Assembly (NCBI GenBank): GCA_030645475.1
Contig: JAUSMA010000069.1
Location: forward strand, 434,001-498,000
Direction of reading: 5' to 3'
Origin: Nitrospirota bacterium
Lineage (GTDB): Bacteria; Nitrospirota; Nitrospiria; Nitrospirales; Nitrospiraceae
Length of the DNA stretch: 64,000 nucleotides
Shown: in pieces, positions 1-64,000 of the stretch
Layout of the letters: each line of letters begins with the position of its first letter
Numbering within the stretch: position 1 is the first letter of the stretch
Notes under the pieces: generated by a model
What the model was told of the DNA's origin: nothing
Seen by the model: the letters and a program-made list of their open reading frames with translations, nothing else
Database searches by the model: none
Position numbers and translations under genes: made by a program

Positions 1-1272
1 TCGCTCGACCGGTTCGGCGCCGTCGATCCTTCGGAGGGGGGCAAGACGCTTCGCAGCACCGCCAAGTTGAACTACCATTACGACACGACGTCGAACGGGC
101 AGTTCTTCGCCAATGCCTATGGCCAATACTATCGACTGGATCTCTTCACGAATTTCACGTTCTTCGCCAACGATCCCGTCAACGGGGACGGCATTCAACA
201 ATCCGATCGGCGGGTGATGTACGGCGGCGACATCGGATACAAACAGCGCGGTGACGTATGGGGCCTGCCGAGCATTGGGACCATTGGATTTCAAACCAGG
301 GTCGATAACATCCACGCAAGACTCGGGACTCAGACGGCAAGAACCCCGACCGGAGCGACCACTGACAGCGATATCCTGGAGGCGTCCTATGCCCCGTTCG
401 TGAAAGCAGAGGTCCAGCCGACGTCGTGGGTGAGGCTGGCGGGCGGACTCCGCGCTGAAACGTTTACCTTCGATGTGAGGAATCGCTGCGCGATCTGTGC
501 AGAACAGCCTGCCGGCAGGACGAGTTCCGGCATCGTCCTCCCGAAAGTGAACCTCATCCTGGGCCCCTGGGCCAGCACGGAATTCTTTGCCAACTATGGC
601 GAGGGTTATCACAGCAACGATGCACGATCGGCAGTCGCACCGGGGTCTTCACCCCTTGCGAGAGCCAAGAGCTACGAAGTCGGTGTCCGGTCGAAACCCT
701 GGGGAGCTGGGGGCGTCGAATTGACCGCAACCATCTGGCGATTAGATCTCAAGTCTGAATTGGTGTTTGTCGGAGACGAAGGGACGACAGATATTCGCGG
801 CGCGAGCAGACGCGAAGGCGTGGAATTCGCCGCGCGGGGGCAAGTCTGGGGTCCGCTGTATTTCAACGGCAGCGTGACCTATACGAAGGCGGAGTTTCGC
901 AACGGGGATGCCATTCCATTGGCACCGGAGGTCACGGCCTATGGAGCTCTGTTGCTGCGTTGGCCCGAAGGCCTGACCTCGCAATTGCAAGCGACCTATC
1001 TCGGCGTGCGGCCGCTCACAGAGGACCGGAGCATCAAGGCTCCTTCCTGGATTGACTTCGACCTCTCGGAGCGTTATCAACTGCCGATCAAGATGTCCCA
1101 TGGCCGCATGGAGGCATTTTTCTTTATTCAGAACCTCTTCAATACCAAGTGGGAGCAGGCCACCTTCGCCTTTGCTTCTCAGCTGCGGAACGAATCGGCA
1201 CCGGTTAATGGGATTCACTTTGTGCCGGGGAATCCGCGGACAGTTATGGGCGGCGTGGCCTGGTACTTCTAG
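1..1272 (+). CDS. TonB-dependent outer-membrane receptor, C-terminal part
   Basis: The reading frame is open from the first base, so the gene begins outside the window; about 423 C-terminal residues are present. The sequence has the alternating polar/aromatic pattern of outer-membrane beta strands, repeated pieces such as FFANYGEGYHSNDARS and SYEVGVRSKPW that are typical of TonB-dependent receptors, and ends in VAWYF with a terminal Phe, the usual signal for outer-membrane beta-barrel insertion. The plug domain and TonB box are missing because of the window edge, so the ligand (iron chelate, cobalamin or other) cannot be read. A family A repeat begins 4 nt after the stop. The family call is secure, the substrate is unknown. 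Confidence 0.88.
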   Translation, partial: SLDRFGAVDPSEGGKTLRSTAKLNYHYDTTSNGQFFANAYGQYYRLDLFTNFTFFANDPVNGDGIQQSDRRVMYGGDIGYKQRGDVWGLPSIGTIGFQTRVDNIHARLGTQTARTPTGATTDSDILEASYAPFVKAEVQPTSWVRLAGGLRAETFTFDVRNRCAICAEQPAGRTSSGIVLPKVNLILGPWASTEFFANYGEGYHSNDARSAVAPGSSPLARAKSYEVGVRSKPWGAGGVELTATIWRLDLKSELVFVGDEGTTDIRGASRREGVEFAARGQVWGPLYFNGSVTYTKAEFRNGDAIPLAPEVTAYGALLLRWPEGLTSQLQATYLGVRPLTEDRSIKAPSWIDFDLSERYQLPIKMSHGRMEAFFFIQNLFNTKWEQATFAFASQLRNESAPVNGIHFVPGNPRTVMGGVAWYF

Positions 1273-1276
1273 TCGA

Positions 1277-1398
1277 CCGCTGAAAACGACTTCCAACTGC
1301 GTTCTCGTCTCGAACGCATCCTCAACGTACCCAATAGGGTACGCCTCCGGTGCATTCTTCGCCTGCGGCCTTGTTGGAAGCTCGTTTTGAGCGGCTGC
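1277..1398 (+). repeat. Family A repeat, copy A1
   Basis: Begins 4 nt after the receptor stop codon in the same orientation. It shows the family marks: CTGAAAACGACTTCCAACTG at the left, a central hairpin GTACCC/GGGTAC, CTGCGGCCTTGTTGG, and a right end ending GTTTTGAGCGGC that is roughly complementary to the left end. Confidence 0.8.
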
Positions 1399-1403
1399 TC
1401 TTT

Positions 1404-1522
1404 CGACTGAAATAATCTCCAACTGCGTTCTCGACTTGAACCCATCCTCAATGTACCCTGAGGGCAGATTGAGGATATTGGCGTCGCCTGCGGCCTCGCT
1501 GGATAACCATTTTGAGCAGCCT
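1404..1522 (+). repeat. Family A repeat, copy A2 (tandem, degenerate)
   Basis: A second copy directly behind A1 in the same direction. The central hairpin has decayed (GTACCC against GGGCAG) but the GTTCTCGACTTGAA, CTGCGGCCTCGCTGGAT and TTTTGAGCAGCCT segments are kept. Its right edge ends just before the start region of the DNA glycosylase gene, so it may also contribute to that gene's leader. Confidence 0.7.
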
Positions 1523-1535
1523 ATAGTTGGCTCAT

Positions 1536-2156
1536 ATGAAGACAAAGAGCAGAATTCTTCCACGTTTTTATTTCAACCGCCCGACGGTTACGGTTGCGCG
1601 CTCGCTCATCGGCAAGTATCTCGTGCGGGTGATCGAGGGACGTATCCTTGCCGGGAAGATCGTCGAAGTGGAGGCCTATGTGGGGCCGGAGGACAAGGCC
1701 TGCCATGCGTCGAAAGGGAGAACGCAGCGAACGGATGTCCTGTTTGGTCCGGCAGGGGTCGCGTATGTGTACCTTATTTACGGAATGTACCATTGTCTGA
1801 ATGTGGTAACGGAACGGGAGGAGTTTCCCTCAGCGGTCTTGATCAGGGCGATTGAGATCGACGGAGAATTGATCGATGGGCCAGGGCGGCTCTGCCGTGC
1901 GCTAGAGATCGATCGCGGCCTCAACCGCGCAGACCTTACGGAAGGCGAATCACTCTGGTTCGAGGATCGCGGGGTAGTGCTGAAACGAGGGGAGTTGGGG
2001 GCTTACACACGCATCGGTGTCGACTATGCGGGAGCATGGGCCAAGAAATTGTGGCGATTCAGGTTGCGCTCGGTCACAGCCTTCGAGAGGGCAGGCCGCA
2101 TAAAAAAACAGGGGGGCGCCGGATTCATCCAACGCCCTCCTGTTGTATCTGATTGA
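1536..2156 (+). CDS. mpg: DNA-3-methyladenine glycosylase (AAG/MPG family)
   Basis: Monofunctional DNA glycosylase that removes alkylated purines (3-methyladenine, hypoxanthine) to start base excision repair. The active-site segment EVEAYVGPEDKACHAS matches the family: the Glu of the VEAY motif is the general base, with the following Tyr and the later His lining the base pocket. The PAGVAYVYLIYGMYHCLN and VLIRAIE segments are also typical. At 206 residues it is the usual bacterial length. I chose ATG 1536; an in-frame TTG at 1527 adds three residues. No clear Shine-Dalgarno precedes either, and a TATAGT hexamer at 1522-1527 could serve a leaderless transcript. It converges on the next gene with a 9-nt gap. 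Confidence 0.9.
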   Translation: MKTKSRILPRFYFNRPTVTVARSLIGKYLVRVIEGRILAGKIVEVEAYVGPEDKACHASKGRTQRTDVLFGPAGVAYVYLIYGMYHCLNVVTEREEFPSAVLIRAIEIDGELIDGPGRLCRALEIDRGLNRADLTEGESLWFEDRGVVLKRGELGAYTRIGVDYAGAWAKKLWRFRLRSVTAFERAGRIKKQGGAGFIQRPPVVSD

Positions 2157-2165
2157 ACCGTTCGA

Positions 2166-2531
2166 CTATTCGATCTTACGATCGGCCCCAATCTTGGTGG
2201 CAGATGTCACCGGGGGAGCGATCTTGATCTGAGGACCCTGGACGTTCGGGAGGCGGCCTGCGCCCTGACCTTCGGTGATCCGGGCATTGTCGGACTTGTT
2301 CAGGTGCTGCTCGCTGTGCTTGATGGAGTTCGTGGACTTCAACAGGGTGGATTCGCCACGTGCATCAGACTGGCCTGGATCGTTCGCGGTTGGCTGGCCC
2401 GTCACGGGGCTTCCGCTGTTCTTCATCGGATAGCCTTCGTGCTTGGGGAGGAGCGAAGGATTCGCCGAGGCCATCGATAGCGCAAACAGGACGCCGGAGA
2501 CGGTCGCAACAGTACCGATTACGATCTTCAT
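2166..2531 (-). CDS. Small secreted protein of unknown function
   Basis: A 121-residue protein with a clear N-terminal signal peptide (MKIVIGTVATVSGVLFALSM, then an ASA-N cleavage site) and a hydrophilic remainder rich in Ser, Gly, Asn and Pro. AAAGGAG lies 8 nt before the ATG, which fixes the start. No catalytic motif or known domain is visible, and there is no Cys, so it is not a lipoprotein. It probably acts in the periplasm or is exported; function unknown. Confidence 0.7.
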   Translation of the reverse strand: MKIVIGTVATVSGVLFALSMASANPSLLPKHEGYPMKNSGSPVTGQPTANDPGQSDARGESTLLKSTNSIKHSEQHLNKSDNARITEGQGAGRLPNVQGPQIKIAPPVTSATKIGADRKIE

Positions 2532-2639
2532 GAGCCTACTCCTTTGAATGATGGTGGCCGGAGAAAATACGTTTTAGAATACAGGTTCAAATCAAGTGGC
2601 GGGGATCATAGCTAGGGGGGGGTGGGTCTGTCAAGGGAA

Positions 2640-3060
2640 GAATGGGAGGGTAGCCTGTTGGCCTCCTTTGCTCGCGCAACGCGCGGCCTCAGAAGGCCCT
2701 CGTTGGACGCGCGCAGTGGGAGGCCAAGCAGGCCACCCTCCTGTGAGAGGCGGTGTGTGGGAGGAGCATAGTTAAAGCTGTGCTCCTCCGATGCGCGCAG
2801 TGAAGGACCATCTGACTGCGCCCCCTAGGGTAAGGTGGGGGAAAAGAAGGACGGCTGGGAAGGGCAGCCTAGTCGTCCTCCTGCTCGCGGAACGCGCACG
2901 ATAGGAATGTGCTCGTTCGACGCGCGCAATCGAGGATCGACCAGGCTACCCTTCAAAATGTAAGGGGGAGTTGAGGAGCTGCTCGCAGTAAAGGGCAACC
3001 TCGGCCATTCCCCTAAAGAAAGGCATAGGGGGGATCTCCCCGGTTGTGACAGAGACGCCA
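2640..3060. repeat. Cluster of family B palindromic repeats
   Basis: This 0.55-kb gap (2532-3084) holds no convincing gene. It carries at least three family B copies: about 2640-2750 (arms TTGGCCTCC and GGAGGCCAA around GCTCGCGCAACGCGCGGCC and TTGGACGCGCGCAG), a partial near 2754-2830, and about 2850-2975 (CTGCTCGCGGAACGCGCAC ... CGTTCGACGCGCGCAA). Further family-like sequence (CAGTAAAGGGCAACCTCGGC) continues to about 3030. Confidence 0.7.
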
Positions 3061-3084
3061 TGACGACGAAGATGTATATTCATG

Positions 3085-3160
3085 TCTTCAACTGCCGCTC
3101 CGGTGGCGTTCGCAGTCCGCTGGGTGGACTTTGAACCCCCTTACGGAGGTGCTGTTATGC
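3085..3160 (+). repeat. attC site 1
   Basis: Left part TTCAAC-TGCCGCTCCGG (3087 on) pairs with right part TTACGGAGGTGCTGTTATGC, ending in the R' core GTTATGC (3154-3160). Between them is an inner stem AGTCC...GGACT. This is the R''-L''-stem-L'-R' layout of attC recombination sites. Confidence 0.72.
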
Positions 3161-3205
3161 GGATCCTCCTAAACATTGTTATGTTCATCAGGAGCACAGA
3201 ATCAA

Positions 3206-3646
3206 GTGAACTCGTTCGCTGACAAAAAGCAAAACCCAACCACCGAGGAATATTTGGAGGTTGGTCTGAATGAAGTTTTGGATAGGCTAAATAAAAATCC
3301 AAATGGTTCGCAAAGCGAGGAGGCATTCATTAGTGCAGTAATTACTGTGCGCAATGCAATGGTTACCGAAAGGCTGACCAAGTGGCTTGTTTGTTTAACT
3401 GCCGTAGTCGCAATAGCTACCGTGCTGTTAGTAGCCGTTCCTTTTATTGCCCCATCGCTTGAAGCTCAGAAACTGGAGTCAAAGATTGCCGATACTCAAG
3501 CGGCATACAACGGCTTGCAAGTCGAGAGCACAGCATTAAAGCGTGAAGTGCTAGAGCTGAAGCAGGCCTTGTCGGTATTAAATGGCCAAGTTCAAAACAT
3601 AGCTCTGTGCTCAAGCTGGCCTGCGCAAAAGCGCGCAGCCCCTTAG
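3206..3646 (+). CDS. Cassette protein with one membrane span and coiled coil, unknown
   Basis: A 146-residue protein. Residues about 55-80 form one hydrophobic transmembrane segment (LVCLTAVVAIATVLLVAVPF); the following 50 residues have the heptad pattern of a coiled coil (LESKIADTQAAYNGLQVEST). I took GTG 3206, which has AGGAG 11 nt upstream; an in-frame TTG at 3176 adds ten residues but has no ribosome binding site. The stop codon lies in the left half of the next attC-like site, as is usual for cassette genes. Codon use is AT-richer than the neighbours. Function unknown. Confidence 0.65.
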   Translation: MNSFADKKQNPTTEEYLEVGLNEVLDRLNKNPNGSQSEEAFISAVITVRNAMVTERLTKWLVCLTAVVAIATVLLVAVPFIAPSLEAQKLESKIADTQAAYNGLQVESTALKREVLELKQALSVLNGQVQNIALCSSWPAQKRAAP

Positions 3647-3659
3647 CTCCACGTTAGCC
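3600..3659 (+). repeat. attC site 2 (left half weak)
   Basis: The right half CAGCCCCTTAGCTCCACGTTAGCC closely resembles the right end of Vibrio-type attC sites and ends in GTTAGCC (3653-3659). A central hairpin CTGCGC/GCGCAG is present. The left half (GTGCTCAAG) matches L'' only partly. Confidence 0.55.
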
Positions 3660-3663
3660 TCCT

Positions 3664-4503
3664 ATGCAGCACTCGAGCGAATTCACCATTGAACTACTGC
3701 AAGCCATCAGCGATTGGCAACGCGGTGGAGATGTAACGCAAAAGAAAAGGCGTGGTCTTGCGCTCAAGTCCGCTACGCGCGAACTTCCGGCGTCGTTCAA
3801 GTCGGCAGGGCGTTGCTTTCGGCAAATCGCCTTAGACGATAGCGCCGTCTGGAGAGTTGGTACACAGCTGCAACTCTCAGAGACCATCTCGGCATGGACT
3901 GACCGCATTGAAATTGCAAAGGATATAAAGGGAGGCGTGCCCCCGGTCGGGTATCAGGGCGTGATATTTGTCTTCGATCCAGCGCCATGCCAAGTAATTG
4001 TGAACTTGGCTGCGCTGTACAGAGATGAAGGGTTTCGCTCATACATGAACAAGAACGAATCAAGCATCTCTGGTTATTGGGATGGCGCAGGGGGATATGG
4101 CGACAGTCAAAGCGAGGTGGTAATCGAGGCCGAGTTTTTGCCGCTCGACTCAGTCCACGCTTGGGGCGGCTATGCGGGTCCAGAACTTCAGCTGGCGCAT
4201 ATGTATTACGGACACACACCCTCCGAGATAGAGCTGCAAAATTTTCGCGAGCTAATGACTAAAGCTGGCCACAGCTGCGGGCCGTACTGGCTCTCGACAC
4301 CCGAGGCTGTGAGCCGTGTTGCGGAGAAATTGAAGTATCACGGCGAAAGGCTATCTAATGGCGGGGGGGGAACAAAGGGGGACATTCTGAATTTTCTCAG
4401 GCGACCGCGCGAGGTTTTAGAAATAACGCAGAATGTCCCTCTAAATCTTCGCCGGTTAGTGCTGTCCCGACGACCGGTACTAGAAAGTAAGTTCGCGGAA
4501 TGA
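3664..4503 (+). CDS. Cassette protein of unknown function
   Basis: A 279-residue soluble protein beginning 4 nt after the attC2 core GTTAGCC, the usual position for a cassette gene. No signal peptide, membrane segment or known catalytic motif is visible. The middle part has an aromatic, glycine-rich stretch (SGYWDGAGGYGDSQSE, then HAWGGYAGPELQLAHMYYGH). The codon and base composition differ from chromosomal neighbours, which supports transfer. I do not recognise a family. Confidence 0.65.
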   Translation: MQHSSEFTIELLQAISDWQRGGDVTQKKRRGLALKSATRELPASFKSAGRCFRQIALDDSAVWRVGTQLQLSETISAWTDRIEIAKDIKGGVPPVGYQGVIFVFDPAPCQVIVNLAALYRDEGFRSYMNKNESSISGYWDGAGGYGDSQSEVVIEAEFLPLDSVHAWGGYAGPELQLAHMYYGHTPSEIELQNFRELMTKAGHSCGPYWLSTPEAVSRVAEKLKYHGERLSNGGGGTKGDILNFLRRPREVLEITQNVPLNLRRLVLSRRPVLESKFAE

Positions 4504-4553
4504 CTACTATTGGGCCAATGACCAGACAGCACTGAATTGGGGGAGAGTCGGCT

Positions 4554-4868
4554 ATGAGTGTCCTCGTGCGCTTTATCTACGAAGTAAGGCCTGGCCGATT
4601 CAACGACTTCATGGCCAAGCTCCAAAAGGCGGCGAGCCCAGAGTTCACGAGCAATACCATGCCGACGGCGGTCAAGCTCTACCGAAACACGGTTCCCGGC
4701 CCGGATACCAGCCAAATTATCTTGCATATCGAATACAAAGATATGGCTGCCTATGGAGCGCGGACAGATTTCGAGATTAATAACAGCGCGTGGCGAGAGC
4801 TATTCGGCGCAAAACCCGATAGTTCAGAGCGCCTACTGTCCGTAGAGATACTCACGGAACTGGGCTGA
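4554..4868 (+). CDS. Small cassette protein, possible dimeric alpha/beta-barrel fold
   Basis: A 104-residue protein with a good ribosome binding site (GGGGGAGAG) 6 nt before ATG. The pattern of an N-terminal strand (VLVRFIYEVRPGRFNDFMAK), a helix, and a strand QIILHIEYKDMAAYGA resembles small dimeric alpha/beta-barrel (NIPSNAP/antibiotic monooxygenase-like) proteins. This is a shape argument, not a motif match. It may share a cassette with the preceding gene, since no attC is seen in the 50 nt between them. Confidence 0.6.
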   Translation: MSVLVRFIYEVRPGRFNDFMAKLQKAASPEFTSNTMPTAVKLYRNTVPGPDTSQIILHIEYKDMAAYGARTDFEINNSAWRELFGAKPDSSERLLSVEILTELG

Positions 4869-4875
4869 ACCACGT

Positions 4876-4947
4876 GCCCCTAACCAGCCAATGGAGCGGA
4901 CGCTTTCATGCTGCGCATTTCAGCGCCGCTCATGAGCGGCATTGGGA
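4876..4947 (+). repeat. Degenerate attC-like site 3
   Basis: The left end GCCCCTAACCAGCCAATGG and inner arms GAGCGGACGCT/AGCGCCGCTC resemble an attC site, but the right core reads CATTGGG instead of a GTT-containing core. It may be an inactivated site. It precedes the higBA promoter. Confidence 0.4.
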
Positions 4948-4948
4948 C

Positions 4949-4977
4949 TTGTTGCGCAGTGCGCAACATGCTAGGCT
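4949..4977 (+). promoter_or_regulatory. Probable higBA promoter with palindromic operator
   Basis: TTGTTG (4949-4954), a 17-nt spacer and TAGGCT (4972-4977) form a sigma-70-like promoter. A perfect inverted repeat TGTTGCGCA-G-TGCGCAACA (4950-4968) covers the -35 box and spacer, the place expected for HigA autorepression. The predicted start site falls on or next to the higB GTG, suggesting a leaderless transcript. Confidence 0.6.
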
Positions 4978-4983
4978 TAACAC

Positions 4984-5262
4984 GTGATCCAATCATTCCG
5001 GCACAAGGGGCTAAGGAAGTTCTTTGAGTCGGGGAGCGCGGCGGGTATTCAACCGCACCACTCCAATCGCCTGCGCATGCTTTTGGCAGCTCTGGATACG
5101 GCTTTGTCCATTGAGGACATGAGCGTTCCAGGATTCAGACTACATCCCTTGAAGGGATCGGAGCGTGGTCGATGGACTGTGTGGGTAAATGGAAGCTGGC
5201 GTTTAACGTTCAAGTTCAAAGACGGACACGCCTACGTCTTGGATTATGAGGACTATCACTAA
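4984..5262 (+). CDS. higB: HigB-type toxin (RelE/ParE superfamily)
   Basis: A 92-residue plasmid-maintenance killer protein. The family marks are the start MIQSFRHKGLRKFFESG, the IEDMSVPGFRLHPLKG segment, the strand WTVWVNGSWRLTFKF and the end VLDYEDYH. HigB toxins are ribosome-dependent mRNA interferases held in check by HigA. The GTG start at 4984 lies directly behind the predicted promoter. The stop overlaps the antitoxin start (TAATG), so the two are translationally coupled. As cassette cargo it would stabilise the array. Confidence 0.9.
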   Translation: MIQSFRHKGLRKFFESGSAAGIQPHHSNRLRMLLAALDTALSIEDMSVPGFRLHPLKGSERGRWTVWVNGSWRLTFKFKDGHAYVLDYEDYH

Positions 5263-5555
5263 TGGCTATGCACAATCCTCCCCATCCTGGCGAGTTCATT
5301 ACCCAGGTCTATCTGGGGCCCAACAATCTTAGCGGCCGCGAACTGGCCGGGAAGCTCGGTGTGGCTGCTTCAACACTGAATCGTATTCTTACGGGTATTA
5401 GCCGTATCAGTCCTGACATGGCGCTACGCCTTTCCAAGGCTCTTGGCCGTTCTCCGGAGAGTTGGCTTGCCATGCAGTCCAACTACGATCTCTGGCAAGC
5501 CAAGCAGCATGTGAAACTTGGCAAGGTTGGGAAAGTTCGGCTAACAGCGGCCTAA
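5262..5555 (+). CDS. higA: HigA-type antitoxin, XRE family
   Basis: A 97-residue helix-turn-helix antitoxin that neutralises HigB and represses the operon. It has the HigA hallmark HPGEFI near the N-terminus, then an XRE helix-turn-helix (LAGKLGVAASTLNRILTG ... MALRLSKALGRSPESW). Translation may begin at ATG 5262 or at the ATG two codons later. The stop TAA (5553-5555) lies inside the R'' core of the following attC site, which is the canonical cassette arrangement. Confidence 0.9.
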   Translation: MAMHNPPHPGEFITQVYLGPNNLSGRELAGKLGVAASTLNRILTGISRISPDMALRLSKALGRSPESWLAMQSNYDLWQAKQHVKLGKVGKVRLTAA

Positions 5556-5640
5556 CAGGCGCTTCGAGGCGGGCCCGGAGAAACGTCGAAGAGTTTCCTC
5601 TTATGCTCTTGGCCCGTGCCACTCAAGCTTTACGTTAGCT
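5550..5640 (+). repeat. attC site 4 (well formed)
   Basis: GCCTAAC (5550-5556) with GCGCTTCGAGGCGG on the left pairs with CACTCAAGCTTTACGTTAGCT on the right, ending in GTTAGCT (5634-5640). The left arm has an extra C, like the extrahelical base that sets strand choice. An inner stem CGGGCC/GGCCCG and a GAAAC/GTTTC arm fill the variable region. Confidence 0.72.
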
Positions 5641-5854
5641 GGCATCAGCTCGACCCGATCCACATGTTACATGTCCCCGCCTGCGGTCCGTCAGCGATCA
5701 TTCATGCCGAATCCGAGAGAGGTTTTCGCCTTCCGGAGCTACTCAACTAAACGTACATAACCATCAGAGCTGGCAGTTTTGGCCTCGGATATGGAGCGAT
5801 GCTGGCTGGGACTTTGATGGATCAGACGAGTGGTACCACTGGCGAGTATTTCCA
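5641..5854 (+). other. Remnant region behind the cassette array, no clear gene
   Basis: No gene with a convincing start is seen. One plus frame stays open across it and encodes an aromatic-rich stretch (SWQFWPRIWSDAGWDFDGSD, then EWYHWRVFP) at about 5768-5855 that looks like the decayed end of a protein, cut by the following repeat. It could be a truncated cassette gene or chance. Confidence 0.3.
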
Positions 5855-6068
5855 CAGGATGCTCAAAAAGACCGTCCAGCAAGGCCGCAGCGAGTGAAGA
5901 TCCGAGGAGGTACAAACCGCACTTCGTGTGGGCCGTTCGCCCTTAGAATGGATCTTGGCGAACGGAAAACCCCCTTTAGCCCTTCCGATCTCCGAGCATT
6001 TTCATTCGGTACGTTGAGGGTCTGAACGAAGCGAGAACGATGCTGGCGTGATTTTTCAGCGTCCTGCG
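5855..6068 (-). repeat. Family A repeat, copy A3 with internal insertion
   Basis: Both family ends are present (CAGGATGCTCAAAAAGACCG at the left, ATTTTTCAGCGTCCTG at the right) in minus orientation, 3 nt beyond the stop codon of the minus-strand kinase gene. The centre has been replaced or extended by about 90 nt that contain their own inverted repeat GCCGTTCGCC/GGCGAACGG. Confidence 0.7.
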
Positions 6069-6071
6069 AGG

Positions 6072-7919
6072 TTAGGCTGGGCGGCGTGCGGGAGGCCGGC
6101 GTCCACGTCCTCGATAGGACGGTCCACGGCTGAGACCTGGGAGGCGGATGGTGACGGTGGTGCCTTCGCCTGGTGCGCTGCCGATAGCAATCGAGCCGCC
6201 ATGCTCTTCGACGATCTTCTTGACCGTGGCGAGACCGAGGCCGGTGCCGGCTCGTTTGGTCGTGAAGAACGGTTCAAAGACTTTGTCGACAATTTCTGCG
6301 GGAATCGGAGCCCCGTCGTTCTTGATGAGGATCTGATCTTCCACGCCACGTCCTGCGCGATGCTGGGTGACTTGAATATGGAGATGGCCGCCTGGACTCA
6401 TCGCCTCACCGGCATTCTTGAAAATGCTGAGAAAGACTTGCTGGAGTTTGGATTCGTCGCCACGGACCGGCGCGATCATCGTTGCATAGTCCTTGGTGAC
6501 TTGAATTCTGGTGACTTCGAGGTCGGTTGCGACCACGGTGAGCGCGCTCTCGATGACTTCGGGGATGCGGAGGAGTCGTCGATTCAGCTCGAGCGGTTTC
6601 GCAAAGTCTAAAATCTCGTTCAGAATGGCTTCGACGCGGATCAAATCGCGCATCGCATTCTCGACGCGCGTCTGGGGGTCGAAGTCGAGGATGCCTTCAC
6701 CCGTGACTTCTTCCAATTGGGCACGGATCGATGCGAGCGGCTCACGCACTTCTGTGGCCAGGAACATGCTGAATTCGCCGATGGCGGCCTGCCGCTCTTG
6801 CTTTCTGATGATGGGTTCCGAGGGACCGGGGGCAGCGGCCACTCCCGGTGTGCCTTCAGCGCCCGCGGCTGGGGCCACGCTGACTGGCGCCGGGGCCGGA
6901 GCCTGGAGAATATCCGCGATTTTGACGATAGAGGGCTCAAGAGTACGGGCATCTGTCTGCTGGTAGCGCCCGGCTTCTTTCGAGGCCAGCGTAATGGTTC
7001 CGCCCACTTGTCCCCGGACGAAGAACGGGACGACGAGTGAGGAGAGCAGCCGGTCCTTGAACAGATATTTGTGATCGAGAAAGCGCCCCTGTGTGGAGGC
7101 GAGATCGTGATCCACGCGTGGCTTCCGATGGCGAACCGCCCACCCGGAGGCTGAGCTGTCGAGCGTGAGGCGGTGGCCCGGTTTCAGATCTTTCTTGCTG
7201 TCCTTCTGTTCGCTCTTCAGGTCGCCGGCCATGCCCAGAACTTCGACATTGCCAGCCAGGGGATCGTAGTGGCAGGCCCAGATGCGATCGTAGGCGACGT
7301 ATTGGTTCGCCTCCGTCAAGACGGCAATAATTTTGTCTTGGAGTTCCGGTGTCAGCTGCGAGACCGGCGCCGCAAACATTTCTACGGGAGACGGTTGCGG
7401 AGGGACCGGCTCATGCGCGACATAGGGCCTACTGAGCACGACATTCATATCGAACAGGCCTTCGCGATCCAGCGCTTTTGTGACCTCGTCGCTGGCCTGC
7501 TCCATCAAGGCTTTTTCTTTTTTCGCGAACGTGGCGCTCTCTTTCCGTCCGATAACCAGAAAGCCGTACGTCCGATTTTTATGCCGCAGGGCCACGGCGA
7601 GCATCGATTTCGCGCCCGGAGTGATCAAGCGGAGGCGAATCGTGCGCCCGTCTTCCTGGTCGGTTGAGGGAGAGGCAGCGGCAATCGCGGGAGCCGAGAG
7701 CGTCCGGAGGATCGCTTGCGTATCGCGAGGGGTAAAGCCTCGCGCGGCATGGCCGACCAGCGGGCCTTGGTCCCGGTGGAACACGGCGGCGAGCGCGGCG
7801 TCGACCGGCAGGTCGTTGAGCACGGACGTCAAGGTCCGCTGGAGATGCGTCTCAGGAATTGGTTTGCTGTGTGGAGCTGTGGGTGTCATTCGTGAGTTAG
7901 GGTGGTCAAGCGGGCGCAT
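6072..7919 (-). CDS. GAF-domain sensor kinase-like protein with non-histidine H-box
   Basis: A 615-residue cytoplasmic protein with no transmembrane segment. Two GAF-like sensory regions (about residues 30-160 and 190-345) are followed by a Pro/Ala linker, a dimerisation helix pair and a C-terminal HATPase_c domain with N-box (FLSIFKNAGEAM), F-box (FEPFFTT) and G2 box (GTGLGLA). The H-box reads FLATEVREPLASI: residue 389 is Thr (ACA) where the phosphorylated His of AHE-type boxes should be. It may be a pseudokinase or regulate a partner kinase. The frame runs back to 8051, but that would overlap the upstream gene; I chose ATG 7919, and ATG 7889 is an alternative. No response regulator is adjacent. 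Confidence 0.82.
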   Translation of the reverse strand: MRPLDHPNSRMTPTAPHSKPIPETHLQRTLTSVLNDLPVDAALAAVFHRDQGPLVGHAARGFTPRDTQAILRTLSAPAIAAASPSTDQEDGRTIRLRLITPGAKSMLAVALRHKNRTYGFLVIGRKESATFAKKEKALMEQASDEVTKALDREGLFDMNVVLSRPYVAHEPVPPQPSPVEMFAAPVSQLTPELQDKIIAVLTEANQYVAYDRIWACHYDPLAGNVEVLGMAGDLKSEQKDSKKDLKPGHRLTLDSSASGWAVRHRKPRVDHDLASTQGRFLDHKYLFKDRLLSSLVVPFFVRGQVGGTITLASKEAGRYQQTDARTLEPSIVKIADILQAPAPAPVSVAPAAGAEGTPGVAAAPGPSEPIIRKQERQAAIGEFSMFLATEVREPLASIRAQLEEVTGEGILDFDPQTRVENAMRDLIRVEAILNEILDFAKPLELNRRLLRIPEVIESALTVVATDLEVTRIQVTKDYATMIAPVRGDESKLQQVFLSIFKNAGEAMSPGGHLHIQVTQHRAGRGVEDQILIKNDGAPIPAEIVDKVFEPFFTTKRAGTGLGLATVKKIVEEHGGSIAIGSAPGEGTTVTIRLPGLSRGPSYRGRGRRPPARRPA

Positions 7920-7965
7920 TGTAACAACGCGCGACAAGCAATTCAATGAAAAGGAATAGGCCCCG

Positions 7966-8427
7966 TTATTCTTCTGGATTAATGATCTTCGGCGGACGTT
8001 GCTGGAATGTCTGCTGCGGCTCAGGCAGACGGGGGCCGGAGGTCGAGGCATTCAGGATCGTGGTGACCAGACTGATCACCACTGCGCCGCCGACAGCCGG
8101 CCAAAATCCCGCAACGGTAAATCCTTTTACCAGATAGGCGGTGAATTCGAGGAGGAGCGCGTTGACCACGATGAGAAAGAGCCCCAGCGAGAGGACGATC
8201 AAGGGCAGGGTCAGCACAAAGAGGATGGGCCGGACCAAGACGTTCAGAAACGTGAGCACGAGCATCGCGGCGATTCCGGCAGGGAGCGAGTCCATCTCAA
8301 GGCCCGGCACGATCATCACGGCCAGGAATACCGCGATGCCGGTGATCAGGATGCGACCTGCCGCGGCGCGAATCCCGCCGTTCAAGTAGTAGTTATTGAG
8401 CTCCCGTGTCACGTGAAGCTGTTGCAT
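7966..8427 (-). CDS. Small integral membrane protein, phage-holin family 4 / YvlD type
   Basis: A 153-residue protein with about four transmembrane helices and the family segment FLNVLVRPILFVLTLPLIVL, followed by LFLIVVNALLL. The name comes from a distant resemblance to phage holins; chromosomal members are of unknown function and are not lytic proteins. The C-terminus is a proline/glutamine-rich cytoplasmic tail ending INPEE. It is the second of a run of minus-strand genes, 8 nt downstream of the next one. Confidence 0.78.
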   Translation of the reverse strand: MQQLHVTRELNNYYLNGGIRAAAGRILITGIAVFLAVMIVPGLEMDSLPAGIAAMLVLTFLNVLVRPILFVLTLPLIVLSLGLFLIVVNALLLEFTAYLVKGFTVAGFWPAVGGAVVISLVTTILNASTSGPRLPEPQQTFQQRPPKIINPEE

Positions 8428-8435
8428 CGATCACC

Positions 8436-8771
8436 TTACTGTACCTGAATTTGCTGTACGGGGGCCGGTACCCGCGTGGCTGAGGAGAAATGGATTTCGG
8501 TAGCCCGCAAGACTTTTTCGTCCTTTGTGGCCTCGATTACGACACGATCGCCGACGGCCGGCAAGTTCGTGCCCTTCAGATTGCCCTTTTCCTTGAACCG
8601 GGTCTGTTTATTCACCTGAACGTCCACGGTTTTCCCTTTGGGGGTTTTGACCTCGACATGGGTCGCGTCGATGGCCGTGACGGTGCCGAGGACATGTTGG
8701 CCGGTGCCGTGGGCGAAGGCCGTGGTGGCCATGAAGCTGAACAGACACACAAGAATACTACGGTACATCAT
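8436..8771 (-). CDS. Periplasmic DUF5666-like small protein
   Basis: A 111-residue protein with signal peptide (cleavage after TTAFA). The mature part is an OB-like beta domain: GTVTAIDATHVEVKTPKGKT, then VGDRVVIEAT, the pattern of DUF5666-type domains. It starts HGTGQH, so a metal-binding role is conceivable but unproven. AAAGGA lies about 12 nt before the ATG pair (8771 or 8768). It lies in the same direction as the cytochrome gene, 33 nt behind it. Confidence 0.7.
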   Translation of the reverse strand: MMYRSILVCLFSFMATTAFAHGTGQHVLGTVTAIDATHVEVKTPKGKTVDVQVNKQTRFKEKGNLKGTNLPAVGDRVVIEATKDEKVLRATEIHFSSATRVPAPVQQIQVQ

Positions 8772-8804
8772 GATGGCTCAGTCCTTTGTCCAGGAAGATA
8801 AGTC

Positions 8805-9425
8805 TCAGTGGTGATGCCCACTTTCCGGTTGTTGTGCTGCACGGTCGTCTCCCTGGAGGAATTGGTCGAAGGCGGCTTCTTCCTCTAGCTCTTGTTTCGT
8901 CTTGGGATTCAGCCCCTTCATCCGATCGAGTTCTTCCGGGGTCAGTTGCGGGAGATGGCGGATGAAGTGAACCAGTTTCCAACTGTCCATATCTTTACTC
9001 GGGTCGCCTTCTCCCCAGGCCGGCATCGCGGTAAAACGAATGCCGTTGTGGATGACCCAGAAGAGTTCGCCGTCCGACATCGATTGCGTGTCGGCCAATC
9101 GGAGGTCCGGCGCTTTGGGGTACACATTCTTGCCGATGGGTGTCTGGCCGCTCCCGTCGTTGGCATGGCAGCCCGCGCAATGGTCGGCGAAGTGGGCCAA
9201 CCCTTCCTTCAAGAGGTCGGGGCTGAACGGGACCGGGTTGGGGCTGTTCCGTTGCTCGATGGGGATGGCCAGGTGGCGAATCTGGCGGGCCAGAAACACC
9301 TCGATCGCATGGGGTTCCGTCTTGGCGCTGAAGCCGGTCGTGAACAATTGATAGCCCAGCCAGCCGAAGGTGCTGACAACCGCGAGGCCTACGACGATGA
9401 CAAGGATGATCAGCTTCGTTTTCAT
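8805..9425 (-). CDS. Membrane-anchored c-type cytochrome
   Basis: A 206-residue protein with one N-terminal transmembrane anchor (residues 4-27), then a periplasmic class I cytochrome c domain. The haem-binding motif is CAGCH at about residue 90, and the likely axial Met is in FTAMPAWGE. The C-terminal tail is charged and ends SGHHH, a possible metal-binding end. It would act as an electron carrier at the outer face of the inner membrane. No oxidase subunits are nearby, so the redox partner is unknown. Confidence 0.88.
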   Translation of the reverse strand: MKTKLIILVIVVGLAVVSTFGWLGYQLFTTGFSAKTEPHAIEVFLARQIRHLAIPIEQRNSPNPVPFSPDLLKEGLAHFADHCAGCHANDGSGQTPIGKNVYPKAPDLRLADTQSMSDGELFWVIHNGIRFTAMPAWGEGDPSKDMDSWKLVHFIRHLPQLTPEELDRMKGLNPKTKQELEEEAAFDQFLQGDDRAAQQPESGHHH

Positions 9426-9473
9426 AGCAACAGCCGTTTACTATACAAAGTCTTTCGTCCGATTGCCACCGGG

Positions 9474-10283
9474 TCATGCTGTCGGGGAGGCGCTCCGCGA
9501 TCGTGCGAGGCGACGCATCAGTAGAATGAGGATTGGCAGATGCATCAGCAGTCCACTCATCCCCATGAACGGTTCGCCGATCCAGAAGGTCACGCCGAGG
9601 TTAAAGACCAAGACCCCATAGTATAGGCCGACGCCCAGCAGAAGCTGAGGCGTGCCCCCCTGTGACGGCGCGAGCGCGGGAAGTCGGCGCTCAAGCGGAA
9701 AATAGATGGCGAGGGAGATGAGTCCGACGACGGCCCACCCGACATAGTTGGCGGCCGGTACGCCGAAATGCCAGCCGGGATCGGGATAGTAATAAATCTT
9801 GCCGAGGAACCAGCGATCGCCACGGAGCGCCACCGGATCGATCACCATGTCGATGAAGGCAAACAGGCAGGCGGTCAGGATCAGCACGGACCACCCGGTC
9901 CTGGCTGCGGTGTCGAAACGCAGCGACTTCAGGAGGGGGTGAGCGGCGGGTGAGGATTGCTCGATGGGGAGAAGGAGACAGAGTGCGACGCAGTAGGCGG
10001 CGTAGAGGAGAAAGCTGAACGAGATCGAGTCCATGAAGGGAATGTTGGAGAAGTAGAGCTCCTGCCCCAGCGTCGAGCCATTGTAGTGGTACCAGCCGAA
10101 GGGAATGCCGTTGCGGGTGGAGGAGTATTCGCAGACGAAGGCCGTAGCCCAGCTAATCAGCCAGAACCGCCAGGTCCTGGGCCAGCCGATCAGCTGGATC
10201 GCAGCGAAGAGAAAGGCCGTCAGAAAGACGAAGACGTAGGGACGGAAGAGGATGGTCTTGAGGAACAGAGTCAGGAGGTCCAT
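9474..10283 (-). CDS. CruF-like carotenoid biosynthesis membrane protein
   Basis: A 269-residue polytopic membrane protein of the carotenoid 1,2-hydratase/CruF (DUF422) family. Family marks are EYSSTRNGIPFGWYHYN, the PFMDSISFSFLLYAAY segment, DMVIDPVALRGDRWFLG and YYYPDPGWHFGVPAANYVGW. CruF hydrates end double bonds of acyclic carotenoids or acts with a glycosyltransferase. About seven transmembrane helices are visible. It sits next to HpnA and IspA, which supports an isoprenoid role; the exact substrate is unknown. Confidence 0.8.
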   Translation of the reverse strand: MDLLTLFLKTILFRPYVFVFLTAFLFAAIQLIGWPRTWRFWLISWATAFVCEYSSTRNGIPFGWYHYNGSTLGQELYFSNIPFMDSISFSFLLYAAYCVALCLLLPIEQSSPAAHPLLKSLRFDTAARTGWSVLILTACLFAFIDMVIDPVALRGDRWFLGKIYYYPDPGWHFGVPAANYVGWAVVGLISLAIYFPLERRLPALAPSQGGTPQLLLGVGLYYGVLVFNLGVTFWIGEPFMGMSGLLMHLPILILLMRRLARSRSASPTA

Positions 10284-10290
10284 TGAGAAG

Positions 10291-10350
10291 GGCTTTCAGC
10301 TTTCAGCGATCAGCCGTCAGCTCAGACCTGAAAGCTGAGAGCTGATGGCG
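10291..10350. repeat. Degenerate TCAGCT-type word repeat
   Basis: Low-complexity sequence built from variants of CAGCTTTCAGCGATCAGC and its complement (AAAGCTGAGAGCTGATGG). Similar tracts occur at about 11352-11435, 20607-20645, 30638-30712 and 32530-32600. They always lie between genes. Confidence 0.6.
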
Positions 10351-10361
10351 CACTGCTTCTG

Positions 10362-11345
10362 TTACGCATACTTGTGATCTCGGAACCACCGTACTGCCTT
10401 CTCTAATGCCACTTCCGGCGGTGTTTGTGGGATGCCGAGTTCCCGGATCGCCTTGCTGCAATCGTAGTGCATCTTGTACTTGGCCATCTTCACCCCTTCG
10501 AGTGGAATACGCGGTTGCCGGCCCGTGATGTTCGACAGCCATTGGTTTAGGTAGGCCAGCGGCAGGATCGCCAGCCGAGGGAGCTTGATCGTGGGCGCTT
10601 TCACACCGGTCAGGCGGCTCAAGATCTCGAAGACTTCACGCAGCATCAAGTTCTTGTTGCCAAGGATGTAGCGCTCACCGATCCGACCCTTTTCCATCGC
10701 CAGCAGATGGCCGACTGCCACGTCATCGACATCCACGATGTTCATCCCGGTCTCGATATAGGCAGGCATGCGGCCCTTCATGAAATCGACAATCACCTGC
10801 CCCGTGGGAGTCGGTTTTACGTCGCCTGCGCCAACCGGGGCACTAGGGTTGACGATAATGACCGGCAGGCCCGCCTTCGCGAGCGTCAAGACCTCTTGTT
10901 CGGCCAGGTACTTCGACCGTTTGTAGTGGCCGGCCATCTGTTCGAGCGAGACGGGCGTGTCTTCCGTGCCGAGCCCTCCGCCGGGCGGAAGGCCAATGGC
11001 ACCGATGGTGCTGCAGTAGACGATCCGTTCGGTGCCGACGTCGCGGGCCGCTTCCAACAGATTTTTCGTGCCGGTGACGTTCACGTCGTAAAAAATCGAG
11101 GGATCTTTGGCCCAGAGCGCATAGTGCGCCGCCACATGGTAGAGCTGCTGGCAACCGGTGAGGGCCTTTCGCAACGAGGCCTGATCGCGCAGATCGCCCT
11201 CGACCCGCTCGACCGTCAATCCCTGAAGATTCTGGAGGTCGGATTCGGCGCGTGCCAGGATGCGGACGTCGATCTCGCGTTGGACCAGCGCGCGTACGAC
11301 TGCGCCTCCGACAAAGCCGGTCGCGCCTGTGACGAGAGCCTTCAT
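10362..11345 (-). CDS. hpnA: Hopanoid-associated sugar epimerase HpnA
   Basis: A 327-residue NAD-dependent extended SDR protein. The Rossmann motif TGATGFVG is at residues 7-14 and the catalytic YxxxK is in HYKRSKYLAEQ. The segments HVAAHYALWAKDPSIFYDVN, VNPSAPVGAGDVKPTPTG and FMKGRMPAYIETGMNIVDVD are characteristic of HpnA, found with hopanoid genes such as shc and hpnH. It is thought to act on a sugar-type hopanoid headgroup, though the reaction is not established. No squalene-hopene cyclase is present in the window. It is in the same direction as ispA and the CruF-like gene. Confidence 0.88.
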   Translation of the reverse strand: MKALVTGATGFVGGAVVRALVQREIDVRILARAESDLQNLQGLTVERVEGDLRDQASLRKALTGCQQLYHVAAHYALWAKDPSIFYDVNVTGTKNLLEAARDVGTERIVYCSTIGAIGLPPGGGLGTEDTPVSLEQMAGHYKRSKYLAEQEVLTLAKAGLPVIIVNPSAPVGAGDVKPTPTGQVIVDFMKGRMPAYIETGMNIVDVDDVAVGHLLAMEKGRIGERYILGNKNLMLREVFEILSRLTGVKAPTIKLPRLAILPLAYLNQWLSNITGRQPRIPLEGVKMAKYKMHYDCSKAIRELGIPQTPPEVALEKAVRWFRDHKYA

Positions 11346-11351
11346 GATGGG

Positions 11352-11435
11352 GAGCGTATAGCGAATAGCATATAGCTGATAGCAATCAATCTGGGCTCGA
11401 GGTTTGTGCCATCAGCCATACGCTATCAGCTCTTT
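11352..11435. repeat. Degenerate ATAGCTGATAGC-type word repeat
   Basis: Intergenic tract between hpnA and ispA with repeated words such as GCATATAGCTGATAGC and ATCAGCCATACGCTATCAGC. It belongs with the word repeat at 10291-10350. Confidence 0.55.
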
Positions 11436-12324
11436 AGTTCCGCCGGTTGGTGATATACCGCGCGATCTCGCGGAGTGGGTCGGCGGTCGGGCCGAACGAC
11501 GACAGCCGCTCGATCGCCCGGTCGACGCACGTTTCGGCCAGCTTCTTGGCACCGTCCACGCCGTAGAACGTCGGATAGGTTTTCTTGCCTCGTTCGGCGT
11601 CGGTATTCGGGTTCTTGCCGAGTTCCTCGCGTGTGCCGGTCACATTGAGTACGTCGTCGGCAATCTGAAACGCGAGGCCGATGTCTTCCGCATAGCCGGT
11701 CAGATTGGCCAGTTGGGGTTCCGTCGCGCCTGCGGCAATGGCGCCCATGCGCACGGCGGCACGCATCAACATCCCGGTTTTGTGCTTGTGAATGTTTTGC
11801 AACGTCGCGAGGTCGATGTCTTTGTTCTCAGCCTGGATGTCGAAGACCTGGCCGCCGACCATGCCGAGATTGCCTGAGCCGTAGGCCAGCTCCTGAATCA
11901 AACGGACTTGCCGCACGGGATCGCAGCCCTTCATGAGGTCTGGTCGGCTGCAGAGATCGAAAGCCATCGTGAGCAACGCATCGCCTGCCAGGATCGCCAT
12001 TGCATCGCCATAGACCTTGTGATTCGTCGGCTTTCCACGACGGAAGTCATCGTTGTCCATCGCGGGCAGATCGTCGTGGATCAGCGAATAGGTGTGGATG
12101 AATTCCAGCGAGCAGGCCACGGCCATCAAGCCGGGCGGGGTAGTGCCGAGTGCTTCAGCCGCTGCAATCGTCAGGATCGGGCGGATCCGTTTGCCGCCTG
12201 CCATGAGGCTGTACCGCATGCTTTCGTGCAATGTGGTGGGTGGCGTCGTGGCCGGGGGGCTCACCTGATCGAGAAATCGATCGACGTCGATCCGCTTCTG
12301 TTCGAGATAGTCCTTAATGTTCAT
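11434..12324 (-). CDS. ispA: Geranyl/farnesyl diphosphate synthase
   Basis: A 296-residue trans-prenyl diphosphate synthase that condenses IPP with DMAPP and GPP, giving farnesyl diphosphate for hopanoids, carotenoids and undecaprenyl phosphate. The first aspartate-rich motif is DDLPAMDND and the second DDVLNVTG. GGKRIRP binds IPP and HDDL/GDAL segments are in place. I chose ATG 12324 (MNIKDYLEQKRID), a typical IspA N-terminus; an upstream GTG at 12378 would add a non-conserved extension. Upstream lies a family B repeat tract. Confidence 0.9.
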   Translation of the reverse strand: MNIKDYLEQKRIDVDRFLDQVSPPATTPPTTLHESMRYSLMAGGKRIRPILTIAAAEALGTTPPGLMAVACSLEFIHTYSLIHDDLPAMDNDDFRRGKPTNHKVYGDAMAILAGDALLTMAFDLCSRPDLMKGCDPVRQVRLIQELAYGSGNLGMVGGQVFDIQAENKDIDLATLQNIHKHKTGMLMRAAVRMGAIAAGATEPQLANLTGYAEDIGLAFQIADDVLNVTGTREELGKNPNTDAERGKKTYPTFYGVDGAKKLAETCVDRAIERLSSFGPTADPLREIARYITNRRN

Positions 12325-12407
12325 GGGGATAAGGTACGAGTTGTGATGACTGTCGTGGACCGGCGCGGAGAGTACCAAACAGGTCGGAGGCTGTCAAACG
12401 GAGTGGG

Positions 12408-12760
12408 AGGGAGCGGCCAGGTGCCCTTCTTACTCGCAGAACAGCGGAGGGGATGGAAGCTGATGATCTTCTGTGCTCACGCAACGCGCGGCCTCAGAAG
12501 GATGGGAAGGGCAGCCTAGTCGTCCTCCTGCTCGCGGAACGCGCACGCTCGTTCGACGCGCGCAATCGAGGATCGACCAGGCTACCCTTGGAAATGTAAT
12601 GGGGAATTGAAAGAGTGCCTGCAGAGGAAGATCAATCAGCTCCTAATCCCTGAGAGATAACGAGCGAACTTAGATGGAGCATGTATATCGTTCGATGCGC
12701 GCAGTAAGGGCAGCCTTGGCCACTCCCTTAATAAAGAGGTATAGGGAATTAGGAGTCCCT
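12408..12760. repeat. Family B palindromic repeats between ispA and the zinc-finger gene
   Basis: The 600-nt gap 12325-12926 contains at least two family B copies. About 12408-12515 is a hybrid (GGAGCGGCCAGGTGCCCTTC then CACGCAACGCGCGGCCTCAG); about 12502-12595 matches 2850-2975 almost word for word (GGGAAGGGCAGCCTAGTCG, CTGCTCGCGGAACGCGCACG, AATCGAGGATCGACCAGGC). A third partial lies near 12685-12740. No gene is seen in the gap. Confidence 0.7.
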
Positions 12761-12889
12761 CGTCTGGGCTCATGGCATGTCTCGGCATACCAACGTATGG
12801 TCGGGCGAGAAGGGCATTCGCAGTGGGATTAATCACAGACGCTGACCTATGAGGTGAGAAGTTCAGAAGTGCCACGGTTTCTGCGCCCC

Positions 12890-12919
12890 TTGCCTCTCGC
12901 CGTTCGCCTTCGCTATACT
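12890..12919 (+). promoter_or_regulatory. Candidate promoter, leaderless transcript
   Basis: TTGCCT (12890-12895), an 18-nt spacer and TATACT (12914-12919). The expected start site is at about 12926, directly before the ATG at 12927, which has no Shine-Dalgarno. This suggests a leaderless mRNA. Confidence 0.45.
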
Positions 12920-12926
12920 CCGCGGC

Positions 12927-13220
12927 ATGAGTATTCGAAAAGGCGGCGGAGACTGGGAGCCGATGCTGTTGGGGATTGAACCCCGCAACTGCAAGGTCTG
13001 TCATGAAGGGCTCTACCGCAATAAGACGTTTTTGACCGGCGGATGGTCTCGTTGTGCCTCCTGCGACGAGTTCGTTCATTACAGTTGCCTGGCCAGCGGC
13101 AAGGTTTCGTTCCTGAAAGCCCGTCCCCGCCTGTGCAAGGCTTGCCGCGCTGCCCAACAGGGCACTCCCCTTCCTTCGCCTTCGCCGAAGGAAGAGGCTC
13201 CAACGGCCGTCGGGTCGTGA
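12927..13220 (+). CDS. Small C4HC3 (PHD/RING-like) zinc-finger protein
   Basis: A 97-residue protein with eight spaced metal ligands: Cys22, Cys25, Cys43, Cys46, His51, Cys54, Cys70 and Cys73. The order C-x2-C-x17-C-x2-C-x4-H-x2-C-x15-C-x2-C fits the cross-brace pattern of eukaryotic PHD fingers, which is unusual in bacteria. The last 25 residues are a Pro/Ser tail. No other domain is present. The downstream membrane-protein gene begins within the stop codon (GTGA), so the two are translationally coupled and probably act together. Function unknown; a treble-clef structural zinc domain unrelated to PHD is possible. Confidence 0.75.
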   Translation: MSIRKGGGDWEPMLLGIEPRNCKVCHEGLYRNKTFLTGGWSRCASCDEFVHYSCLASGKVSFLKARPRLCKACRAAQQGTPLPSPSPKEEAPTAVGS

Positions 13221-13552
13221 CCCCCAGCTCACAATCAAGCCCGGTGGAAACCCGTCCGGGCTGGCATGTCTTTTTTTCCGAATCGGTCCGGTTCGTTCTC
13301 GCGCCTCTCATTCTCCTCTTCAGTGGATTTTTCACCGCGAACTTCATCGTCAGTGGCGAATATACCTGGCCGCGGACCAGCCGGACATTGGCGTTGACGC
13401 TGACGGTACTGATTCTCTCCCGCGAATTTGTCTACAAAGAACAGCTGTCGCACAACGACTCGCTGGGTCGTGCGCGGTCGGCACTCCTCTATTCCTGTGT
13501 GCTACCTTACATGCTGGGCGTGGTGGTAATGCTCATTCTATGGGCCCTGTAG
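13217..13552 (+). CDS. Small membrane protein coupled to the zinc-finger gene
   Basis: A 111-residue protein with about three transmembrane helices (FVLAPLILLFSGFFTANFIV, TLALTLTVLIL, and a C-terminal LPYMLGVVVMLILWAL). The frame is open further upstream in another gene's territory, but GTG 13217 overlaps the preceding stop as GTGA and gives a sensible cytoplasmic N-terminus. A family A repeat abuts its stop codon. No known family; probably a membrane partner of the zinc-finger protein. Confidence 0.65.
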   Translation: MTPSSQSSPVETRPGWHVFFSESVRFVLAPLILLFSGFFTANFIVSGEYTWPRTSRTLALTLTVLILSREFVYKEQLSHNDSLGRARSALLYSCVLPYMLGVVVMLILWAL

Positions 13553-13678
13553 CCGGATGCTGAAAAAGACCGCCAGCTTCGTTCTCGCCTCGAACGCATC
13601 CTCAACGTAGCCAGGGGCTACGCTTCCGGTGCGTTCATCGGCTGCGGCCTTGCTGGACGGCCTTTTTGAGCATCCGGC
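13553..13678 (+). repeat. Family A repeat, copy A4
   Basis: Starts at the base after the TAG stop of the preceding gene and reads in the same direction. Ends CCGGATGCTGAAAAAGACCG and GGCCTTTTTGAGCATCCGG are complementary over most of their length. The central hairpin is GTAGCC/GGCTAC. Confidence 0.85.
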
Positions 13679-13785
13679 AAGAGGGGTTGTCTGTTATGCC
13701 GCAGGTATAGTCTGATAAAGTTCTGTCGTGTTGAATTGATTTTTCGGCAGCTTGCTAGCAGGCTGCTTTGGCGCGAGGACGGTCT

Positions 13786-14154
13786 ATGGCAGAAATTATC
13801 CGTAGCGGAGCCTTTCTCCAACAATGTTGGTCGGTACATCCGCTCTGTCTGAAGGTCAAGCGCGTTGAGCCGGAGCGCATTGTCGTGCTTACTTGTAGCT
13901 CCTGTCGCATGGTGCATCGGGTGACCACCGATGCGGTGACCAGGCAGGATGCGACAGGGGATTCCACGTCGCCTGTCATCGATCCTGCACAGCCGGACGG
14001 ACTTCCGGCGCTCAAGAACTGTATGGGCACCCATGTGTCCGCTCTATCGGTCCGGGAGATGGATGTGTTTGAGGATGCGCTGTGGGTCCGCTGTGCGGAA
14101 TGCCGAGCGCAGTACGACTTGACGGTCTCCCAGTTCGAAACCCATCAGAAGTAG
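13786..14154 (+). CDS. Conserved unknown with two CxxC pairs
   Basis: A 122-residue soluble protein. CSSC (about residue 37) and CAEC (about residue 105) could form one zinc ribbon across the sequence, with a variable middle region. ATG 13786 is preceded by GAGGAC at a good distance; an in-frame start at 13768 lacks one. It is the first of a co-directional run of unknown genes. No catalytic motif is seen. Confidence 0.65.
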   Translation: MAEIIRSGAFLQQCWSVHPLCLKVKRVEPERIVVLTCSSCRMVHRVTTDAVTRQDATGDSTSPVIDPAQPDGLPALKNCMGTHVSALSVREMDVFEDALWVRCAECRAQYDLTVSQFETHQK

Positions 14155-14188
14155 CCGGCCCCCCTTCGAGCCGGTCGCCTGCGTCGTG

Positions 14189-14809
14189 ATGACTATGCCC
14201 TCCCAATTCACAGACGAAGAGACAGCCGTACTGGCCGATCAGCACTTTTTTCGCGCCAAGGCGCACATCATGGCGAAGATGCGTCACTCGCTCTCAGCCA
14301 CCCATGCTCTGTTGAAAGAAGAGGTCTCGTCGACCGCGCTCGTGACCCCGCCGGGTTTCAATCAAGCTACCTGCCAATTTGTGAAGGGAGAGCATCTCGA
14401 ATCCTTTCCCTACCAATACCTGGATTTCCCGAAACACTTTCACGACTCGAATGTCTTTGCTTTTCGGACGCTCTTTTGGTGGGGGCATCATGTCGTCTGT
14501 GCTTTGCTGTTGGAGGGGGAGGGAATCAAGCAACACAAGGCTAGGATCGTCGACCGGTTTCATCAGCTCGCCGGACAGGGGTTGGAGCTGTCCCTGGCGC
14601 CGACCTTGTGGGAATGGAAACGTGGCGAGGGGTATACGTTGCCGATCACCCATGATCGCAAGGCACAGATTGCCGCCGTGTTGGCCGAACGGTCATTCTT
14701 GAAGATTGTCCGTTTCCTGCCGTTCACCGATCTCAGGGTGCAGTCGGGCCACGTGCCGGAATTCAGCCGCGAGACCTTTCGGGCCATCCTGCCGATCGTG
14801 ACCCGCTAG
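14189..14809 (+). CDS. Conserved protein of unknown function
   Basis: A 206-residue soluble protein, rich in His and aromatic residues: DQHFFRAKAHIMAKMRHSLS near the N-terminus and LDFPKHFHDSNVFAFRTLFW in the middle. No signal peptide or transmembrane span. GTG 14186, ATG 14189 and ATG 14195 are alternative starts. I do not recognise a family; the tandem His residues could bind metal, but nothing shows this directly. Confidence 0.6.
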   Translation: MTMPSQFTDEETAVLADQHFFRAKAHIMAKMRHSLSATHALLKEEVSSTALVTPPGFNQATCQFVKGEHLESFPYQYLDFPKHFHDSNVFAFRTLFWWGHHVVCALLLEGEGIKQHKARIVDRFHQLAGQGLELSLAPTLWEWKRGEGYTLPITHDRKAQIAAVLAERSFLKIVRFLPFTDLRVQSGHVPEFSRETFRAILPIVTR

Positions 14810-14893
14810 TTGTGATATTTGTCTATGAATCGCAACTTGGGTAGACTGGGCTCGCTTCAACGGTACGGCGGCCAATCGCAAGGAGGATCAATC

Positions 14894-15550
14894 GTGATAC
14901 AGACAAGCGGACGACTGGGCATCGGTATCCTGTGTGCGGCAAGTCTCTTGATGGGAACCGGTTGTGCTGGGAGCGGGAAAACGTTCTATCTGGATCTGCA
15001 GCAGAAACAAGCGGCGGCGCAGTACATGGAGCCGGAGCCGGTCAAGATCGTGATCGAATCGTTCGAGGATCGGCGGTTGGAGAAAAACAGGCTCGGTCTG
15101 CGGACTCATTTATGGGGTGGTGTGACCTACTTTAATGTGGCGGGAGAGCGGCCGGGGGATGTGGTGGCCCAGGCCCTGGCCGATCGACTAAAGGCGCGTG
15201 GATGGAAGGATCGGCCCTGGACGGTGCGGGTCGCGTCCAGCGGGGCCGTGACGAATCTGAACGATGCCGACATTGTCATCAGCGGGCAGCTGCTCGATTT
15301 TTCAGCCAACGCGAAGAGCCGGATTTTCTCCACGGCGGTCAACACGAGTAGCAAGATGGTCATTACCGCAAGGAATCTTGGCGACAAAAGTTCGACGACC
15401 AGATCGGTCGAAGGGGCGCAGCGCGATACGGTGGTCTGGTTCAACGAAGAGGATGTGCGGGATCTGATGTCGGCAACCCTGAAAGACGGGATCGATCGGT
15501 ACCTGGCCGATACGACGATCGAGCAGAAGGCCTTGCGGCCGGCGCGTTGA
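14894..15550 (+). CDS. Outer-membrane lipoprotein, YajG-like pattern
   Basis: A 218-residue lipoprotein. The start GTG 14894 is set by a full AAGGAGG 8 nt upstream; the frame extends further 5' but without a ribosome binding site. The signal peptide ends LLMGTGC-AGSG, an acceptable lipobox with Cys as the lipidated residue. The mature region (VKIVIESFEDRR, then GDVVAQALADRLKARGW and DADIVISGQLLDF) has the alpha/beta pattern of YajG-type lipoproteins that pair a strand with a GD-helix. Function unknown. Confidence 0.75.
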   Translation: MIQTSGRLGIGILCAASLLMGTGCAGSGKTFYLDLQQKQAAAQYMEPEPVKIVIESFEDRRLEKNRLGLRTHLWGGVTYFNVAGERPGDVVAQALADRLKARGWKDRPWTVRVASSGAVTNLNDADIVISGQLLDFSANAKSRIFSTAVNTSSKMVITARNLGDKSSTTRSVEGAQRDTVVWFNEEDVRDLMSATLKDGIDRYLADTTIEQKALRPAR

Positions 15551-15577
15551 TGGGTGTGGGGGAAGAGGTGATCCATC

Positions 15578-16639
15578 GTGCGTGAACGTCGTTGGGAAAC
15601 GACGACCCCGCTGACTTTCGGTCAGGTGCTCGCTGTGGGCGAACGGCTGGCTGCGTTGGGATTGAAGCCGGCAGTGCCGTCACGAGACGTCATCTGTTAT
15701 ATCGAAGAATGGACGGTCGAGGCTCCTGAGGATTTCGATCAGCTGGACGCTTGGCCCACGGAAGATGAGACGCTGATCCATGTCCGCGAGGGGTGGCGCG
15801 GCGACTTCTTTCTCCTGGCCGGGGCCTATCACACCGTCTACCAGCGGTATCAGGACGTCGGCACGTACTGCTCGATCAGCCATCCCTGGCGCATTCGCGA
15901 TCCGCTGCGGCTGCACGATCCCCGTAGCATGCTCTGGCTGGGATTTCGCCATGCCCATTCGTTTATCCGTGTCCGGCTCCACACGAAAGAGGTCATCACT
16001 CCTGGGGAGACGCGCGGTGATTCCGAGCGGGCACAGTGGCTGGAGGAACGGCGCACGGCGTTCCTCGAAGCGATTACACTGCTGGAGCTTCCCGTCGAGA
16101 CATCGGTTGAGAAGGGCCAACTGGTGTTGCGTCCAGTCGACCCCTCCGTGCCGTTTTTCTGTTCCTGGCCCGATGCGTTCGGGCCCTGTCAGCTCGAATT
16201 TAATACCTCAGACGCCTACGAGTTCCTGGTGCCGTCCAGTAAACTGGCTGCGACCTCTGCACCGGAGCCAGCCAGCGTCCGGGCCTATCTGACGGGCTTC
16301 TCGGAGGACGCGCTGGTCGATTTCCAATCGATTGATCCACCTGCCCGTTCTGTCTATCGTTGCTCGGTCCATTGTCCGCTGGATGACTTGCCGGAGATCC
16401 GTTCGGTGATCGATCCCGATGGCCGCCTCTACAGTACGCTCTGCGAGTTTCAAACCAGGGAACTGCTTCCGAGTGGAGAGGATGCCTCTGCCATCATCGG
16501 GATCGTCGGCAACGAAGCGGGGTTCCACATCGAGGCTCGCTTGAACCGGGCTCCGCTGGGCGAAGATCTGATGGCTCCCTGGTTGGAGCGGTTGATCGGG
16601 CATGGGGTGGTGTATGCCCCGCTCCCCCCCTTCCTCTAG
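15578..16639 (+). CDS. Conserved protein of unknown function
   Basis: A 353-residue soluble protein with no signal peptide. GTG 15578 has GAGGTGA 9 nt upstream. Segments such as GDFFLLAGAYHTVYQRYQDV, WRIRDPLRLHDPRSMLWLGF and EAGFHIEARLNRAPLGEDL are evenly mixed polar and aromatic and do not match a domain I know. A family A repeat begins at the base following its stop codon. Confidence 0.6.
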   Translation: MRERRWETTTPLTFGQVLAVGERLAALGLKPAVPSRDVICYIEEWTVEAPEDFDQLDAWPTEDETLIHVREGWRGDFFLLAGAYHTVYQRYQDVGTYCSISHPWRIRDPLRLHDPRSMLWLGFRHAHSFIRVRLHTKEVITPGETRGDSERAQWLEERRTAFLEAITLLELPVETSVEKGQLVLRPVDPSVPFFCSWPDAFGPCQLEFNTSDAYEFLVPSSKLAATSAPEPASVRAYLTGFSEDALVDFQSIDPPARSVYRCSVHCPLDDLPEIRSVIDPDGRLYSTLCEFQTRELLPSGEDASAIIGIVGNEAGFHIEARLNRAPLGEDLMAPWLERLIGHGVVYAPLPPFL

Positions 16640-16766
16640 CAGGATGCTGAAAAAGTCCGCCAGCGTCGTTCTCTGGTCGAAATAATCCTCAACGTACTCC
16701 AGAGGGTACGCCTCCGGTTATTGCTTCCCTGCGGCCTCGTTGGATGACCGTTTTGAGCCGTCCGCG
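16640..16766 (+). repeat. Family A repeat, copy A5
   Basis: Abuts the TAG stop of the gene before it, same orientation. Left end CAGGATGCTGAAAAAGTCCG; central hairpin GTACTC/GGGTAC with one wobble pair; right part CTGCGGCCTCGTTGGATGAC. Confidence 0.85.
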
Positions 16767-16816
16767 TTCTTTTCTTTGTTTGACAATTTTGCCGATATGC
16801 TGAAACGTTAGGGCCC

Positions 16817-17926
16817 ATGTCTGCCTTACACGGTCTCAAGGGAGTCCTCACCAAGCCCTTCATGCCTCCGGTGTTCTTCTTTTCCGGGGTGGCCTACGAC
16901 ACATTGACGCTTACCCGCATCGATCGCTTGCAAGACAATCTGTTATTGCTGATCTATCTGCTCTTGTTGGGCCTGCTCATCGTGCTGACCGGGCGGTTGG
17001 GGATCGAGCCGGCGCCGGACCAGGAACAGTTGGCGACGTTGTCACCCTTCGCGCGCTGGGTGCTGCGCGTGAGACCCTACTATCCGATGGCGGTGCAGTT
17101 TCTCCTGGGCGGGCTGTTCAGCGCCTATGCCATCTTCTATTCCCGTAGCGCGACATTGACGAGCAGTGCGATATTCTTCGCCCTGTTGGTGCTGCTTCTG
17201 GTCGCGAACGAATTTTTGCGCGATCGACTCTCCAGCCTGCGCCTCCTCGTGAGTCTCTACGCCCTGGTCTGTTTCGCATTTTTCACGTTCTTTCTCCCGG
17301 TCATGACCGGGCTCATGAATGCGACGATCTTCCTGATCGGAGCCGGCCTGAGCGCGGTCGTGACATTTCGTGTGGTGCATTTGATTTATCGGAATAATCC
17401 GGACCGCTCAAAGCGCGAGGCCGTCGGGGTCACGGCGCCGGCCTTTGCGTTGATCGGATTGCTGGTCGGGTGTTACTTCCTCAATTGGATTCCTCCCGTG
17501 CCGCTCTCGATGAAGTTCGGCGGGATCTATCATGAGGTGAAAAAGAGCGGCGATCGGTTCGAACTGTCGTTCGAACGAAAGTGGCATCAGGTCTGGAAAC
17601 AGTCGGATACCACCTTTCCGGCCAACGAACCGATCTACTGCTTTACCGCTGTCTTTGCCCCGGTGGCCCTGGATACGACCGTCTACCACCATTGGTATTT
17701 CCGGCCGAACAGCAACAAACCCTTTACCCATGCCGACAAGATTCCCATCAAGATTTCCGGCGGGCGGGAAGGTGGCTATCGGGCCTATACGTTCAAGCAA
17801 CGGCTCGACCCGGGCGATTGGCGAGTGGATGTGGAGACGGAAGATGGACGTATCGTTGGGCGGGTATCCGTCAAGGTTGTCGAACAGGGCGATGCGCAGC
17901 CAGCCCTGAGGACGGTCTTGTATTAA
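16817..17926 (+). CDS. DUF2914 membrane protein
   Basis: A 369-residue protein. The N-terminal two thirds have about seven transmembrane helices; the C-terminal 130 residues are a soluble DUF2914 domain with VYHHWYFRPNSNKP, RAYTFKQRLDPGDWRVDVET and GRIVGRVSVKVVE. The domain occurs in membrane and periplasmic proteins of unknown role. Its stop overlaps the next start (TAATG), which ties it to the FKBP reading frame. The start ATG 16817 has a weak ribosome binding site. Confidence 0.82.
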   Translation: MSALHGLKGVLTKPFMPPVFFFSGVAYDTLTLTRIDRLQDNLLLLIYLLLLGLLIVLTGRLGIEPAPDQEQLATLSPFARWVLRVRPYYPMAVQFLLGGLFSAYAIFYSRSATLTSSAIFFALLVLLLVANEFLRDRLSSLRLLVSLYALVCFAFFTFFLPVMTGLMNATIFLIGAGLSAVVTFRVVHLIYRNNPDRSKREAVGVTAPAFALIGLLVGCYFLNWIPPVPLSMKFGGIYHEVKKSGDRFELSFERKWHQVWKQSDTTFPANEPIYCFTAVFAPVALDTTVYHHWYFRPNSNKPFTHADKIPIKISGGREGGYRAYTFKQRLDPGDWRVDVETEDGRIVGRVSVKVVEQGDAQPALRTVLY

Positions 17927-18345
17927 TGAAGTCTCTTAGTGGGCTCAAGCTTCTTGCCGAGCAAGAGGGCGCGGGGATGTCAGCCAAGAAAGGCGACCGT
18001 ATCGTTTATAATGTCAGAATCTTTCTGAGCCAGGGTGACGAAGTTCCCCTCAACGACGTTCAGTCCAAGTAGAGTCCTATAGGGTTGGTGCGAGTGGAGG
18101 GGGGCGTGACATTCGTCGATCACACTCTTATGCTCGGACGTCGCCAGGCGATTGCCGGAGTCGAGCATGCGCTCATCGGCATGAAAGTCGGGGGCTATCG
18201 GAAAGTCCGCGTGAGTCCGCACCTGGCCTATCAGGATAAGGGCATTCCGGACCTCATCCCTCCCGGTGCGGTTTTGATGTGTGAGATCTGGTTGCGCAAC
18301 ATTGAGAACCTGTCCTCGGGTGAACCATTACCAGGAGTCGTATGA
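17926..18345 (+). pseudogene. FKBP-type prolyl isomerase interrupted by an in-frame TAG
   Basis: Read straight through, this frame encodes a complete FKBP-type peptidyl-prolyl isomerase of about 139 residues: GLKLLAEQEGAG and KKGDRIVYNVRIFLSQGD at the N-terminus, then RRQAIAGVEHALIGMKVGGY, KVRVSPHLAYQDKGIPDLIP and PGAVLMCEIWL. Codon 49 is TAG (18070-18072), with the same frame resuming at once, so a point mutation, not a frameshift, breaks it. A GTG at 18085 could restart translation of the C-terminal part only. The frame overlaps genes at both ends (TAATG, ATGA), so the operon layout is intact and decay looks recent; a sequencing error or readthrough are alternatives. Confidence 0.75.
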
Positions 18346-18704
18346 GCGCTCGCATTTTAGCGGCCTGTCCCTCCAGTCCTAACTGTGTCTCGACTCTAGC
18401 TCAGGATGTGGGCCATGCCATCGCGCCCATTCGCTACCACAAGTCTCGGGCGGAGGCGAAGGAGGCGTTGAAAGCAGCGGTTCAGTCGCTGCCACGCACC
18501 AAGCTCGTCGAAGAGGACGACTTCTACCTGCACTACGAATTCACCAGCCTGTTACTCCGGTTCGTCGATGATGCCGAGTTTCTCTTCGACGACGAGACGA
18601 AGACCCTCCATTTCCGCTCTGCATCACGGACCGGCTACAGCGACCTGGGCGCCAATCGCACGCGCATGGAGCAGATCCGTACCCTCGTGGGGGAAACGCT
18701 CTAG
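18342..18704 (+). CDS. DUF1499 family protein
   Basis: A 120-residue protein that begins at an ATGA overlap with the FKBP frame. DUF1499 marks are CPSSPNCVST near the N-terminus, EDDFYLHYEFTSLLLRFVDD, EFLFDDETKTLHFRSASR and TGYSDLGANRTRMEQIR. The family is widespread in bacteria and plant plastids but has no settled function. No signal peptide is present here. Confidence 0.88.
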   Translation: MSARILAACPSSPNCVSTLAQDVGHAIAPIRYHKSRAEAKEALKAAVQSLPRTKLVEEDDFYLHYEFTSLLLRFVDDAEFLFDDETKTLHFRSASRTGYSDLGANRTRMEQIRTLVGETL

Positions 18705-18774
18705 CGCTATTAGGCATTTCCCTTTGGCGTTCGATGGTCTCTTGTTATGGTATGGCAAGCAGGAGGCCAGGGCT

Positions 18775-19098
18775 ATGGGGTTTAAACGAAAAGGGTCACG
18801 GGTTGAAGTCAGCCGGGGCGGGCGACTGCAGCGGGGGGCTCTCTCAGCGCCCTGTAAGGTTCTGGACGTCAGCGAGACAGGGGTCAAGATTGAAAGCCGC
18901 TTGTTCGTGAAGAGCGGCGATGCACTCCAGCTCGCGGTCGAACTCGATCAGGGGAGAACGCTGACGTGCGGCTTGCAAGTCGTCCATGTGCGTTCCCCAA
19001 AGTTCGGCGCGACGATTACCTCGATCAGCCCGGAGGACAGGGAGCGATTGGCCCATATCCTGGACGATCACGTGCAGAGTAATTTCTCCCGCCGGTAA
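18775..19098 (+). CDS. PilZ-domain protein
   Basis: A 107-residue stand-alone PilZ domain, a cyclic di-GMP receptor. The start ATG 18775 has AGGAGG 8 nt upstream. The RxxxR motif (KRKGSR) lies at the extreme N-terminus and the second motif DVSETG follows, so both ligand-binding parts are present. Its targets cannot be read from the context; four more PilZ proteins lie at 26065-27806. Confidence 0.82.
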   Translation: MGFKRKGSRVEVSRGGRLQRGALSAPCKVLDVSETGVKIESRLFVKSGDALQLAVELDQGRTLTCGLQVVHVRSPKFGATITSISPEDRERLAHILDDHVQSNFSRR

Positions 19099-19197
19099 CC
19101 GTTCTTGCTCCAAGGCTTGGCAGGCTGAGCTCGTCAGATACCAAGGACCGCGCTTTAGATTTCCATACCATAGACCGAAAGAGGATCTAGCCGCCTG

Positions 19198-19386
19198 CTA
19201 ATGTGCGGGGCTGGGTGGTTTCTGGCCAAGCCGGGTCGTGTGCTGGAAGACGCATTTCGGGCAGGTGTAGTGAACGAACTGCTGCCCACCGACCAAGCGC
19301 TTCTTCATCGGCACTTGGCACCAGGTGCAGAGGCGATCCGGGAGCTCCGTCAGAGATTGGTTGAGGGGTGTCGTCATGGGCGGCAT
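19198..19386 (-). CDS. Small zinc-ribbon protein
   Basis: A 62-residue protein with two Cys pairs (LCTWCQVPMKKRL and TCPKCVFQH) spaced like a rubredoxin-type zinc ribbon. There are two start choices, ATG 19386 and ATG 19377. It lies alone on the minus strand between plus-strand genes. The Cys spacing and the absence of a competing gene support it; function unknown. Confidence 0.55.
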   Translation of the reverse strand: MPPMTTPLNQSLTELPDRLCTWCQVPMKKRLVGGQQFVHYTCPKCVFQHTTRLGQKPPSPAH

Positions 19387-19500
19387 TCTCTCCGACCGCC
19401 GAGAACCTTGTCAACCGATCGAAGGCCCTCGATCGCAGCGGCGTGAAAAAAAGTTTTGTCACCTGCGTTGATGAGAAATATTTCGTGGTATAGTCCGAAA

Positions 19501-19516
19501 TGACGATTCATCGTCA
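19501..19516. promoter_or_regulatory. Inverted repeat upstream of the SpeD-like gene
   Basis: TGACGA-TTCA-TCGTCA is a perfect inverted repeat 38 nt before the SpeD-like start, just behind a TATAGT hexamer (about 19490). It could be a repressor operator or a leader hairpin. Confidence 0.4.
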
Positions 19517-19554
19517 CCGGTTCTCCACCCTCCTAACAGAAAGGTGTCACCACT

Positions 19555-19995
19555 ATGAGTAGCTCGGCTGGTTCCGAGTCCGCAATCTTACCAACTGAGT
19601 CCCTGGCAGCTTCTTCCATTGCCCCCCAAGAGATGGTGGGCGAGGGAAAAGCGTGGGGACTGTGTACCTCCGTCGACCTCCAAGACTGCAATCCCGATCT
19701 CATCCGCAACGCCGACCATATTCGCCGCTATGTCGTGGAGCTGTGCGAGCTCATCGGCATGAAGCGTTTTGGCGAGTGCCAGGTCGTCGATTTCGGCTCA
19801 GGTCGAGTCGCCGGGTATTCCATGGTGCAGCTGATCTCGACGTCGTTGATCAGCGGCCATTTTGCCAACGATACGAACAACGCCTATCTCGATATATTCA
19901 GCTGCAAGGGTTATGACCCTGCGGTCGTCGAGACCTTCTCCAAAGATTTCTTCGGCGCGCGTCGCAGTACCGCGACGGTTACGCTCCGTTACTAG
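19555..19995 (+). CDS. S-adenosylmethionine decarboxylase-like protein without the pyruvoyl motif
   Basis: A 146-residue member of the SpeD/SpeH superfamily. The fold is shown by WGLCTSVDLQDCNPDLI at the front, the central strand-helix and NNAYLDIFSCKGYDP near the end. Canonical enzymes carry an AESH site where cleavage before Ser creates the pyruvoyl cofactor; here the aligned stretch reads LISTSLISGHF, so Glu, Ser and His are all changed. It may be an inactive homologue, or use the nearby Ser or Thr differently. AAAGGTG precedes ATG 19555. No spermidine synthase gene is adjacent. Confidence 0.72.
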   Translation: MSSSAGSESAILPTESLAASSIAPQEMVGEGKAWGLCTSVDLQDCNPDLIRNADHIRRYVVELCELIGMKRFGECQVVDFGSGRVAGYSMVQLISTSLISGHFANDTNNAYLDIFSCKGYDPAVVETFSKDFFGARRSTATVTLRY

Positions 19996-20064
19996 CGAGG
20001 GATCGGGAGCCGCGCTCGCGCGGCTCCCGCGGTCGATGCCCGAGCTCCTCCCGTTCCACGAATC

Positions 20065-20397
20065 ATGAAGCCAACCACCATTCAAGACTTTTTTAAGCTG
20101 CTTCCCGGCAAGCTCGACGCAGATGCGGCCGAGGATGTCGATGCGGTCTATCAATTCGACTTGAGCGGCGTCCAGGGCGGCCAGTACATTCTCACGATCC
20201 GGGGTGGGGTCTGTCAGGTGTCCGACGGGATGCACGAGGATCCGCACGTCTCGCTCTCGATGAGCGGGGAGGATTGCATCAAGATTTTAAAGGGCCAGCT
20301 GAGCGGACCGGCCGTCGCCATGTCCGGGCGGCTCAAGATCAGCGGAGACATCGGCTTGGCGATGCAACTGAAGGCGCTCTTCCCTTCCCTCGGCTAA
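20065..20397 (+). CDS. SCP2 sterol-binding domain protein
   Basis: A 110-residue single SCP2 (sterol carrier) domain, which binds lipids in a hydrophobic tunnel. It shows the family order: VYQFDLSGVQGGQYILTIRG, DPHVSLSMSGEDCIKILKGQ, then AMSGRLKISGDIGLAMQLKA and a short C-terminal helix. In a hopanoid-type genome it could bind isoprenoid lipids, but this is inference. A family A repeat lies 18 nt downstream. Confidence 0.85.
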   Translation: MKPTTIQDFFKLLPGKLDADAAEDVDAVYQFDLSGVQGGQYILTIRGGVCQVSDGMHEDPHVSLSMSGEDCIKILKGQLSGPAVAMSGRLKISGDIGLAMQLKALFPSLG

Positions 20398-20414
20398 CCA
20401 GCCAACTCCTTTAG

Positions 20415-20606
20415 CAGGATGCTGAAAAAGTCCTCCAACGTCGTTCTCGGCTCGTCAAAATCCTCAACGGGGACCCGGCCGCCTCACCACTCGGCGGCGC
20501 GCACAAACGCGGTGCTCCTTATTCGTCGCACCGTGCGCCCCGAGAGGGTACGCCTCCGGTTTTGACTCGCCTGCGGCCTAGTTGGATGTCTTTTTGAGCA
20601 TCCTGC
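20415..20606 (+). repeat. Family A repeat, copy A6 with internal insertion
   Basis: Both ends are typical (CAGGATGCTGAAAAAGTCC and TTTTTGAGCATCCTG). A stretch of about 65 nt, itself palindromic (GGCCGCCTCACC/ CGGCGGCGCGC and GCACCGTGCGCCCC), interrupts the centre between CTCAACGG and AGAGGGTACGCC. It follows the SCP2 gene in the same orientation. Confidence 0.8.
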
Positions 20607-20655
20607 GTTCATAGCTCAGCATTCATAGCTCAGCTGTTCACTCGCCTGCAGCCTG

Positions 20656-23600
20656 CTACCGACTGATTGGAGCTTGTCCCGGTTCTGCCGGCATCCAATC
20701 GGTATCCTGCTCTGAGGCCTCGTCCTTATGGCGGGGAAATCGTTCTTCTAAAATCACATAGATCGTCGGGACGAGAAAGAGTGTGAGGATCGTCGAGACG
20801 CTGAGGCCTCCAACGACCGTGCGTGCCAGGGGAGCGTTCGTTTCACCGCCGGTTCCCCAGCCGATGGCCATAGGAAGTAGTCCGACCACCGTGGCCAGGG
20901 AGGTCATCAGGATAGGCCGGAGCCTCGTCCGCGCCGCCGTGATTGCCGCATCGTGCAGTTCCCGCCCTCTTCGCCGCAGGACGTTCGTGTAATCCACCAG
21001 CAGGACGCCGTTTGAGACGACGATACCCAACATCATGATGATGCCCATCATCGACGTGGTGGAGAGGGTCGTATCGGTCAGGAAGAGGATCAGGATCACG
21101 CCCGGGAAGCCCATCGGGACCGAAAACATGATGACGAAGGGATCGATCAGCGATTTGAACTGCGCAGCCATCACCATATAGACGAGAACCAGGGCCAGGA
21201 TCGTGGCAAACAACAGTCCCTCGAAGGTTTCTTTCTGTTGTTGGATCTGCCCGGCCAACTTGATGCTGAAGCCGGTCGGGAGTTGAATTTTGGCCAGGCC
21301 TTCCTCCAGATCGGTTGCGATGGCGCCAAGGTCCCGGTTCACGGGGTTGGCCGTCAGATGGACGACCCGCTGAAAATATTTGCGCTCGATCTTCACCGGG
21401 CCGGCATTGAGCTTAAGCGAGGCCACGTTTTTGAGCAGAACCGGCTCTCCGGTCTTGGCGGTCAGAACGATGTTTTCGATGTCTGTGAGATCTTTCCGGT
21501 GCTCCTCTGCGAGCCAGGCGCTGATGTAGTATTCATTCCCGTTTTGCGGGTCGGTGTAGATGATGGGGTCGGTTTGGCCGTTGCCGTTGAGTGAGAAGAG
21601 CACGGCATTGGCCACGTCCGTTTCGCTGATTCCGAGGAGGGCGGCCTTCTCACGATCCACCACCACGTTGACCTCCGGGTAGTTCTCCTCGCGGCTGACT
21701 TCGATGTCGGCCAGACCCGGTATCTGGTGCATCAGCGTTTCGACTTCCCTGATCACCCCACGGGCTTTCTCGAAATCGTAGCCGTAGATCTCCACGTCGA
21801 CGGACTTCTGCGACCCGAAACTGGTGACCCGTTTAACGAGCCCGCCCGGATCGAAAAACATCGCGACGCCTGGAAACAGCTTGACGACCTTGGGCCTCAC
21901 CTCGTTCATGATTTGCACTTGGTTCCGCGTCCGTTTATCCGGCGACACGAGATAGACGGAGATGACCGACGTATGGGGGCCGGTGTTCGGATTGAAGAGG
22001 GAGGATCGGCCTTGCACCAAGACGCCGGTGCTGGAGACCATCGTTTCCAGTTCCTCGGCGGGGATCTGCGCCCGCAGCACCCGTTCGACCTCGGCCACTT
22101 GCTGCTCGGTTTTCTCCACCCGTTGCCCGACCGGCGCCCGGAGCACGATGCGGAACTGGCTCTCATCCGACACCGGCAAAAATTCCGTTCCGATCTTGGG
22201 CACCAGCGCGAGCGAGGCGACGAAGAAGAGCAGGACGCCGCCGATGAAGAGCGTGCGATGGGCCAGGACCCAACGAAGCGACCCCTCATAGCCTTTGTCC
22301 AGGGATTCATACCGGTCGCGGCTCCAATCCATCAGACGGACGAACCACGACGGCATCGACTTGTGCGATTCCTGTTCCGCCTTGAGGAATTTATAGCAGA
22401 GCGCCGGGGTGACCGTGCGCGAGACGAAAAAGGACGTGAACAGCGAGATGGCGATCGTGATGGTGAGGGGGATCAAGAGCAAGCGGGCAATGCCGACGAC
22501 GAAGAAGATCGGAAGGAAGACGACGACCGTGGTGATCGTCGAGGCCAAAATGGGCATCGCCACCTCGCGGGCCGCCTCCAGGATCGCGTTCCAGCGTCGA
22601 GGCGTCGTGTTGAGGTGGCGCTGAATGTTTTCAAGCTCCACAATAGAGTCGTCGACGAGCCGGCCGATCCCGAGGGCCAGGCCACCCAGCGTGAAGACGT
22701 TCAGCGTTTGTCCGGAGAAGTAGAGCACGATGAAGGTCACCATGATCGAGAGGGGAATGGCGACGGAAATGATCAGGGTGCTCGTGAGATTGCGGAGGAA
22801 AATGAGGATGACGGCTGCAGCCAGCAACGATCCGTGGAGCGCCTGCTCGATGAGGTTGCCGATCGATTGGCGGATGTAGACCGATTGGTCGAAGGAAATG
22901 CCCAGTTTCACGCCGGACGGAATGCCCACCATCTTCGGCAGAGCCTTGCGCAGCGCATCCACCACCTGCACGGTGTTGGCGATGGGCTGTTTATTGACGC
23001 GTAAGTAGACGGCTCTGGTTCCGTCCGTCCGGACGATGTTGGTCTGAATATCCGACGAGTCGGTCACGGTCCCGACATCCCGCACACGCACAGGGCTGCC
23101 CTGAGAATTGACCTTCACGATGACGTCTTGGATCGGGTCGACCGTGCGGAATTGATTGTTGGTGAAGACGTTATAGTCCAGATTGCCGGCTTTGATGTCG
23201 CCCGATGGAAGGATGAGGTTGGCGGCTTTCACGGACTTGACCACGTCGAGGATCGAGAGGCTCCGGGCGTTCAAGAGGGCCGGGTCGAGGTTGATGTTGA
23301 TCTGGCGGATCTTCCCGCCTTCCACAGTGGCGGCGGCGACATCCGCAATCTGTTCGATTTGCGGCGCAATCGTATTGTAGGCCAGGTCGTAGAGGGCCCG
23401 TTCATCGAGATCGTCGCTGGAGACGGTCACGAAGGAGACGGGAATGTTTGAGATGTCGAACTTCACGATGAAGGGTTGCAAAATACCTGGTGGCAGGCTG
23501 TTCAGGATTTGCGTCACCCGTTGCATCACCTCCATCTGGCCGACGTTGATGTCTGCGCCCCAGTTGAACCAGATCTGCACCGCGCCGATGCCCTGTTTCG

Positions 23601-23850
23601 CAAACGACTCGACATGCTCGACGTTCGAGGCAGAACTGACAGCTTTCTCGATGGGATAGACGACGCTCTGTTCGATGTCGAGCGGCGGGGCTCCTTTATA
23701 AATGACCCCAACGAAGGCCACCGGCACCTGAATCTGAGGGAAGAGATCGACCGGCAGTCGCTGCAGAGAGGTGGCGCCCAGGAGCACCATGGCAAGGGAC
23801 AGCATCAGGATGCCGATACGATTGCGCAGTGCGAGGAGGGTTAGCCACAT
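20656..23850 (-). CDS. RND efflux pump inner-membrane subunit (AcrB/HAE1 family)
   Basis: A 1064-residue, full-length proton-driven transporter with the RND layout: TM1, a large periplasmic loop, TM2-6, a short helix, TM7, a second periplasmic loop and TM8-12. The TM4 proton-relay aspartates are in GRLVDDSIVELENI, and GTEFLPVSDESQFRI and APVGQRVEKTE are typical of the HAE1/hydrophobe branch. It forms a tripartite pump with the membrane-fusion protein encoded 75 nt upstream; no outer-membrane channel gene is in the window. Substrate unknown. Confidence 0.92.
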   Translation of the reverse strand: MWLTLLALRNRIGILMLSLAMVLLGATSLQRLPVDLFPQIQVPVAFVGVIYKGAPPLDIEQSVVYPIEKAVSSASNVEHVESFAKQGIGAVQIWFNWGADINVGQMEVMQRVTQILNSLPPGILQPFIVKFDISNIPVSFVTVSSDDLDERALYDLAYNTIAPQIEQIADVAAATVEGGKIRQININLDPALLNARSLSILDVVKSVKAANLILPSGDIKAGNLDYNVFTNNQFRTVDPIQDVIVKVNSQGSPVRVRDVGTVTDSSDIQTNIVRTDGTRAVYLRVNKQPIANTVQVVDALRKALPKMVGIPSGVKLGISFDQSVYIRQSIGNLIEQALHGSLLAAAVILIFLRNLTSTLIISVAIPLSIMVTFIVLYFSGQTLNVFTLGGLALGIGRLVDDSIVELENIQRHLNTTPRRWNAILEAAREVAMPILASTITTVVVFLPIFFVVGIARLLLIPLTITIAISLFTSFFVSRTVTPALCYKFLKAEQESHKSMPSWFVRLMDWSRDRYESLDKGYEGSLRWVLAHRTLFIGGVLLFFVASLALVPKIGTEFLPVSDESQFRIVLRAPVGQRVEKTEQQVAEVERVLRAQIPAEELETMVSSTGVLVQGRSSLFNPNTGPHTSVISVYLVSPDKRTRNQVQIMNEVRPKVVKLFPGVAMFFDPGGLVKRVTSFGSQKSVDVEIYGYDFEKARGVIREVETLMHQIPGLADIEVSREENYPEVNVVVDREKAALLGISETDVANAVLFSLNGNGQTDPIIYTDPQNGNEYYISAWLAEEHRKDLTDIENIVLTAKTGEPVLLKNVASLKLNAGPVKIERKYFQRVVHLTANPVNRDLGAIATDLEEGLAKIQLPTGFSIKLAGQIQQQKETFEGLLFATILALVLVYMVMAAQFKSLIDPFVIMFSVPMGFPGVILILFLTDTTLSTTSMMGIIMMLGIVVSNGVLLVDYTNVLRRRGRELHDAAITAARTRLRPILMTSLATVVGLLPMAIGWGTGGETNAPLARTVVGGLSVSTILTLFLVPTIYVILEERFPRHKDEASEQDTDWMPAEPGQAPISR

Positions 23851-23925
23851 AATGGAAGAAGTGATGCGTAATGAGTCATGAGTGATGAGTTAAGAAATGG
23901 GAAAATGAGCGGTGCATGAGGCTGA

Positions 23926-25113
23926 TCACCCATCACCCTTCACTGGGCTCAGGGATTGTGTCTGCACCGGAGTCCCATCGTGCACGAGGTCTTTTCCGGA
24001 AACGATGACTTGCTCCGACCCATCGAGGCCCTTGGTGATCTCCACCCGGTTCTCCTCGCGGACGCCGATTTCCACCGGAATACGCTGGGCTTTGCCGTCG
24101 CGCACAATATAGACATATTGGGCATCTTCCAATCGGCTGACTGCGTCGATGGGGATCTGTAACGCGTTTTTATGGCTGCCGACCAGGACCTCGACGCGGG
24201 CGAACATGCCGCCCTTCAAGACATGATCCTTGTTCGGGAGATCCACCTCGACGGTCATCGTGCGGGTGGCGCGGTTCAACGCCTGTACGACTCTGGTGAC
24301 CGTGCCTTCGAAGACGCGCTCGGGATAGGCTTCGGCTCGAACCTCTGCTTTTTGGCCCAGATGGATGAGCGGCACGTCCTTCTCGACCACCTCGATCAAA
24401 ATGCGGACCGTCTGGATCTCATGGAGAGTCAGGATGCCCCGCGAGGTGGTGGAGGTGCCGGCGGTCGCTCCGCTGACGTAGGCGCCGAGATCGAGGTTGC
24501 GTTCGGCCACATAGCCGGCGAAGGGGGCGCGGATGTAGGAGTAGGCCAGGTTCGTCTCGGCCTGTGCCAGGGCGACATCCATCTGCTGGACCTGCGCGCG
24601 AAGCGAGTCGAGAGACGCGGCTGCCCCGTCGTACGCGACCTGGGCGTTATCCAAATCTTGTTGAGAGACGAATTGATCTTTGATGAGCGCCTGCATCCGA
24701 TTGAGCGTGAGGGTGGTGTTGCGGACGCTCGCGTCCTGCTGTGCGACTCGCGCTCTGGCGGCTGCCAAGTTGGCCTTGGCCTGGTTGACGGCATGTTGAT
24801 AGTCCGTGTGGTCGATCTCGACCAGGAGCTGATTGGCTTTCACGAGGTCGCCCTTGTCGACGTAGATCTTGCCGATGTAGCCGTCGACCCGCGAGAACAG
24901 ATTGACCGCCTGATTGGGGGTGATGTCGGCGGTATAGGTGAGCCGGATGTCGAGGTCCTGCTTGAGCGGCGCCACCGTGGCGACGGTAATGGCCCGGGCC
25001 TTGCGGGTGTCGGTCTTCGCGCCGCTGCTGAGGCGAAACACCACGAGGGCCGTGAGCGCAAAAAAGATAATGACCCCGAGGGTGACGATCGGATGTTGCT
25101 TGAACCGATTCAT
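23926..25113 (-). CDS. RND efflux membrane-fusion (adaptor) protein
   Basis: A 395-residue periplasmic adaptor that links the RND pump to an outer-membrane channel. After an N-terminal membrane anchor (VTLGVIIFFALTALVVF) come the lipoyl half-motif (SRVDGYIGKIYVDKGDLVKA), a long alpha-hairpin (LAAARARVAQQDASVRNT and following), the second lipoyl half (IRAPFAGYVAERNLDLGAYV) and beta-barrel/MP domains. The start overlaps the tetR stop (ATGA), so the order is tetR, adaptor, pump in one operon. Confidence 0.92.
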   Translation of the reverse strand: MNRFKQHPIVTLGVIIFFALTALVVFRLSSGAKTDTRKARAITVATVAPLKQDLDIRLTYTADITPNQAVNLFSRVDGYIGKIYVDKGDLVKANQLLVEIDHTDYQHAVNQAKANLAAARARVAQQDASVRNTTLTLNRMQALIKDQFVSQQDLDNAQVAYDGAAASLDSLRAQVQQMDVALAQAETNLAYSYIRAPFAGYVAERNLDLGAYVSGATAGTSTTSRGILTLHEIQTVRILIEVVEKDVPLIHLGQKAEVRAEAYPERVFEGTVTRVVQALNRATRTMTVEVDLPNKDHVLKGGMFARVEVLVGSHKNALQIPIDAVSRLEDAQYVYIVRDGKAQRIPVEIGVREENRVEITKGLDGSEQVIVSGKDLVHDGTPVQTQSLSPVKGDG

Positions 25114-25757
25114 CGGGAACGCCTCCCCGGCGTTGTACGAACGGCCGGTTTCTTGATGAGTCCGGTGAGAAAGAGATCGACATAGGTGGCGACAGTGTCT
25201 TCATGGGACTGATGCATCGGGACTCCGAATATCTCATGGAGCAGACGGTGGTGGACGACCATGCCGATGAATGCGCGGGCCGTCAGGAGGGGGTCGAGCG
25301 GCCGAAATGCGCCATCGTCGATGCGTGTGCGAATGTACGCGGCGAGGTGGTCGTAGAAGACTTTGTGGTGCTTGCCGAAGAACATGTCGGAGAGTTCATG
25401 GCCTTCCAGCGCGCTGAACAAGAGGAGCCGTAAGAGTGTCGAATCGACCCCAGGGCGAATGCGAAAGCTCGCGATCATCGTAAACACGCGATGGTCGTCC
25501 CGTTTTTTGGCCGCCTCCTCCACCGCTTCGAGCAGTTCGTTGACGGTGACCTTTTCCGCCAGAATCGCGGCGTAGAGCGCCCGTTTCGTCGGGAAATACT
25601 TGAAGACCAGGGCCTCGCTGACGCCCGCGGCCTTGGCGATTTCCTTTGTCGTGGTGCCGTTAAATCCTTTGGCGGCAAAAAGCGACGCAGCCGCGGCGAT
25701 CAGTCCGGCCTGTCGTTCTCTGCTGGAAGGGCGTATGGATCGAGGCAGTTGGCGCAT
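25110..25757 (-). CDS. TetR-family repressor of the efflux operon
   Basis: A 215-residue regulator. The N-terminal helix-turn-helix reads AAASLFAAKGFNGTTTKEIA followed by KAAGVSEALVFKYFPTKRAL, a textbook TetR DNA-binding domain. The C-terminal part is an all-helical ligand-binding domain. ATG 25757 gives a normal start (MRQLPRS); further upstream the frame runs through the operator. A 32-bp palindrome lies 9 nt before this start, so autoregulation of tetR-adaptor-pump is very likely. Confidence 0.92.
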   Translation of the reverse strand: MRQLPRSIRPSSRERQAGLIAAAASLFAAKGFNGTTTKEIAKAAGVSEALVFKYFPTKRALYAAILAEKVTVNELLEAVEEAAKKRDDHRVFTMIASFRIRPGVDSTLLRLLLFSALEGHELSDMFFGKHHKVFYDHLAAYIRTRIDDGAFRPLDPLLTARAFIGMVVHHRLLHEIFGVPMHQSHEDTVATYVDLFLTGLIKKPAVRTTPGRRSR

Positions 25758-25766
25758 ACATCTCCA

Positions 25767-25798
25767 GAAAGTGAGTGAGTCATTACTCACTCACTTTC
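25767..25798. promoter_or_regulatory. TetR-type operator, perfect 14-bp inverted repeat
   Basis: GAAAGTGAGTGAGT-CATT-ACTCACTCACTTTC, two perfect 14-nt arms with a 4-nt centre, sits directly upstream of tetR. Its size and position fit the operator of the adjacent TetR protein controlling the efflux operon. Confidence 0.8.
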
Positions 25799-25940
25799 GA
25801 ACGATAGCATGCCGTGAGGCGCACTGACAAGAAACGATCCAGTCTGTGGCGAGATACTGCCTACCTGGCTGATAGAGTGGCTAAAAGGTTGCTGACAACC
25901 TACCAAACCACTGCAGAAATGTGCATGTCAGAAGTGTTCG

Positions 25941-26067
25941 TAGGCTGTTCAGCAAGGCCGTCCAGCAAGGCCGCAGCAAGCGGAGAGGCGAAGCGTACTC
26001 TCGGCAGTACGTTGAGCCTCTGCGCGCCGCGAGAACGCCGCTGGCGGCTTTGCTGGACAGCCTGCTA
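25941..26067 (-). repeat. Family A repeat, copy A7
   Basis: Reads in the direction of the minus-strand PilZ gene it follows and overlaps that gene's stop codon (26065-26067). On the minus strand it shows CCGCCAGCGGCGTTCTCGC, a central hairpin GTACT/AGTAC, and CTGCGGCCTTGCTGGACGG. Confidence 0.82.
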
Positions 26068-26523
26068 AGGGAGGGAGGTGAGGTGTGGCCGTTGTGAGCT
26101 CGAACGGTCAACGAGAGCAAATAAGGGGGGGCCGTCGCTGAGCGTGGAGCGGTTCATATGTTTCCAGAGGAAATGGCGGAGCCTGGTCCGCTCTCGAGCC
26201 GTGATGCGAAGAAACTCGATTCCGCATTCGAGTGGTGCGGACCGGACGACCCGAACTTCAGAAATGAGAATTGGGCGGGAGGTCTCAGGGATGGTCAGGT
26301 AGAGATCCCAGAAGCTTCCGAGGGGCAACGCCTCCGTGCTGGAGATTTTGCACCCGCGTTCAGACAGATCAATGGCCACGCCATGGCTGACATGCTGGAA
26401 GTGATCGGTTGCTGAAAGGCGAACGATGAGCTGAACAGGCACTCGCTGGGCGGCTCTGCGGTCCGTGGTCTGACCCGGAAGATGGGTCGTCACGTCTGTT
26501 CCTGACCGCCGTCGTTTTGCCAT
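26065..26523 (-). CDS. PilZ-domain protein, copy 1 of a four-gene run
   Basis: A 152-residue cyclic di-GMP-binding protein. The ligand motifs are RAAQR (in DRRAAQRVPVQL) and DLSERG. The C-terminal strand-helix (CGIEFLRITARERTRLRHFL) is shared with the next two proteins. ATG 26523 has GGAG 8 nt upstream; an upstream extension of the frame runs into the neighbouring gene and was not used. The stop codon lies in a family A repeat. Confidence 0.82.
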   Translation of the reverse strand: MAKRRRSGTDVTTHLPGQTTDRRAAQRVPVQLIVRLSATDHFQHVSHGVAIDLSERGCKISSTEALPLGSFWDLYLTIPETSRPILISEVRVVRSAPLECGIEFLRITARERTRLRHFLWKHMNRSTLSDGPPLFALVDRSSSQRPHLTSLP

Positions 26524-26551
26524 GAGAGGCTCCGTACTGCAGGCAATGGGC

Positions 26552-26938
26552 CTACTCAGAATGTGTAAGAGTCGAGCACAGGAAGTGACGGAGTCGGTTG
26601 CCTTCCCGTAGGCCCATGTCCATGATCTCGACTCCAAATTGACGGCCTGAGGTCCAGGCGACCTTCGTCTCCATCACGAACAGCGGGTCTTTCCCGTCGG
26701 GGAGGTAGAGGAACAGTGCCAGTTCCATCCCAGGCATGACGACGGTGTTTCCGCGAATACCGAGTCCAAGATATGAAAGATCCGTGACGCTGCCATCGCC
26801 CATGAGGATCTCGCCTGAACGGTGTTGGGACGAGTACATCAAGCTGAACTCCATCGGGGCTCGTGAGCGGTCCCTCCTATTGACCGTTTCCCCCGGAGAC
26901 TGAAGCCTACGCTCAGATGCGACTGGTGTGTGCGTCAT
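26552..26938 (-). CDS. PilZ-domain protein, copy 2
   Basis: A 128-residue stand-alone PilZ protein. RDRSR and DLSYLG are the ligand motifs; the domain ends FGVEIMDMGLREGNRLRHFL. The ATG has a very strong GAGGAGGTG upstream. It resembles copy 3 most closely (LGLGIRGN and MELALF are shared), so the two are recent duplicates. Confidence 0.85.
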   Translation of the reverse strand: MTHTPVASERRLQSPGETVNRRDRSRAPMEFSLMYSSQHRSGEILMGDGSVTDLSYLGLGIRGNTVVMPGMELALFLYLPDGKDPLFVMETKVAWTSGRQFGVEIMDMGLREGNRLRHFLCSTLTHSE

Positions 26939-26966
26939 GAGACACCTCCTCGTTTCTGCGACGGAC

Positions 26967-27362
26967 TCAGTTGTTGCCGTCCTGGTTGTTTGACGGGCTG
27001 TTGTGATCCCACAAGAACAATCGAAGATGATTCATGTTCTCCAACTTCATGGCTCCCAGCTCGACTCCAAATCGCCGTCCCTCGACCCAGGAGACCCGGC
27101 TCTGAGCCACACAGAGGGGCTCCTCCACTCCGGGAATATCGACAAAGAGGGCCAGTTCCATGCCGAGTGTGACTGAGCGATTCCCGCGAATGCCGATTCC
27201 GTTCGCCGAGAGGTTGGTCACGACGCCGTCGGCGATCAGCATCTGGCCGGAGTCCATGCCGGAGTAGAGCAAGGTGAAGATCGTCGGGGTGCGGCTCTTG
27301 TGCCGACGGTCTGATTGACCTGGATATTCGGCGACTGTAGAGATGGAAGAGGCGGTGTTCAT
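26967..27362 (-). CDS. PilZ-domain protein, copy 3
   Basis: A 131-residue PilZ protein with RHKSR and NLSANG motifs and a C-terminal FGVELGAMKLENMNHLRLFL. ATG 27362 is preceded by GGAGGGAACC; an in-frame start further upstream has no ribosome binding site. It shares GIGIRGN and MELALFVDIP with copy 2. Confidence 0.85.
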   Translation of the reverse strand: MNTASSISTVAEYPGQSDRRHKSRTPTIFTLLYSGMDSGQMLIADGVVTNLSANGIGIRGNRSVTLGMELALFVDIPGVEEPLCVAQSRVSWVEGRRFGVELGAMKLENMNHLRLFLWDHNSPSNNQDGNN

Positions 27363-27389
27363 GGTTCCCTCCGTGACAACAATCAAAGT

Positions 27390-27806
27390 CTAGATAATGC
27401 GAAATGCCGTTCGTCGATTGTCCAAAGATGACAGTCGGACATGCTTCCAGATCACTTCCTGTATGCGTTTCCGTTCCTCTGCCGACAATTTGGGGAATCT
27501 AACGGAAAAGGAGGCTCTTTCGATCCAGGAGATGGAGACGTCCGTGAGGCACAGGGGCACCTGCCCATCCTCGAGGTAGAGGTGCAGGGTGAGGCTGCTT
27601 CCCAGCGAGCTCATGGGCGCGCCCAGGATTTTGCAGCCTGTTTTGGAGAGGTCTTTCAGGATTCCTTCGCCTGTGACGATTCGCGCGCCTTCTGTCCCGG
27701 AGTAGCTGATTCGATACCCGATCGGCACTCGCTCGGCATAGCGCCGATCCAAGAGCGAATGGGCTTTCTGGTGGGTGCTTCGAACTGCAGAGTGACTCAA
27801 CTTCAT
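27390..27806 (-). CDS. PilZ-domain protein, copy 4 (first of the operon)
   Basis: A 138-residue PilZ protein, the promoter-proximal gene of the run. Its motifs are RYAER and DLSKTG, and AAGGAGG precedes the ATG. It is the most divergent of the four: the C-terminal helix reads LSAEERKRIQEVIWKHVRL. All four have intact ligand motifs, so each could respond to cyclic di-GMP. No flagellar, pilus or diguanylate cyclase gene is nearby. Confidence 0.83.
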   Translation of the reverse strand: MKLSHSAVRSTHQKAHSLLDRRYAERVPIGYRISYSGTEGARIVTGEGILKDLSKTGCKILGAPMSSLGSSLTLHLYLEDGQVPLCLTDVSISWIERASFSVRFPKLSAEERKRIQEVIWKHVRLSSLDNRRTAFRII

Positions 27807-27961
27807 CGGGCCTCCTTAGTGGTTTCGCCGCGGGACCTCTGTTCCCCGCGACAGTTTCAGAATACCGGATTCTAGGATTTCAACCATCCCTAGAGAGGGG
27901 GGATTGGAGCCCCACCAGAAGGGGGGTGAATGAGCGCGCAGGCCAAATTGGCGTGGGTTTC

Positions 27962-28092
27962 TGCAGGATGCTGAAAAAGTCCGCCAGCTTCGTTCTCACC
28001 GTGAACGCATCCTCAACGTAGCCTAAGGGCTACGCCTCCGGTGCGTTCATCGGCTGCGGCCTTGCTGGATGGCCTTTTTGAGCATCCTGCAG
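27962..28092 (+). repeat. Family A repeat, copy A8 (the exception)
   Basis: The cleanest copy: CTGCAGGATGCTGAAAAAG at the left and CTTTTTGAGCATCCTGCAG at the right, near-perfect inverted ends, with central hairpin GTAGCC/GGCTAC. Unlike most copies it does not follow a gene; it lies in the gap 27807-28272, upstream of the PilZ run, in plus orientation. Nothing else is seen in that gap. Confidence 0.88.
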
Positions 28093-28272
28093 ACTGGGGC
28101 AACTCCATGCCTTGGGGAGTGAAGTAAGGCTGAATTGAGAGAGAATGTCGAAGGGGTATGGACGAGTCTCGGGTAAGGCTCTCAGGAGGGATCGCAGTAC
28201 AGGCTATGGCCGGGGTCGATCGCTTCCCGGATGGAGACTGAGAGGCTGGCTAGGCATGAGGCGAGAGGGTGC

Positions 28273-28791
28273 CTAAAAGACGGTGGCAGAGTTGCCTTCG
28301 GTGATTTTGAGGCGGAGTTCCTGGCTTTCGAAAAAGATGATGCCGCGATCCGTGGCGATCTCGTATCGAAGATTGATGTCGCTCTCGAAGCCTGTCCAGC
28401 TGTAAAACTTGACGGAGCCGCCGGTAAATTGCCCCGGTGTGCGGTCGAGTGAGCCATAGCGGGATTGGAGATAGGTCAGGATCTGATCGTGGGTCGCTTT
28501 GCCTTGGTAGCGGACGGTGACGCGGGCAAATTTCCCGTCCACAGTCAGGAATCGCATGGAGTCGACCTTCGCTGGGCCGAGCGAAGGGGCTCCGGTTTTC
28601 AGTTCATAGGTTTGAGCACGGCCGGTATCCTCGATTTTGGCAAAGGTGTCGGTTTCCGAGAAGGCCGCGCCCCAGGGGATGCCCTCGAAGCCGTTCGGAT
28701 CGTTCAGCATCGGTACGGCGAAGGCGAGAGTGCCGGACAGGGTGAGGACACAGAAAACTTGGATCAGGATGCTCAAACAGGCCGTCCTCAT
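28273..28791 (-). CDS. Secreted protein of unknown function, paralogue 1
   Basis: A 172-residue protein. I chose ATG 28791, giving the signal peptide MRTACLSILIQVFCVLTLSG with cleavage near AFA-VPM. The upstream part of the frame is repeat sequence. The mature protein shares its layout with the gene at 28910-29443 (VPMxNDPNG near the start, DSxRFL, FARVTxRYQG, QILTYL). The first codons of the signal peptide fall in a family A repeat. Function unknown; probably periplasmic. Confidence 0.72.
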   Translation of the reverse strand: MRTACLSILIQVFCVLTLSGTLAFAVPMLNDPNGFEGIPWGAAFSETDTFAKIEDTGRAQTYELKTGAPSLGPAKVDSMRFLTVDGKFARVTVRYQGKATHDQILTYLQSRYGSLDRTPGQFTGGSVKFYSWTGFESDINLRYEIATDRGIIFFESQELRLKITEGNSATVF

Positions 28792-28911
28792 CGTTTGTCC
28801 GTCGTTCGTGAAGCGTGAAGCGTATCTCGCAAGCCAGAAAGATTTCCGCTTCACGAATAACGTTTCACGAGATACGGTCTTTGTGCCGGCGGAATTTTTC
28901 AGCATCCTGTT
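28764..28911 (-). repeat. Family A repeat, copy A9 (decayed), overlapping a signal peptide
   Basis: The ends CAGGATGCTCAAACAGGCC and TTTTTCAGCATCCTG mark a family A element in minus orientation, directly behind the stop of the gene 28910-29443. Its centre is replaced by GTGAAGCGTGAAGCGTATC and CGTTTCACGAGATACGG words. The far end encodes part of the signal peptide of the next gene. Confidence 0.65.
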
Positions 28912-29443
28912 ACTCCGCTGAATCCGTAATGCGGTCGTTGAATCGCGGCGCGAGGGTGCGGCTGTCGATGAAGAGATAGCCTCGCTCCGTGTTCGCGTGA
29001 TACGTCAGGTTGATCTCTGTGTCGGCTCCGCGCCATGTATATTGCTGATTCAGGCCTCGCATCATCTGCCCGGGGATGCGCTCCAGGGAACCGAACTGCT
29101 GTTCGAGGTAGGTGAGGATCTGTTTGTGCCGATCGTCGCCTTGATAACGAATGGTCACACGGGCAAATTGGTCATCGACCGCCAAGAAGCGGACGCTGTC
29201 GACCGGGACTCCGGCATACGACGGCGCACTGTTCTTCAATTGGAATTCGTTGACATGCGGGCCTGGCTGGGTGATTTCGAAGTCCGGCCTTGCGGTGAGG
29301 GCCACCCCCCAGGTCATGCCCTGGGATCCGTTCGGATCGTTCACCATCGGCACGGCATGAGCGAGCAGGGGGCTGCCGAGAGAGAGCAGCAGTCCCCCTA
29401 GAACGAGGAGTCTGCCCGCGTGATGTCTCTGCCGTGCGATCAT
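28910..29443 (-). CDS. Secreted protein of unknown function, paralogue 2
   Basis: A 177-residue protein with an N-terminal signal peptide (LLVLGGLLLSLGSPLLAHA). It aligns end to end with the protein encoded downstream at 28273-28791, so the two arose by tandem duplication. The shared frame VPMVNDPNG ... VDSVRFLAVDDQFARVTIRY ... QILTYLEQQFGSLERIPGQ has no known catalytic residues and no Cys. Probably a periplasmic binding or structural protein; the family is not known to me. Confidence 0.72.
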   Translation of the reverse strand: MIARQRHHAGRLLVLGGLLLSLGSPLLAHAVPMVNDPNGSQGMTWGVALTARPDFEITQPGPHVNEFQLKNSAPSYAGVPVDSVRFLAVDDQFARVTIRYQGDDRHKQILTYLEQQFGSLERIPGQMMRGLNQQYTWRGADTEINLTYHANTERGYLFIDSRTLAPRFNDRITDSAE

Positions 29444-29563
29444 AGCAGAACGCTACCATGGCCGATCCGATGGCGCAACTCCCTCCGTTTTGTTGAGAAT
29501 GCCCCGAGGCATAGCTTATAATGCGCGCGTTTTTCCATGTGCGTAGCGGCGAGGAAGCGATAC

Positions 29564-30061
29564 ATGATTGAAAGCGATGCGTTTGTCCAAGCACTCCAAG
29601 ATATCGGGGTGGATTTCTTTACGGGGGTTCCCGATTCCATCCTGGGCGGCATTATTGCCGAGTTGATGGAGCGGCGCCTCTATACCCCGGCCGTGAGGGA
29701 GGACGAAGCGGTGGCGATGGCAGCCGGGGCCTATATGGCGGGCAAGATTCCCGCGGTGCTCATGCAGAACTCCGGGCTCGGGACCTCGCTGAATACGCTG
29801 ATCTCTCTGAACTATATTTATCAGCAGCCCTGCATTCTGATTGTGTCCTGGCGGGGGCAAGGCGGGAAGGATGCGCCGGAGCATCTGGTCATGGGCGAGG
29901 TGATGGAGCCGTTCCTCGATACCATGAAGATCCCCCATCGCACCCTGACGGAAAAGACGGCAGTTGAGGATCTGAGATGGCTGGCGGAGACCTTCATGAA
30001 GCAGCGCATTCCCGTCGCGCTCTTGATAACCAAAGGGGTTGTGAAAGGGTTACACCCATGA
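29564..30061 (+). CDS. ThDP-dependent decarboxylase, alpha subunit (phosphonopyruvate/sulfopyruvate type)
   Basis: A 165-residue protein equal to the N-terminal (PYR) half of phosphonopyruvate decarboxylase or to ComD of sulfopyruvate decarboxylase. Marks are GVDFFTGVPDSILGGIIAEL, the conserved catalytic Glu region VREDEAVAMAAGAYMAGK, and LMQNSGLGTSLNTLISLNYI. GAGGAAG lies 8 nt before ATG 29564. The beta subunit begins at an overlapping ATGA, so the two form one enzyme. With a PhnW-like aminotransferase and a cytidylyltransferase downstream, phosphonopyruvate is the likelier substrate (product phosphonoacetaldehyde); sulfopyruvate remains possible. Confidence 0.82.
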   Translation: MIESDAFVQALQDIGVDFFTGVPDSILGGIIAELMERRLYTPAVREDEAVAMAAGAYMAGKIPAVLMQNSGLGTSLNTLISLNYIYQQPCILIVSWRGQGGKDAPEHLVMGEVMEPFLDTMKIPHRTLTEKTAVEDLRWLAETFMKQRIPVALLITKGVVKGLHP

Positions 30062-30636
30062 GGCCGGAGCAAGGAACGATGCAGAGTCGGGCGATGGCCA
30101 TGGCGGCCTTGATGGAGCTGCTGACCGATCAGCCGGTGATTATTTGTAACGGATTTCCCTCGCGAGAGGCCCAGAAAATTGCCGATCGTCCGACCCATTT
30201 TTATATGATCGGGTCCATGGGCTCGGCGGCGGCGATCGGGCTGGGTGTGGCGCTGGCCAAGCCGAAGAAACACGTGATCATTTTTGACGGTGACGGCAAT
30301 GTGCTGATGGGCATGGGTACGTTGGCCACGATCGGCGCGCTCAAGCCGAAGAATTTCATCCATGTGGTGTTCGATAATGAAGTCTACGGCACAACCGGCA
30401 ATCAGCCGACGATTTCCAATGTCGTTCAGCTGGAGAAGGTGGCGAAGGCGGCCGGTTATGTGAACGTCGAACGGGTGCGGGAACGGGAAGATCTGGTCTA
30501 CGAGTTCAAAGACATGCTGAAGAAAGACGGGCCGAGCATGTTGCTGGTGAAAGTCAACGAGATGGTGGAAGATGCCGGGCGGGTGATGCTGGACCCGCCG
30601 GACATAACGAAGCGGTTCATGAACGCAATACAATAG
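30058..30636 (+). CDS. ThDP-dependent decarboxylase, beta subunit
   Basis: A 192-residue protein matching the C-terminal (PP, cofactor-binding) half of phosphonopyruvate or sulfopyruvate decarboxylase. The ThDP/Mg motif begins IIFDGDGNVLMGMGTLATIG and ends HVVFDN, a GDG-x26-N pattern. The start overlaps the alpha stop (ATGA), so the two subunits are made in step. Splitting the enzyme into two chains is typical of ComDE; phosphonopyruvate decarboxylase is often one chain, so the split alone does not settle the substrate. Confidence 0.82.
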   Translation: MRPEQGTMQSRAMAMAALMELLTDQPVIICNGFPSREAQKIADRPTHFYMIGSMGSAAAIGLGVALAKPKKHVIIFDGDGNVLMGMGTLATIGALKPKNFIHVVFDNEVYGTTGNQPTISNVVQLEKVAKAAGYVNVERVREREDLVYEFKDMLKKDGPSMLLVKVNEMVEDAGRVMLDPPDITKRFMNAIQ

Positions 30637-30637
30637 C

Positions 30638-30712
30638 GATCAGCCTTTAGCGTCAGCGGTCAGCGTCCGAATGAGCTGATGGCTGAAAGCTGATGACTGA
30701 ACGCTGAAGGGA
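30638..30712. repeat. Degenerate CAGCNNTCAGC word repeat
   Basis: Intergenic tract built from variants of CGTCAGCGGTCAGCGTCC and AGCTGATGGCTGAAAGCTG, of the same kind as 10291-10350. It separates the decarboxylase genes from the aminotransferase gene. Confidence 0.55.
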
Positions 30713-30715
30713 CAT

Positions 30716-31798
30716 ATGATTCTCCTGAATCCTGGGCCTGTCAACGTGAGCGAGCGGGTACGGCAGGCGCTATTGCGGCCGGATATCTGCCATCGGGAGT
30801 CTGAGTTCACCGAACTCCTGTATGGGATTCAGGCCAAGCTGCTGAAACTCTTTGTGCCGGGGGCGGAGGCGGATTATGCCGCTGTGGTGCTGACCGGGTC
30901 GGGAACGGCGGCGGTCGAGTCTGCCGTCATGTCGTCGCTCCCGCAAGGCAAACGCATGCTGGTGCTCAACAACGGCGTGTATGGCGAGCGCATTTCCCAG
31001 ATGGTCGGGCTCAATCGCCTGGGCGTGTCCGAACTCAAATACGACTGGATGACGAAACCGGACCCAGAGCGGCTGCGGCTGGCGCTCCGACAACATCCTG
31101 AGGTGCAGGCGGTGGCGATGGTCCATCATGAGACGACCACCGGCCTCATCAACCCGGTCAAAGAAGTCGCGGAAGTTGTCGACAGCCAGAACCGGGTTTT
31201 CATTCTGGACGCGGTCAGCGCCTTGGCAGGCGAGCCGTTGGATATCGCCGGGCCCCACATCTATATGGTGGCTGGCACATCCGGCAAATGTATCCAGGGA
31301 TTCCCCGGCCTGGGCTTCGTGCTCGTCCGCAAGGGATTTCTGGAGAAGATGCGTGGCTACCCCAGACGGTCGATCTATCTCAGCCTCACGCAATATGTGG
31401 ATAACCAGGGCGCCGGGACGACTCCGTTCACGCCGGCCGTGCAGATTTATTATGCGTTCGACGAGGCGTTGAACGAACTGATGGAAGAAGGCGTGGCCAA
31501 GCGGATTCAGCGATACAAGAAGATCGCGACGCTGATCCGGGATCGCATGACGAAGCTGGGCGTGAAGCCGCTCCTGGCTCCCGACAAACAGTCCAATACG
31601 ATCACGGCCTATCATCTCCCCGAGGGCATCACCTATCAGTCGCTGCACGATCAACTCAAAAAAGAGGGCTACGTGATTTACGCGGGCCAAGGCCAGTTCG
31701 AGAGCCAGATCTTCCGCGTGGCCAACATGGGCGTCCTGACGGAGGCGCAGATCGTCGGGTTCCTCGACGCCTTTGAACGGATCTCCGGCAAAGCATGA
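30716..31798 (+). CDS. Class V aminotransferase, PhnW-like (2-aminoethylphosphonate type)
   Basis: A 360-residue PLP enzyme. It starts MILLNPGPVNVSERVRQALL like PhnW, has LTGSGTAAVESAVMSSL for phosphate binding, and the Schiff-base lysine is Lys191 in GTSGKCIQGFPGLGFVL. PhnW interconverts phosphonoacetaldehyde plus amino donor and 2-aminoethylphosphonate plus keto acid. In this biosynthetic setting it would run toward aminoethylphosphonate. The related serine-glyoxylate aminotransferases are the alternative. It overlaps the next gene by 4 nt (ATGA). Confidence 0.82.
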   Translation: MILLNPGPVNVSERVRQALLRPDICHRESEFTELLYGIQAKLLKLFVPGAEADYAAVVLTGSGTAAVESAVMSSLPQGKRMLVLNNGVYGERISQMVGLNRLGVSELKYDWMTKPDPERLRLALRQHPEVQAVAMVHHETTTGLINPVKEVAEVVDSQNRVFILDAVSALAGEPLDIAGPHIYMVAGTSGKCIQGFPGLGFVLVRKGFLEKMRGYPRRSIYLSLTQYVDNQGAGTTPFTPAVQIYYAFDEALNELMEEGVAKRIQRYKKIATLIRDRMTKLGVKPLLAPDKQSNTITAYHLPEGITYQSLHDQLKKEGYVIYAGQGQFESQIFRVANMGVLTEAQIVGFLDAFERISGKA

Positions 31799-32514
31799 AA
31801 GCCATCATCCTCGCAGCAGGGGTTGGGAAGCGCTTATGGCAGGTGACGCAACATCGCCCGAAGTGCCTCATCGAGATCGGTGGGCAGACGCTCTTGCACC
31901 GTTACCTCACGTCGCTCCGGAGCGTCGGGATCCAGTGCGCCGACATCGTCGTGGGGTATAAGCAGGAGATGATTCGCGCGGCGGTGGCGGCGAACTCTTG
32001 TGATGTGCGGGTGAACTTCCTCGTCAACGAGGCGTTTCACCGAGGCAGCATTTCTTCGCTCTGGATCGCGCGGACGGCCTTGGACGACGATGCCATCGTC
32101 ATGGATGCGGATGTCCTGTTCCATCAGGAGATTTTGCGCCGCCTGGTGCAGTCCCCCTACGCGAACGCGTTGCTCATGGATGAAACCGTCAAGCAGACCG
32201 GAGAAGAATGTATGGTGGTGGTGGAAGGTGGGCGTGTGATTGCGCTGACCAAGCAGATGCCGTCGCATTACGATTACGCCGGAGAAGGCGTGGGGTTCCT
32301 CAAGGTTCGTCATGCCGATGCGACCCATGTAGTGGCCTCCCTCAGGACCCATGTAGATCGCGAAGCCTGGCAGATGGAATACGAGGATGCGCTCGTGGGG
32401 TTCTTTGCCGACGTCAAAGTCGGGCATGAAAAAATCGGGGGGCTTCCCTGGACCGAGATCGACTTCCTGGAAGATGTGGAAAAAGCGGAACGGGACGTGT
32501 TGCCGAAACTCTAG
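31795..32514 (+). CDS. Sugar-phosphate/phosphonate nucleotidyltransferase, PntC/LicC-like
   Basis: A 239-residue nucleotidyltransferase. The N-terminus MKAIILAAGVGKRL then HRPKCLIEIGG is the signature of the family; DAD (IVMDADVLF) and EID (TEIDFLED) bind the metal as in LicC and PntC. LicC activates phosphocholine and PntC activates 2-aminoethylphosphonate with CTP. Placed between a PhnW-like enzyme and a CDP-alcohol phosphotransferase, CMP-aminoethylphosphonate is the most sensible product. The substrate itself is inferred from context. Confidence 0.8.
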   Translation: MKAIILAAGVGKRLWQVTQHRPKCLIEIGGQTLLHRYLTSLRSVGIQCADIVVGYKQEMIRAAVAANSCDVRVNFLVNEAFHRGSISSLWIARTALDDDAIVMDADVLFHQEILRRLVQSPYANALLMDETVKQTGEECMVVVEGGRVIALTKQMPSHYDYAGEGVGFLKVRHADATHVVASLRTHVDREAWQMEYEDALVGFFADVKVGHEKIGGLPWTEIDFLEDVEKAERDVLPKL

Positions 32515-32529
32515 GTATGTCGTTCGTGG

Positions 32530-32600
32530 GAAGACGGAGCTGATAACAAATGGCATATAGCAGGAGAGATGAGCGTATGGCGTATAGCTGATGGCTCGGG
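32530..32600. repeat. Degenerate GCATATAGC word repeat
   Basis: The 207-nt gap between the nucleotidyltransferase and CDP-alcohol phosphotransferase genes has words such as ATGGCATATAGCAGG and TATGGCGTATAGCTGATGG, and ends with GACGAGATACGAGATACG. No gene is seen in it. Confidence 0.5.
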
Positions 32601-32721
32601 GAAGCACCGTCTGCCGGGAAGGGGAGTCGATCGTTGGTTTCGGCAGTTCCAAATCTGATTCCTAGCCATAAGCCAGCCGCCATCTGCTCTTTTCTTCGGA
32701 CGAGATACGAGATACGAAGTT

Positions 32722-34149
32722 ATGAGTGAGAGCCTCATCCAAAGACGTGTCGACGTGCAGGGATTGAGCACGGCGATTCTCTTGCCGTCGGTGAACCTCT
32801 TCGGGGAATCGACCGGTCTCTATGCCGATGAAGTGGGACCGCTCACCAGCGTGGTGGGGATCGGCCTGTTTCAGCGGACGGTGTTGACGCTGCAGCGCGC
32901 CGGCATTCGGCAGCTCATGGTCCTGGTCGGGCCGGAGGAAGATCAGCTCAAGCAGGCGTTGGGAAGAGGGCCGCGCGTCACAATCCCTGTGCGCTGGATG
33001 CCGATTCGTGAGTTTCCTCTGGACGATCCTCGCACCTGGGAAGCGCTTGCGGCCGAAGTCCATGGCTTCTGCCTTCTGTCGAGCGTGCAGGGGGTCTTTG
33101 CGAGCCCCTTGATCGAAAGCCTGCGCCATGAAGTGCAGGAGGGCCAGGCGATCCTCGTGGCACGAGCCGACCGTGAACGAGATCGACAGCCGCAACGGCC
33201 TGGTGTGCGCGTGAAGGCGCAGGACGGACGGCTGCTCTCGATCTCCACCAGACAGGACGACGCAAGGCTGGTGGCCACGGATCTGGTGGTGCTTCCGGCC
33301 AGTTTTATGAGTAGTGCCAGCCGCATCGGCGTGGAAACCGGCAGGGTGCCGATTCGCCGATGGCTCGAACGGGCTGCGGTGGATGGACATGTGCGGGTGC
33401 TGTCCACGGAGACGAACCCTGCTCATTGGTATCAGGATGTGCGCGATGCCGCCGATGTAAAGGCGGCAGAGAAACAGCTGTTCAATTCCCTCAAGGGCGA
33501 GTTTGAGGGTTTCGTCGACCGGTTCTTCAATCGGAAAGTCTCCCGCTGGTTCACCCGTCTCTTCCTCGCCCTGGGCCTCTCACCGAACCCGATTACGATG
33601 CTGGCGACGTTGGTTGGATTGGTCGCCGCCGTCGGCTTTGGCGTTGGAACGTACAGCGCCGGCATTATTGCCGCGCTGCTGTTTCAATTGGCTGCGATCA
33701 TCGATTGCTGCGATGGAGAAGTCGCGCGATTGACCTTTACCGAATCGCCCTTCGGAGCCTGGCTCGATATTGCGATGGACAATGTCGTGCATATGGCGAT
33801 CTTTGCCGGCATCGCTGTGGGCTCGTACCTACGCGTGGCAGGAAGCGAAGGCGCATGGGTTCCTCTTGCCCTCGGTGCGGCTGCAGTTCTTGGCAATGGA
33901 CTCTCGTTCTGGCTCGTCACCCGCGCACAGAAGATCAAAGTCGCGAGTGCCTGGAAGACACCGGCGCAGGCTGCCTGGTCGGACTTCATGCTCAAGAACG
34001 TGGCGAGCCGTGATTTCTCCGTGATCGTGCTGCTCTTTGCCCTGCTGAGCAAGCTCGATTGGTTCCTCTGGATGGCTGCGATCGGATCCATGGTGTTCTC
34101 CCTCTTGATGCTCTGGGTCATCAGACCGTCCGCCACCACCCGTGGGTAA
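32722..34149 (+). CDS. Nucleotidyltransferase-like/CDP-alcohol phosphotransferase fusion
   Basis: A 475-residue two-domain protein. Residues 1-230 are a nucleotidyltransferase-like region (LSTAILLPSVNLFGES, then FQRTVLTLQRAGIRQLMVLV) in which the usual glycine-rich signature is lost. Residues 265-470 form an integral membrane CDP-alcohol phosphotransferase with the full motif: Asp331, Gly332, Ala335, Arg336, Gly345, Asp349 and Asp353 (DGxxAR-x8-GxxxDxxxD). It transfers a CMP-linked headgroup or alcohol in the membrane. The layout resembles archaeal IPCT-DIPPS fusions. Here it would attach aminoethylphosphonate to a lipid acceptor. It overlaps the next gene by 8 nt. Confidence 0.85.
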   Translation: MSESLIQRRVDVQGLSTAILLPSVNLFGESTGLYADEVGPLTSVVGIGLFQRTVLTLQRAGIRQLMVLVGPEEDQLKQALGRGPRVTIPVRWMPIREFPLDDPRTWEALAAEVHGFCLLSSVQGVFASPLIESLRHEVQEGQAILVARADRERDRQPQRPGVRVKAQDGRLLSISTRQDDARLVATDLVVLPASFMSSASRIGVETGRVPIRRWLERAAVDGHVRVLSTETNPAHWYQDVRDAADVKAAEKQLFNSLKGEFEGFVDRFFNRKVSRWFTRLFLALGLSPNPITMLATLVGLVAAVGFGVGTYSAGIIAALLFQLAAIIDCCDGEVARLTFTESPFGAWLDIAMDNVVHMAIFAGIAVGSYLRVAGSEGAWVPLALGAAAVLGNGLSFWLVTRAQKIKVASAWKTPAQAAWSDFMLKNVASRDFSVIVLLFALLSKLDWFLWMAAIGSMVFSLLMLWVIRPSATTRG

Positions 34150-35161
34150 ACTCTTTCTCCTCATCGTTGGCCTCCTTACCCTCGTTCTCATCGTCTGGCA
34201 TATCGGTCCTGGGAACATCTATGACGCGGCCGCACAGCTTGGGCCGGTTGCGCTCCTCGTCCTGCTGATTCCGTCCGTCATCATGTATGTGATCGAAGCC
34301 TACGGATGGAAAGTGACGCTGGGTCCCTCGGCGAAGGCGATTCCCTTCTGGCGGGTGCTTGCAATTCGAACGGCTGGTGAGGTGGTGAACATGACCACAC
34401 CGAGCGCCTATGTCGGGGGCGAGCCGCTCAAGGCCTATCTGCTCAAGAAGCATAACGTGCCGATGGTGGAAGGGCTGGCCTCGGTCATCATTGCCAAAAC
34501 GACGATGACGATCGCGGAAGTGCTGTTCATCCTGCTCGGTATTGCGTTGGGTGTGTGGCTGTTGGGAGGGAACGATTCATCCGGCCAGACCGTGGCAGCC
34601 GCGCTCCTGAGCGTGGGGCTGCTGGCCTTCGGGACTGCGGCCTTTGTGTTCGTGCAGCGGCAAGGGCTCTTTACCTGGCTCTTGGGGTTTTTGCGGAAGA
34701 TCGGGCTGAAGATTGCCTATCTGGAAGCGCGTGAAGAACAGTTGCGGTCGCTGGATCGAACGATCTTGAGTTTTTACCGGGACAACCGTCCGGCCTTTTA
34801 TGCCTCCACCGGGCTCTTCTTGTTGGGCTGGCTGTCCGAGGCCTTGGAAGTGTACGTCATCCTCTATTTTCTCGGCGGTCCCGCCATGGCTCTCTCCGCC
34901 ATCTCCATCGGCGCCCTCTCCGTCTTCATCAAAGGCGGCACCTTCTTCATCCCCGGCAGCCTCGGCGCCCAAGATGGCGGCAATTTATTGCTCCTCAAGG
35001 CCTTCGGCTACAGCGACGTCACCGGCATCACCTTCGCGTTGCTTCGGCGCTTCCGCGAGCTGGTCTGGATTGGACTGGGCCTGCTCTGTCTGACCTTCGT
35101 CGGCGGACGTTCGGTGGCGACTCAGGAGGATATCACTCAGGACCCAAGAAACGGCTCCTGA
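34142..35161 (+). CDS. Flippase-like integral membrane protein (UPF0104/PF03706 type)
   Basis: A 339-residue protein with about eight transmembrane helices of the lysylphosphatidylglycerol synthase TM-region family. Typical segments are AIRTAGEVVNMTTPSAYVGG, EPLKAYLLKKHNVPMVEG and FFIPGSLGAQDGGNLLLLKA. Members are thought to move lipids or lipid-linked groups across the inner membrane; HpnL, linked to hopanoids, belongs here. GTG 34142 overlaps the phosphotransferase stop, so it is probably the last step of the same pathway. Its 3' end is duplicated downstream in decayed form. Confidence 0.82.
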   Translation: MGKLFLLIVGLLTLVLIVWHIGPGNIYDAAAQLGPVALLVLLIPSVIMYVIEAYGWKVTLGPSAKAIPFWRVLAIRTAGEVVNMTTPSAYVGGEPLKAYLLKKHNVPMVEGLASVIIAKTTMTIAEVLFILLGIALGVWLLGGNDSSGQTVAAALLSVGLLAFGTAAFVFVQRQGLFTWLLGFLRKIGLKIAYLEAREEQLRSLDRTILSFYRDNRPAFYASTGLFLLGWLSEALEVYVILYFLGGPAMALSAISIGALSVFIKGGTFFIPGSLGAQDGGNLLLLKAFGYSDVTGITFALLRRFRELVWIGLGLLCLTFVGGRSVATQEDITQDPRNGS

Positions 35162-35271
35162 CACAGTTCCTCTCTTTCCCAACTCTCCGTCGGCTGACTT
35201 TACCTCGTTGACAGGAGGTGCTATTTCTAAGGCCTGCTCAATCGTGGCGGTATAGGGGGGGAGGTCTACGG

Positions 35272-35499
35272 ATGGTCAAAAGATTGGTCAAGCACGGTAA
35301 TAGTCTCGCCCTCGTAATCGATCGCCCACTCCTCGACTTATTGCACATTGATGCGGAGACTTTCCTCGACGTTCAGATCGACGGAAAGAGCTTAGTCGTG
35401 ATGCCAGTGCAGGCTGATGATCGCAAGAATAAATTTCTACAGGCGCTAGAAAGCGCAAACCGTAAATACGGAAGAGCATTGAAGAAGCTGGCGGAGTAA
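35272..35499 (+). CDS. AbrB/MazE-type DNA-binding protein, orphan
   Basis: A 75-residue SpoVT/AbrB swapped-hairpin domain protein (VKRLVKHGNSLALVIDRPLL, then DIDAETFLDV-like strand). Such proteins are transition regulators or antitoxins. ATG 35272 has GGGGGAGG 8 nt upstream. No toxin gene follows: the sequence behind it is decayed flippase-end copies. It may be an orphan regulator or a leftover antitoxin. Confidence 0.75.
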   Translation: MVKRLVKHGNSLALVIDRPLLDLLHIDAETFLDVQIDGKSLVVMPVQADDRKNKFLQALESANRKYGRALKKLAE

Positions 35500-35510
35500 A
35501 CGATCAATCT

Positions 35511-35575
35511 GCTGCGGCGGTTACCGGAACTGGTGCGGGTTGGATTGGGATTGCTCTGTCTAGAACGAGTTGGCG
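35511..35575 (+). pseudogene. Decayed copy of the flippase gene end, fragment 1
   Basis: Encodes LRRLPELVRVGLGLLCL, matching LRRFRELVWIGLGLLCL of the flippase C-terminus at 35040-35095. The similarity then stops. It lies between abrB and a family B repeat. Confidence 0.65.
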
Positions 35576-35617
35576 AAGCAGAGCCCTCGCGTTGATCCCA
35601 TGCTCACGGAATGTGAG

Positions 35618-35726
35618 GGGAGTCGCCAGACCATCCTTCTTGCTCGCGGAACGCGCACGATCAGAATGTGCTCGTTCGACGCGCGCAGTGAAGGACAGTC
35701 TGGCAACTCCCCCTAACAGAGGTACA
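35618..35726. repeat. Family B repeat between the flippase fragments
   Basis: CCTTCTTGCTCGCGGAACGC ... GTGCTCGTTCGACGCGCGCA ... CAGTCTGGCAACTCCCCCTA with complementary outer ends (GAGTCGCCAGAC / GTCTGGCAACTC). It separates the two flippase-end fragments. Confidence 0.7.
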
Positions 35727-35742
35727 GGGAGGGCCTCGCACA

Positions 35743-35858
35743 GGCGACTTTGCGAACTGGTTTGGGTTGGACTAGGCGTACTCTTTCTGGCTCTCATCAG
35801 CGGAGGTTCAGTGGCAACTCAGGATGGTAGCATTCACGAGTCAGGAAATCGTTCCTGA
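35743..35858 (+). pseudogene. Decayed copy of the flippase gene end, fragment 2
   Basis: Encodes RLCELVWVGLGVLFLALISG then GSVATQDGSIHESGNRS and a stop, aligning with RFRELVWIGLGLLCLTFVGG ... SVATQEDITQDPRNGS of the intact flippase. It keeps the reading frame and the stop position, so it is a duplicated 3' end. Confidence 0.75.
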
Positions 35859-35958
35859 CGCATTCCCCTCTCCTTCGTTTCGAGATGAGCTGTTTCAGAT
35901 TCGATCTATTTCAATCTATGCGGATGGATAGAATGGGAAGGCGTGTTTACTGATTTAA

Positions 35959-36255
35959 TCAGCGTTTGATATTTTCTCGTATTGCAACAAAGCATACAGA
36001 TATGAACATGAATGCCATTGCTAGGGCAGGGTACTTATTTGTCTGAAATGAGTACTCATTTCCTCGTAACCACGAGTACAGAGCTTCAAAAATGGTGTCT
36101 GCGCTTAGTATGAGAAGAACCACGATGAGGAAGACGCCCATGAAGACTTCCATGCTTAGGAGGACACGACCGCCAGCTGACTTAATATTATTTGTCTTAC
36201 AGAACTGGTCGAACAGTTCAATGAGTCTTTCGAGATTATGCACATGAAATGACAT
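35959..36255 (-). CDS. Small membrane protein of an unknown three-gene operon
   Basis: A 98-residue protein with two transmembrane segments (VFMGVFLIVVLLILSADTIF and YPALAMAFMFISVCFVAI). It is the last gene of a minus-strand trio, 3 nt behind the preceding stop. The base composition is clearly more AT-rich than the chromosome around it. No family is recognised. Confidence 0.62.
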   Translation of the reverse strand: MSFHVHNLERLIELFDQFCKTNNIKSAGGRVLLSMEVFMGVFLIVVLLILSADTIFEALYSWLRGNEYSFQTNKYPALAMAFMFISVCFVAIRENIKR

Positions 36256-36258
36256 GGG

Positions 36259-37017
36259 TTATTGTTTTGTCGAAGAGTCAGCGCGAAGAGCCAGAATTAA
36301 TTCGAGAGCTAGCCAGGCCATGCCACATATCCCGAGCAAAGCTTCTCCACGAGAGAAGAAGGTTGATGCTGATTTGCCTGCTTCGATGAATTGGAGAATA
36401 AACCATCCAAGGCCGGATAGTGTGAGAGTGATTCCTGTACCGTAGAATAAGGCGAGCTCGGGATATATCTTGCTAGTTGATATCCGAAGAAGAGAATCGC
36501 CGCCTAGCACGCTCTTGTTAATCTTTGTGTCTCGCGCAGGGACAAGTTTCTCCAAGACTGTCGACCGAATATCGTGTTGGATTGACCCGCGTGCAGCTAG
36601 TATCAAAATGGCTGGCACTGAAAGCATTCCGAGGGTGTTTCTCGTGTCAGAGCCCCGCAGAGATTGCTCCAGCACAGCACTGTAAATTTCCGAGGTGCCT
36701 GTAGGAACGTCGTAGAGATCCTCAGTCATTGTTGCAGCGCTTTGGCATGTGTCTTTAAACACGAGTGCCTGGCCAGGGTTGAACAAGGAATGGAATGGCG
36801 GAAAGGTTACGGTGTAGTGTACGGGTTTAGTTTGTGTATCGGCTCCCTCATGGTATGAACGGATAGGGAGCACTCTTAAAATTTCAAGACGTTCTGCCTC
36901 ATTTGTTTCAGGTGCGAAAAGGTCTTGCCACTCTTCAGCGCCTGTATTCGCTGAAACGGGAAGCCATCTTCGGTTACTTGGGCGAAGTAAGGCCGCATGT
37001 CCTGTCGCCTGATTCAC
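36259..37017 (-). CDS. Membrane protein of unknown function (operon gene 2)
   Basis: A 252-residue protein. The first 190 residues are soluble and unlike a known domain; the C-terminal 60 carry two transmembrane helices (ELALFYGTGITLTLSGLGWF and ALLGICGMAWLALELILAL). It overlaps the upstream gene by 4 nt (ATGA). No signal peptide. Composition suggests horizontal transfer. Confidence 0.65.
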   Translation of the reverse strand: MNQATGHAALLRPSNRRWLPVSANTGAEEWQDLFAPETNEAERLEILRVLPIRSYHEGADTQTKPVHYTVTFPPFHSLFNPGQALVFKDTCQSAATMTEDLYDVPTGTSEIYSAVLEQSLRGSDTRNTLGMLSVPAILILAARGSIQHDIRSTVLEKLVPARDTKINKSVLGGDSLLRISTSKIYPELALFYGTGITLTLSGLGWFILQFIEAGKSASTFFSRGEALLGICGMAWLALELILALRADSSTKQ

Positions 37018-37748
37018 GCAGTGTCTCCCTTTTCCGCTATCTCGCTACCTAGATCGATTAGCTCCCGAAAAATTTCCGATAGCTTGCCCTGTGGCAGCTC
37101 GCCTGAAAATTCCAAGTCTGTGTTGATATCCATTTCTAAGCTGCAAAATGTTTCCTGATGAGATGCAACGTTTTGTTGGGTTGCCGCCTCGAGCCCAACT
37201 AACTTGATAGTCCCAACTGACCATTTTGACAGCCGATTGATCTTCAGTCCGGGAATTCCTCTCTTTGACATTCTTGGCCGATTTATCTGATACAAGAAAT
37301 CTGATGATCCTTCCACATCAACTTCAACAAATGGCAGGTGGGAAGCCATATTTCGGTAACCTGTTTTCACATCTGTGACAGGCTGCCAGAGGATTGCCCC
37401 GAAAGCCATTCGTTTTAAGGGAGGGCAAGATTTTGCAGACAGCCAGGCATGCGTAATCTTGGAGAACTTTTCCAGAGATTCAGGGAAAAGCCCTATGAGT
37501 GGAAGCTGTTCGACGTTCTCTCCAGTAACATCTGGGGAGTTGAACGTCCAATCGATTCGGCCTGAATGTATGGCTAGCGAAAGTTTCCCGTTTTCGAAAG
37601 GAGCTGTTTCTTGGCGAACCAAAGCTTTCTGTAGTTTTGTTTCAGCTGGCTGCCCAACAATTTCTTCCCACCATGCAGGGTCGGAAATTTTCAGAGGCGA
37701 AACCGTAAAAGCCGTTAGTCTTAGATTTGCAGCTTGCCAGGATGTCAT
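37014..37748 (-). CDS. Soluble protein of unknown function (operon gene 1)
   Basis: A 244-residue soluble protein (MTSWQAANLRLTAFTVSP ... PAWWEEIVGQPAE ... FENGKLSLAIHSGRIDWTF). No signal peptide or membrane helix. It is the first gene of the trio and probably acts with the two membrane proteins downstream. The two large genes have no recognised family, and the trio is more AT-rich than the chromosome, as expected of a mobile accessory system such as a defence module, but nothing in the sequence proves this. Confidence 0.65.
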   Translation of the reverse strand: MTSWQAANLRLTAFTVSPLKISDPAWWEEIVGQPAETKLQKALVRQETAPFENGKLSLAIHSGRIDWTFNSPDVTGENVEQLPLIGLFPESLEKFSKITHAWLSAKSCPPLKRMAFGAILWQPVTDVKTGYRNMASHLPFVEVDVEGSSDFLYQINRPRMSKRGIPGLKINRLSKWSVGTIKLVGLEAATQQNVASHQETFCSLEMDINTDLEFSGELPQGKLSEIFRELIDLGSEIAEKGDTA

Positions 37749-37885
37749 TGGTCAATTACCTACAATAGGCACTCCCCATCTTATGCTGCATTCTATCGAA
37801 TCAGGTGGCGTTTTTCGCTATAAAAAAAGGATTCAAATCCCATGGGTTAGCCTCGCTGTTCGATCCTGTCTGGGGGATGGGGGCT

Positions 37886-37972
37886 GAGTGATCTTCCACT
37901 GCGCGCGTCCAACGAGGGCCTTCGGAGGCCGCGCGTTGCGCGAGCACAGAAGATCATCAGCTTCCATCCCCT
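37886..37972. repeat. Family B repeat in reverse orientation
   Basis: CACTGCGCGCGTCCAACGAG, GGCCGCGCGTTGCGCGAGC and GCACAGAAGATCATCAGCTT are the reverse complement of words at 12460-12500 and 2670-2730. It lies in the 290-nt gap before cstA. No gene is seen in the gap. Confidence 0.65.
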
Positions 37973-38038
37973 CCTTCGCTCCGGGAGCAAAGGACCGATA
38001 GGGGTGTCCGCCCGTCTCTTTGTGTTAGGATGCCGCGC

Positions 38039-40045
38039 ATGTTGGCGTTAAAACTGGTGCTTTGGGGATTTCTTGCCATTCTCGGTGCCGTTGCGCTTGC
38101 CTTTGTGACGGGTCTCGTTAATCCCCACGAAAAAGTGAATGGGCTCTGGCTGGTTGTCGCTGCGGCCTGCATCTATGTGCTGGCCTTTCGCTTCTATGGC
38201 CGTTGGATTTCGCAGCGGGTGGTTGAGCTGAACGATCAGCGGGTTACGCCGGCGGTGCGGTTGAACGACGGTGTCAATTTTCATCCCACCAATAAATACG
38301 TCCTGTTCGGTCATCACTTTGCGGCAATTGCCGGAGCTGGGCCGTTGCTGGGGCCAGTCCTGGCGGCGCAGTTCGGATTCTTGCCCGGCTTTCTCTGGTT
38401 GGTGATTGGGGCTGTGTTGGGCGGCGCGGTGCAGGACTTCATCATCCTGGTGGCCTCGATGAGACGGAATGGCCGCTCCCTCCCTGAAATTGCGCGCGAT
38501 GAACTGGGCCTTGTCACCGGCACCGCGACGGCAGTGGCGGTGCTCTTCATCGTGGTGGTCGCGCTGGCAGGGCTGGGCTTTGCCGTGGTGAATGCGCTTT
38601 ATCGCAATGCCTGGGGCACCTTCACGATTGCGATGACGATTCCCATCGGCTTCATCATGGGCTTCTACCTTCAAAAGTTCCGGCCTGGTCAAGTGGCAGA
38701 GGTCTCCCTGATCGGTGTGGTGCTGTTGGTCGCGGCGGTGATCTTCGGACGGGTAGTCGCCCAGTCTTCTCTTGCTGGTTGGTTCGAGTTCGAGCGTACG
38801 ACGTTGGTGTTGGTGCTGGCCGGCTATGGGTTTCTCGCTTCTGTCTTGCCTGGCTGGATGCTCCTGGTTCCCCGCGGTTATCTCTCCACCTTCATGAAGC
38901 TTGGCGTAGTGGCCTTGCTGGGAGTGGGCGTAGTGCTCATGGCGCCGACGATCGAGATGCCGCGCGTGACCATCTTCGCCAGCGGAGGCGGGCCAATTAT
39001 TCCCGGCACGCTCTTCCCCTTTCTCTTTATCACCATTGCCTGCGGAGCCGTGTCGGGCTTTCACTCGCTGGTTTCTTCCGGGACGACGCCGAAGATGATC
39101 GAGCAGGAATCCCAGGCCACGGTCGGTTATGGGGCGATGTTGCTGGAAAGTTTTGTCGGTGTGATGGCGCTCATCGCCGCCTCGGTATTGATTCCCGGTG
39201 ATTATCTGGCGATCAATACGATGCTCTCGCCTGACGCGCTGACTGCGATGGGCTTTCCGGTCTTGCGGATTCAGGAACTCTCGCAACTGGTCGAGGCGGA
39301 TGTGGCGGGCCGGCCTGGCGGGGCCGTGTCGCTGGCGGTCGGGATGGCCTCCATCTTTTCTGCGCTCCCCGGGATGTCCGGCTTGATGGCCTACTGGTAT
39401 CAGTTTGCCCTGGTGTTCGAGGCCCTGTTCATTCTGACGACGATCGATACAGGCACGCGCGTGGGGCGCTATCTCATTCAGGAGATGGGAGGGCGGTTCT
39501 ATGCCCCCCTGCGGCGGATGAATTGGTGGCCCGGTGTGGTGGTGAGCAGCGGGTTGATCGTGGGGGCTTGGGCCTATCTCATCGGCACCGGTAGCATCTC
39601 GACGCTTTGGCCGATGTTCGGCGCCGCGAATCAGTTGCTCGGCACTCTGGCCCTCTGTATCGGGACGACGGTGCTCATCAAGATGCGTAAGGCGCAATAT
39701 CTCTGGATCACGGCGTTGCCGATGTTGTTTGTCGGGACCGTCACCTTGATGGGGTCCTATGAGATGTTCGGGATGTTTGTGGCCAAGGCCTCGTCTCTTA
39801 CCGATAGCGGACAGGCCTTTGCTTTGTATCTGGACGCAGGGCTCGTCGCGGTGGTGGCCTTGCTCGCAGTGATCGTCTTGGGCGATAGTATCGTGCAGTG
39901 GTATGGCTATGTGGTCTTGAAGCGGCCCTTCACCAGCAGTGAAGTGGTGGTGATGGCCGGTGGGAGTTCGCCGGGAAGACTGCAGACGACGATTCATCAT
40001 GATGAATCGCAGCGGTTGCAATTCCCCGGTGGGGGTTGCTGTTAA
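38039..40045 (+). CDS. cstA: Carbon starvation protein CstA, peptide/pyruvate transporter family
   Basis: A 668-residue polytopic membrane protein with about 16-18 transmembrane helices. CstA marks are FGHHFAAIAGAGPLLGPVLA, the GAVLGGAVQDFIILVASMRR loop, SGFHSLVSSGTTPKMI and FGAANQLLGTLALCIGT. CstA/BtsT proteins take up peptides or pyruvate when carbon is short. ATG 38039 has AGGA 9 nt upstream; ATG 38030 would add three residues. The C-terminal 60 residues are a cytoplasmic tail ending in GGGCC. Confidence 0.9.
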   Translation: MLALKLVLWGFLAILGAVALAFVTGLVNPHEKVNGLWLVVAAACIYVLAFRFYGRWISQRVVELNDQRVTPAVRLNDGVNFHPTNKYVLFGHHFAAIAGAGPLLGPVLAAQFGFLPGFLWLVIGAVLGGAVQDFIILVASMRRNGRSLPEIARDELGLVTGTATAVAVLFIVVVALAGLGFAVVNALYRNAWGTFTIAMTIPIGFIMGFYLQKFRPGQVAEVSLIGVVLLVAAVIFGRVVAQSSLAGWFEFERTTLVLVLAGYGFLASVLPGWMLLVPRGYLSTFMKLGVVALLGVGVVLMAPTIEMPRVTIFASGGGPIIPGTLFPFLFITIACGAVSGFHSLVSSGTTPKMIEQESQATVGYGAMLLESFVGVMALIAASVLIPGDYLAINTMLSPDALTAMGFPVLRIQELSQLVEADVAGRPGGAVSLAVGMASIFSALPGMSGLMAYWYQFALVFEALFILTTIDTGTRVGRYLIQEMGGRFYAPLRRMNWWPGVVVSSGLIVGAWAYLIGTGSISTLWPMFGAANQLLGTLALCIGTTVLIKMRKAQYLWITALPMLFVGTVTLMGSYEMFGMFVAKASSLTDSGQAFALYLDAGLVAVVALLAVIVLGDSIVQWYGYVVLKRPFTSSEVVVMAGGSSPGRLQTTIHHDESQRLQFPGGGCC

Positions 40046-40047
40046 GG

Positions 40048-40225
40048 GGCGGGAGGGAGCGGCCAGGTGCCCTTCTTGCTCGCGGAACGCGCACACTCGG
40101 ACGGTGCTCGTTCGACGCGCGCAGTGAAGGGCAGCCTCGGCCACTCCCCTATGGTGATGTATAGAGAGTTGGAGGGGCCTCGTTGGACGCGTGCAGTGGG
40201 AGATCAAGCAGGTCACCCCTTAGGC
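40048..40225. repeat. Family B repeats after cstA
   Basis: Begins 3 nt after the cstA stop. GGGAGCGGCCAGGTGCCC, TTGCTCGCGGAACGCGCAC and GTTCGACGCGCGCAGTGAAG form the first copy; a second partial (CCTCGTTGGACGCGTGCAG to CAGGTCACCCC) matches the copy near 2700. Confidence 0.7.
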
Positions 40226-40283
40226 TGTCGAGGAAAGTTTCTTGTGGGAAATAAAATGATTGAAGTCAGACGAGGAGGGGATC

Positions 40284-40781
40284 GTGGCTGAGCAATATTC
40301 GTTCGATGTGGTGTCGGAAGTGGATATGCAAGAGATGAAGAATGTCGTCGATCAGGCGTCGAAGGAGGTCAAGCAGCGTTTCGACTTCAAGGACTCGAAG
40401 ACGGAAATCACCTTGAAGGAGAAAGAGAAGGAACTGTCCTTGGTCTCCGACGATGAATATAAACTCAATGCGGTGATCGACATCATCAAGGCTAAGTGCG
40501 TGAAGCGCGGGGTTTCGCTGAAAGCGTTTGACTATGGGACCATCGAAGCGGCGCTAGGCGGGACGGTGCGCCAGGTGGCGAAGATTCAAAGCGGCATCGC
40601 AGCAGACAAGGCGAAAGAGGTGACGAAGGCCATCAAGGAGTCCAAGCTGAAAGTGCAGGCGCAGATTCAGGGCGAGCAAGTGCGCGTGCTGAGCAAGAGC
40701 AAGGACGATCTCCAAGCGGCCATGGCATTTCTCAAGGGGCAGGATTTTGAGATTGATCTGCAGTTCACCAACTACCGCTGA
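40284..40781 (+). CDS. YajQ-family nucleotide-binding protein
   Basis: A 165-residue protein of the YajQ/UPF0234 family, of usual length. SFDVVSEVDMQEMKNVVDQA, FDFKDSKTEITLKEKEKEL and VRVLSKSKDDLQAAMAFLK are family segments, and the C-terminus LQFTNYR is diagnostic. Some members bind cyclic di-GMP and co-regulate transcription, which would fit the five PilZ proteins in the window, but binding is not shown here. GTG 40284 has GAGGAGG 7 nt upstream. A family A repeat follows 1 nt after the stop. Confidence 0.92.
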   Translation: MAEQYSFDVVSEVDMQEMKNVVDQASKEVKQRFDFKDSKTEITLKEKEKELSLVSDDEYKLNAVIDIIKAKCVKRGVSLKAFDYGTIEAALGGTVRQVAKIQSGIAADKAKEVTKAIKESKLKVQAQIQGEQVRVLSKSKDDLQAAMAFLKGQDFEIDLQFTNYR

Positions 40782-40782
40782 T

Positions 40783-40907
40783 CCAGGATGCTGAAACAGG
40801 TCACCAGCTGCGTTCTCGGTCGATCAAGCGCCTCAACGTGCAGGCAGCACGCCTCGGCGCTTGATCTCCCTGCGGCCTTGCTGGATGACCTGTTTGAGCA
40901 TCCTGGA
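40783..40907 (+). repeat. Family A repeat, copy A10
   Basis: Starts immediately behind the yajQ-type gene in the same direction. Ends CCAGGATGCTGAAACAGGTC and GACCTGTTTGAGCATCCTGG are perfectly complementary but for one base. The central hairpin is GTGC/GCAC, so two pairs have changed together relative to other copies. Confidence 0.88.
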
Positions 40908-40929
40908 TAGATCCTGCACCGTTCAATAC

Positions 40930-41955
40930 ATGACACACGTCCTTGCCCTTCTGCTTCTTTTCGCTGCAACCCTCGCGGGCTGTAATCGCAGCGATGCGAT
41001 TGTGGTGATCCAGCTTCATCCGAAGAATCCCGACATCATCTACGTCGCGACGAACGACTATATCTATAAGACGCGCGATGGAGGCCGGACCTGGACGAAT
41101 CTGTCTCAGGGCATGAGCCATTCCCGCGTGATCTCGATGGCGCTCGATCCCGTCTATCCGGCGACGGTGTATGCCGGTACGAAGGGCGATGCGGTGTACA
41201 AGAGTTACGATGGCGGGCAGCGTTGGGTTTCGCAACGATCCGGTCTGGACGATGTGACGGTGTCTTCTGTGGTCAACCAATTTGTCTTCGATCCGGCAGA
41301 CAATCTGCATCTATTCGCCGCGACGACGATGGGGGTGTTTGAAACCAAGAACGCCGGCGACAGTTGGACTAAGCGCATGGAGGGCATGAAGGAAGTGCTG
41401 ATGGTGGTGACGCTTGGCTTGGACCCCACGAGGCCTGAGATTCTCTATGCCGGCACGAGCGGTGGTGTCTATAAATCGCCTGATCAAGGGGGGCATTGGG
41501 AGAAGGCGAACAACGGACTCGTGTCCCCCGCTATCATCAAATCGTCACGCGCGTTGAATGTGACGGCAACTCTCGTCGACCCCTATGAGCCGGACACGGT
41601 CTATGCCGCGACGCTCGAAGGGCTCTATAAGTCGACGGATGCGGCGGCATCGTGGGTGCGCATCGCCCAATCGCTGCACGATCAGATGCTGTTCTCGATG
41701 GTCTTGGATCGGACGAGAAAAGGTGTGATGTATCTGGGTGGCAGGGAAGGCATTCACCGGAGCGAAGATGGCGGGGGCACCTGGACGACGCTGAATAAGG
41801 GGTTGGCAACGCTGAATGTGCGGTCCCTCGCGCAGAGTGCCATTGATCCGAAGCTGTTTTATCTTGGGACGAACGGGAGCGGCTTGTATCGTAGTCAGGA
41901 TGCGGGCGAGACATGGGAGCCAATGCCGCCGGTGGTTACCGCGCCTTCATCCTGA
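40930..41955 (+). CDS. Lipoprotein with seven BNR-type repeats (beta propeller)
   Basis: A 341-residue lipoprotein: signal peptide LLLLFAATLAG-C with a perfect LAGC lipobox. Seven Asp-box/BNR-like motifs follow at regular spacing: TRDGGRTW, SYDGGQRW, TKNAGDSW, SPDQGGHW, STDAAASW, SEDGGGTW and SQDAGETW. This predicts a seven-bladed propeller of the YCF48/sortilin type on the outer membrane. No sialidase active site is evident. ATG 40930 lies 22 nt behind the family A repeat and has no Shine-Dalgarno. Function unknown. Confidence 0.85.
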   Translation: MTHVLALLLLFAATLAGCNRSDAIVVIQLHPKNPDIIYVATNDYIYKTRDGGRTWTNLSQGMSHSRVISMALDPVYPATVYAGTKGDAVYKSYDGGQRWVSQRSGLDDVTVSSVVNQFVFDPADNLHLFAATTMGVFETKNAGDSWTKRMEGMKEVLMVVTLGLDPTRPEILYAGTSGGVYKSPDQGGHWEKANNGLVSPAIIKSSRALNVTATLVDPYEPDTVYAATLEGLYKSTDAAASWVRIAQSLHDQMLFSMVLDRTRKGVMYLGGREGIHRSEDGGGTWTTLNKGLATLNVRSLAQSAIDPKLFYLGTNGSGLYRSQDAGETWEPMPPVVTAPSS

Positions 41956-41994
41956 ACGGATGGTGCAGCATGTCGCATGGGGATTGGTCTGTTA

Positions 41995-42122
41995 GCAGGC
42001 TGTTCAGAAAGGTCGTCCAGCAAGGCCGCAGCAAGCGAAGAGGCAAGGCGTACTCTCGGTAGTACGTTGAGCCTCTGCGCGACGCGAGAACGCCGCTGGC
42101 GGCCTTTGTCGACAGCCTGTTA
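41995..42122 (-). repeat. Family A repeat, copy A11
   Basis: Minus orientation, overlapping the TAA stop (42120-42122) of the minus-strand gene it follows. Read on the minus strand it has GCCGCCAGCGGCGTTCTCGC, hairpin GTACT/AGTAC and CTGCGGCCTTGCTGGACGAC. It is close in sequence to copy A7. Confidence 0.85.
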
Positions 42123-43154
42123 GCGGTTTTGCATGCTGGACCCGACAGAGGAGCCTCCCAAGGAAGACCCGACCGAGCTGTCCTGGAGGCTTGAGCCGAC
42201 GTTCGACGATCCGAGGCTTGATCCGATTGACGAATCGGAAATGTTTGAGCCGATGGTTGAACGTTGGAGCGATGAGTTCACTGCCGACGAAGTATCGTTA
42301 TTGAGCGTCGATTCTCCAATCGAGGGGCCTGCCCGCCCGGTGGCGCCAATCTCAAAGCCGGTTGGGCCGCTTGCGCCTATGTCTGTGCTGCTCTTGGGGG
42401 AGGCTCCGATATCCTGACCGGTCCGTCCGCTTTCTGTCTGTGCGCCTGTTCTGGGGGCTTTCCCGATGTTCGGTCCTGCGGCCGGCGCGACGCCGATATC
42501 CATTCCGGTCTTGGCGCTTCCCGGGAGCTTGGGGGCGCGAATATCTCTGTCGATCGACTCTTCCAGGTCTCGCATCGTGCGGGTTTCCCGTCCGCTTTCT
42601 TCAAATTCGACCTGCTCGCGCCTGTTCGATGCGTCGCTAATTTTCCCAAGTCTGTTCTGGAGAGTTCGGAGGTCGGCTCTTGCCGTCGTCACGGGCGTGA
42701 TCATATCCCGAAGCATGATGCCTCTCGAGGCCATCGAATAATTCGAGAGTTGCCTCTGTGTGGATTCCAGGAGTTCCGAGACTTCTTCTCCAAGATCTGC
42801 AATCCGCTGGAGTTCGTCGGGGTCGGTCTTGCAACAGCTGAGAAACTGTCGATATTCACGCAGAAATGCCGATACGTCGCGCTGTAGATTCTCGATCTTG
42901 AAGTCGCGCGGTGCTTTCTCGCTCGTGGCCGCTTCTCCTTCTTGCTCTAACGCCTGGGCTTCTTTCTTCTCAACCAACGGGACACAGCCCGGTCCTTTGG
43001 TCGCAGAATATTGTTGATCGGCTTTGCGATCCGGGCACCAATAGACTGGAGATGCCGCTGAGACTGTGGCGGCAGCGATGGCGCTGAGCGTGAGAGCGAT
43101 TCCTGCCGTGAAGACCGTCACGCAGAGGGGCTTGGCTGTTGTGAGTGAATGCAT
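42120..43154 (-). CDS. Secreted protein with Gly/Ser-rich repeats, unknown
   Basis: A 344-residue exported protein. Signal peptide MHSLTTAKPLCVTVFTAGIA to about VSAAS, then a charged helical region with probable coiled coil, and a low-complexity C-terminus of degenerate repeats: first xIGxxP-type units (DIGVAP, NIGKAP, DIGASP, EIGATG), then SSxGSS units (IGSSLGSSNVGSSLQDSSVG). It resembles envelope or matrix proteins but has no catalytic motif. An upstream in-frame start at 43214 gives no better signal peptide. TTGACA stands about 36 nt before the ATG. Confidence 0.68.
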   Translation of the reverse strand: MHSLTTAKPLCVTVFTAGIALTLSAIAAATVSAASPVYWCPDRKADQQYSATKGPGCVPLVEKKEAQALEQEGEAATSEKAPRDFKIENLQRDVSAFLREYRQFLSCCKTDPDELQRIADLGEEVSELLESTQRQLSNYSMASRGIMLRDMITPVTTARADLRTLQNRLGKISDASNRREQVEFEESGRETRTMRDLEESIDRDIRAPKLPGSAKTGMDIGVAPAAGPNIGKAPRTGAQTESGRTGQDIGASPKSSTDIGASGPTGFEIGATGRAGPSIGESTLNNDTSSAVNSSLQRSTIGSNISDSSIGSSLGSSNVGSSLQDSSVGSSLGGSSVGSSMQNR

Positions 43155-43820
43155 AAAATCATTCTCAACCCGACTCGAATCCTTGTCAATGAAACCGGCC
43201 AACTTTGTGTGCATGGTTACCGCATGACGCCAATGGATTGATCTTGTGTGGACGCACTCCTGAGAGGAGGTGAGCTCACATCGTCGGCCATGCGTGACAG
43301 TTCTGCGCGCAGTACTAGGCCATGGCGAGCCGTTTCTCTTGCCAGTTCTTCTTCATTGGAGTGGTAGGTGGGTGACTGTGGCGTGGCAGGGATGTGTGGA
43401 TGTCACGAGGAGCCAATTTCCTTCCTCCGCGGTGCATCCTGTCTCCAGGAATTCAGTCCAAAACAGAGACCGTTTGCCCCCCGTGAGAGACAAAAGTTAG
43501 GGGCCGCCACGTATCTTTCCTTCAAAAATTTCCAGAAAAACCGAGGCCATAAAAGTGATGATTATATACTTTACGAACCCACCACTTCCACCCACTAATA
43601 TATTCAACGGTTTACGCTGCCATTCTGTCGTTACCTCGGTTCATTGTCCTCAACATTGAGTGAAGAAGCACCACGTTTACCCGTTAGACGCATTTTGGTA
43701 GCAATGCCACGGGCAGATACGTTCGTAGCATTTTTTGATTGGTCGTGGCTTCCACCGTTGACAATAGATGGTTGAAAGCGTACTGTACGTGTAAGCATAC
43801 TGAGTCACCACGAGGCACCT
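43155..43820. other. Long intergenic region, no gene recognised
   Basis: About 670 nt between divergent genes. Short open frames exist but show no coding pattern or conserved motif. The right half (43490-43800) is AT-rich and probably carries the promoter of the gene at 43821. A GAGGAGGTGAG near 43264 has no start codon at a useful distance. Confidence 0.5.
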
Positions 43821-44213
43821 ATGAGCAAGGCAGCGGCGATTGAATTTCTCGAAGAGCAATTAATCAATGCCGAAGCAGAGGTTCAGGCTATCAAGCTTTT
43901 ACTTGCACGGCATAAAGGGATGAGATCGGGTGTGAACCATGCTCCGCAGCCAGCCCCATTGCCACGGCCTTCTACATCTTCTCTATATGAGGAATTTTCA
44001 GGTGCGAGTAGGTCCGTGGCAGATTTAGTTCGTCAAGCCCTTGATGAGGCGAACAAGCCTCAAAGGACTGAACAGCTCTTAGCGTTTCTGGCCAGTCATG
44101 GCAAGACTGCAACTAGCGCCACACTTAGAAGTGCTATACATCAGTATATCAAAAGGGGTAAGAGGTTCAAGTCAGTTGCCCCAGGACTTTATGGCTTAAT
44201 AGAATGGGCTTAA
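43821..44213 (+). CDS. HARE-HTH-like winged-helix protein
   Basis: A 130-residue protein. The N-terminal 35 residues are a short coiled coil (AIEFLEEQLINAEAEVQAIK); a flexible Pro-rich linker leads to a C-terminal winged-helix-like domain: PQRTEQLLAFLASHGKTATS then LRSAIHQYIKRGKRF and APGLYGL. This order is typical of HARE-HTH-type domains that bind nucleic acids in restriction or chromatin contexts. The gene is AT-richer than average. The exact role is unknown. Confidence 0.65.
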   Translation: MSKAAAIEFLEEQLINAEAEVQAIKLLLARHKGMRSGVNHAPQPAPLPRPSTSSLYEEFSGASRSVADLVRQALDEANKPQRTEQLLAFLASHGKTATSATLRSAIHQYIKRGKRFKSVAPGLYGLIEWA

Positions 44214-44291
44214 TAGAATGGGAGGGGAGTAGTTAGCACGGGCTTTATTTCGGCGAAATCTGCGTGAACAGTGCGGGATGACCGCGTTGGC

Positions 44292-44311
44292 GCAGTGGAA
44301 TTCCCCACTGC
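44292..44311. promoter_or_regulatory. Hairpin before the 31-codon ORF
   Basis: GCAGTGGAATTCCCCACTGC folds into a perfect stem of seven pairs around AATTCC. It sits about 10 nt before the AAGGAGGAG of the small ORF and could govern its translation, or end the preceding transcript. Confidence 0.45.
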
Positions 44312-44329
44312 ACTCACAAGGAGGAGCCG

Positions 44330-44425
44330 ATGTTTAGAAGAACAAAGGCCCCGAAGCGGTCTAGTACACCGCCTAGGAGCCCAGTTCCGAAGATCCATCA
44401 CTGGCCATACCCGCTCAGGCGTTAA
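44330..44425 (+). CDS. Small basic protein, 31 residues
   Basis: Starts at an ATG with AAGGAGGAG 4 nt upstream, one of the best ribosome binding sites in the window. The product is short and very basic: Arg/Lys-rich (MFRRTKAPKRSS), then Pro-rich (TPPRSPVPK) and aromatic (HHWPYPLRR). It has no relatives I know. Candidates are a leader peptide, a cationic nucleic-acid or membrane-active peptide, or chance. It lies between the HARE-HTH-like gene and the tRNA-like sequence. Confidence 0.42.
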   Translation: MFRRTKAPKRSSTPPRSPVPKIHHWPYPLRR

Positions 44426-44474
44426 CCAGTAGATAGATGAAGTACCGACTAACTATCTCCCCTCCCTCAAACGT

Positions 44475-44558
44475 GCGGGTATGGCGGAAGAGGCAGACGC
44501 AGCGACCTGAAGTTGCCATCCTGACGAGGATTTGTGGGTTCGAGTCCCACTACCCGCA
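44475..44558 (+). tRNA. Leucine-type tRNA-like gene with abnormal anticodon loop
   Basis: Acceptor stem GCGGGTA/TACCCGC, D arm GCG...CGC with a GGAAGAGGCAGA-type loop, a class II variable arm ATCCT-GACG-AGGAT and T arm GTGGG-TTCGAGT-CCCAC are all intact and of leucine type. The anticodon arm is GCGAC-CTGAA-GTTGC, which leaves a five-base loop, two bases short. With a four-pair stem the loop is CCTGAAG, but then base 33 is not T. So the anticodon cannot be read in the usual way. CCA is not encoded after the discriminator A. It may be a pseudogene or an unusual tRNA-like RNA. Confidence 0.6.
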
Positions 44559-44644
44559 CACAAATGCTATAGAGGCTTGACTGATTTGTCAAGCGTAGTG
44601 GGGAGAAGTGGGATGCGTAAGGACGCACTCCTATTGAAGGGACT

Positions 44645-44785
44645 ATGGCCAAAGAGAAACCGATCTCGCTGAAACCGCTGAAATTTGATGAAGCATTGAA
44701 GGCCCTACTGGGGTCTACCGCTTCAAAGAAGCCAGTCACCAAGAAACAATCGAAGTCCAAGTCTTCATCGAAGTCCGCTTCCTGA
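44645..44785 (+). CDS. Small protein next to the IS1595 transposase (possible passenger)
   Basis: A 46-residue basic protein (MAKEKPISLKPLKFDEALKA, then LLGSTASKKP and a Lys/Ser tail). Short proteins of this ISLxPLxFDEA form are often seen beside IS1595-type transposases. It converges on the transposase gene with a 4-nt gap. The reading frame is fixed by ATG 44645 with GAAGGGA upstream. Its role is unknown, perhaps regulation of transposition. Confidence 0.6.
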   Translation: MAKEKPISLKPLKFDEALKALLGSTASKKPVTKKQSKSKSSSKSAS

Positions 44786-44789
44786 CTAG

Positions 44790-45665
44790 TCACTTATACT
44801 GCAACCGCTTTCCCTCTGTGGCCTTCAGCGCCGAAAGATTCCGCACGGCATCATTCGCGGATCTCGCGTTGTAGCGGAAATTGAACTCATCCAAATAGCG
44901 ATGCAGATGGCGCGGCGACACATGGTGATAGGTGCCGGTGAGCCCGCGCTTGAGCAAGCTGAAATACCCTTCAACCGTATTTGTGCTGGCCTCACCACGC
45001 ACATATTCTTTCTTGGAATGGTTCACGGTCTGATGGTCAGCAAAGTCTTTCCCGATATTCGTATAGGCCTTGAGTTCGTCCGTCATGAGGGTTGCATTGG
45101 CCTCTACGTGCTCCTGAATTGAACGCTTCAGATTGGTGGCGGTCACGATAGGCATAGGGAACGATCGGACGCGTCCACCGCGCTCTACGAGCGCAAATAC
45201 TGGCGTTTTCCCTGCAATTGGCCCTTTGCCATGGGATTTTCCACCGATATAGGTTTCATCCGCTTCCACGATGCCGCCGAGCTTGTCACCGAACGGGGTT
45301 TGCTTCATGGCATGCCGAATCCGATGCGCCATAAACCACGCTGACTTATAGGTGATCTGCAACATGCGATGCAGTTGATGGGCGCTCATGCCCTTCTTCG
45401 AGGAGCACATGAGCTGAATAGCCATGAACCACTTCGAAAGGGGAATATGGGAGCCTTGGAAGATGGTCCCCACCGTTGCCGAAAACTGCTTCCGACACTT
45501 GCGGCATTTCAGCACGACACGCTTGGCGCTTTTGACGTTGAGCGTGGCAACCTTATCCGCTCCACAATGGACACAACGAGGGCCATCGGGCCAGCGTAGT
45601 TTTGACAGATACTCATACGCTGCCTTCTCGTCGTTCAGATGTTTTCCGCTCAGTAGGTTTGCCAT
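44790..45665 (-). CDS. IS1595-family transposase (ISXO2-like DDE domain)
   Basis: A 291-residue transposase, apparently complete. An N-terminal zinc ribbon (CVHCGADKV ... CRKCRKQF) and helix-turn-helix (GMSAHQLHRMLQITYKSAWF) precede the ISXO2-like nuclease domain with EADETYIGGK, MTDELKAYTNIGK and NTVEGYFSLLKRGLTGTYHH, giving the D-D-[DE] type acid residues. The end ALKATEGKRLQYK is typical of the group. The gene is intact, so the element may still move. Confidence 0.9.
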   Translation of the reverse strand: MANLLSGKHLNDEKAAYEYLSKLRWPDGPRCVHCGADKVATLNVKSAKRVVLKCRKCRKQFSATVGTIFQGSHIPLSKWFMAIQLMCSSKKGMSAHQLHRMLQITYKSAWFMAHRIRHAMKQTPFGDKLGGIVEADETYIGGKSHGKGPIAGKTPVFALVERGGRVRSFPMPIVTATNLKRSIQEHVEANATLMTDELKAYTNIGKDFADHQTVNHSKKEYVRGEASTNTVEGYFSLLKRGLTGTYHHVSPRHLHRYLDEFNFRYNARSANDAVRNLSALKATEGKRLQYK

Positions 45666-45765
45666 ATTCGCCCCCGTTTTTGACCTGATTCGAGGGTACT
45701 AAAACAGCATGGGTTTGTCAAGTATATAATCGTGATAAAAGTTTCATAAGTACATGAATCTTTTG

Positions 45766-45793
45766 TTGACAAGTCTTTGAGTGGGTGTATACT
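45766..45793 (+). promoter_or_regulatory. Strong promoter of the cell-division cluster
   Basis: TTGACA (45766-45771), a 16-nt spacer and TATACT (45788-45793), nearly the sigma-70 consensus, 47 nt before rsmH. Confidence 0.75.
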
Positions 45794-45803
45794 CCGGGTT
45801 TAG

Positions 45804-45828
45804 TGGGAGAAAGTGGGTGAGTCTGGTG
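45804..45828 (+). promoter_or_regulatory. MraZ-type operator repeats without an adjacent mraZ
   Basis: TGGGA (45804), TGGGT (45814) and TGGTG (45824) recur at exact 10-nt spacing just behind the promoter. MraZ proteins bind TGGGN boxes separated by 5 nt. A fourth TGGGT overlaps the promoter spacer (45782). No mraZ gene lies upstream. Confidence 0.65.
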
Positions 45829-45839
45829 AGCGTTGATTT

Positions 45840-46757
45840 ATGGAGGTTTTTCGACATCTCCCGGTCATGTCAGAAGAGGTCCTGTTTTGGCTCATTCGAG
45901 AGGATAGCCGAGTCTATCTTGACTGTACAGTGGGGTACAGTGGGCATGCTGAAAAGCTTCTTGAATCAAGCAGTTCGAACTCCAGACTTATCGGCCTTGA
46001 TCGCGATGCGGTCGCCATTGCAGCCAGCCGGGAACGGCTCGTTCGATTCGGCGACCGTGTACACCTCATCCATGGGCACTTTGTGGAACTGAAACAGCAT
46101 CTTGCTGCCAGTGGCATTAGCCAGGTCGATGGAATTCTGTTCGATCTTGGCGTGTCGTCCCCGCAGTTGGACGAAGCGACTCGTGGGTTTAGTTTTCAGG
46201 GGGACGGCCCATTAGACATGCGCATGGATCAATCGAAAAGTGGAACGGCAGCTGACCTGATCAATCAATGGTCGGAAGCGGAAATGGCCGACGTGATTTT
46301 TCAATTCGGAGAAGAGCGGTTTTCTCGGCGCATTGCACGTGCCATTGTCAGCGCGCGTGAACGTCGTCCTTTGTCGACGACGAAGGAGTTGGTCTCTGCG
46401 ATCGAGGGCGCTGTCCCTGCGAGTTATCGGCATGGGCGTCTCCATTGCGCGACCCGTACGTTTCAGGCCATTCGTATTGCCGTTAACCAGGAGCTCGACT
46501 GTCTCGAGCCGGCATTGCGCGACGCGGTGGATGTCTTGTCTCCGGGCGGACGTCTTTGCGTGATTTCATTTCATTCGCTCGAAGATCGAATTGTGAAGCA
46601 TACGTTTCGGGCCCTTTCCGGCAAGGAGGATCCTTTGTTGGAGGTGCTCACGAAGAGACCGCAGGTTGCGACCAAGAAAGAATCAGACAGAAATCCTCGG
46701 TCGCGCAGTGCCAAGCTGCGGGCCGCCCAGCGGGTCTCCAAGGAGGGTCATTCATGA
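45840..46757 (+). CDS. rsmH: 16S rRNA m4C1402 methyltransferase RsmH (MraW)
   Basis: A 305-residue SAM-dependent methyltransferase that modifies C1402 of 16S rRNA in the decoding centre. Family marks are HLPVMSEEVLFWL, the SAM site DCTVGYSGHAEKLLE, DLGVSSPQLDEATRGFSF, MRMDQ and the C-terminal SFHSLEDRIVKHTF with RNPRSRSAKLRAA. It is the first gene of the dcw cluster, where mraZ normally precedes it. The stop overlaps ftsL (ATGA). Confidence 0.95.
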   Translation: MEVFRHLPVMSEEVLFWLIREDSRVYLDCTVGYSGHAEKLLESSSSNSRLIGLDRDAVAIAASRERLVRFGDRVHLIHGHFVELKQHLAASGISQVDGILFDLGVSSPQLDEATRGFSFQGDGPLDMRMDQSKSGTAADLINQWSEAEMADVIFQFGEERFSRRIARAIVSARERRPLSTTKELVSAIEGAVPASYRHGRLHCATRTFQAIRIAVNQELDCLEPALRDAVDVLSPGGRLCVISFHSLEDRIVKHTFRALSGKEDPLLEVLTKRPQVATKKESDRNPRSRSAKLRAAQRVSKEGHS

Positions 46758-47089
46758 AGACGCTCACGATTATCGCCGGTGTGATGTTGGTCTTCGTGTT
46801 TGTGTGGGAACGGGTCGATGTCGTTCGGTTGGGTTATCAGATCGAACGATCGAAGAGTCAGAAAATATTGCTGGAGCGGGAGCGGGATCAGCTGCAAGTA
46901 AAAGTGTCTTCGCTGGCGGCTCCGGAGCGGATCGCGAAGCTGGCGACGGAGAAGTTGGGGTTAGTTCCGCCGCAGCAGGGGCAAGTGTTGATGGTGCATC
47001 AGCCTGGAAGCGCTCCGGGGCTGGCGCGTCCGTCAAGTGAGCCGGTTCGTTTGGCGCGGCATATGGCCGCTGGGGGGGTGAACGAGTGA
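46754..47089 (+). CDS. ftsL: Cell-division protein FtsL
   Basis: A 111-residue bitopic protein: one N-terminal transmembrane helix (TIIAGVMLVFVFVWERV), then a periplasmic leucine-zipper-like coiled coil (QIERSKSQKILLERERDQLQ and following). FtsL binds FtsB and FtsQ and controls septal synthesis by FtsWI. It is identified by size, topology and its place between rsmH and ftsI; the sequence itself is weakly conserved. ATGA overlap upstream and GTGA overlap downstream give tight coupling. Confidence 0.85.
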   Translation: MKTLTIIAGVMLVFVFVWERVDVVRLGYQIERSKSQKILLERERDQLQVKVSSLAAPERIAKLATEKLGLVPPQQGQVLMVHQPGSAPGLARPSSEPVRLARHMAAGGVNE

Positions 47090-48804
47090 CTGCCGGGCCT
47101 TCTCGCGGGCGTCGCTATGTGCTGCTGCTGCTGTTTCTCTGCGGGTTCAGCGTGATTGTGTTTCGATTGGTCACGCTCCAAGTGCTTCAGGCTGCAGAAC
47201 TCACGGCCAAAGCCGATCGGCAACATCAAAAGACGGTGTCATTCGAAGGCGCGCGAGGCACGGTATCGGATCGGCACGGCAAAGTGCTGGCGATGAATGT
47301 GGAGGTGCCGTCCGTGTTCGGTGTCCCTACGTCGTTGGAAAGCCCGGCGACCGTCGCCCGCCATCTTTCTCCGGTGCTCCATATTCGAACTGGTGAGCTG
47401 GAGAAGAAGCTGCGCCAAGATAAGAGTTTTGTCTGGTTGGCGAGAAAGCTCGAGCCTGAGCAGGGCCGCCGTCTAGAGCAGATGTCGTTAGATGGGATCG
47501 GTGTGGTGATGGAGGGGCGACGGTTCTATCCCAAGGGTCCGTTGCTGGCTCATGTCCTTGGATTTTCCGGAATGGATGGGCAGGGGCTCGAGGGGCTCGA
47601 GCGCCGATACGATTCGCAGCTGCATGGGGAGAAGCGCGTGACCGTCCTGCAGCGCGATGCATTGGGGCGCACGGTGTTTCCGAAGGGCGTGACGGAGCAA
47701 GTGCCGACACCGGGACATGCTCTGACGCTGACCATCGACGAAGTGATCCAGTACATCGCCGAAAAAGAACTCGAAGAAGCGGTCTTTCATGCCCGTGCGA
47801 AGTCCGGGACGATCATTGTCATGGAGCCTCAGACCGGCGCGATTCTCGCGATGGCGGTCAGTCCTCGGTTCGATCCAAACGTCGTCGCCAAGTTGACGCC
47901 CGATCGGTGGCGCAATCGTGCGTTGACGGATACGTACGAGCCTGGGTCGACGATGAAAGTCGTCGTGGCGGCCGCGGCGCTTGAGGAAAAGGTGATGACT
48001 CCCGGCACGATGGTGTTCGGTGAAAACGGCCATATGGTGATCGCGAACACGACGATTCATGACCATGAAAAACTGGGGTGGATCACGTTTTCTGAAGTGA
48101 TTCAAAAGTCCAGCAACATCGGTGCGGCTAAAACCGGAATGGCCCTCGGCGATCAGCGGCTCTACCGCTACCTTCAAGGGTTCGGGTTCGGTCAACGGAC
48201 GGAAATCGATCTCCCTGGTGAAGTGAGCGGACTCTTGAAGGCTCCCAAAGATTGGGGCCGTCGATCGGTGGCGTCAATTTCGATGGGACAGGAAGTCGGG
48301 GTGACAGCGCTCCAGATGGTCTCGGCATTGTCGACCCTTGCCAATGGGGGTGTGATGATGAAGCCCTATGTGGTGTCCGAGCTTCGCGATGCGAAGGGTC
48401 ATGTGCTGAAGGAGGTCCTTCCGCAAGTGAAGCGGCGCGTCGTCTCACCGGACACGGCATGGATGATGACGACGATGATGGAAGGTGTTGTGACGAATGG
48501 GACGGGGGCGAAGGCGGCCATTCCCGGATTTCGCGTGGCCGGTAAAACCGGGACCGCGCAAAAAATCGATCCGCGAACCGGCGCCTATTCCTCTACGCAG
48601 TTTGTCGGGTCGTTTGTCGGGTATGTGCCGGCGGAGTCTCCACGGTTGGCGATGATTGTGGTCATCGATGAACCTCAGGGCGAGGCCTGGGGCGGGACCG
48701 TCGCCGCGCCCGTATTTCGGCGGGTAGGCGAGCAGGTGCTCAATTATCTTGGCGTGTCCAGGGAGGACACGGTGAAGATCGCATTGGCGGCAAGGGACAA
48801 CTAA
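47086..48804 (+). CDS. ftsI: Peptidoglycan transpeptidase FtsI (PBP3)
   Basis: A 572-residue class B penicillin-binding protein that cross-links septal peptidoglycan. One N-terminal transmembrane helix (YVLLLLFLCGFSVIVFRL) is followed by the pedestal domain and the transpeptidase domain with catalytic Ser in GSTMKV (SxxK), SSN in KSSNIG (SxN) and KTGTAQ (KTG). The length is normal for PBP3. It works with FtsW encoded downstream. Confidence 0.95.
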   Translation: MTAGPSRGRRYVLLLLFLCGFSVIVFRLVTLQVLQAAELTAKADRQHQKTVSFEGARGTVSDRHGKVLAMNVEVPSVFGVPTSLESPATVARHLSPVLHIRTGELEKKLRQDKSFVWLARKLEPEQGRRLEQMSLDGIGVVMEGRRFYPKGPLLAHVLGFSGMDGQGLEGLERRYDSQLHGEKRVTVLQRDALGRTVFPKGVTEQVPTPGHALTLTIDEVIQYIAEKELEEAVFHARAKSGTIIVMEPQTGAILAMAVSPRFDPNVVAKLTPDRWRNRALTDTYEPGSTMKVVVAAAALEEKVMTPGTMVFGENGHMVIANTTIHDHEKLGWITFSEVIQKSSNIGAAKTGMALGDQRLYRYLQGFGFGQRTEIDLPGEVSGLLKAPKDWGRRSVASISMGQEVGVTALQMVSALSTLANGGVMMKPYVVSELRDAKGHVLKEVLPQVKRRVVSPDTAWMMTTMMEGVVTNGTGAKAAIPGFRVAGKTGTAQKIDPRTGAYSSTQFVGSFVGYVPAESPRLAMIVVIDEPQGEAWGGTVAAPVFRRVGEQVLNYLGVSREDTVKIALAARDN

Positions 48805-48810
48805 GAGGCT

Positions 48811-50328
48811 ATGGCGCGAGATCTTCTCACTGTCACGCAGTTGCTCGCAGCCCTCCATGGGCATGTTGAGATTCAGGAGCAGCGAGGCGATGTGAATCGT
48901 CCGGTGCATGGGATCGTGGACGATTCGCGGGCCGTGACCGGTGGGAGCCTTTTTGTTGCCGTCAAGGGTGAGCGCGTTGATGGGCACGATTTTGTCGAGC
49001 AGGCGATCAGGGCCGGAGCTGGTGCGGTGATTGTGCAGGCGGCCGTGGCATCCGGGTCGGTGCCGTTCGTGCGGGTGGCTGATTCGCGCAAGGCGCTCGG
49101 TCTTCTCGGCAGCCGGTTTTATGGCGATCCCTCCGCCCGTCTGAAGATGATTGGCGTGACCGGCACGAACGGGAAGACGACGACCACCTACATTTGCAAA
49201 TCGCTCCTGGAAGGGATCGGTCGACGGGTGGGGTTGATCGGCACGGTGGGATATCAGATCGGGCAGGAGATATTCCCTGCTTCTCACACGACGCCAGGCG
49301 CGCTCGACCTACAGCAGTTGTTGGCGAAGATGGTCGAGGCTGGGCTCAATGCCGCAGTCATGGAAGTGTCGTCCCATGCCCTCGCGCTAGACCGGACCTC
49401 GGGCTGCGAGTATGACGTGGCGGTCTTTACGAACCTTACGCAGGATCACCTCGATTTTCATCATACGATGGACGAGTATTATGAGGCGAAGTTGCGACTG
49501 TTCACGGGATTGGCCGGAGGGCAGAAAGTCGGGAAGCGCGCCATCGTCAATTTGGACGACCCTCGTGGACAGGCGATCCAGGCGGCTTGTCCCGTGCCGG
49601 TTTGGGGTTATGCCATTCAGAATCAGGCCGATCTCAAGGCGGAACGAGTGCGTCTTTCGCTTGCCGGGACGACCTTCACCGCGGCCACTCCGAGCGGAAC
49701 GTTCAAGGTCGAAAGCCGGTTGGTCGGAGAGCACAACGTGTACAACTTGCTGGCGGCGATCGGCGTGGCGTTGCACGACGGGGCCACGATCGATCAAATC
49801 CGCGAGGCAACGGCACATATCGCCAATGTCCCGGGACGATTCGAGCGGGTCTCTTCCGGGCAAGACTTTACTGTCGTCGTCGACTATGCCCATACGGACG
49901 ATGCACTCGTTCGGCTACTCACGGCAGCGCAGGCCTTGAAGACTGATCGAATCATTACGGTATTCGGCTGTGGTGGTGATCGGGACCGGGGGAAGCGGCC
50001 CAAGATGGGGCGTGCCGCCGTGGAATACAGCGATGTGGTGGTGCTGACGTCCGATAACCCTCGAACCGAAGACCCGATGGCGATCCTCCGCGAAGTCGAG
50101 GTCGGCGTGCGCGAGGCGCTCGTGCACCGTAGCCATGTGCAATATCGCTTGGTGCCCGACCGCCGTGAGGCGATCGGCGCAGCCATTCGTGAGGCGCATC
50201 GTGGCGATATGGTGCTCATTGCCGGTAAGGGGCATGAAGACTATCAAATTGTCGGCACCAAGAAGTTTCATTTTGACGATCGTGAGGTGGCTCGCGAAGC
50301 GATTCAGCAATTGCAGGATTGCGCGTGA
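48811..50328 (+). CDS. murE: UDP-MurNAc-tripeptide synthetase MurE
   Basis: A 505-residue Mur ligase that adds the third amino acid. The ATP loop is GVTGTNGKTTTTYI and the catalytic segments SHTTPGALDLQQLL and SSHALALDRTSGCEYDVAVF follow. The substrate motif DNPR (TSDNPRTEDP) marks meso-diaminopimelate specificity, in line with a Gram-negative wall. It starts 6 nt after ftsI and overlaps the murF frame. Confidence 0.95.
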   Translation: MARDLLTVTQLLAALHGHVEIQEQRGDVNRPVHGIVDDSRAVTGGSLFVAVKGERVDGHDFVEQAIRAGAGAVIVQAAVASGSVPFVRVADSRKALGLLGSRFYGDPSARLKMIGVTGTNGKTTTTYICKSLLEGIGRRVGLIGTVGYQIGQEIFPASHTTPGALDLQQLLAKMVEAGLNAAVMEVSSHALALDRTSGCEYDVAVFTNLTQDHLDFHHTMDEYYEAKLRLFTGLAGGQKVGKRAIVNLDDPRGQAIQAACPVPVWGYAIQNQADLKAERVRLSLAGTTFTAATPSGTFKVESRLVGEHNVYNLLAAIGVALHDGATIDQIREATAHIANVPGRFERVSSGQDFTVVVDYAHTDDALVRLLTAAQALKTDRIITVFGCGGDRDRGKRPKMGRAAVEYSDVVVLTSDNPRTEDPMAILREVEVGVREALVHRSHVQYRLVPDRREAIGAAIREAHRGDMVLIAGKGHEDYQIVGTKKFHFDDREVAREAIQQLQDCA

Positions 50329-50369
50329 AAGTCCAGGCCACGATCGAGGGCGCACAGGATGAGGAATTA

Positions 50370-51824
50370 ATGGGACTCTTTACGGTCGAGGAATTACGAG
50401 AAGTCATCAGCGTGAAAGTCCTTGCGGGACAGGACTCGTCATCGGGCAAGCGCCCGATCAGACAGATTACGACGGATTCGCGATCCATTCGCCGCGGCGA
50501 TCTCTTTGTCGCGCTCAGGGGCGAGCAATTCGACGGCCATGATTTTGTCCCGGCCGTCCTTGCGCAAGGCGCGGCTGGAGCGATCGTGCATGATGAGTAT
50601 CGCCTTCCGCCAAGTTCTGCAGCGGTTCGACGAATCGAGGGACGGCCTGCGCCATTTCTCTTCGGCGTGCGCGATCCGCTGTTTGCCTACCAGCAGTTGG
50701 CGACGCATCATCGCAGCCGGTTCAATATTCCCGTCGTGGCGGTGACTGGAAGCAACGGCAAGACGACGACGAAAGAGATGGTGGCGGCGGTCTTGGCGCA
50801 ACGGTGGCCGGTGTTGAAGACCGAGGGGAATTTCAATAATCGGATCGGCGTGCCCTTTACCCTGTTTCGACTGACGGCTCGCCATCAAGCGGCTGTGATT
50901 GAGATGGGTGTGGATCAGCAGGGGCAGACGACGAGGCTCTGCGAAATCGTCAGGCCCACGATCGGACTCATCACCAATATCGGCCCCGATCACCTCGAGT
51001 TCTTCGGCAGCATGGAAGGATCGGCGCAGGCCAAGGCGGAACTGTTGGACCAGCTTCCGGCCGATGGCACGGCGATTTTGAACGCAGACGACCCCTACTT
51101 CGACTATCTCGCATCGCGGGCGCAATGCCGAGTGATGTCGTTTGGATTTTCGGAAATGGCCGATGTCCGTGCAAGCGGGGTCACGTCCGATGTTCGCCAG
51201 GGCACGACCTTTCGCTTGCACCTCCCTGGAAAGAGCCGTCCCGTGACTGCACGAATCAAGGTGCATGGAACGCACAACGTGACCAATGCGCTTGCCGCCG
51301 CCGCGGTGGGTGCGGCGTTGAACCTGTCCGGTTCGATGATTGTCCAGGGACTCGGTCGATTCCGTCCTGCCGCGATGCGATCGCAGGTGGTGACCCATCA
51401 TGGCGTTCATATTATCAACGATTGCTACAATGCCAATCCTGCTTCGATGAAAGCCGCACTTCAGTTGCTGGCACAGTGGAGCCCGGCGCGTGAACGGATT
51501 GCCGTGCTGGGAGACATGCTCGAACTCGGATCTGAGACAGGCCAGCTGCATCGGGAGGTTGGACAGTTTCTTGCCACGCAGGGGCTGTCGCGGTTGATCG
51601 TCTGTGGCCCCTTGGGTCGGAAGATCGCGGATGGGGCCAGGCAGGGCGGGATGGCAGGTTCGCAGATCGACGAAGTAGCCGATGCGGGAGCCGCTGCTGA
51701 TTTCCTCAAGAAGACCGTGAGGCAGGGCGATGTGGTGTTAGTGAAGGCCTCCCGCGGCATGAAGATGGAGCAGGTGGTGCAGGTATTGACGGGGATGAGG
51801 GCGGTTATCAAACAGGCGTCGTAA
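50370..51824 (+). CDS. murF: UDP-MurNAc-pentapeptide synthetase MurF
   Basis: A 484-residue Mur ligase that adds D-Ala-D-Ala. The ATP motif TGSNGKTTTKEMV and NFNNRIGVPFTLFRL are diagnostic, as is the late NDCYNANPASMKAAL segment. I chose ATG 50370 (MGLFTVEELRE), preceded by GAGGA; a GTG at 50325 overlapping the murE stop is the alternative and adds 15 residues. Confidence 0.95.
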   Translation: MGLFTVEELREVISVKVLAGQDSSSGKRPIRQITTDSRSIRRGDLFVALRGEQFDGHDFVPAVLAQGAAGAIVHDEYRLPPSSAAVRRIEGRPAPFLFGVRDPLFAYQQLATHHRSRFNIPVVAVTGSNGKTTTKEMVAAVLAQRWPVLKTEGNFNNRIGVPFTLFRLTARHQAAVIEMGVDQQGQTTRLCEIVRPTIGLITNIGPDHLEFFGSMEGSAQAKAELLDQLPADGTAILNADDPYFDYLASRAQCRVMSFGFSEMADVRASGVTSDVRQGTTFRLHLPGKSRPVTARIKVHGTHNVTNALAAAAVGAALNLSGSMIVQGLGRFRPAAMRSQVVTHHGVHIINDCYNANPASMKAALQLLAQWSPARERIAVLGDMLELGSETGQLHREVGQFLATQGLSRLIVCGPLGRKIADGARQGGMAGSQIDEVADAGAAADFLKKTVRQGDVVLVKASRGMKMEQVVQVLTGMRAVIKQAS

Positions 51825-51889
51825 GAAGTCGGCGTCCATTTTGGTAAGAGTCGGTCAGGCAGATAAGTCTCTTTTAAGGTAAAGACGGC

Positions 51890-52966
51890 ATGCTCTATAA
51901 CTGGCTGTATCCGCTTCATACGGACTATTCGTTCCTAAACGTGTTTCGCTATCTGAGCTTCCGGATCATCTATGCGGCCGTGACCGCGTTCTTGATCGCC
52001 TTTGTGCTGGCTCCCTGGGTGATCAGGAAGTTACAGGAAATTAAGCTCGGTCAGCAGATCCGCAACGACGGTCCCAAGAGTCACCTGGCGAAGAGCGGGA
52101 CACCCACCATGGGCGGGATCCTCATCCTTTTCGCGGTGGTCCTCTCGACGCTGCTCTGGGCGGATATCGCGAAGCCCTACGTCTGGCTGGTGCTCGCGGC
52201 CACGCTGGGGTTCGGGGCGATCGGATTTGCCGACGACTATCTCAAGTTCATCAAGTCACAATCGAAGGGGCTGTCGGTGGGGCAGAAGTTCACGGCGCAA
52301 GTGGCGGTGGCCTTGGGGATTGCGTTGGTCCTCTATTTCCTGCCTGGTTATACCACCAAGCTCAGTATTCCATTTTTCAAGAATGTCGTGCCGGATCTCG
52401 GCTGGCTCTATATCGGCTTTGCCGTGTTGGTCATTGTCGGGAGTTCCAATGCGGTCAATCTGACTGATGGTCTCGATGGGCTCGCGATCGGGCCTGTCAT
52501 GATTGCGGCGCTGGCCTATACAATTGTGGCCTATGTCGCGGGCCATCGATTGATGTCGGACTATCTGCTGATTCAGCACATCGAAGGGGCCGGCGAACTG
52601 GCGGTCTTTACCGCTTCGATCCTGGGGGCGAGTCTGGGATTCCTCTGGTTCAATACCTACCCGGCTACCGTGTTCATGGGGGATGTCGGATCACTTCCGC
52701 TGGGAGCGGCGTTGGGCACGGTTGCAGTGATCAGTAAGCACGAGTTGCTGCTGTTGATGGTCGGCGGCGTGTTTGTGATCGAAGCGGTCTCGGTGATTTT
52801 CCAGGTCATCTCGTTCAAGTCGCGCGGGAAACGTATTTTTCTCATGGCGCCCATCCATCATCACTTTGAGATGAAAGGGTGGGAGGAGCCCAAGGTTGTG
52901 GTGCGTTTGTGGATCATCGCCATCCTGTTGGCCTTATTGAGTTTGAGCACCTTGAAACTCCGGTGA
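51890..52966 (+). CDS. mraY: Phospho-MurNAc-pentapeptide translocase MraY
   Basis: A 358-residue integral membrane enzyme with about ten transmembrane helices. It transfers phospho-MurNAc-pentapeptide to undecaprenyl phosphate, giving lipid I. Motifs are [24 protein letters not shown] (metal-binding Asp pair), [12 protein letters not shown] and the [11 protein letters not shown] loop. It follows murF by 65 nt, the largest gap in the run rsmH-ftsA. Confidence 0.95.
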
Positions 52967-52970
52967 TGGC

Positions 52971-54380
52971 ATGGTGGGAGTAACAGCAGTGGAACTTGCG
53001 GGCGCACGTGTCACGGTCATGGGACTTGCCAGAAGCGGCGTGGCGGCTTGCCGGCTGCTGCAGTTGGCGGGCGCGCGCGTGACGGTAGCCGATCGCAAGG
53101 AGTCGGTGGAGCTGACGGCGATTCTGGGGAGCATCGACCGAGATCACGTCGCGGTGACGGTCGGGGCGCGGTACGAATCCTCGCTCGATGAGGCGGACCT
53201 AGTGGTGATCAGTCCCGGTGTACCTTATCGGCTCGCCTCATTGGAAGCGGTGCGTCGTCGCGGGGTGAAGGTGATCAGCGAATTGGAGCTGGCCTCGCAG
53301 TTCTTCCGGAGCCCGCTTCTGGCGATTACCGGAACCAACGGTAAGAGCACGACCGTGACCTTGATCGGTAAGTTTCTCGCCGAGAGTGGCAAGCGCGCGT
53401 TTGTCGGAGGCAATTTGGGCACCGCCTTGAGCGAAGCGGCGGTAGAAGATCTTCGTGCCAGCCAGGCAGGAAAGCCGAGTCCGTTCGACTACCTCGTCGT
53501 GGAAGTTTCCAGCTTCCAGTTGGAAACGGTCGATCGATTCCATCCCTGGATCGCCGCCCTGCTCAACGTGACGGTCGACCATCAGGATCGATATGAGTCG
53601 CTGGATGAATATGTCGCGGCGAAGCAGCGGATCTTCGAGAATCAAACCGCGTCCGATTTTGCCCTGTTCAACCTCGACGATGACCGTGTGGCATCGTTAC
53701 GACAGCAAGTCCAGGCAAAGCGGTTGGGGTTTACGAAGGCCTCGACGATTGGTGCCGATCTGGATGGGGGTACGTTTCTCGACGGCGACCGGATCGTGAC
53801 GACCGTGACCGGTGTGCGGCAGGAGATTTGTCGCCGAAGCGAGATCCGCATCATCGGCAACCATAACGTGGAGAACGTGATGGCGGCCGCGACCTATGCG
53901 GTGCTGTGCGGCTGTCCGCTCGACGCGATTCGTCGCGTCCTCATGACGTTTCCCGGCCTCGAACATGCGCTTGAAATTGTGCGTGAGCGCCGGGGGGTCC
54001 GGTTTGTGAACGACTCGAAGGGCACGAATGTCGATGCGACGCTCAAAGCGCTGGAGAGTATCGATCAGCCGATTTGGCTCATTGCGGGAGGACGGGATAA
54101 GGGCGGGGACTTTTCTCGATTGGCTCAGGCGGTCGGTCGGCGGGTGAAGCGTGTAATTCTGATCGGAGAAGCGGCGCCACTGATGCGGCGGGCTTGGGAA
54201 GGCGTCGCCACGATGACCGAGGCGGCCACGCTACGGGAGGCTGTGAATTGTGCGGCACAGGGGGCCTCGCAGGGAGACGTCGTCTTGTTGTCTCCGGCCT
54301 GCGCCAGCTTCGACATGTTTGCCGACTATCAAGACCGTGGGCATCAATTCAAGGCATTGGTTCATGCCTTACCGGCGTGA
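52971..54380 (+). CDS. murD: UDP-MurNAc-alanine D-glutamate ligase MurD
   Basis: A 469-residue Mur ligase that adds D-Glu. The N-terminal Rossmann-like domain ([17 protein letters not shown]) binds [18 protein letters not shown] is the ATP loop; [14 protein letters not shown] and [15 protein letters not shown] are later family motifs. Its start lies 4 nt behind mraY. Confidence 0.95.
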
Positions 54381-54412
54381 CGTGCCAGGCGAGGGAGGGG
54401 CGGTTCTGAGCA

Positions 54413-55600
54413 ATGGCGCATCGATCAGCGGGGACTTTGGCCCTGCCATGGTCCCAGACCAGCCAACGATCGGGTACGAAGCGGGTGTCGGCGGACTACA
54501 CCCTGCTTGCGGTCACGATGACCTTGGCGTTGGTGGGGCTGGTCATGGTGTTCAGCGCGAGCGCCATCGTGGCGGGCAACCGCTTTCAGGATCCCGGGTT
54601 TTTTCTGAAGCGGCAGGTCGCCTGGCTCGCGTTCGGCTTGCTGCTGATGCACCTCACGTCGCGGATCGATTACCCGCTGTGGAAGAAGCTCTCCATTCCC
54701 ATGTTGTTCGGCATGCTGCTGCTGCTCGTCATGGTGCTGGTGCCGGGGTTGGGTGTGGCGGCCAAAGGGGCACGGCGCTGGTTGCGGTTGGGGCCGATTT
54801 CGATGCAGCCGGCGGAAATGGTCAAGCTTGTCACGGTCATCTATATCGCGGCGTATCTGACCAAAAAAGGGGACAAGATTACGTCGTTTCGCGAGGGGCT
54901 GTTGCCGGCCTTGATCGTGCTCGGACTCCTGAGCGGACTGGTATTGCTGGAACCGGACCTTGGAACGGTCGTCGTGCTTGGACTGGTGACGGTCGGGATG
55001 TGTTTTCTCGCGGGCGCGCGCGTCTCCCATCTATTGACGCTCGGCCTCTGTGCGATCCCGGTCGTCTTGGTGCTGGTCCTTGGGTCCAGTTATCGGCGCC
55101 AACGGCTCATGACCTTTTTGGCTCCCTGGAAGGATGCGGGGGACGCCGGATTTCAAATTACGCAATCGTTCTTGGCCTTTGGCAGCGGTGGCCCATTCGG
55201 CGTGGGGTTGGGAGAGGGCAAGCAGAAGCTCTACTTCCTTCCGGAAGCCCATACGGACTTTGTGCTGGCGCTGGTCGGCGAAGAACTGGGCCTTGTCGGG
55301 ACCGTTACCGTCATTCTTCTCTTTGCAGTATTTGTCTGGCGGGGGTTTCAGATCGCCACGCGAGCGCGGGTGCCCTTTGGCCGCTATTTAGGGATGGGGA
55401 TCACCCTGCTGATCGGAGGCCAGGCTTTAGTGAATGCGGCGGTGGTAACCGGGCTTCTGCCGACGAAGGGACTGACGTTACCGTTCGTCAGTTACGGGGG
55501 CTCGTCGCTCGTCGTCAGTCTGATCGGCGTCGGAGTGCTGCTCAGTATTTCACGAGATCGACATGCCGGCGGGTCTCGCAGTGGGTCGGATCACGAATGA
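54413..55600 (+). CDS. ftsW: Septal peptidoglycan glycosyltransferase FtsW
   Basis: A 395-residue SEDS-family glycosyltransferase with about ten transmembrane helices that polymerises septal glycan with FtsI. Marks are the loop KGARRWLRLGPISMQPAE, HTDFVLALVGEELGL with its conserved acidic residues, and PTKGLTLPFVSYGGSSL. ATG 54413 is 32 nt behind murD. The stop overlaps murG (ATGA). Confidence 0.95.
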   Translation: MAHRSAGTLALPWSQTSQRSGTKRVSADYTLLAVTMTLALVGLVMVFSASAIVAGNRFQDPGFFLKRQVAWLAFGLLLMHLTSRIDYPLWKKLSIPMLFGMLLLLVMVLVPGLGVAAKGARRWLRLGPISMQPAEMVKLVTVIYIAAYLTKKGDKITSFREGLLPALIVLGLLSGLVLLEPDLGTVVVLGLVTVGMCFLAGARVSHLLTLGLCAIPVVLVLVLGSSYRRQRLMTFLAPWKDAGDAGFQITQSFLAFGSGGPFGVGLGEGKQKLYFLPEAHTDFVLALVGEELGLVGTVTVILLFAVFVWRGFQIATRARVPFGRYLGMGITLLIGGQALVNAAVVTGLLPTKGLTLPFVSYGGSSLVVSLIGVGVLLSISRDRHAGGSRSGSDHE

Positions 55601-56715
55601 CGATCGTCATTGCAGCAGGAGGAACCGGTGGCCATTTGTATCCGGCCGTGGCGTTGGCAAGGGAGTTTCTCCGGCGCGATCCCACGATCAAGGTGTTGTT
55701 TGTCGGGACCACGCGGGGACTCGAATCGAAAGTGCTGGCTCACGAGGGATTCGATCTGGCCTTGATCAGTGCCAAGCCGGTCATGGGCAAGGGGCTGTTC
55801 GGGGCGATGACAGGCTTGTGCGCGTTGCCGAAAAGTTTGTGGCAGTGCCTGAGACTGTTGCGAGCGAGAGGGGCTGATCTGGTGATCGGAATCGGCGGCT
55901 ATACGAGTCCGATGGTGCTGCTTGCTGCCGCAATGATCGGGGTGCCACGCGTGATTCTTGAACCGAATGCGAATCCTGGGATGGCAAACAAGGCAGTCGG
56001 GCCGCTCGCACAACGGGTCTTTCTCGCGTTCGAATCGGCAGCTGACTCGTTTACTCGTTCGAAGGTGCGGGTGGTGGGGACTCCGATTCGTCAGGCATTT
56101 CTGGATGGAGTTCAGCAGAGCCAGGAGAGATCGGGACCCTTTCATGTGCTGATTTTCGGCGGGAGTCAGGGGGCAAAGGCGATGAATACTGCAGTGATAG
56201 AAGGATTGCCCGAACTCATGACGCAGTTGCCCACTCTCACGGTGACCCATCAGACCGGCGAGTCCGACCATGCACGAGTGGCTGAGGCTTACCGCCGTGC
56301 CGGCATCGTCGCGGAGGTGACGCCATTTCTCTATGACATGCCTGCGGCATTGCGCCAGGCGGATCTCGTTGTTGCGAGAGCCGGCGCCATGACGGTGGCG
56401 GAGCTCACGACATGCGGCAAGCCGGCCATTCTCATTCCGCTGCCGACCGCCATTTACGACCACCAGATGCGGAATGCCAAGGTGATGGAAGCAGCCGGGG
56501 CCGCAGTGGTCCTCCCGCAAGCTGCGCTCACAGGCGCCCTGCTTGCTCGCACAGTGGTGGCGATTCTTGGAGATCCTGAACGAGTACGGGTCATGGGAAC
56601 GGCAAGTATGGCGATGAGGAAAATCGATGCGGCCGAGGTCATCGTCCGCGAATGCTATGCACTCATGGAGGGCCATCATGATGTCAACCGGTCTGGTGGA
56701 GCGGCAGGAGTTTAA
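55597..56715 (+). CDS. murG: Lipid II-forming N-acetylglucosaminyltransferase MurG
   Basis: A 372-residue GT-B glycosyltransferase that adds GlcNAc to lipid I, giving lipid II. Motifs are [43 protein letters not shown] and [12 protein letters not shown] with the C-terminal KPAILIPLP. The start at ATG 55597 overlaps the ftsW stop. Confidence 0.95.
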
Positions 56716-56782
56716 TGGTGCAGGGCAACGTCGGCAGGAACAATCTCCGTATCCACCGGTTGGTGGAGTAAGGCGCGCGCCA

Positions 56783-58174
56783 ATGTTTCGTAAAACACAA
56801 CAGATTCATTTAGTCGGAATCGGGGGATCGGGGATGAGCGGCATTGCCGAGGTGCTGCTGACGTTGGGGTACAAAGTCACGGGTTCGGATCTGCAGGCCT
56901 CTGATACGACGCGCAGATTGGAAGAACTCGGTGGACGCATTTTTGTCGGCCATCAGGAATCGAACGTCGGAGAGGCCCAGGTTGTCGTGATCTCTTCTGC
57001 CGTATCGGCACAGAATCCCGAGGTCGTGGCGGCCAAGGCCAAGCAGATTCCCGTGATTCCTCGGGCTGAGATGCTGGCGGAGCTGATGCGGCTGAAGTTC
57101 GGGGTTGCCATTGCCGGCGCCCACGGGAAAACCACGACGACGTCGATGGTGGCCAATGTGCTGGCGCAGGGGGGCCTGGATCCCACGATGGTCATCGGGG
57201 GCAAAGTGAATGCGCTGGGGAGTCATGCGCGGCTGGGTCGCGGCGATCTCCTCGTGGCGGAAGCCGATGAGAGCGACGGGTCGTTCCTTCGTCTGTCTCC
57301 GACCATCGCTGCCGTCACGAACCTCGATCGGGAACATCTCGATCACTACGGCAGCATGGAGAAGATCAACGAAAGCTTCCTCGAGTTTATCAATAAAGTT
57401 CCGTTCTATGGATTGGCGGTGTTGTGTGCCGACGATGATCGGCTCAGGGCGCTCTTCCCGAACATCGTGAAACGTTATCAGACCTATGGGCTGAGTGAAC
57501 CAGGTGGGGTGACTCCGGACTTCTTTGCGACGGAGATCAGCTTGAACCAATGGGGCGCCGAGTTTCGGGCGCAGTTCCGTGGACGAAATCTGGGCCCGTT
57601 CCGCCTGGCCGTGCCAGGCCGGCACAATGTCTCCAACGCACTCGTGGCGATTGCGATCGGGATCGAGTTGGATGTGCCGGTGGACCTTATCCGAAAAGCG
57701 CTGGCGGCCTATACCGGGGTGGAGCGTCGATTCCATCTGCGAGGGGAAGCCAATGGGATCATGGTCGTGGACGACTACGGGCATCATCCGACCGAAATCA
57801 AGGCCACCCTGGCCGCGGCGAAGCAAGGCTGGGGAGACCGGCGGTTGGTGGTGCTGTTCCAGCCGCATCGCTATACCAGGACGCGAGATTTGCTGGAGGA
57901 TTTTTCCAAAGCGTTCGAGCAATCGGACGTGCTGTTTTTGACGGACATTTATGCGGCAGGCGAGCAGCCGATTCCAGGGGTGTCCGGAGCGAAGCTGGCG
58001 GAGATTGTGCGTGCCGCAGGCCATCCCTCTGTGACCTTTGTGGAACAGAAAGATACGTTGGTCGATCAGGTATTGCCCCATCTGAAATCCGGGGACCTCG
58101 TCATTACGCTCGGGGCGGGGGATATTTGGAAGACGGGGCTTGGCCTCTTGGCCCGGTTGACTCCCACAGCATGA
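56783..58174 (+). CDS. murC: UDP-N-acetylmuramate L-alanine ligase MurC
   Basis: A 463-residue Mur ligase that adds the first residue, L-Ala. Motifs are [30 protein letters not shown] (ATP), [10 protein letters not shown] and [15 protein letters not shown] chose ATG 56783 ([15 protein letters not shown]), the conserved start; in-frame starts further upstream would overlap murG. Confidence 0.95.
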
Positions 58175-58178
58175 TGTC

Positions 58179-59129
58179 ATGAAGCGAGGTAGCCAGCATG
58201 TCACGACAACAGCGAGCGTCCCTGCGAGGTTTACGCAGGCAGATGTGCGGGCCGCGGTGGCAGGTGTTCGGGGATCTGTGTCCTTCCAGGCCCCGTTGCG
58301 AGAGTACACCTCCTTCAAAATTGGAGGGCCTGCGGATGTCGTGGTGGAGCCGGCTGATATTGAAGATGTCTGTCTGGTGGTCCGGCAAGCGCGCGCGCGC
58401 AAGGTCCCTCTGTTTGTCGTGGGCGGAACGAATTTGCTCATTCGGGATGGGGGCATCCGAGGCATCGTGGTCAGTCTGGTGCGGTTGCGGACGATCAAAG
58501 AAGAATCGGGGGCAGTTCTGTATTCCGATGGTGGCGTCGGGATGCCGACGTTGATCGCTTACGCCATCCGCCACTCCCTCGCGGGCCTGGAATGGGCGGC
58601 GGGAATTCCTGGGACTGTGGCCGGTTGTGTGGTGATGAACGCCGGGACGAAGCTCGGGGAGATGAAGGACTCGGTGAAGGCCGTTCGGATGGTGAATATG
58701 AAAGGCCAGATCGTGGACGTGGACGCAGCCCAGGTGACGTTCGAGTATCGCCGGGCCCTGCTTCCACGCGGCATCGTCGTCGGGGTATGGCTGCAGTTGA
58801 AGCAGGGGGTCCGTTCGGAGATCGAGAAAGTGGTGAAAGACTATCTCCATTACCGACGAGACACGCAGCCGCTGGCGATGCCGAGCGCCGGTTGTGTCTT
58901 CAAAAACCCTCCGAACGATTCTGCCGGCCGATTGATCGAGGCGACCGGTCTCAAGGGGGCGCGAGTCGGCGATGCAGAAGTGTCGTTGAAACATGCCAAC
59001 TTTATGGTGAACCGGGGACAGGCGCGTGCGGCGGACGTGATTGCACTGATTAAAAAAGTCCGCAGCACCATACGCCGTCGGGCTGGTGTGCGGTTAGAAC
59101 TTGAACTTAAAATCGTAGGAGCGATGTAG
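58179..59129 (+). CDS. murB: UDP-N-acetylenolpyruvoylglucosamine reductase MurB
   Basis: A 316-residue FAD enzyme that reduces enolpyruvyl-UDP-GlcNAc to UDP-MurNAc. YTSFKIGGPADVVVEP, VVGGTNLLIRDGGIRG and AGIPGTVAGCVVMNAG are FAD-binding segments. The catalytic loop reads PSAGCVFKNP: a Cys stands where E. coli MurB has the general-acid Ser229, a substitution I believe occurs in other bacteria. The shorter C-terminus suggests the type without the E. coli extension. Confidence 0.94.
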   Translation: MKRGSQHVTTTASVPARFTQADVRAAVAGVRGSVSFQAPLREYTSFKIGGPADVVVEPADIEDVCLVVRQARARKVPLFVVGGTNLLIRDGGIRGIVVSLVRLRTIKEESGAVLYSDGGVGMPTLIAYAIRHSLAGLEWAAGIPGTVAGCVVMNAGTKLGEMKDSVKAVRMVNMKGQIVDVDAAQVTFEYRRALLPRGIVVGVWLQLKQGVRSEIEKVVKDYLHYRRDTQPLAMPSAGCVFKNPPNDSAGRLIEATGLKGARVGDAEVSLKHANFMVNRGQARAADVIALIKKVRSTIRRRAGVRLELELKIVGAM

Positions 59130-59133
59130 CGAG

Positions 59134-60144
59134 ATGAGCCAACCTCGACTGACAGAGCGCCCCCTTCTTACGCGTGCCCGCATCGGGGTGCTGATGGGTG
59201 GGCAATCGGCCGAGCGCGAGGTGTCGCTCAGGACAGGCACCGCGGTGCATCGATCGCTGGTGCGCCGTGGGTATGACGCCGTGGCGATCGATGTCGGTCC
59301 GACGCTCTCCCAGGATTTGCGCGATCAGAAGATTGCTGTGGCCTTTCTCGCCTTACATGGCCCAGGCGGGGAGGATGGCGCGATTCAAGGATTTCTGGAA
59401 ACAGTGGGCATTCCTTACACCGGGTCCGGTATCCAGGCCAGTGCGGTTGGCATGCATAAAGTGACGACAAAAACGCTCTTGGCCTTGGCGGGTATTCCTG
59501 TGCCTGGAGGTACCGTCGTGAAGCGAGGGACGAAGGTGTCGAGCGCCACCCTGTTGCGGACGGCGAAGTTGCGCTGGCCAGTCGTGGTCAAGCCTGCGTC
59601 GCAGGGCTCCACCATCGGTGTCACCATCGTGCGGAAGCCGGCGCAATGGCGTGACGCCTTGGCCTTGGCCCATCGTTACGATACGGATGCGATGGTCGAG
59701 GCCTACATCCCGGGGCATGAGGTCACGGTCTCGATCATCGGGAGACAGGCCATTTCGCCATTGGTCCTCCCTGCTGTGGAGATTGTGGCGCCTGGTGGGT
59801 TCTACGATTTCGCCGCGAAGTATGAAAAGGGGAAAACGCAGTACCTCTGTCCCGCACCGTTAACGGCGGCGGTGACCAAGCAGATTCGCGCGCTGGCGTT
59901 GCGCACCTATGAGGTGCTGGGTTGCGAAGGCGCGGCCCGGGTGGATTTCCGTATTACCCCGAAAGGACGTCCGTTTGTGCTGGAGATCAATACGGCGCCG
60001 GGGATGACGGAAACGAGTTTGTTGCCGATGGCGGCGGGGCGAGCCAAGATCGATTATGACGAGCTGACCGAACGGATACTGGAGTCCGCACTTGTTCGAG
60101 CCGCTCGCGTTGATCAGTCGTCAGAGGAAGCGCACAAGCCATGA
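59134..60144 (+). CDS. ddl: D-alanine-D-alanine ligase
   Basis: A 336-residue ATP-grasp enzyme that makes the D-Ala-D-Ala dipeptide used by MurF. LMGGQSAEREVSLRTG, HGPGGEDGAIQGFLE, the ATP site PVVVKPASQGSTIGVTIV and the C-terminal EINTAPGMTETSLLPMAA are diagnostic. It begins 4 nt after murB and overlaps ftsQ (ATGA). Confidence 0.95.
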   Translation: MSQPRLTERPLLTRARIGVLMGGQSAEREVSLRTGTAVHRSLVRRGYDAVAIDVGPTLSQDLRDQKIAVAFLALHGPGGEDGAIQGFLETVGIPYTGSGIQASAVGMHKVTTKTLLALAGIPVPGGTVVKRGTKVSSATLLRTAKLRWPVVVKPASQGSTIGVTIVRKPAQWRDALALAHRYDTDAMVEAYIPGHEVTVSIIGRQAISPLVLPAVEIVAPGGFYDFAAKYEKGKTQYLCPAPLTAAVTKQIRALALRTYEVLGCEGAARVDFRITPKGRPFVLEINTAPGMTETSLLPMAAGRAKIDYDELTERILESALVRAARVDQSSEEAHKP

Positions 60145-61010
60145 AGTTGTCCATGCGGAAGCGAGCGGTGCGCGCCATTGGCCCTCGGCTCAATCAGTGG
60201 AAGGGGGCGCGTGCAAGCGAGGTCGCTGAGCAACGGCAGCAGGCGAATCGAGAGAGACTGTTCTCGCGGGGACGACGAGCCTTGCGCATCGGAACATGGA
60301 TCATCGGTCTTGCGGCCTTGGCCTGGGGGCTGACCTTCGCGACACGAGAGATGGGACCGGTGCTTCAGCGCTGGCTGGAAATCCGTGAGGTCGAGGTGGA
60401 GGGGATTCACCATGTGACGAAGCCGGAAGTGGTGGAATTGCTTGGTTTGAAGCCCGGCATGGGGCTTCAGCAAGTCAGTACCGGTTTTCTTGCCGAGCGT
60501 GTGCGGACGCATGCCTGGATCAAAGACGTGATCGTCGAACGCAGGCCTCCGCATCTGCTGCATGTGACGGTATTGGAGCGCACGCCGGCCGCGATTATTC
60601 GCACGGGCGTAGACCATTGGCTGAGCGATGAAAGCGGGCACCTCCTGGCCAAGCTGGGCAGGCAGGATGAGCTCACGTTGCCGTTATTGATCGGATTGGA
60701 GCCGAAGTCGCTTCTGCGGGGCGATGCTCGCGTCCGCAACTCGGTGCAGTCCGGGGTCGTGCTGGCCAGGCTCATCGGCAATTCTATCGAAGGGCGAATA
60801 GAAGTGGATCTCGCGAGTCCTACGAATGTGGTGGCCTCGGCCAACGGGATGCGATTTCAGTTCGGCGCCGATGCCTTGGTCGATCAGTGGGAACGGTTCC
60901 AGAAAGTGAAGCCGTCGTTGAAGATGGCATCGTTCGATGGGCGGAAGCATGAGGGCAGCGAGATCGATTTGCGTTACGACAACCGTGTGATTGTGCGTGA
61001 AAGGGGGTGA
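60141..61010 (+). CDS. ftsQ: Cell-division protein FtsQ
   Basis: A 289-residue bitopic protein: a basic cytoplasmic N-terminus of about 45 residues, one transmembrane helix (IGTWIIGLAALAWGLTFA), a POTRA domain (IREVEVEGIHHVTKPEVVEL ... RTHAWIKDVIVERRPPHLLH) and the FtsQ/DivIB beta domain. It recruits FtsL/FtsB to the septum. Start and stop both overlap neighbours. Confidence 0.93.
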   Translation: MKLSMRKRAVRAIGPRLNQWKGARASEVAEQRQQANRERLFSRGRRALRIGTWIIGLAALAWGLTFATREMGPVLQRWLEIREVEVEGIHHVTKPEVVELLGLKPGMGLQQVSTGFLAERVRTHAWIKDVIVERRPPHLLHVTVLERTPAAIIRTGVDHWLSDESGHLLAKLGRQDELTLPLLIGLEPKSLLRGDARVRNSVQSGVVLARLIGNSIEGRIEVDLASPTNVVASANGMRFQFGADALVDQWERFQKVKPSLKMASFDGRKHEGSEIDLRYDNRVIVRERG

Positions 61011-62251
61011 GGGCTGTGCCGAAGCGTGATCAGATTCTTGTGGGGTTGGATATCGGGACCACGAAGATCTGCGCCATCGTTTCGGAAATCACCGATGATG
61101 GGGCGCTGAACATCATCGGAGTCGGGTCCAGTCCTTCCCGAGGTCTCCGTAAAGGTGTCGTGGTCGATATCGAAAGTACCGTCGAATCGATCAAAAAGGC
61201 GGTCGAGGAAGCGGAGCTCATGGCGGCGGTCCAGATCAATTCCGTCTATACCGGCATTGCCGGCAGTCATATTTCTGCGGAGAACTGCAAGGGCGTGGTG
61301 CCTCTCAAGAAGTTAGAAGTCACGCGGGAGGATATCCAGCGGGCCATCGAGAGTGCCCGCACGCTGGCGGTGATTCCTCACGACCGGCGGATCCTCCATG
61401 TGTTGCCGCGCGAATTTACGGTAGACGGGCAAGAGGGTATCAGGGAGCCGTTGGGACTGTCCGGAAACCGCCTTGAGGTGAACGTCCATGTGATTACCGG
61501 CGCCGTGACGTCCGCGCAGAACATCATCAAGTGCGTGAATCGCGCGGGACTCGATGTCGTGGATATCGTGCTGCAGCCGTTGGCTTCCAGTGAGGCAGTC
61601 TTGAGCGTGGAAGAGCGGGATCTGGGAGTCGTCATGATCGATCTCGGGGGGGGGACGACCGACCTCGCGATTTTTCTCGACGGGAGTATCAGGCATTCCG
61701 CGGTGTTGCCGATCGGCGGGCAGAATTTGACGAAGGATCTCGCGATCGGGTTGCTGACTACGCAGGTCGAGGCTGAGAAGATCAAGCTGCAGCATGGGAT
61801 TGCTTTGACAGGATTGGTACAGGGCCATGAAACAGTGGAGGTGCCGTCGGTCGGGGACCGTCCCGCCAGGACGTTTTCGCGCCGTGATGTCGCGGAGATT
61901 CTTGAGCCGAGGGTCGCGGAAATATTCGAGCTGGTCCGCCGGGAAATCGCGCGCGCCGGGTACGAGGGGATGTTGGGCGCAGGGGTGGTCATTACCGGGG
62001 GGACGTCGTTGTTGGAAGGGATGCCCGATGCGGCAGAGCAGGTCTTGAATCTTCCGGCTCGCCGCGGTGCGCCCAGCGGGGTCGGAGGGCTTCGCGACAT
62101 CGTCAGCAATCCCATGCATGCCACAGGAGTCGGTCTATTGCTCCATGCCCGGCACCATGCCGAGGAGATGGCTACAGCCGGTCTGCGCGGTGGACGGCCG
62201 TTGAGCAAAGCGTTCGATCGGATGAAAACTTGGATGTTCGAGTTCTTTTAA
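61007..62251 (+). CDS. ftsA: Actin-like division protein FtsA
   Basis: A 414-residue actin-fold ATPase that tethers FtsZ to the membrane. ILVGLDIGTTKICAIVSE and MIDLGGGTTDLAIFLDG bind nucleotide; GAGVVITGGTSLLEGM is the adenosine motif. The C-terminus KTWMFEFF is the short amphipathic membrane-targeting helix. GTG 61007 overlaps the ftsQ stop; GTG 61016 is an alternative start. Confidence 0.95.
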   Translation: MRAVPKRDQILVGLDIGTTKICAIVSEITDDGALNIIGVGSSPSRGLRKGVVVDIESTVESIKKAVEEAELMAAVQINSVYTGIAGSHISAENCKGVVPLKKLEVTREDIQRAIESARTLAVIPHDRRILHVLPREFTVDGQEGIREPLGLSGNRLEVNVHVITGAVTSAQNIIKCVNRAGLDVVDIVLQPLASSEAVLSVEERDLGVVMIDLGGGTTDLAIFLDGSIRHSAVLPIGGQNLTKDLAIGLLTTQVEAEKIKLQHGIALTGLVQGHETVEVPSVGDRPARTFSRRDVAEILEPRVAEIFELVRREIARAGYEGMLGAGVVITGGTSLLEGMPDAAEQVLNLPARRGAPSGVGGLRDIVSNPMHATGVGLLLHARHHAEEMATAGLRGGRPLSKAFDRMKTWMFEFF

Positions 62252-62308
62252 CTGTGACGCGAGGCGGATGCCCGTCACGCGGATTCTATTATTAAGGGAG
62301 GTGTCCTG

Positions 62309-63505
62309 ATGTTTTCATTTGAAGAGGATGTCGTATCCCCGGTTCGGATCAAAGTGATCGGTGTGGGTGGCGCCGGGTGCAATGCCATTAACACGATGAT
62401 CACGTCCGGACTGGCGCGGGTCGATTTCATTGCAGCCAATACCGATCTGCAGGCGTTGGATCGGTCGCGGGCCTCGTATAAGGTGCAACTGGGGCCTGAG
62501 CGGACCAGGGGACTCGGCGCTGGAGCCAAGCCGGAAGTCGGGAAAGACTCAGCGCTGGAAAGCAAAGATCAGATTCGGGAATGTCTTGAGGGTGCCGACA
62601 TGGTGTTCGTCACTGCGGGCATGGGTGGTGGAACAGGAACCGGCGCCGCGCCGATCGTGGCGAGCATCGCGCGTGAACTCGGCATCTTGACGGTCGGGGT
62701 TGTCACCAAGCCATTTACCTATGAAGGTCATCGCCGGATGAGTCATGCGGATGAAGGGATTCGTGATCTCCGCCGCCACGTGGATACCTTGCTCGTGATT
62801 CCCAACCAGCGATTGCTCGGCATCGTCGATAAATCCACGCCGTTGCTCGAAGCCTTCAAGGTCGCCGATGACGTCCTCCGGCAGGCGATTCAAGGGATTG
62901 CGGATGTGATTACGACTACCGGCCATGTGAACGTGGACTTTGCCGACGTCCGCACGATTATGTCGCATACGGGGCGTGCGGTGATGGGCATGGGTGTGGC
63001 GCGCGGCACGAATCGGGCGATTGAAGCGGCGCAGAAGGCGATCTGCAGTCCATTGCTGGAAGAAGGCAGTGTGGAGGGCGCGCGCGGCGTGTTGTTGAAT
63101 ATCACCGGCGGACCCAATATGTCTCTGCACGAGATCGAGGAAGCGGCCACGATTGTCCAGCAGACAGCCGATCCGGAAGCCAATATCATTGTCGGACAGG
63201 TGATCAATCCCGACATGGGTGATGATCTGGTCGTGACGGTGATTGCGACGGGATTTGAACGGGAGGAGCAGGCTGCTCCGATTCCTGCGGTTGCGGCGCG
63301 GAGTACACGTAGTGGGCAACAGGTCGCGACAGGAGTGGGAGCCTCGATGGGCGACCGATCCTATGCAGACCGGCCGCTCAAGGATCTCGATCGTCCAAGT
63401 TTCTTGCGGCGGCCGAGCGATTCGAGAGAATCGATGGAGCGAGTCGCGGTTGTGGCAGATGATGAATGGGATGTGCCCACGTTTTTACGCAAACAGGTCG
63501 ACTAA
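62309..63505 (+). CDS. ftsZ: Tubulin-like division protein FtsZ
   Basis: A 398-residue GTPase that forms the Z ring. The GTP site includes [25 protein letters not shown] and the tubulin signature [12 protein letters not shown]; the T7 synergy region [17 protein letters not shown] activates hydrolysis. After a linker of about 60 residues comes the conserved tail peptide DVPTFLRKQ that binds FtsA. AAGGGAGGTG lies 7 nt upstream, and a 57-nt gap from ftsA suggests its own translation control. Confidence 0.97.
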
Positions 63506-63549
63506 GTCGACAGGTCTGTGACCGTGAGTTGTCTCATCGGAGTAGGGCT

Positions 63550-64000
63550 ATGAGTGCAGCGGTCATCACGGTTCCTGCTTTCGCATCCGCACGGGACGGT
63601 GTCCGGCATTTTTTCGGCACACGCCGTCATGCGGATTCGTTAGCGCTTGAGGTCGGAGTGCCGGCTCGCCAGTCCGGGGCCCAGGGGCGTGGCTGGCTGC
63701 TGTCTGTCAAGCAAGTGCATGGAACTGACGCGCTGGTGGTGGATCGGCCACTGATTGAGTCGGACCAGTTCCCTGGCGGGTGGGACGCACTGGTGACCGA
63801 CCAGCCTGGCGTCACGGTGGCGGTGCGTACGGCGGATTGTGTCCCTGTCCTCGTGCATGACCCCCGTCGACACGTCGTGGCCGCGATTCATGCCGGCTGG
63901 AGGGGGGCTGTCGCCGGGATTGTGCCGAAGACGCTTTCGCTCATGGTGACCAGATTCGGATCGACGCGGTCGGATTTGCGAGTCAGTATTGGACCCTCGG
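63550..64000 (+). CDS. pgeF: PgeF/YfiH-family protein (laccase-like domain), N-terminal part
   Basis: The gene runs off the window; 150 codons are present. QVHGTDALVVD, VRTADCVPVLVHDPRR and AAIHAGWRGAVAGI carry the His, Cys and His metal ligands of the YfiH/PgeF (formerly multicopper polyphenol oxidase, DUF152) family. E. coli PgeF corrects mis-incorporation of L-Ser at the first peptide position of peptidoglycan; other members act as purine nucleoside phosphorylases. Its position behind ftsZ supports the peptidoglycan role. ATG 63550 follows GGAGTAGGG. Confidence 0.9.
   Translation, partial: MSAAVITVPAFASARDGVRHFFGTRRHADSLALEVGVPARQSGAQGRGWLLSVKQVHGTDALVVDRPLIESDQFPGGWDALVTDQPGVTVAVRTADCVPVLVHDPRRHVVAAIHAGWRGAVAGIVPKTLSLMVTRFGSTRSDLRVSIGPS

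Follow-up and report, generated by a model that had tools for sequence, protein, structure and literature searches.

ZN and MEM form an old, lineage-specific pair of overlapping genes in Nitrospira and its relatives, as sequence comparison establishes. The first gene, ZN, encodes a small protein with eight conserved Cys/His ligands and is preceded by a conserved promoter. Across the order to which the analysed DNA belongs, it is paired with the gene for a short membrane protein, MEM, whose start overlaps the stop of ZN. Structure models support a predicted cross-brace fold for ZN and three predicted helices for MEM. Here, the window means the whole stretch of 64,000 nucleotides that we analysed, and positions count from its first letter (Table 1). 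The host genome measures 3.75 Mb in 71 contigs. Closest to it among named relatives are Nitrospira and Nitrospirota MAGs; N. moscoviensis and N. defluvii also belong to the family.

Table 1. Features of the ZN-MEM locus in the window.
Feature	Position	Strand	Description and basis
-35 element TTGCCT	12890..12895	+	18-bp spacer to the -10 element; TTG kept upstream of homologues
-10 element TATACT	12914..12919	+	7 nt before the ZN ATG; transcription start would be at or next to the start codon
ZN	12927..13220	+	97-residue protein with eight Cys/His ligands; presumably cytosolic
Eight-ligand region, codons C22 to C73	12990..13145	+	probable binuclear cross-brace treble clef, from ligand invariance and from model and fold comparison
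GTGA overlap of ZN stop and MEM start	13217..13220	+	read from the sequence; 4-nt overlaps common across junctions
MEM	13217..13552	+	GTG start; 111-residue membrane protein with three predicted helices

The ligands of ZN are C22-x2-C25-x17-C43-x2-C46-x4-H51-x2-C54-x15-C70-x2-C73. An earlier note on this DNA had read the spacing as C-x2-C-x17-C-x2-C-x4-H-x2-C-x15-C-x2-C, and it is exact in the 97-residue protein. None of the eight ligands varies among 31 diverse members, which were picked under 80% identity from 104 aligned ZN sequences and make up our profile A1. These members share 22 invariant columns that include, besides the ligands, G38, G39, W40 and R42 as well as K64, R66, P67 and R68; the invariant Lys and Arg residues of the finger region are R31, R42, K64, R66 and R68. 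Loci from several sources overlap, and for the counts of close homologues, upstream sequences and junctions they were made distinct by sequence. The eight ligands are kept in 89 of the 90 distinct close homologues, the exception being the second copy in locus L103, which runs into masked sequence. That locus holds two nearby copies of the finger gene, at 3231-3437 and 5001-5288. In a distant member, L121, Cys replaces His at the fifth ligand. This replacement fits metal binding, since a metal site would tolerate it. The first loop has 17 residues in the aligned members and the last loop has 15, shortened to 13 in one family (f2).

How widely is ZN distributed? A single-sequence search (E <= 0.01) detected it in 91 of 100 relatives, although for two of them, G010 and G021, the matches are short and marginal. 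The earlier note had suggested surveying homologues in Nitrospirota. A search with profile A1 found ZN in 96 of the 295 phylum genomes searched, all 96 lie within the window's order, and there was no match among the examined phylum genomes outside that order. Among the genomes listed one by one, a listing that does not extend to 179 of the non-matching genomes, G320 and G085 are the only members of the order without a ZN match, so that the gene was found in 96 of the 98 order genomes listed. We also scanned a species-genome collection with short patterns taken from the window's ZN, a search that reaches close relatives only. Nearly all of the best 80 of the 131 relatives it returned are titled Nitrospira, Nitrospiraceae, Nitrospirae or Nitrospirota. 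One record among these 80 is titled Proteobacteria (L045) and one Nitrosospira (L104); both may be misnamed bins. Judged on sequence, the occurrence of ZN and the invariance of its ligands are more than chance. The window's ZN and MEM match no NCBIfam or Pfam family over its cut-off, and literature searches for bacterial PHD, FYVE and treble-clef proteins and for such a protein in Nitrospira turned up no description of the ZN family.

The coupling of ZN to a membrane protein, which the earlier note had proposed from the window alone, is supported by comparison of loci across the order. With the window's MEM as the query, MEM followed ZN in 49 of the 66 loci of at least 9 kb. It lies beside ZN, at 31-56% identity, in 19 of 20 loci from other genera and families, and these loci cover all four families of the order in our sample (f1-f4). 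In the twentieth, L130, which is near a contig end, MEM was seen with family queries. A family profile detected MEM in 68 of the 295 phylum genomes and never without ZN. In each of the 68, both genes share contig and strand and MEM follows the ZN match at a distance of 3-301 nt; this count omits an additional partial ZN match in G256.

The remaining 28 of the 96 ZN genomes have no MEM match, and all of them belong to one genus-level group (g6). Thus, ZN must do something without MEM in these bacteria. Loci that keep the finger without MEM include L052, L066, L069 and L104. The AMO family is present in 22 of the 28 MEM-less genomes, and we considered whether MEM loss is tied to ammonia oxidation. 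We dropped this idea: eight AMO genomes keep MEM, six MEM-less genomes have no AMO and, since the MEM-less genomes are all in g6, loss in one or few lineages explains the AMO pattern equally well.

MEM had been described as a three-helix membrane protein. Its structure model, for which the input was 33 of 53 fetched MEM loci plus the window (some rows start inside the gene), supports this description with three long predicted helices (16-46, 51-78 and 83-110; mean pLDDT 67). The hydropathy of the window's MEM agrees only in part, as the first and third helices alone pass a simple cut-off. The window protein has no Pfam match over cut-off, and MEM gave no structural match below E 2.

The GTGA overlap between the two genes is present as had been noted, with the stop of ZN and the GTG start of MEM sharing four nucleotides. 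Overlaps of this type are the rule: a 4-nt stop/start overlap occurs in 82 of 94 distinct ZN-MEM junctions (43 GTGA, 38 ATGA and 1 TTGA). ZN ends in Gly-Ser at 70 of the 94 junctions versus 4 of 28 distinct loci without MEM. This ending may reflect the overlapping MEM start and not protein function; shared ancestry is an alternative explanation.

Leaderless expression of ZN, also proposed earlier, gains support from comparison of the upstream regions. The -10 element reads TATACT in 114 of 115 distinct 60-nt upstreams and TAAACT in one, and its distance to the ATG is 6-10 nt (7-9 nt in 110). When spacers of 16-19 bp were allowed, TTG of the -35 element was found in all 115 upstreams, at a spacer of 18 bp in 110 and of 17 bp in 5; the placement of both elements is thus kept in 115 of 115. 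An SD-like 4-mer is present in only 2 of the 115. This count covers loci of f1 and f3. Loci were left out if the match started after residue 4, if there was no ATG there or if less than 60 nt lay upstream, and families f2 and f4 are among those left out. We inspected these by eye. The f2 loci L111-L113 have TATACT 9-10 nt before the presumed ATG and the f2 locus L130 has TAGACT instead, while TATACT was not seen upstream of ZN in the three f4 loci. Given the usual discriminator, transcription would start on the ATG or no more than about three bases ahead of it, and the conserved promoter placement makes a leaderless or near-leaderless ZN mRNA probable. The pattern TATACT-N6-7-ATG has one match in the window versus 0.15 expected. 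A genome-wide leaderless signal was considered and rejected as weak, since TATACT-N5-8-ATG has 34 matches in the window's own genome versus 23 for the reversed pattern, a mild enrichment.

We modelled ZN with AlphaFold2, using 29 of 59 available ZN sequences as input. The mean pLDDT of the model is 61, and ten-residue blocks over the ligand region range from 56 to 84. It shows a hairpin formed by 40-42 and 49-51, followed by a short helical turn at 52-54 and a helix at 71-77. C43 and C46 lie in the turn of the hairpin and H51 at the end of its second strand; C54 falls in the helical turn and C73 in the last helix. This placement of hairpin and ligands fits the cross-braced treble-clef layout as described in PMC4678705. 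According to PMC7614390, zinc sites are interleaved in PHD, RING and FYVE fingers and sequential in LIM.

Each of the best 50 Foldseek rows in the PDB belongs to an entry containing a FYVE, PHD or Rab-effector two-zinc finger; the best has an E-value of 0.058, and none of the 50 reaches E <= 1e-3. The top row is the FYVE domain of EEA1, and FYVE entries make up four of the first five rows. A second fold comparison gave melanophilin (Z 5.6, rmsd 7.5 over 69), the BPTF PHD finger (Z 5.0, rmsd 2.9 over 57 residues) and the AL1 PHD finger (Z 4.9, rmsd 2.2 over 51), where a Z near 5 may reflect a common arrangement only. No LIM entry is among the best 50 rows of either comparison. The model is modest, and from it ZN is likely to adopt a cross-brace fold, in which zinc binding would be interleaved.

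If the two zinc sites were instead sequential, as in LIM domains or two consecutive knuckles, C22-C46 would hold one zinc and H51-C73 the other, and ZN could still act as a protein-binding adaptor. We judge this arrangement unlikely. The loops of ZN resemble those of LIM domains, which have lengths close to 17 and 15, and weak Pfam scores cannot separate the classes, as single scrambled sequences that keep the ligands match zinc-ribbon, RING-like, PHD or C1 profiles. However, four residues between ligands 4 and 5 together with His as ligand 5 are the PHD/RING order and not that of LIM. ZN also differs from LIM in its interleaved-looking predicted layout, with the C43/C46 pair in the hairpin turn and the H51/C54 pair at the far end, and the best PDB rows are entries with cross-brace fingers. 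We regard ZN as a probable cross-brace treble clef and do not class it with the PHD family.

The earlier note had called ZN a PHD-like finger. This label finds partial support, from the PHD ligand order and from a modest model that resembles cross-brace FYVE and PHD fingers; the profile tests do not establish membership of the PHD family. Pfam PHD scores 15.5 bits on the window's ZN versus a curated cut-off of 24 (E 0.018), and C1 (PF00130) scores 16 bits versus a cut-off of 26.5 (E 0.011, the best Pfam E-value). At E <= 1, 30 of the 31 family members match PHD and all 31 match C1. As a control, we searched nine scrambles of ZN that keep only the eight ligands. PHD was listed in four of them (E 0.017, 0.26, 0.57 and 9.2, versus 0.018 for the real protein) and C1 in three (E 2.6e-5 at 24.4 bits, 0.07 and 0.36). 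On PHD as on C1, the real ZN outscores all but one of the nine scrambles, and there may be a faint profile signal beyond the ligands. Yet one scramble equals the PHD score and one exceeds the C1 score, showing that the ligand spacing alone can score that high. The profile scores thus neither prove nor exclude kinship of ZN to PHD fingers, and we dropped PHD membership based on Pfam scores after this control. In the window's own genome, no gene other than ZN matches PHD at E <= 1, and ZN itself stays under the cut-off; the same search in control genomes gave weak matches in 8 of 14 and none over the cut-off.

ZN shares with PHD fingers (PF00628; PHD_4, PF16866) the order and spacing of eight ligands, the His in fifth place and the C-x2-C-x4-H-x2-C core, and it has a weak profile match and a modest structural match to them. 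It differs in that the profile match is under the cut-off and in the invariant Arg68, which stands two residues before ligand 7, where PHD fingers usually have an aromatic residue. C1 gives the best Pfam E-value, yet one scramble scores far better. C1 domains, unlike ZN, have a His ligand at the N terminus, and their second site is permuted. PMC4506424 also states the permutation. Prok-RING and B-box fingers, described in papers that cite Burroughs, Iyer and Aravind (2011), are bacterial two-zinc fingers, as ZN is predicted to be. Prok-RING_1 was not listed for the window's ZN and is over its cut-off in none of 41 genomes. Two-zinc treble clefs are already known in bacteria, and ZN would be a previously undescribed, order-specific one.

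FYVE and Rab-effector (Slp homology) fingers, which lead the fold search, have in common with ZN an RVC-like segment ahead of the last two ligands and an association with membranes. The fifth ligand is His in ZN and Cys in theirs, however, and no match has an E-value below 0.05. Could ZN be a peripheral membrane binder of acidic lipid, FYVE- or C1-like, next to MEM? The lead of EEA1, the membrane protein as partner and Arg68, which creates an R-V-C sequence in most members, all speak for such a role. FYVE domains are characterized by three motifs, WxxD, RRHHCR and RVC. WxxD and RRHHCR are absent from the alignment consensus of the 31 ZN members, and only the RVC-like segment is present. Even there, position 69, after Arg68, is V in 65 of 90 homologues and I or L in the others, and the window's ZN has Leu, which slightly lowers the chances of lipid binding. 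Bacteria are not known to make PI3P. Lipid binding is, in sum, improbable. We also give little credence to a bolder version, in which ZN is a free-standing reader of the FYVE/PHD class that brings a lipid head group or a protein tail to its dedicated MEM, the two being old in the order, leaderless, coupled in translation and not found in the further lineages examined.

The basic residues of the finger region also raise the question of nucleic-acid binding. ZN would then be a regulator whose basic finger binds DNA or RNA, while MEM tethers it or controls its release. The invariant R31, R42, K64, R66 and R68 are consistent with this function, as are weak profile matches, all at E 0.02 or above, to nuclear-receptor DNA-binding domains, to C2H2 fingers and to a ribosomal protein. 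No DNA-binding family is over its curated cut-off for the window's ZN, though, and the top structural matches are fingers that bind proteins or lipids. We consider a nucleic-acid-binding ZN doubtful.

Our preferred reading, to which we give about an even chance, is that ZN is a cytosolic binuclear cross-brace treble clef that acts as the soluble partner of MEM and serves the assembly or stability of a membrane complex. A sigma-70-type promoter would set the transcription start on the ZN start codon or no more than a few bases from it. MEM would be translated by re-initiation at the overlapping stop/start, so that ZN and MEM would be produced together. In the folded finger, ligands 1, 2, 5 and 6 would bind one zinc and ligands 3, 4, 7 and 8 the other. 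MEM would be a short three-helix protein of the inner membrane with ZN as its soluble partner. ZN would use two conserved basic segments, GGWxRC and KxRPRVC, to dock either on the cytosolic face of MEM or on a client held by MEM, and docked ZN would serve the assembly or stability of a membrane protein complex. We infer the zinc binding, the cytosolic place, the physical complex of ZN and MEM and the role in assembly or stability. For this role, a statement in PMC4506424 (citing Burroughs et al. 2011), which ties the prokaryotic B-box to membrane proteins, offers a precedent.

With matches in 96 of the 98 listed order genomes and none elsewhere in the phylum genomes examined, ZN is a promising candidate for a core function specific to this lineage. 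Both nitrite oxidisers and complete ammonia oxidisers occur among Nitrospira and its relatives, and genetic work on these bacteria is difficult. ZN also offers a compact case in which to ask about the tasks of cross-brace fingers in bacteria, outside chromatin and ubiquitin. The group with the finger but no MEM match is a natural experiment on the division of tasks between the two proteins.

We tested ten neighbours of ZN in the window, and MEM is the only one that lies beside ZN in all four families; the gene context thus names no client. The five genes tested further downstream turned up in the window's family only. Divergently upstream of ZN, at 10362-12324, are genes for an FPP synthase (NF045485) and a hopanoid-associated epimerase (HpnA, TIGR03466). 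An FPP synthase and a hopanoid-type epimerase are upstream of ZN in loci of three families, but not in L119 and not in f4. In the f4 loci L114 and L116, the neighbours are oxidoreductase-like and HflK/HflC-like, as read from translations. We dropped a function drawn from the neighbours, because the FPP synthase and epimerase are missing in f4 and MEM is the only all-family neighbour. A mobile or viral origin of ZN was likewise discarded: there was no plasmid match and no relative on a viral contig, and no hit at E 1e-3 came from the viral structure library. The one phage match (E 0.1) falls inside a far longer protein and was taken as chance.

A second small Cys-rich protein is encoded after ZN-MEM, at 13786-14154. 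It has CxxC pairs, and its zinc-ribbon matches are weak and below cut-off. The genes at 14195, 14819 and 15578 are without a Pfam family over cut-off. The order of these four genes is kept within the window's family, and they were not found in the loci of the other families.

Directly after MEM, at 13553-13677, we observed a near-perfect palindrome of 125 nt (RNA fold -68.7 kcal/mol, z -5.9). Rfam gave no match in 12300-14000. The palindrome has 44 matches in its own genome, itself included, at 75-100% identity and most of them nearly full length, and one arm recurs in the window at 28064-28090 (+) and 5854-5880 (-). It looks like a dispersed palindromic repeat of this genome, MITE- or REP-like, and it may also end the ZN-MEM transcript.
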